Origin: a bacterium
GTDB lineage: Bacteria > UBA9089 > CG2-30-40-21 > SBAY01
DNA length: 7,957 nt
Assembly (NCBI GenBank): GCA_040757115.1
Contig: JBFLYA010000173.1
Location: forward strand, 1 to 7,957
Reading direction: 5' to 3'
Under the pieces are notes generated by a model. That model worked only from the letters and a program-made list of their open reading frames with translations. It ran no database searches and was not told the DNA's origin. A program made the translations under genes and the position numbers. How positions within the stretch are numbered: position 1 is the stretch's first letter; every line of letters starts with the position of its first letter. Below are positions 1 through 7,957 of this stretch, in pieces.

Positions 1-2
1 TT

Positions 3-167
3 GAAATGCACTCAACAGGTGCAAGGAGGAACGGCATTTACCCTGTTTCTCTTTATCCTATAGAGATAATAATAAAGGATCCGGTCATAAAAGTCAAGTT
101 TCTTTTTGTTCACAATCAAAGATTTCACAAACTCTCCCATGAGGAGAGAAATATTATTAAATATTAA
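3..167 (+). other. Short open frame, possible C-terminal tail of an upstream gene
   Basis: The third plus-strand frame is open from the window edge for about 54 codons and stops at TAA 165-167. The reading begins EMHSTGARRNGIYPVS and ends near HEERNIIKY. I do not recognise it. The mixed amino-acid composition is slightly more protein-like than expected by chance in AT-rich DNA, but an opening of this size can easily arise randomly. It would overlap the presumed left end of the neighbouring insertion sequence. If real, it is the end of a gene starting outside the window, possibly truncated by the IS. Confidence 0.2.
132..148 (+). promoter_or_regulatory. Small hairpin in the transposase leader
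   Basis: CTCTCC (132-137) can pair perfectly with GGAGAG (143-148) around a five-base loop. It sits about 70 bases upstream of the transposase start and is followed by a very AT-rich run. Leader hairpins in IS elements can limit translation of transcripts that read in from outside, but nothing here proves that role. Part of the stem looks like a Shine-Dalgarno sequence and has no start codon at a useful distance. Confidence 0.25.
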
Positions 168-205
168 TTATAAATTAATTAATAACTATATTAAACATAT
201 TATAC

Positions 206-212
206 GAGGAGG
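206..212 (+). promoter_or_regulatory. Ribosome binding site of the broken transposase
   Basis: GAGGAGG lies seven bases before the ATG at 220. It is a near-consensus site and fixes the start at 220; the frame is also open upstream to an ATG at 106, but that ATG has no comparable site and the added sequence has no transposase character. Confidence 0.75.
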
Positions 213-219
213 AAAAGAG

Positions 220-1546
220 ATGAACCTACTATATTTATCGGCAAGTTTTTACCACATATTGAATACTTTTACAAGTTCTTTTAAAAACAAACAAAGTTTC
301 AACAACTTTGTGACTCTAACTATTGGTTGGTTACTAACACCAGGACGAAAGACTATTACCCGCATAATTCAAACTATAGGTGCAGACAAAAGAAAACATC
401 ATAGTTGTTTCTACAATTTCTTTAAAAGGGCTAAATGGGACATTAACCATTTAGTCTATGGAGTATTGAAAATGATCGTTATCACCCTTATCCCAGAAGG
501 AAGCATTGTTCATACTGTTGGTGATGATATCCTAATTCGCCAAGAGCGGGAAAAAGATTCCAGAAACAGGTATATTCAGAGACTCTGTTCTTTCTACCAA
601 GAAAATCCATGTCTTTAGATGGGGACAAAACTGGGTTACTCTCGGTATCATCGTCAAACTCCCTTTCCTTAATAATAGATATATGTGTTTACCTATTATG
701 GCTAAACTCTGTTCTAAAAAACAACCTTATTCCAAAAAAGAAAAGCTCCCTCAAACTCGTTACCAGATAATGATTGAAATGCTTCAACTCCTTGCGTCCT
801 GGCTGCCAAATCGACAAATCATTCATACCGTAGATGGTGCTTATGCTCATGAAACTATAGTTAATCATCTCCCTGCAAATGTTGAAATTGTTAGCCAAAT
901 TAGAGCTGATGCTGCCCTTTATGAAAAACCTTCTCTTGAAACTCTAAAGAGACGAGGTGCACCACACAAAAAAGGAAACCGATTACAAAAACCAAAAGAT
1001 ATAGCCAATGACCCTCAAATCCCCTATCAAACTATTCAAGCAAATACCTACGGAGAATCTTCTACCTTTTTGGTCAAACAAATAACTGCTCTCTGGTATA
1101 GAGTGGGTAAAAGTAAACCTTTGTCTATCCTTATTGTAAGAGACCCAGAAGGTAAACACCCAGATGCCTTCTTCTTTACCACCCTTCTTTCTTTATCTCC
1201 ATCAATGATATTGGAACTTATTGCTGGTCGCTGGTCAATTGAAATTACTCACCGAGATAGTAAACAGTATATGGGAATTAGTGAACCATAACTCCAGAAT
1301 GAAAAATCAGTAAAAAGACAAATTCCTTTTACTTTCCTCATCATGAGTTTAGTAACCATTTGGTATGTGAAATTAACACACCACACTAATCTTAAACTCT
1401 TTTTACCATGTTCATGGTATTGACACAAACAGACTCCTTCATTCTTTGATATGTTAGTGGTTCTACGGCACAGCCTCTGGACTAATCTATTTTTTGGTAA
1501 CTCTACTTTTGAGGTTGAGATGCAAAAAATTTCCAGGTTATCTTGA
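220..1546 (+). pseudogene. DDE transposase pseudogene, IS701/IS4-like, frameshifted and stopped
   Basis: This was a DNA-cutting and strand-transfer enzyme for its own IS. The N-terminal part runs from 220 to about 540, with the motif GWLLTPGRKTITRIIQ and the first acidic pair GDD (about 523-528). After that the frame changes. The second frame reads KSGKKIPETGIF and then RWGQNWVTLGIIVKLPF, continuing with the second Asp in HTVDGAYAH (833-835) and the Glu in RWSIEITHRD (1241-1243). Deleting one C from the CGCCAAG run at 538-544 joins the frames as IRKSGKK, which fits this transposase type. Further damage is in-frame TAA 1289-1291, TGA 1421-1423 and TGA 1544-1546. Homology-like text continues past the first two stops (SVKRQIPFTF, then HKQTPSFFDMLVVLR), so a single truncated product does not explain it. 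The family name is from remembered motif resemblance; the DDE assignment is firmer. Confidence 0.85.
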
Positions 1547-1626
1547 ACCATTTTTATCCACTCAAAAGTAGATAATCGCTTTAACAACGATAATAAAGGA
1601 CTAAATCCTCTTAATTTTCTTGTTCA

Positions 1627-1668
1627 GGTGCTCGCGAGAGCATCATGAATGACGAAACTTCAGATGCT
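1627..1668. repeat. Two overlapping inverted repeats at the IS/ACP junction
   Basis: GGTGCTC (1627-1633) pairs with GAGCATC (1638-1644) around a GCGA tetraloop, with one G-T wobble in the plus-strand RNA. AGCATC (1639-1644) can instead pair with GATGCT (1663-1668). The two structures share the same arm and so exclude each other. Neither is followed by a convincing run of T on either strand, so I do not call an intrinsic terminator. The repeats may belong to the right end of the IS. Confidence 0.4.
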
Positions 1669-1669
1669 A

Positions 1670-1933
1670 TTAGTTTGTATTCTTTAATTTGTTAATAATA
1701 TATTTTGTTATTGATTCAATATTAACAAAGCTACCTGTGGAATTTAAATCATTATCAGAAACTTCAATATCAAATGTGTTTTCGATTTCCACTATCACTT
1801 TAACAAACTTTAAGGAATCTATTCCATTTTCAGAAAACAACTTAAAATCTGTGTTAATAACAATATTGGAATCGATTTTTAATTTATGTACAAAGATATC
1901 TATTATCTTACTTTCGATCTCTTTTTCATCCAT
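1670..1933 (-). CDS. Free-standing acyl carrier protein
   Basis: An 87-residue carrier protein that would hold an acyl or amino-acyl chain as a thioester on a 4'-phosphopantetheine arm. The attachment motif is GIDSLKFVKVIVEIE, with the modified Ser at residue 40, followed by the usual acidic helix and an FDIEVSDNDL segment. Length is normal for a discrete ACP, so the adjacent IS has not truncated it. The start is supported by CAGGAG at the right distance (about 1942-1947). It lies 33 nt after the ketosynthase gene and is the last gene of the minus-strand set. The context suggests a dedicated pathway carrier, not the housekeeping fatty-acid ACP; a peptidyl carrier role is also possible. No phosphopantetheinyl transferase gene is in view. 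Confidence 0.9.
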   Translation of the reverse strand: MDEKEIESKIIDIFVHKLKIDSNIVINTDFKLFSENGIDSLKFVKVIVEIENTFDIEVSDNDLNSTGSFVNIESITKYIINKLKNTN

Positions 1934-1966
1934 TATTTAACTCCTGCAATACCTAAATCCGCCGAA

Positions 1967-2890
1967 TCACGTTTTTTTTAACAGTATTGCTGACCACTGT
2001 GTACCGATGCTCACGGCGTATAATACGATTAAATCGTCTTTTTTATAGATATTACTGTTAAGTGTATCGGTAATATTTCTAATCGCATCCACATTTCCAA
2101 AGTGTCCACCTTTTGGAATATTATCAAGAAAGATTTTACCTATTTCACAGTTTAGAAAATTACTGTAATATTCATAGGCTTCAATGTTTGTATTTACAGG
2201 TAAAATTCTCGAAATATCATTTATTCCATGATTATTATTTTTAAGTAATTTTAGAATTAAATTTGAACCGTTTTTAATTACTCTAACTGGGGTGCCTTCC
2301 GTCTTAAAAGTATTTTCGTTAATGCTCCCATTTGTGAAAGCACAGTAATCAATAATTTCAAATTCCCCCTTCTTTTCAGTCACTTCCATAATACCTAGCC
2401 CATCACTTATAATTGCAGGGGCTAAATAACGCTTTCTGTCATCTTCCAGGAATGAATTGGCTAATATTAAAATATTCTTTGCAGTATTATTTTTTATTAA
2501 TGCATCTGCAACTTTAATACTAGCAAGCACACCAGAACAGCCTTGTGCAATACTCATAATATTGGCATTGACAAATTTGAACTCCTGATGTAAAGCATAA
2601 ACAATATCTTCGTTGGCTTCCATTGTATTTGTATAGAATAAGTAATCGATACTATTTGCATCAATGCTTTTTTTGTTAAGATACTCTGTAAGCAAATCTT
2701 TATAAATGTTGTACTCATTTTCCCGTTTTTCTTTATATATAAATTCAGTCCCAATTCTAAGTTGGATTGACTCTTTTATATGATCATATTCATTAGCTGA
2801 GCTAGCAATTTTAGAAACAATCTCTTCAATTTTGATTTTGGTTTTTGGTAAATAATAATTTGTATAACCAATATTTGAAAATGTATTCAT
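1967..2890 (-). CDS. Ketoacyl-ACP synthase III (FabH-like), non-canonical active site
   Basis: A 307-residue thiolase-fold protein close to the usual KAS III length. Family members condense an acyl-CoA or acyl-ACP with malonyl-ACP, or act as acyltransferases. The nucleophile is Cys118 in SIAQGCSGVLASIKVADAL, the classic KAS III context. The C-terminal half has FGNVDAI (Asn266), matching the position of the Asn in the GNTSAAS loop of FabH, and ends GTQWSAILLKK like the FabH C-terminus. The canonical HQAN motif is absent: the aligned stretch is PVNTN (231-235), and a His (263) lies just before the conserved Asn instead. This suggests an acyltransferase or a divergent ketosynthase. GGAG five bases before the ATG supports the start. 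The gene begins 10 nt after the radical SAM gene and leads to the ACP, its likely partner. Confidence 0.88.
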   Translation of the reverse strand: MNTFSNIGYTNYYLPKTKIKIEEIVSKIASSANEYDHIKESIQLRIGTEFIYKEKRENEYNIYKDLLTEYLNKKSIDANSIDYLFYTNTMEANEDIVYALHQEFKFVNANIMSIAQGCSGVLASIKVADALIKNNTAKNILILANSFLEDDRKRYLAPAIISDGLGIMEVTEKKGEFEIIDYCAFTNGSINENTFKTEGTPVRVIKNGSNLILKLLKNNNHGINDISRILPVNTNIEAYEYYSNFLNCEIGKIFLDNIPKGGHFGNVDAIRNITDTLNSNIYKKDDLIVLYAVSIGTQWSAILLKKT

Positions 2891-2900
2891 ACAATCTCCA

Positions 2901-4334
2901 TTATTCTATATGTTTTTGAAGTTCTAGATTAAATTCCTTTTCCAAAATAGAAAAGAAATAAATAAAACTCTCTTTAAGTATAGGATTTATTTTTAGTATT
3001 TTCTTAACAGTTTCTTGATAGTTTTCTGAACTATAAATTCTATAATATAGATCCTTTGCAAATTTATTTAGGTCTGTATAATGTTTTGTCTTTAAAACTT
3101 GGCACTCTATTGTCGCATAACTGGGATTCTTATATTTTTCTGCAAGCCATAAATTTTCTTCATCTACCCTCTTTCTTAATCTTGTACCTAAAAAAGGATA
3201 AGTAAAGGAAAGTGTAAACCGTGTAAATGGGATGGTCGGGAGTTCTCTATTAATGGCATCTAATACCTCCATTTCTTCATTGGCATATCCTACCATTAGT
3301 AAACAGGAAGATAGGATTCCGTTATTAATCGTGGTTTCAAACGCTTTCCTGATATGGTTAAGGTTAATGCCTTTTCTCATTGTTTTTAAAATATTGCTGT
3401 CTAGACTTTCAACTCCGTATGAAATCGCGACGACCCCTGCTTTTTTTAAATATATGAGCATTTCGTTATCTACTTCATTTACCCTTCCGAATATAGTTAT
3501 AGGAGTTTGTAATGAATGGAAGTGGATTTTATCGCATAATTCATACAACCATTCCTTATTACTGGTTAAGCATTCATCTGCAAATTGTATATGATTGACA
3601 TTATATTTTATTTTTAGAATACGAATTTCATCAATAATATTATCAGGTGTTCTATAGGTAACTTTATTACTCCAGGAAACTCTGTTTGTACAAAATTCAC
3701 AATTATATTTGCACCCGCGAGATCCAAAAACGAGAGCAGATCTTTGCTTATTTGAAGGAGGATAGTTAAGTGCATGGACTGCATACTGCGAAAAATTAGT
3801 ATGTTTCCTGTCAGGAAAGGATATTGAATCTATATTCATAATTCTTTCCCTGTTTTCTTCTTCAAAAATTTGATTCCCAACCTTGTGAAAGATACCCTTG
3901 CACCTTTCTAGTGGTTTATGATTTTCTATTCTATCCAGCAATTCTGCAAAGGTGGCCTCACCTTCACCTTTAACTGCAATATCTACACATTTATGTGCGA
4001 TCGCGTTTGGATCAGTCGTAACATGAATACCACCTATAATAGTAATAATCCGAGGGTTAATTTTTTTAATTTCATTAAGCATCTCAATGGTTTGATTGAA
4101 ATTTGCAGACCAGCATGAACAGCACAATATTTCTGGGGCAAATGTATTAATTTCTAAAAGCATTGTTGCAAAACTTTTATTTGCCTGCTGCAGGACTAAT
4201 GTTGTATGACCTTGCTTCTCAGCAATAGCAGATAGATATTCTAAGGCCAAAGGTTCAGATATAATATAACTATCATGATCTTCTTTGAACCCTTTTTTTA
4301 GGCTGCACGACATCTCAACAAAAATTATCTTCAT
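2901..4334 (-). CDS. B12-binding-type radical SAM enzyme (copy 1)
   Basis: A 477-residue protein. Residues 1 to about 150 form a Rossmann-like cobalamin-binding-type domain, with the MKIIFVEMS first strand, PLALEYLSAIAEKQGH, the loop IIGGIHVTTDPN (99-110) and VKGEGE (121-126). The radical SAM core follows, with the iron-sulfur cluster cysteines 208, 212 and 215 in GSRGCKYNCEFC, then FADE (251-254), GVES (307-310) and PFLGT (380-384). The last 90 residues form a helical tail of unknown role. No DxHxxG lower-ligand motif is visible, which is common in this class. Relatives methylate unactivated carbon or carry out other radical rearrangements; the substrate here is unknown. AAGGAAG at 4343-4349 supports the start. 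It is separated from the upstream radical SAM gene by a gap holding an IS remnant, but is tightly linked to the ketosynthase downstream. Confidence 0.9.
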   Translation of the reverse strand: MKIIFVEMSCSLKKGFKEDHDSYIISEPLALEYLSAIAEKQGHTTLVLQQANKSFATMLLEINTFAPEILCCSCWSANFNQTIEMLNEIKKINPRIITIIGGIHVTTDPNAIAHKCVDIAVKGEGEATFAELLDRIENHKPLERCKGIFHKVGNQIFEEENRERIMNIDSISFPDRKHTNFSQYAVHALNYPPSNKQRSALVFGSRGCKYNCEFCTNRVSWSNKVTYRTPDNIIDEIRILKIKYNVNHIQFADECLTSNKEWLYELCDKIHFHSLQTPITIFGRVNEVDNEMLIYLKKAGVVAISYGVESLDSNILKTMRKGINLNHIRKAFETTINNGILSSCLLMVGYANEEMEVLDAINRELPTIPFTRFTLSFTYPFLGTRLRKRVDEENLWLAEKYKNPSYATIECQVLKTKHYTDLNKFAKDLYYRIYSSENYQETVKKILKINPILKESFIYFFSILEKEFNLELQKHIE

Positions 4335-4497
4335 TTTTTATTCTTCCTTACAATATTATTTAGTGCCTAAACGGAAATTGATTTTTACTTTATATTCTTT
4401 TATTTTCTGATTAATTTGTTACCTCTTCAATCTGTAAGCTATATGAGCAGTGAGCATCTGCTGATATTGGATAATCAGGTAAATGATTTTTTCTCAA
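4335..4497. other. AT-rich leader between the IS remnant and radical SAM gene 1
   Basis: About 160 bases with no open frame worth calling. It ends in the ribosome binding site of the minus-strand gene that follows. On the minus strand there is a very weak promoter-like pair (TTGAAG, then GAAAAT after 17 bases), too poor to annotate. No riboswitch or operator was recognised. Confidence 0.4.
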
Positions 4498-4509
4498 AAT
4501 ATTTCCCTT

Positions 4510-4527
4510 GTGGTCTACTCCCGTTGA
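4510..4527 (+). repeat. Left terminal inverted repeat of the IS remnant
   Basis: An 18-base arm, GTGGTCTACTCCCGTTGA, matching the reverse complement of 4727-4744 without mismatch. The minus-strand transposase stop codon (4515-4517) falls within it. Confidence 0.9.
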
Positions 4528-4658
4528 ATGGTAGATAGAGTGAAACAATCCCCAAGAGACCAGACTTTATCGGTAAGGCCAGCAACCATCGCTGGTGTCC
4601 GACCCTGATATTCCCCTTCTACAACCTTTATTGGTAATGTCCTTTTTTGTGGGGAGAA
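4515..4658 (-). pseudogene. C-terminal remnant of an IS transposase
   Basis: The minus strand is open for 47 codons ending at TAG 4515-4517. It reads QGRTPAMVAGLTDKVWSLGD followed by a short tail. TPAMxAGLTDxxWSL is a typical C-terminal signature of DDE integrase-core IS transposases, remembered best from IS1-like elements whose tails read TPAMEAGLTDHVW. An in-frame TAA at 4659-4661 lies directly upstream, and no catalytic region remains within the inverted repeats. It is unrelated to the transposase at 220-1546, which has a different fold signature and end sequences. The exact IS family is uncertain. Confidence 0.75.
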
Positions 4659-4693
4659 TTAATTGCTCCCTGCTTCAGTTATCGGCAAACATG

Positions 4694-4722
4694 TGTATAC
4701 TTTAATTTAAGCACGTCACCAA
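4694..4722 (-). promoter_or_regulatory. Candidate sigma-A-type promoter inside the IS remnant
   Basis: On the minus strand TTGGTG (4717-4722) and TATACA (4694-4699) are separated by exactly 17 bases. Each matches the consensus only partly. It lies just inside the right end, where an IS normally carries the promoter for its transposase. With the gene deleted, transcription from here would run toward radical SAM gene 1, the ketosynthase and the ACP. Confidence 0.3.
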
Positions 4723-4726
4723 ACCC

Positions 4727-4744
4727 TCAACGGGAGTAGACCAC
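4727..4744 (-). repeat. Right terminal inverted repeat of the IS remnant
   Basis: An 18-base arm, TCAACGGGAGTAGACCAC on the plus strand, the perfect partner of 4510-4527. Confidence 0.9.
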
Positions 4745-4757
4745 CAGGAATATTTGA

Positions 4758-4908
4758 AGATTAACTAAATTAATTCCTGTTGCAATTAAAGAATTATGAA
4801 TTTATTTGCCTCACAGCACACAGCTCACGGCAAGTTATCTTCAAGAGTTTATATTTGCTGAATAATCTCAATAATACTTACTTTCAATAAATTCCGTTCA
4901 AGCACAAC
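4758..4908. other. Spacer after radical SAM gene 2
   Basis: About 150 bases with no gene. TTGCC (4806-4810) and GGCAA (4829-4833) could close a loop containing two near-copies of a CACAGC-like word, but the stem is short and no run of T follows on the minus strand, so it is a poor terminator candidate. Nothing else was recognised. Confidence 0.4.
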
Positions 4909-6288
4909 TTACTTATTATAATTTTCGTAATATTCATATGAGCTTTGAATTTTATTAATAAAGGAATCAAAACTAGAATTTTTCCCTTCATAAAAAATGG
5001 CGCCTTTGCTTTTCCTTTCCGCTGAATATTTAAATAAATTGGCAAATTCAAAATAAAATTCTTTTAAAGGTAATTCAGTTTTCAAAAAAGTATGAAAACA
5101 ATCGAAAAACTCTAGTTTATTAATAATGAATTGATCTTTTAATCTAAAATAATCATCAGTACCAAAGAATGGTGTTAATACAGCAAATGTAGGTCGGTCG
5201 ATATTAAGACGTTTCACTTCTTTTAATAAATTTGCAAAATCTACTTTCGTATAATCCTGACGCACAATAAAATTGGCTCTGATTTCAATTCCGTAACTAT
5301 GCAGGATTTCTACACATTGATAAGCCATGTTTAAGGAAATCTTCTTTCTATAGATTTTCAGTTCCTTTTCATATATGGATTCCAGACCAATTAATACGGA
5401 ATCCAAACCAATTTCTGCCCATTTTTTAAAAAGATCAGGATTTCTTACAACACTATCCGATCGTACATACATATGATATTTTTTCTGAATTTTTGCTTCA
5501 TTAATCCTGTCTGCAAGAGCATGCATCTTCTTAACATCGATAAAAGCTTCATCGTCAACCACATAAATATTCTTGTTGCTTATAGATTTAAGCTCTTCAA
5601 TTATTTTTTCATTTTGTCGTGTTAAGTACCTGCGATTACATAGTTTCCAGAGTATACAAAAAGAACAATTATATGGACAGCCATATGAAAACCGAATAAG
5701 GGACACCGGATCATAATGTGCATGAAAATAGAGATTACTATATTTCTTCAGAAGCTTTCTGTCTGGAGCAGGGAATACATCTATAGATTCAATATCTTTA
5801 CTATAAGTAAACTGCAACTTACCATCATGATTATAATAATATAAGTTGGGAATATCTATTAACGGCTTATTATCGCTTAAATTGTCCACTAAACTGTGAA
5901 AGGTTTCAACTGCTTCACCCGTAAGAATGTAATCCACATACTCAAGGTTTAAATGATATAGGGTCACAGTTGGATGGTGTCCGCCGATTACAATTTTAAT
6001 TGCTGGAAAATCATTCTTAATTGCTTCCAATAATCTATTACAAGTATGAACAACAACACTGTACGGAACTGAAAGACCGATTAAATTGGGATTTGTCTTT
6101 TTAATTATTGTTCTAATATCATCTTTTTCAAATCGCATATCGATGATATCTATATCATATTTATCCATAAGGGGAGCCCCCAGATATTCCAAAGGTAGCG
6201 GTTCACAACAACTAAAGTCTTCCGTTAAAACGCAGTAATCTGGTGATGGTGGCCAAATAAGAAGTATTTTCATATTACTTAATTCCAT
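4909..6288 (-). CDS. B12-binding-type radical SAM enzyme (copy 2)
   Basis: A 459-residue protein with the same layout as the other radical SAM gene but clearly different in sequence. The N-terminal cobalamin-binding-type domain has MKILLIWPPSPDY, PLPLEYL, IGGHHPTV (101-108) and LTGEAVE (122-128). The radical SAM core has cysteines 204, 208 and 211 in YGCPYNCSFC, then VVDDEAF (243-249), GLES (301-304) and PFFGT (373-377). No DxHxxG motif is visible. Family members include cobalamin-dependent methyltransferases and other radical enzymes; the substrate here is unknown. The start is ambiguous. The ATG at 6288 has no clear ribosome site, while the internal ATG at 6273 begins directly at the first beta-strand and has a weak GGA ten bases upstream. 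It follows argJ by 15 or 30 nt, so it is probably cotranscribed and may be translationally coupled. Confidence 0.9.
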   Translation of the reverse strand: MELSNMKILLIWPPSPDYCVLTEDFSCCEPLPLEYLGAPLMDKYDIDIIDMRFEKDDIRTIIKKTNPNLIGLSVPYSVVVHTCNRLLEAIKNDFPAIKIVIGGHHPTVTLYHLNLEYVDYILTGEAVETFHSLVDNLSDNKPLIDIPNLYYYNHDGKLQFTYSKDIESIDVFPAPDRKLLKKYSNLYFHAHYDPVSLIRFSYGCPYNCSFCILWKLCNRRYLTRQNEKIIEELKSISNKNIYVVDDEAFIDVKKMHALADRINEAKIQKKYHMYVRSDSVVRNPDLFKKWAEIGLDSVLIGLESIYEKELKIYRKKISLNMAYQCVEILHSYGIEIRANFIVRQDYTKVDFANLLKEVKRLNIDRPTFAVLTPFFGTDDYFRLKDQFIINKLEFFDCFHTFLKTELPLKEFYFEFANLFKYSAERKSKGAIFYEGKNSSFDSFINKIQSSYEYYENYNK

Positions 6289-6303
6289 TAATTAATCAAA
6301 TAT

Positions 6304-7509
6304 TTACGATAAATAATTTGCATTTATCTTTATATAGTCAATGGAATAATCACAAGTCCAAATTGTTTTAGATTTAGTACCTATGTTTAAATCCACTGTT
6401 ATCGTTATTTCTTTTCCTTTTAAGGAATTCCTTACTTTTTCCAGGGTTTCTTTTTTAGCACAAGGTTCGCCCTTATCTACAATCAGATAATTATTCAAAT
6501 GCAGCCTGAGTTTATCGTACTTTAATCCAGTCCTGGCTTTACCAATAGCCATTAATATACGACCGTAATTTAACTGTTCACCAAATAAAGCAGTTTTGAC
6601 CAAAGGTGAATTACCGATTGAATAAGCAATTTGTTCAGCGTTTTCGAAAGTCGGGCTATTGATTACATTAATTGTTATGTATTTTGTAGCCCCTTCTCCA
6701 TCTCGGATCATTTCCTGAGCCAGCGTTAACAAAACATCTTTCAAGTTCTTGTAGAATAATGCGTACTCATTATCTTTAGTAGTAATCATTTTATTATTGG
6801 CAATGCGGTTAGATAAAAAAAAGACTGAATCATTTGGGCTAGTATCTCCATCAATCGTGATACAATTAAATGTCTCATTTACAACATCTTCCAGCATTGC
6901 TTTCATCATATCATATGAAATTTTAGCATCGGTAATCACAGTAGAGAGCATCGTTGCCATATTAGGCATAATCATACCCGCACCTTTTACACAGGCACCG
7001 ATCGTTACGGGAATACCGTTTAATGGGAAAGTAACTGAGGCTTGTTTTATTTTAGTATCTGTAGTCATGGTTGCTTTAATAAAATCTAATGCGCTATTTT
7101 CATCACTTTGCAGTTTTTCAACTACCTTAGGAAGTGCTGCAAGGATTTTTTCCATATCTAATTCAATACCGATTACTCCAGTAGAACCAATATAACATTC
7201 TGATGTATTAATCCCTAACATTTTGGAAATGACTTGTAGACATTTTATTGAATCTTGGATTCCTTGTTTACCTGTAAACGCATTTGCGTTACCACTATTA
7301 ATAAGCACAGCTCGTTTTTTTTGAGATAATTTATCATTTTCTTTAGACACTATCACAGGAGAGGCAATGATATCACTTCTGGTATACATAGCCACTCCAT
7401 ATGTATCATTTTGTTCTGAAAATAATAATCCAATATTATTTTTTTTATTTTCCAAAGCAATACCTGCAAACTTGAATCCCTGAACGCTTGACAAACCTGT
7501 TTTACTCAT
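6304..7509 (-). CDS. argJ: ArgJ-family ornithine acetyltransferase homologue
   Basis: A 401-residue member of the ArgJ family, whose known members transfer an acetyl group from N-acetylornithine to glutamate after self-cleaving into two chains. Full-length hallmarks are GFKFAGIA near the start, NSGNANAFTG (71-80), the oxyanion-type STGVIG (109-114), KGAGMIMPNMATML (175-188) with the predicted cleavage before Thr186, TIDGDTSPNDS, DGEGATK, LNYGRILMAIG and the C-terminal DYSIDYIKINANYLS. The catalytic Thr is present, so it should be active. The usual tail ending is NADYTT; here it is NANYLS. AAAGGAG about six bases upstream sets the start. No argC, argB, argD or argF is adjacent; it lies between an unknown gene and a radical SAM gene. 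That argues for a pathway-specific acyl transfer, comparable to the OAT2 protein of clavulanate clusters, though a displaced arginine gene is possible. Confidence 0.93.
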   Translation of the reverse strand: MSKTGLSSVQGFKFAGIALENKKNNIGLLFSEQNDTYGVAMYTRSDIIASPVIVSKENDKLSQKKRAVLINSGNANAFTGKQGIQDSIKCLQVISKMLGINTSECYIGSTGVIGIELDMEKILAALPKVVEKLQSDENSALDFIKATMTTDTKIKQASVTFPLNGIPVTIGACVKGAGMIMPNMATMLSTVITDAKISYDMMKAMLEDVVNETFNCITIDGDTSPNDSVFFLSNRIANNKMITTKDNEYALFYKNLKDVLLTLAQEMIRDGEGATKYITINVINSPTFENAEQIAYSIGNSPLVKTALFGEQLNYGRILMAIGKARTGLKYDKLRLHLNNYLIVDKGEPCAKKETLEKVRNSLKGKEITITVDLNIGTKSKTIWTCDYSIDYIKINANYLS

Positions 7510-7511
7510 AT

Positions 7512-7522
7512 ATTCTCCTTTC
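7512..7522 (-). promoter_or_regulatory. Ribosome binding site of the argJ homologue
   Basis: GGAAAGGAGAA on the minus strand includes AAAGGAG, placed about six bases before the ATG at 7509. It lies in the 18-nt gap after the stop of the preceding gene and fixes the argJ start. Confidence 0.75.
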
Positions 7523-7527
7523 CAAAT

Positions 7528-7957
7528 TCATTTTAATAATACGGCTTTTTTGATATTTAAAAAATCCATTAAAAAACCCTCATGAGGATCCAAATAATTA
7601 TAACCACGTTCTAGATATTTATCACCAAATATTTTTAAAATCGTTTTATTATAACATAATTTATTAATTAATTCATTATTATTCGATACTATACTCAAAA
7701 TTAAAGAATGGGCACAATAAGATTCAATTTCTGCTTCCGGCACCTCAATTACAGTAATGAAAGGGAAAAATAACTGATAATTCCAAAATTGGCATATTAC
7801 TACGAGATTGTTTAGGTTATGAAGGATGCGAAATGAAAATGCTCTTGGATAAGGGTTTGCAAGTTGCATTCCCGATTTATTTTTCTTGTAATCTGAGTAA
7901 TAGTGAATTTTGAAAAAGCCCTTTTGGTTTTTAGCTGTAATATTATCAAATAGGCTA
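7528..7957 (-). CDS. Unrecognised protein, C-terminal part (5' end outside window)
   Basis: The frame stays open from the stop at 7528-7530 to the window edge, giving about 142 visible residues. The first ATG in view (7869) is probably internal, because about 29 more codons precede it (including KGFFKIHYYSDYKKNKSG) and no ribosome site is visible before it. I do not recognise the family. The visible part is hydrophobic in the middle (VVICQFWNYQLFFPFITVIE), mixed in charge, and ends near YLDPHEGFLMDFLNIKKA. There is no cysteine cluster, nucleotide-binding loop or clear membrane helix. It ends 18 nt before argJ on the same strand, so it is probably in the same operon and may act in the same pathway. 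The missing N-terminus may hold the diagnostic domain. Confidence 0.65.
   Translation of the reverse strand, partial: SLFDNITAKNQKGFFKIHYYSDYKKNKSGMQLANPYPRAFSFRILHNLNNLVVICQFWNYQLFFPFITVIEVPEAEIESYCAHSLILSIVSNNNELINKLCYNKTILKIFGDKYLERGYNYLDPHEGFLMDFLNIKKAVLLK

Follow-up and report, generated by a model that had tools for sequence, protein, structure and literature searches.

The window analysed here, 7,957 bases long, is one complete contig (C173) of an assembly of 4.32 Mb in 462 contigs. Domain and family searches identified on its minus strand genes for an acyl carrier protein (ACP), a KASIII-like protein, two B12 radical-SAM enzymes and ArgJ, which are the five gene families that the preliminary description had placed on one strand. 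In order of position, they are: the ACP gene (1670-1933; PF00550, E = 5.1e-8, with a DSL serine); the gene of a KASIII-like protein with an altered active site (1967-2890; PF08541/PF08545); that of the second cobalamin radical-SAM enzyme, designated 'rSAM_B', with a BchE-like score (2901-4334; PF04055 and PF02310, CxxxCxxC at residue 208); that of a ThnL-type cobalamin radical-SAM enzyme (4909-6288; B12-binding and radical-SAM domains, CxxxCxxC at residue 204); and an argJ paralogue of the glutamate/ornithine N-acetyltransferase family (6304-7509; PF01960, E = 1.8e-122, NCBIfam ArgJ above the cut-off). The intergenic gaps from ACP to ArgJ are 33, 10, 574 and 15 nt, so that the spacing of 10 to 33 nt first given for most of the genes holds for three of the gaps, but not for the one between the two radical-SAM genes. 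The 574-nt gap contains a 27-nt inverted repeat (arms 4501-4527 and 4727-4753, 199 nt apart, 89% complementary), which bounds a small element (4501-4753) that looks like an insertion; its core was absent from every other locus fetched. Mobile-element sequence is found at both contig ends. On one side, a broken IS701-type transposase (106-1291, plus strand; two pieces, both matching NF049999) flanks the 3' end of the operon, downstream of the ACP gene; on the other, one end of an insertion sequence (7774-7957, minus strand) lies inside a thnO-like gene.

This last situation was recognised in an anonymous open frame of 142 amino acids (7528-7957), composed of the 3' end of the thnO-like reductase gene (7528-7773, minus strand; 41 to 43% identity to ThnO of Streptantibioticus cattleyicolor) and of the insertion-sequence end. 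The last bases of the window recur at the ends of other contigs, and homology to the copies on contigs C187, C105 and C61 begins exactly at CTGATAATTCC, position 7774. The opposite end of the insertion sequence, with an identical 11-bp terminal repeat, is present on C320 and C32. On C320, a single nucleotide separates a thnN-like gene from the thnO-like gene behind it, which halts at CTGATAATTCC and constitutes the N-terminal part of the interrupted gene (L050:123-1283). A 5-bp target duplication, TTATT, flanks the insertion sequence; once the latter and one TTATT copy are removed, the flanks form a single thnO frame of 465 amino acids, which is 54% identical, end to end over 467 columns, to the ThnO of Anaerobacterium chartisolvens. 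The matching insertion-sequence ends, the 5-bp duplication and the restored frame argue for a pre-insertion order thnN-thnO-argJ-thnL-rSAM-KASIII-ACP. No contig spans the element, and we infer with confidence that C320 joins C173 through it.

For the product of the upper radical-SAM gene, a search of plasmids gave as best match a protein of the S. cattleyicolor megaplasmid (38% identity over 98% of the length). In a tree that took in near non-carbapenem relatives, for which 386 and 58 genomes had been searched, the window protein, its A. chartisolvens counterpart (56% identical) and ThnL occupied one side of a branch with 100/100 support. Eighteen residues are specific to the clade, being shared by the seven ThnL-clade members that were compared and absent from each of the six outgroup proteins. 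On phylogenetic grounds, we thus place this gene in the ThnL clade, which is that of the thienamycin-type carbapenem clusters. A passage in PMC13331322, citing a PNAS paper of 2022, reports that ThnL makes a thioether, by coupling a thiol at C2 of the carbapenam. Relatives outside the clade were 33 to 41% identical, and the seven regions examined around them (17 to 19 kb each) were devoid of thnN, thnO, CarB and beta-lactam synthetase genes. The hopanoid C3-methylase HpnR was considered as an identity for the protein and dropped: the NCBIfam score was 228 bits for a cut-off of 650, and in the tree HpnR is not among the members of the ThnL clade. In the other genomes sampled from the same genus, family, order and phylum, there was no ThnL-type match at E <= 1e-40.

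The matching region of S. cattleyicolor (pSCAT) encodes a B12 radical-SAM protein, aldehyde-dehydrogenase-like, AMP-ligase-like and asparagine-synthase-like proteins, and the ThnL match, beyond which are found a KedN5-like radical-SAM protein, an MFS transporter, a LysR regulator and, farther, a crotonase. From this gene content and order, we take the region to be the thienamycin cluster. It is unannotated in the record, and the Thn names are given by homology; they are supported by the alignment of its crotonase with the CarB-type enzyme of A. chartisolvens. The thienamycin cluster resembles the operon by the presence of thnN (47%), thnO (26 to 42%, in pieces) and thnL (38%), with the ThnE and ThnM genes close to these homologues. 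However, the gene order is not the same, relatives of argJ, KASIII and ACP were absent from the 31 kb fetched, and the ThnK, ThnP and PhyH-type (2OG-oxygenase) genes have no counterpart in the window. ThnN is also of one family with EhpF, from a phenazine antibiotic cluster (111 bits to 3l2k). EhpF adenylates a carboxylate, which a partner dehydrogenase then reduces; its substrate differs from that of ThnN.

A closer parallel was found in A. chartisolvens DSM 27016, where the seven genes occur in the identical order thnN-thnO-argJ-thnL-rSAM-KASIII-ACP. For the six orthologous genes, identity ranges from 34 to 71%: ThnN 71%, ThnO as given above, ArgJ 55 to 56%, ThnL 56%, KASIII 39% and ACP 34%. 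The set co-occurs in the genome of another group, and the earlier proposal of a biosynthetic operon is supported. The surroundings of the A. chartisolvens genes differ from those in our genome by additional genes. Upstream are a CarB/ThnE-like crotonase (best solved relative CarB, 217 bits, compared to 96 for the best crotonase beyond the two CarB-type entries), a CarA-like beta-lactam synthetase (best solved relative CarA, with Tyr345, Glu380 and Lys443 aligned) and a PLP decarboxylase; also present are an acyl ligase, EtfBA, a PapA/condensation-type protein and an acyl-CoA dehydrogenase. No PhyH-type gene was seen in this region. As a whole, this carbapenem-type cluster of a cultured anaerobe (L057, 2748-21102) seems to be intact; we found no description of it in the literature searched.

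A co-occurrence scan was then carried out with the ThnL alignment on one genome per species, and nine ThnL-like loci were recovered. All nine contain thnN, and the eight complete ones contain thnO, CarB/ThnE and beta-lactam synthetase genes as well. The ninth, in a Syntrophomonadaceae bin (L063, 9578-10940), is what is left of this operon after decay, with 75 to 87% identity to A. chartisolvens: the end of thnN adjoins the end of argJ, thnL is broken, and the sequence has an internal deletion as well as a frameshift. The core of CarB/ThnE, beta-lactam synthetase, ThnN, ThnO and ThnL recurs in an anaerobe, a myxobacterium and actinobacteria. The myxobacterium, Corallococcus exercitus, has a compact set of the five (L058, 4620-11371).

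The gene order of A. chartisolvens beside ring-forming genes, and the presence of thnN, thnO and ring-forming genes at the ThnL-like loci, lead us to consider the operon as part of a complex-carbapenem (thienamycin-type) cluster, in a variant form shared with the anaerobic clostridium, with a probability of about 0.78. Judged by its genes, the variant has ArgJ, KASIII and ACP built in and is not a new pathway class. The epithet 'uncharacterised' is thus justified in part, for the functions of rSAM_B, KASIII and ACP, but not for the type of cluster, which membership of the ThnL clade and the presence of thnN and thnO mark as carbapenem. The analysis does not support the idea of a set distinct from carbapenem clusters: one radical-SAM enzyme is a ThnL relative, thnN and thnO are the genes lacking upstream of the window's set, and CarB/ThnE-type and CarA-type genes occur in the intact A. 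chartisolvens cluster. In place of the radical methylation of an acyl-amino acid suggested at the outset, we would propose a carbapenem scaffold with a C2 thioether, the enzyme being related to ThnL and not a ThnK-type methylase. The literature searched contained no report of carbapenem-type clusters from clostridial anaerobes, nor of any from the group to which this genome belongs.

The set present in this genome is, on the same comparison, a segment of a variant-type carbapenem cluster, not a complete one. The combination of thnL with thnN and thnO expected of complex carbapenem clusters is present, with thnO interrupted by the insertion sequence. With ThnE as a query, no crotonase (carboxymethylproline synthase) was found in this genome at E <= 10, while five of five control genomes scored. 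The nearest beta-lactam-synthetase homologue is on a separate contig, C32; its best solved match is CarA, and its catalytic Tyr is replaced by Phe. Based on these three points, the pathway is probably dead or incomplete in this genome. A history of gain followed by decay fits best. The region of C32 concerned (L024, 5963-17688) is a second large cluster, apparently cut by mobile elements, and a tentative candidate for the missing half of the window's cluster. It comprises a cupin, a B12 radical-SAM protein, a methyltransferase, a KASIII paralogue (28% identical to that of the window), an adenylation domain in two frames, the beta-lactam-synthetase-like gene, a PvcA/DIT1-like gene and a short TPP-enzyme frame.

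Such a distribution could also be read as a derived pathway, in which ThnN, ThnO, ArgJ and ThnL are reused on a non-beta-lactam scaffold, the ACP carries the substrate, and carboxymethylproline synthase is truly absent. This would account for the lack of a crotonase in an assembly whose completeness is given as 99.87%, and it is consistent with the location of the Tyr-to-Phe synthetase homologue in another cluster, together with the PvcA-like, adenylation and KASIII genes, as well as with the dissimilarity of rSAM_B to the second radical-SAM enzyme of A. chartisolvens. We nevertheless hold it to be unlikely: from thnN to ACP, the genes follow one another as they do in a cluster endowed with the carbapenem ring genes, and a broken thnO is easier to reconcile with decay than with a novel pathway in working order. 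That the genes are neighbours by chance, or through an assembly chimera around transposable elements, may be suspected from the mobile-element sequence at the two contig ends. Yet, apart from the second radical-SAM gene, the seven-gene order is common to a distant bacterium at 34 to 71% identity; this conservation argues against chance juxtaposition, and such an origin appears extremely improbable.

If the operon does derive from a carbapenem cluster, a scheme can be drawn for the complete pathway. The carbapenem route starts at pyrroline-5-carboxylate, which CarB/ThnE uses (PMC6097109). Together with the match between ThnN and EhpF, this makes the synthesis of glutamate semialdehyde the simplest role for ThnN and ThnO: ThnN would activate glutamate or N-acetylglutamate at the side-chain carboxylate, which ThnO would then reduce to the semialdehyde. 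Since argJ stands between thnO and thnL, we suggest a cycle in which glutamate is protected by acetylation, as it is in the synthesis of arginine. In this step, the weakest of the scheme, the ArgJ paralogue might act as an acetyl shuttle between N-acetylglutamate semialdehyde and glutamate; acetyl protection would block closure of the activated intermediate to pyroglutamate, and the freed semialdehyde would close to pyrroline-5-carboxylate. Carboxymethylproline synthase and beta-lactam synthetase, for which A. chartisolvens has genes, would then produce the carbapenam, and ThnL, by homology, would install the C2 thioether. For the KASIII-like protein, the ACP and rSAM_B, the likeliest task would be to assemble or pass on a side chain.

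The ArgJ of the window retains the self-cleavage motif KGAGMIMPNMATML, with its Thr nucleophile, and it groups with the ArgJ of the A. chartisolvens cluster in a clade with 100/100 support. It is an extra copy, since the genome has another ArgJ on contig C23, 42% identical to it. As a member of the ArgJ family it resembles OAT2 of the clavulanate clusters, for which a role in boosting arginine or ornithine supply has been proposed, and the paralogue could likewise do no more than this, without catalysing a pathway step itself. This is conceivable, if less probable than a dedicated step: its best solved relative is an OAT2-type ornithine acetyltransferase (1vz6, 158 bits), and a carbapenem region of Catellatospora also has an OAT2-like ArgJ gene, upstream of the ring-forming genes and on the same strand. 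Actinobacterial OAT2-like copies group apart from the window-type copies in the tree, and the window has no clavam genes. Two independent recruitments of ArgJ looked likely from this tree, but this was abandoned because a single origin of the cluster ArgJs was not rejected (p-AU 0.281); such a common origin would also favour a role in supply. Against it stand the location of argJ directly between thnO and thnL in both this genome and A. chartisolvens, and the fact that the carbapenem route starts at pyrroline-5-carboxylate (PMC6097109).

According to the same source, C5 epimerisation and ring desaturation in complex carbapenem biosynthesis are open questions. The recurring five-gene core narrows the candidates for these two steps, and for the supply of pyrroline-5-carboxylate. 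As A. chartisolvens is a cultured strain, its cluster is directly testable.

The functions of the last three genes were considered separately. In the KASIII-like protein, Cys118 is kept, Val occupies the position of the FabH His, and His263 that of the FabH Asn, so that the FabH-type Cys-His-Asn triad is incomplete; its relatives have Leu or Pro at the FabH His position. With the FabH His absent and a His at the Asn position, the protein may be an acyltransferase and not a condensing enzyme. Its AlphaFold model was too poor (pLDDT 49.6) for the geometry of the active site to be checked. Used as a query, it retrieved no relatives from the genome-contig or plasmid collections searched, and within the phylum its gene gave weak matches alone. 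In anaerobes, the ACP, the KASIII-like protein and radical-SAM/flavin chemistry might stand in for the 2OG oxygenases and the CoA-trimming enzymes that Streptomyces uses, making up an O2-independent carbapenem route in which ThnL possibly has as its partner the phosphopantetheine thiol of the ACP, or else a side chain bound to the ACP. This proposal is speculative, and we regard it as doubtful.

A first radical-SAM tree was built without several paralogues of this genome, and a second took in two of them. In these trees, rSAM_B grouped with paralogues from its own genome, away from ThnK and ThnP, and both identities were discarded; lying outside the ThnK group, it does not qualify as a ThnK-type C6 methylase. 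It is only 23% identical to the second radical-SAM enzyme of A. chartisolvens. At another locus (L123, G234:C75, 6151-9192), near which no carbapenem genes were found, a relative of that A. chartisolvens enzyme (34 to 37%) adjoins a ThnL-like gene (36%).
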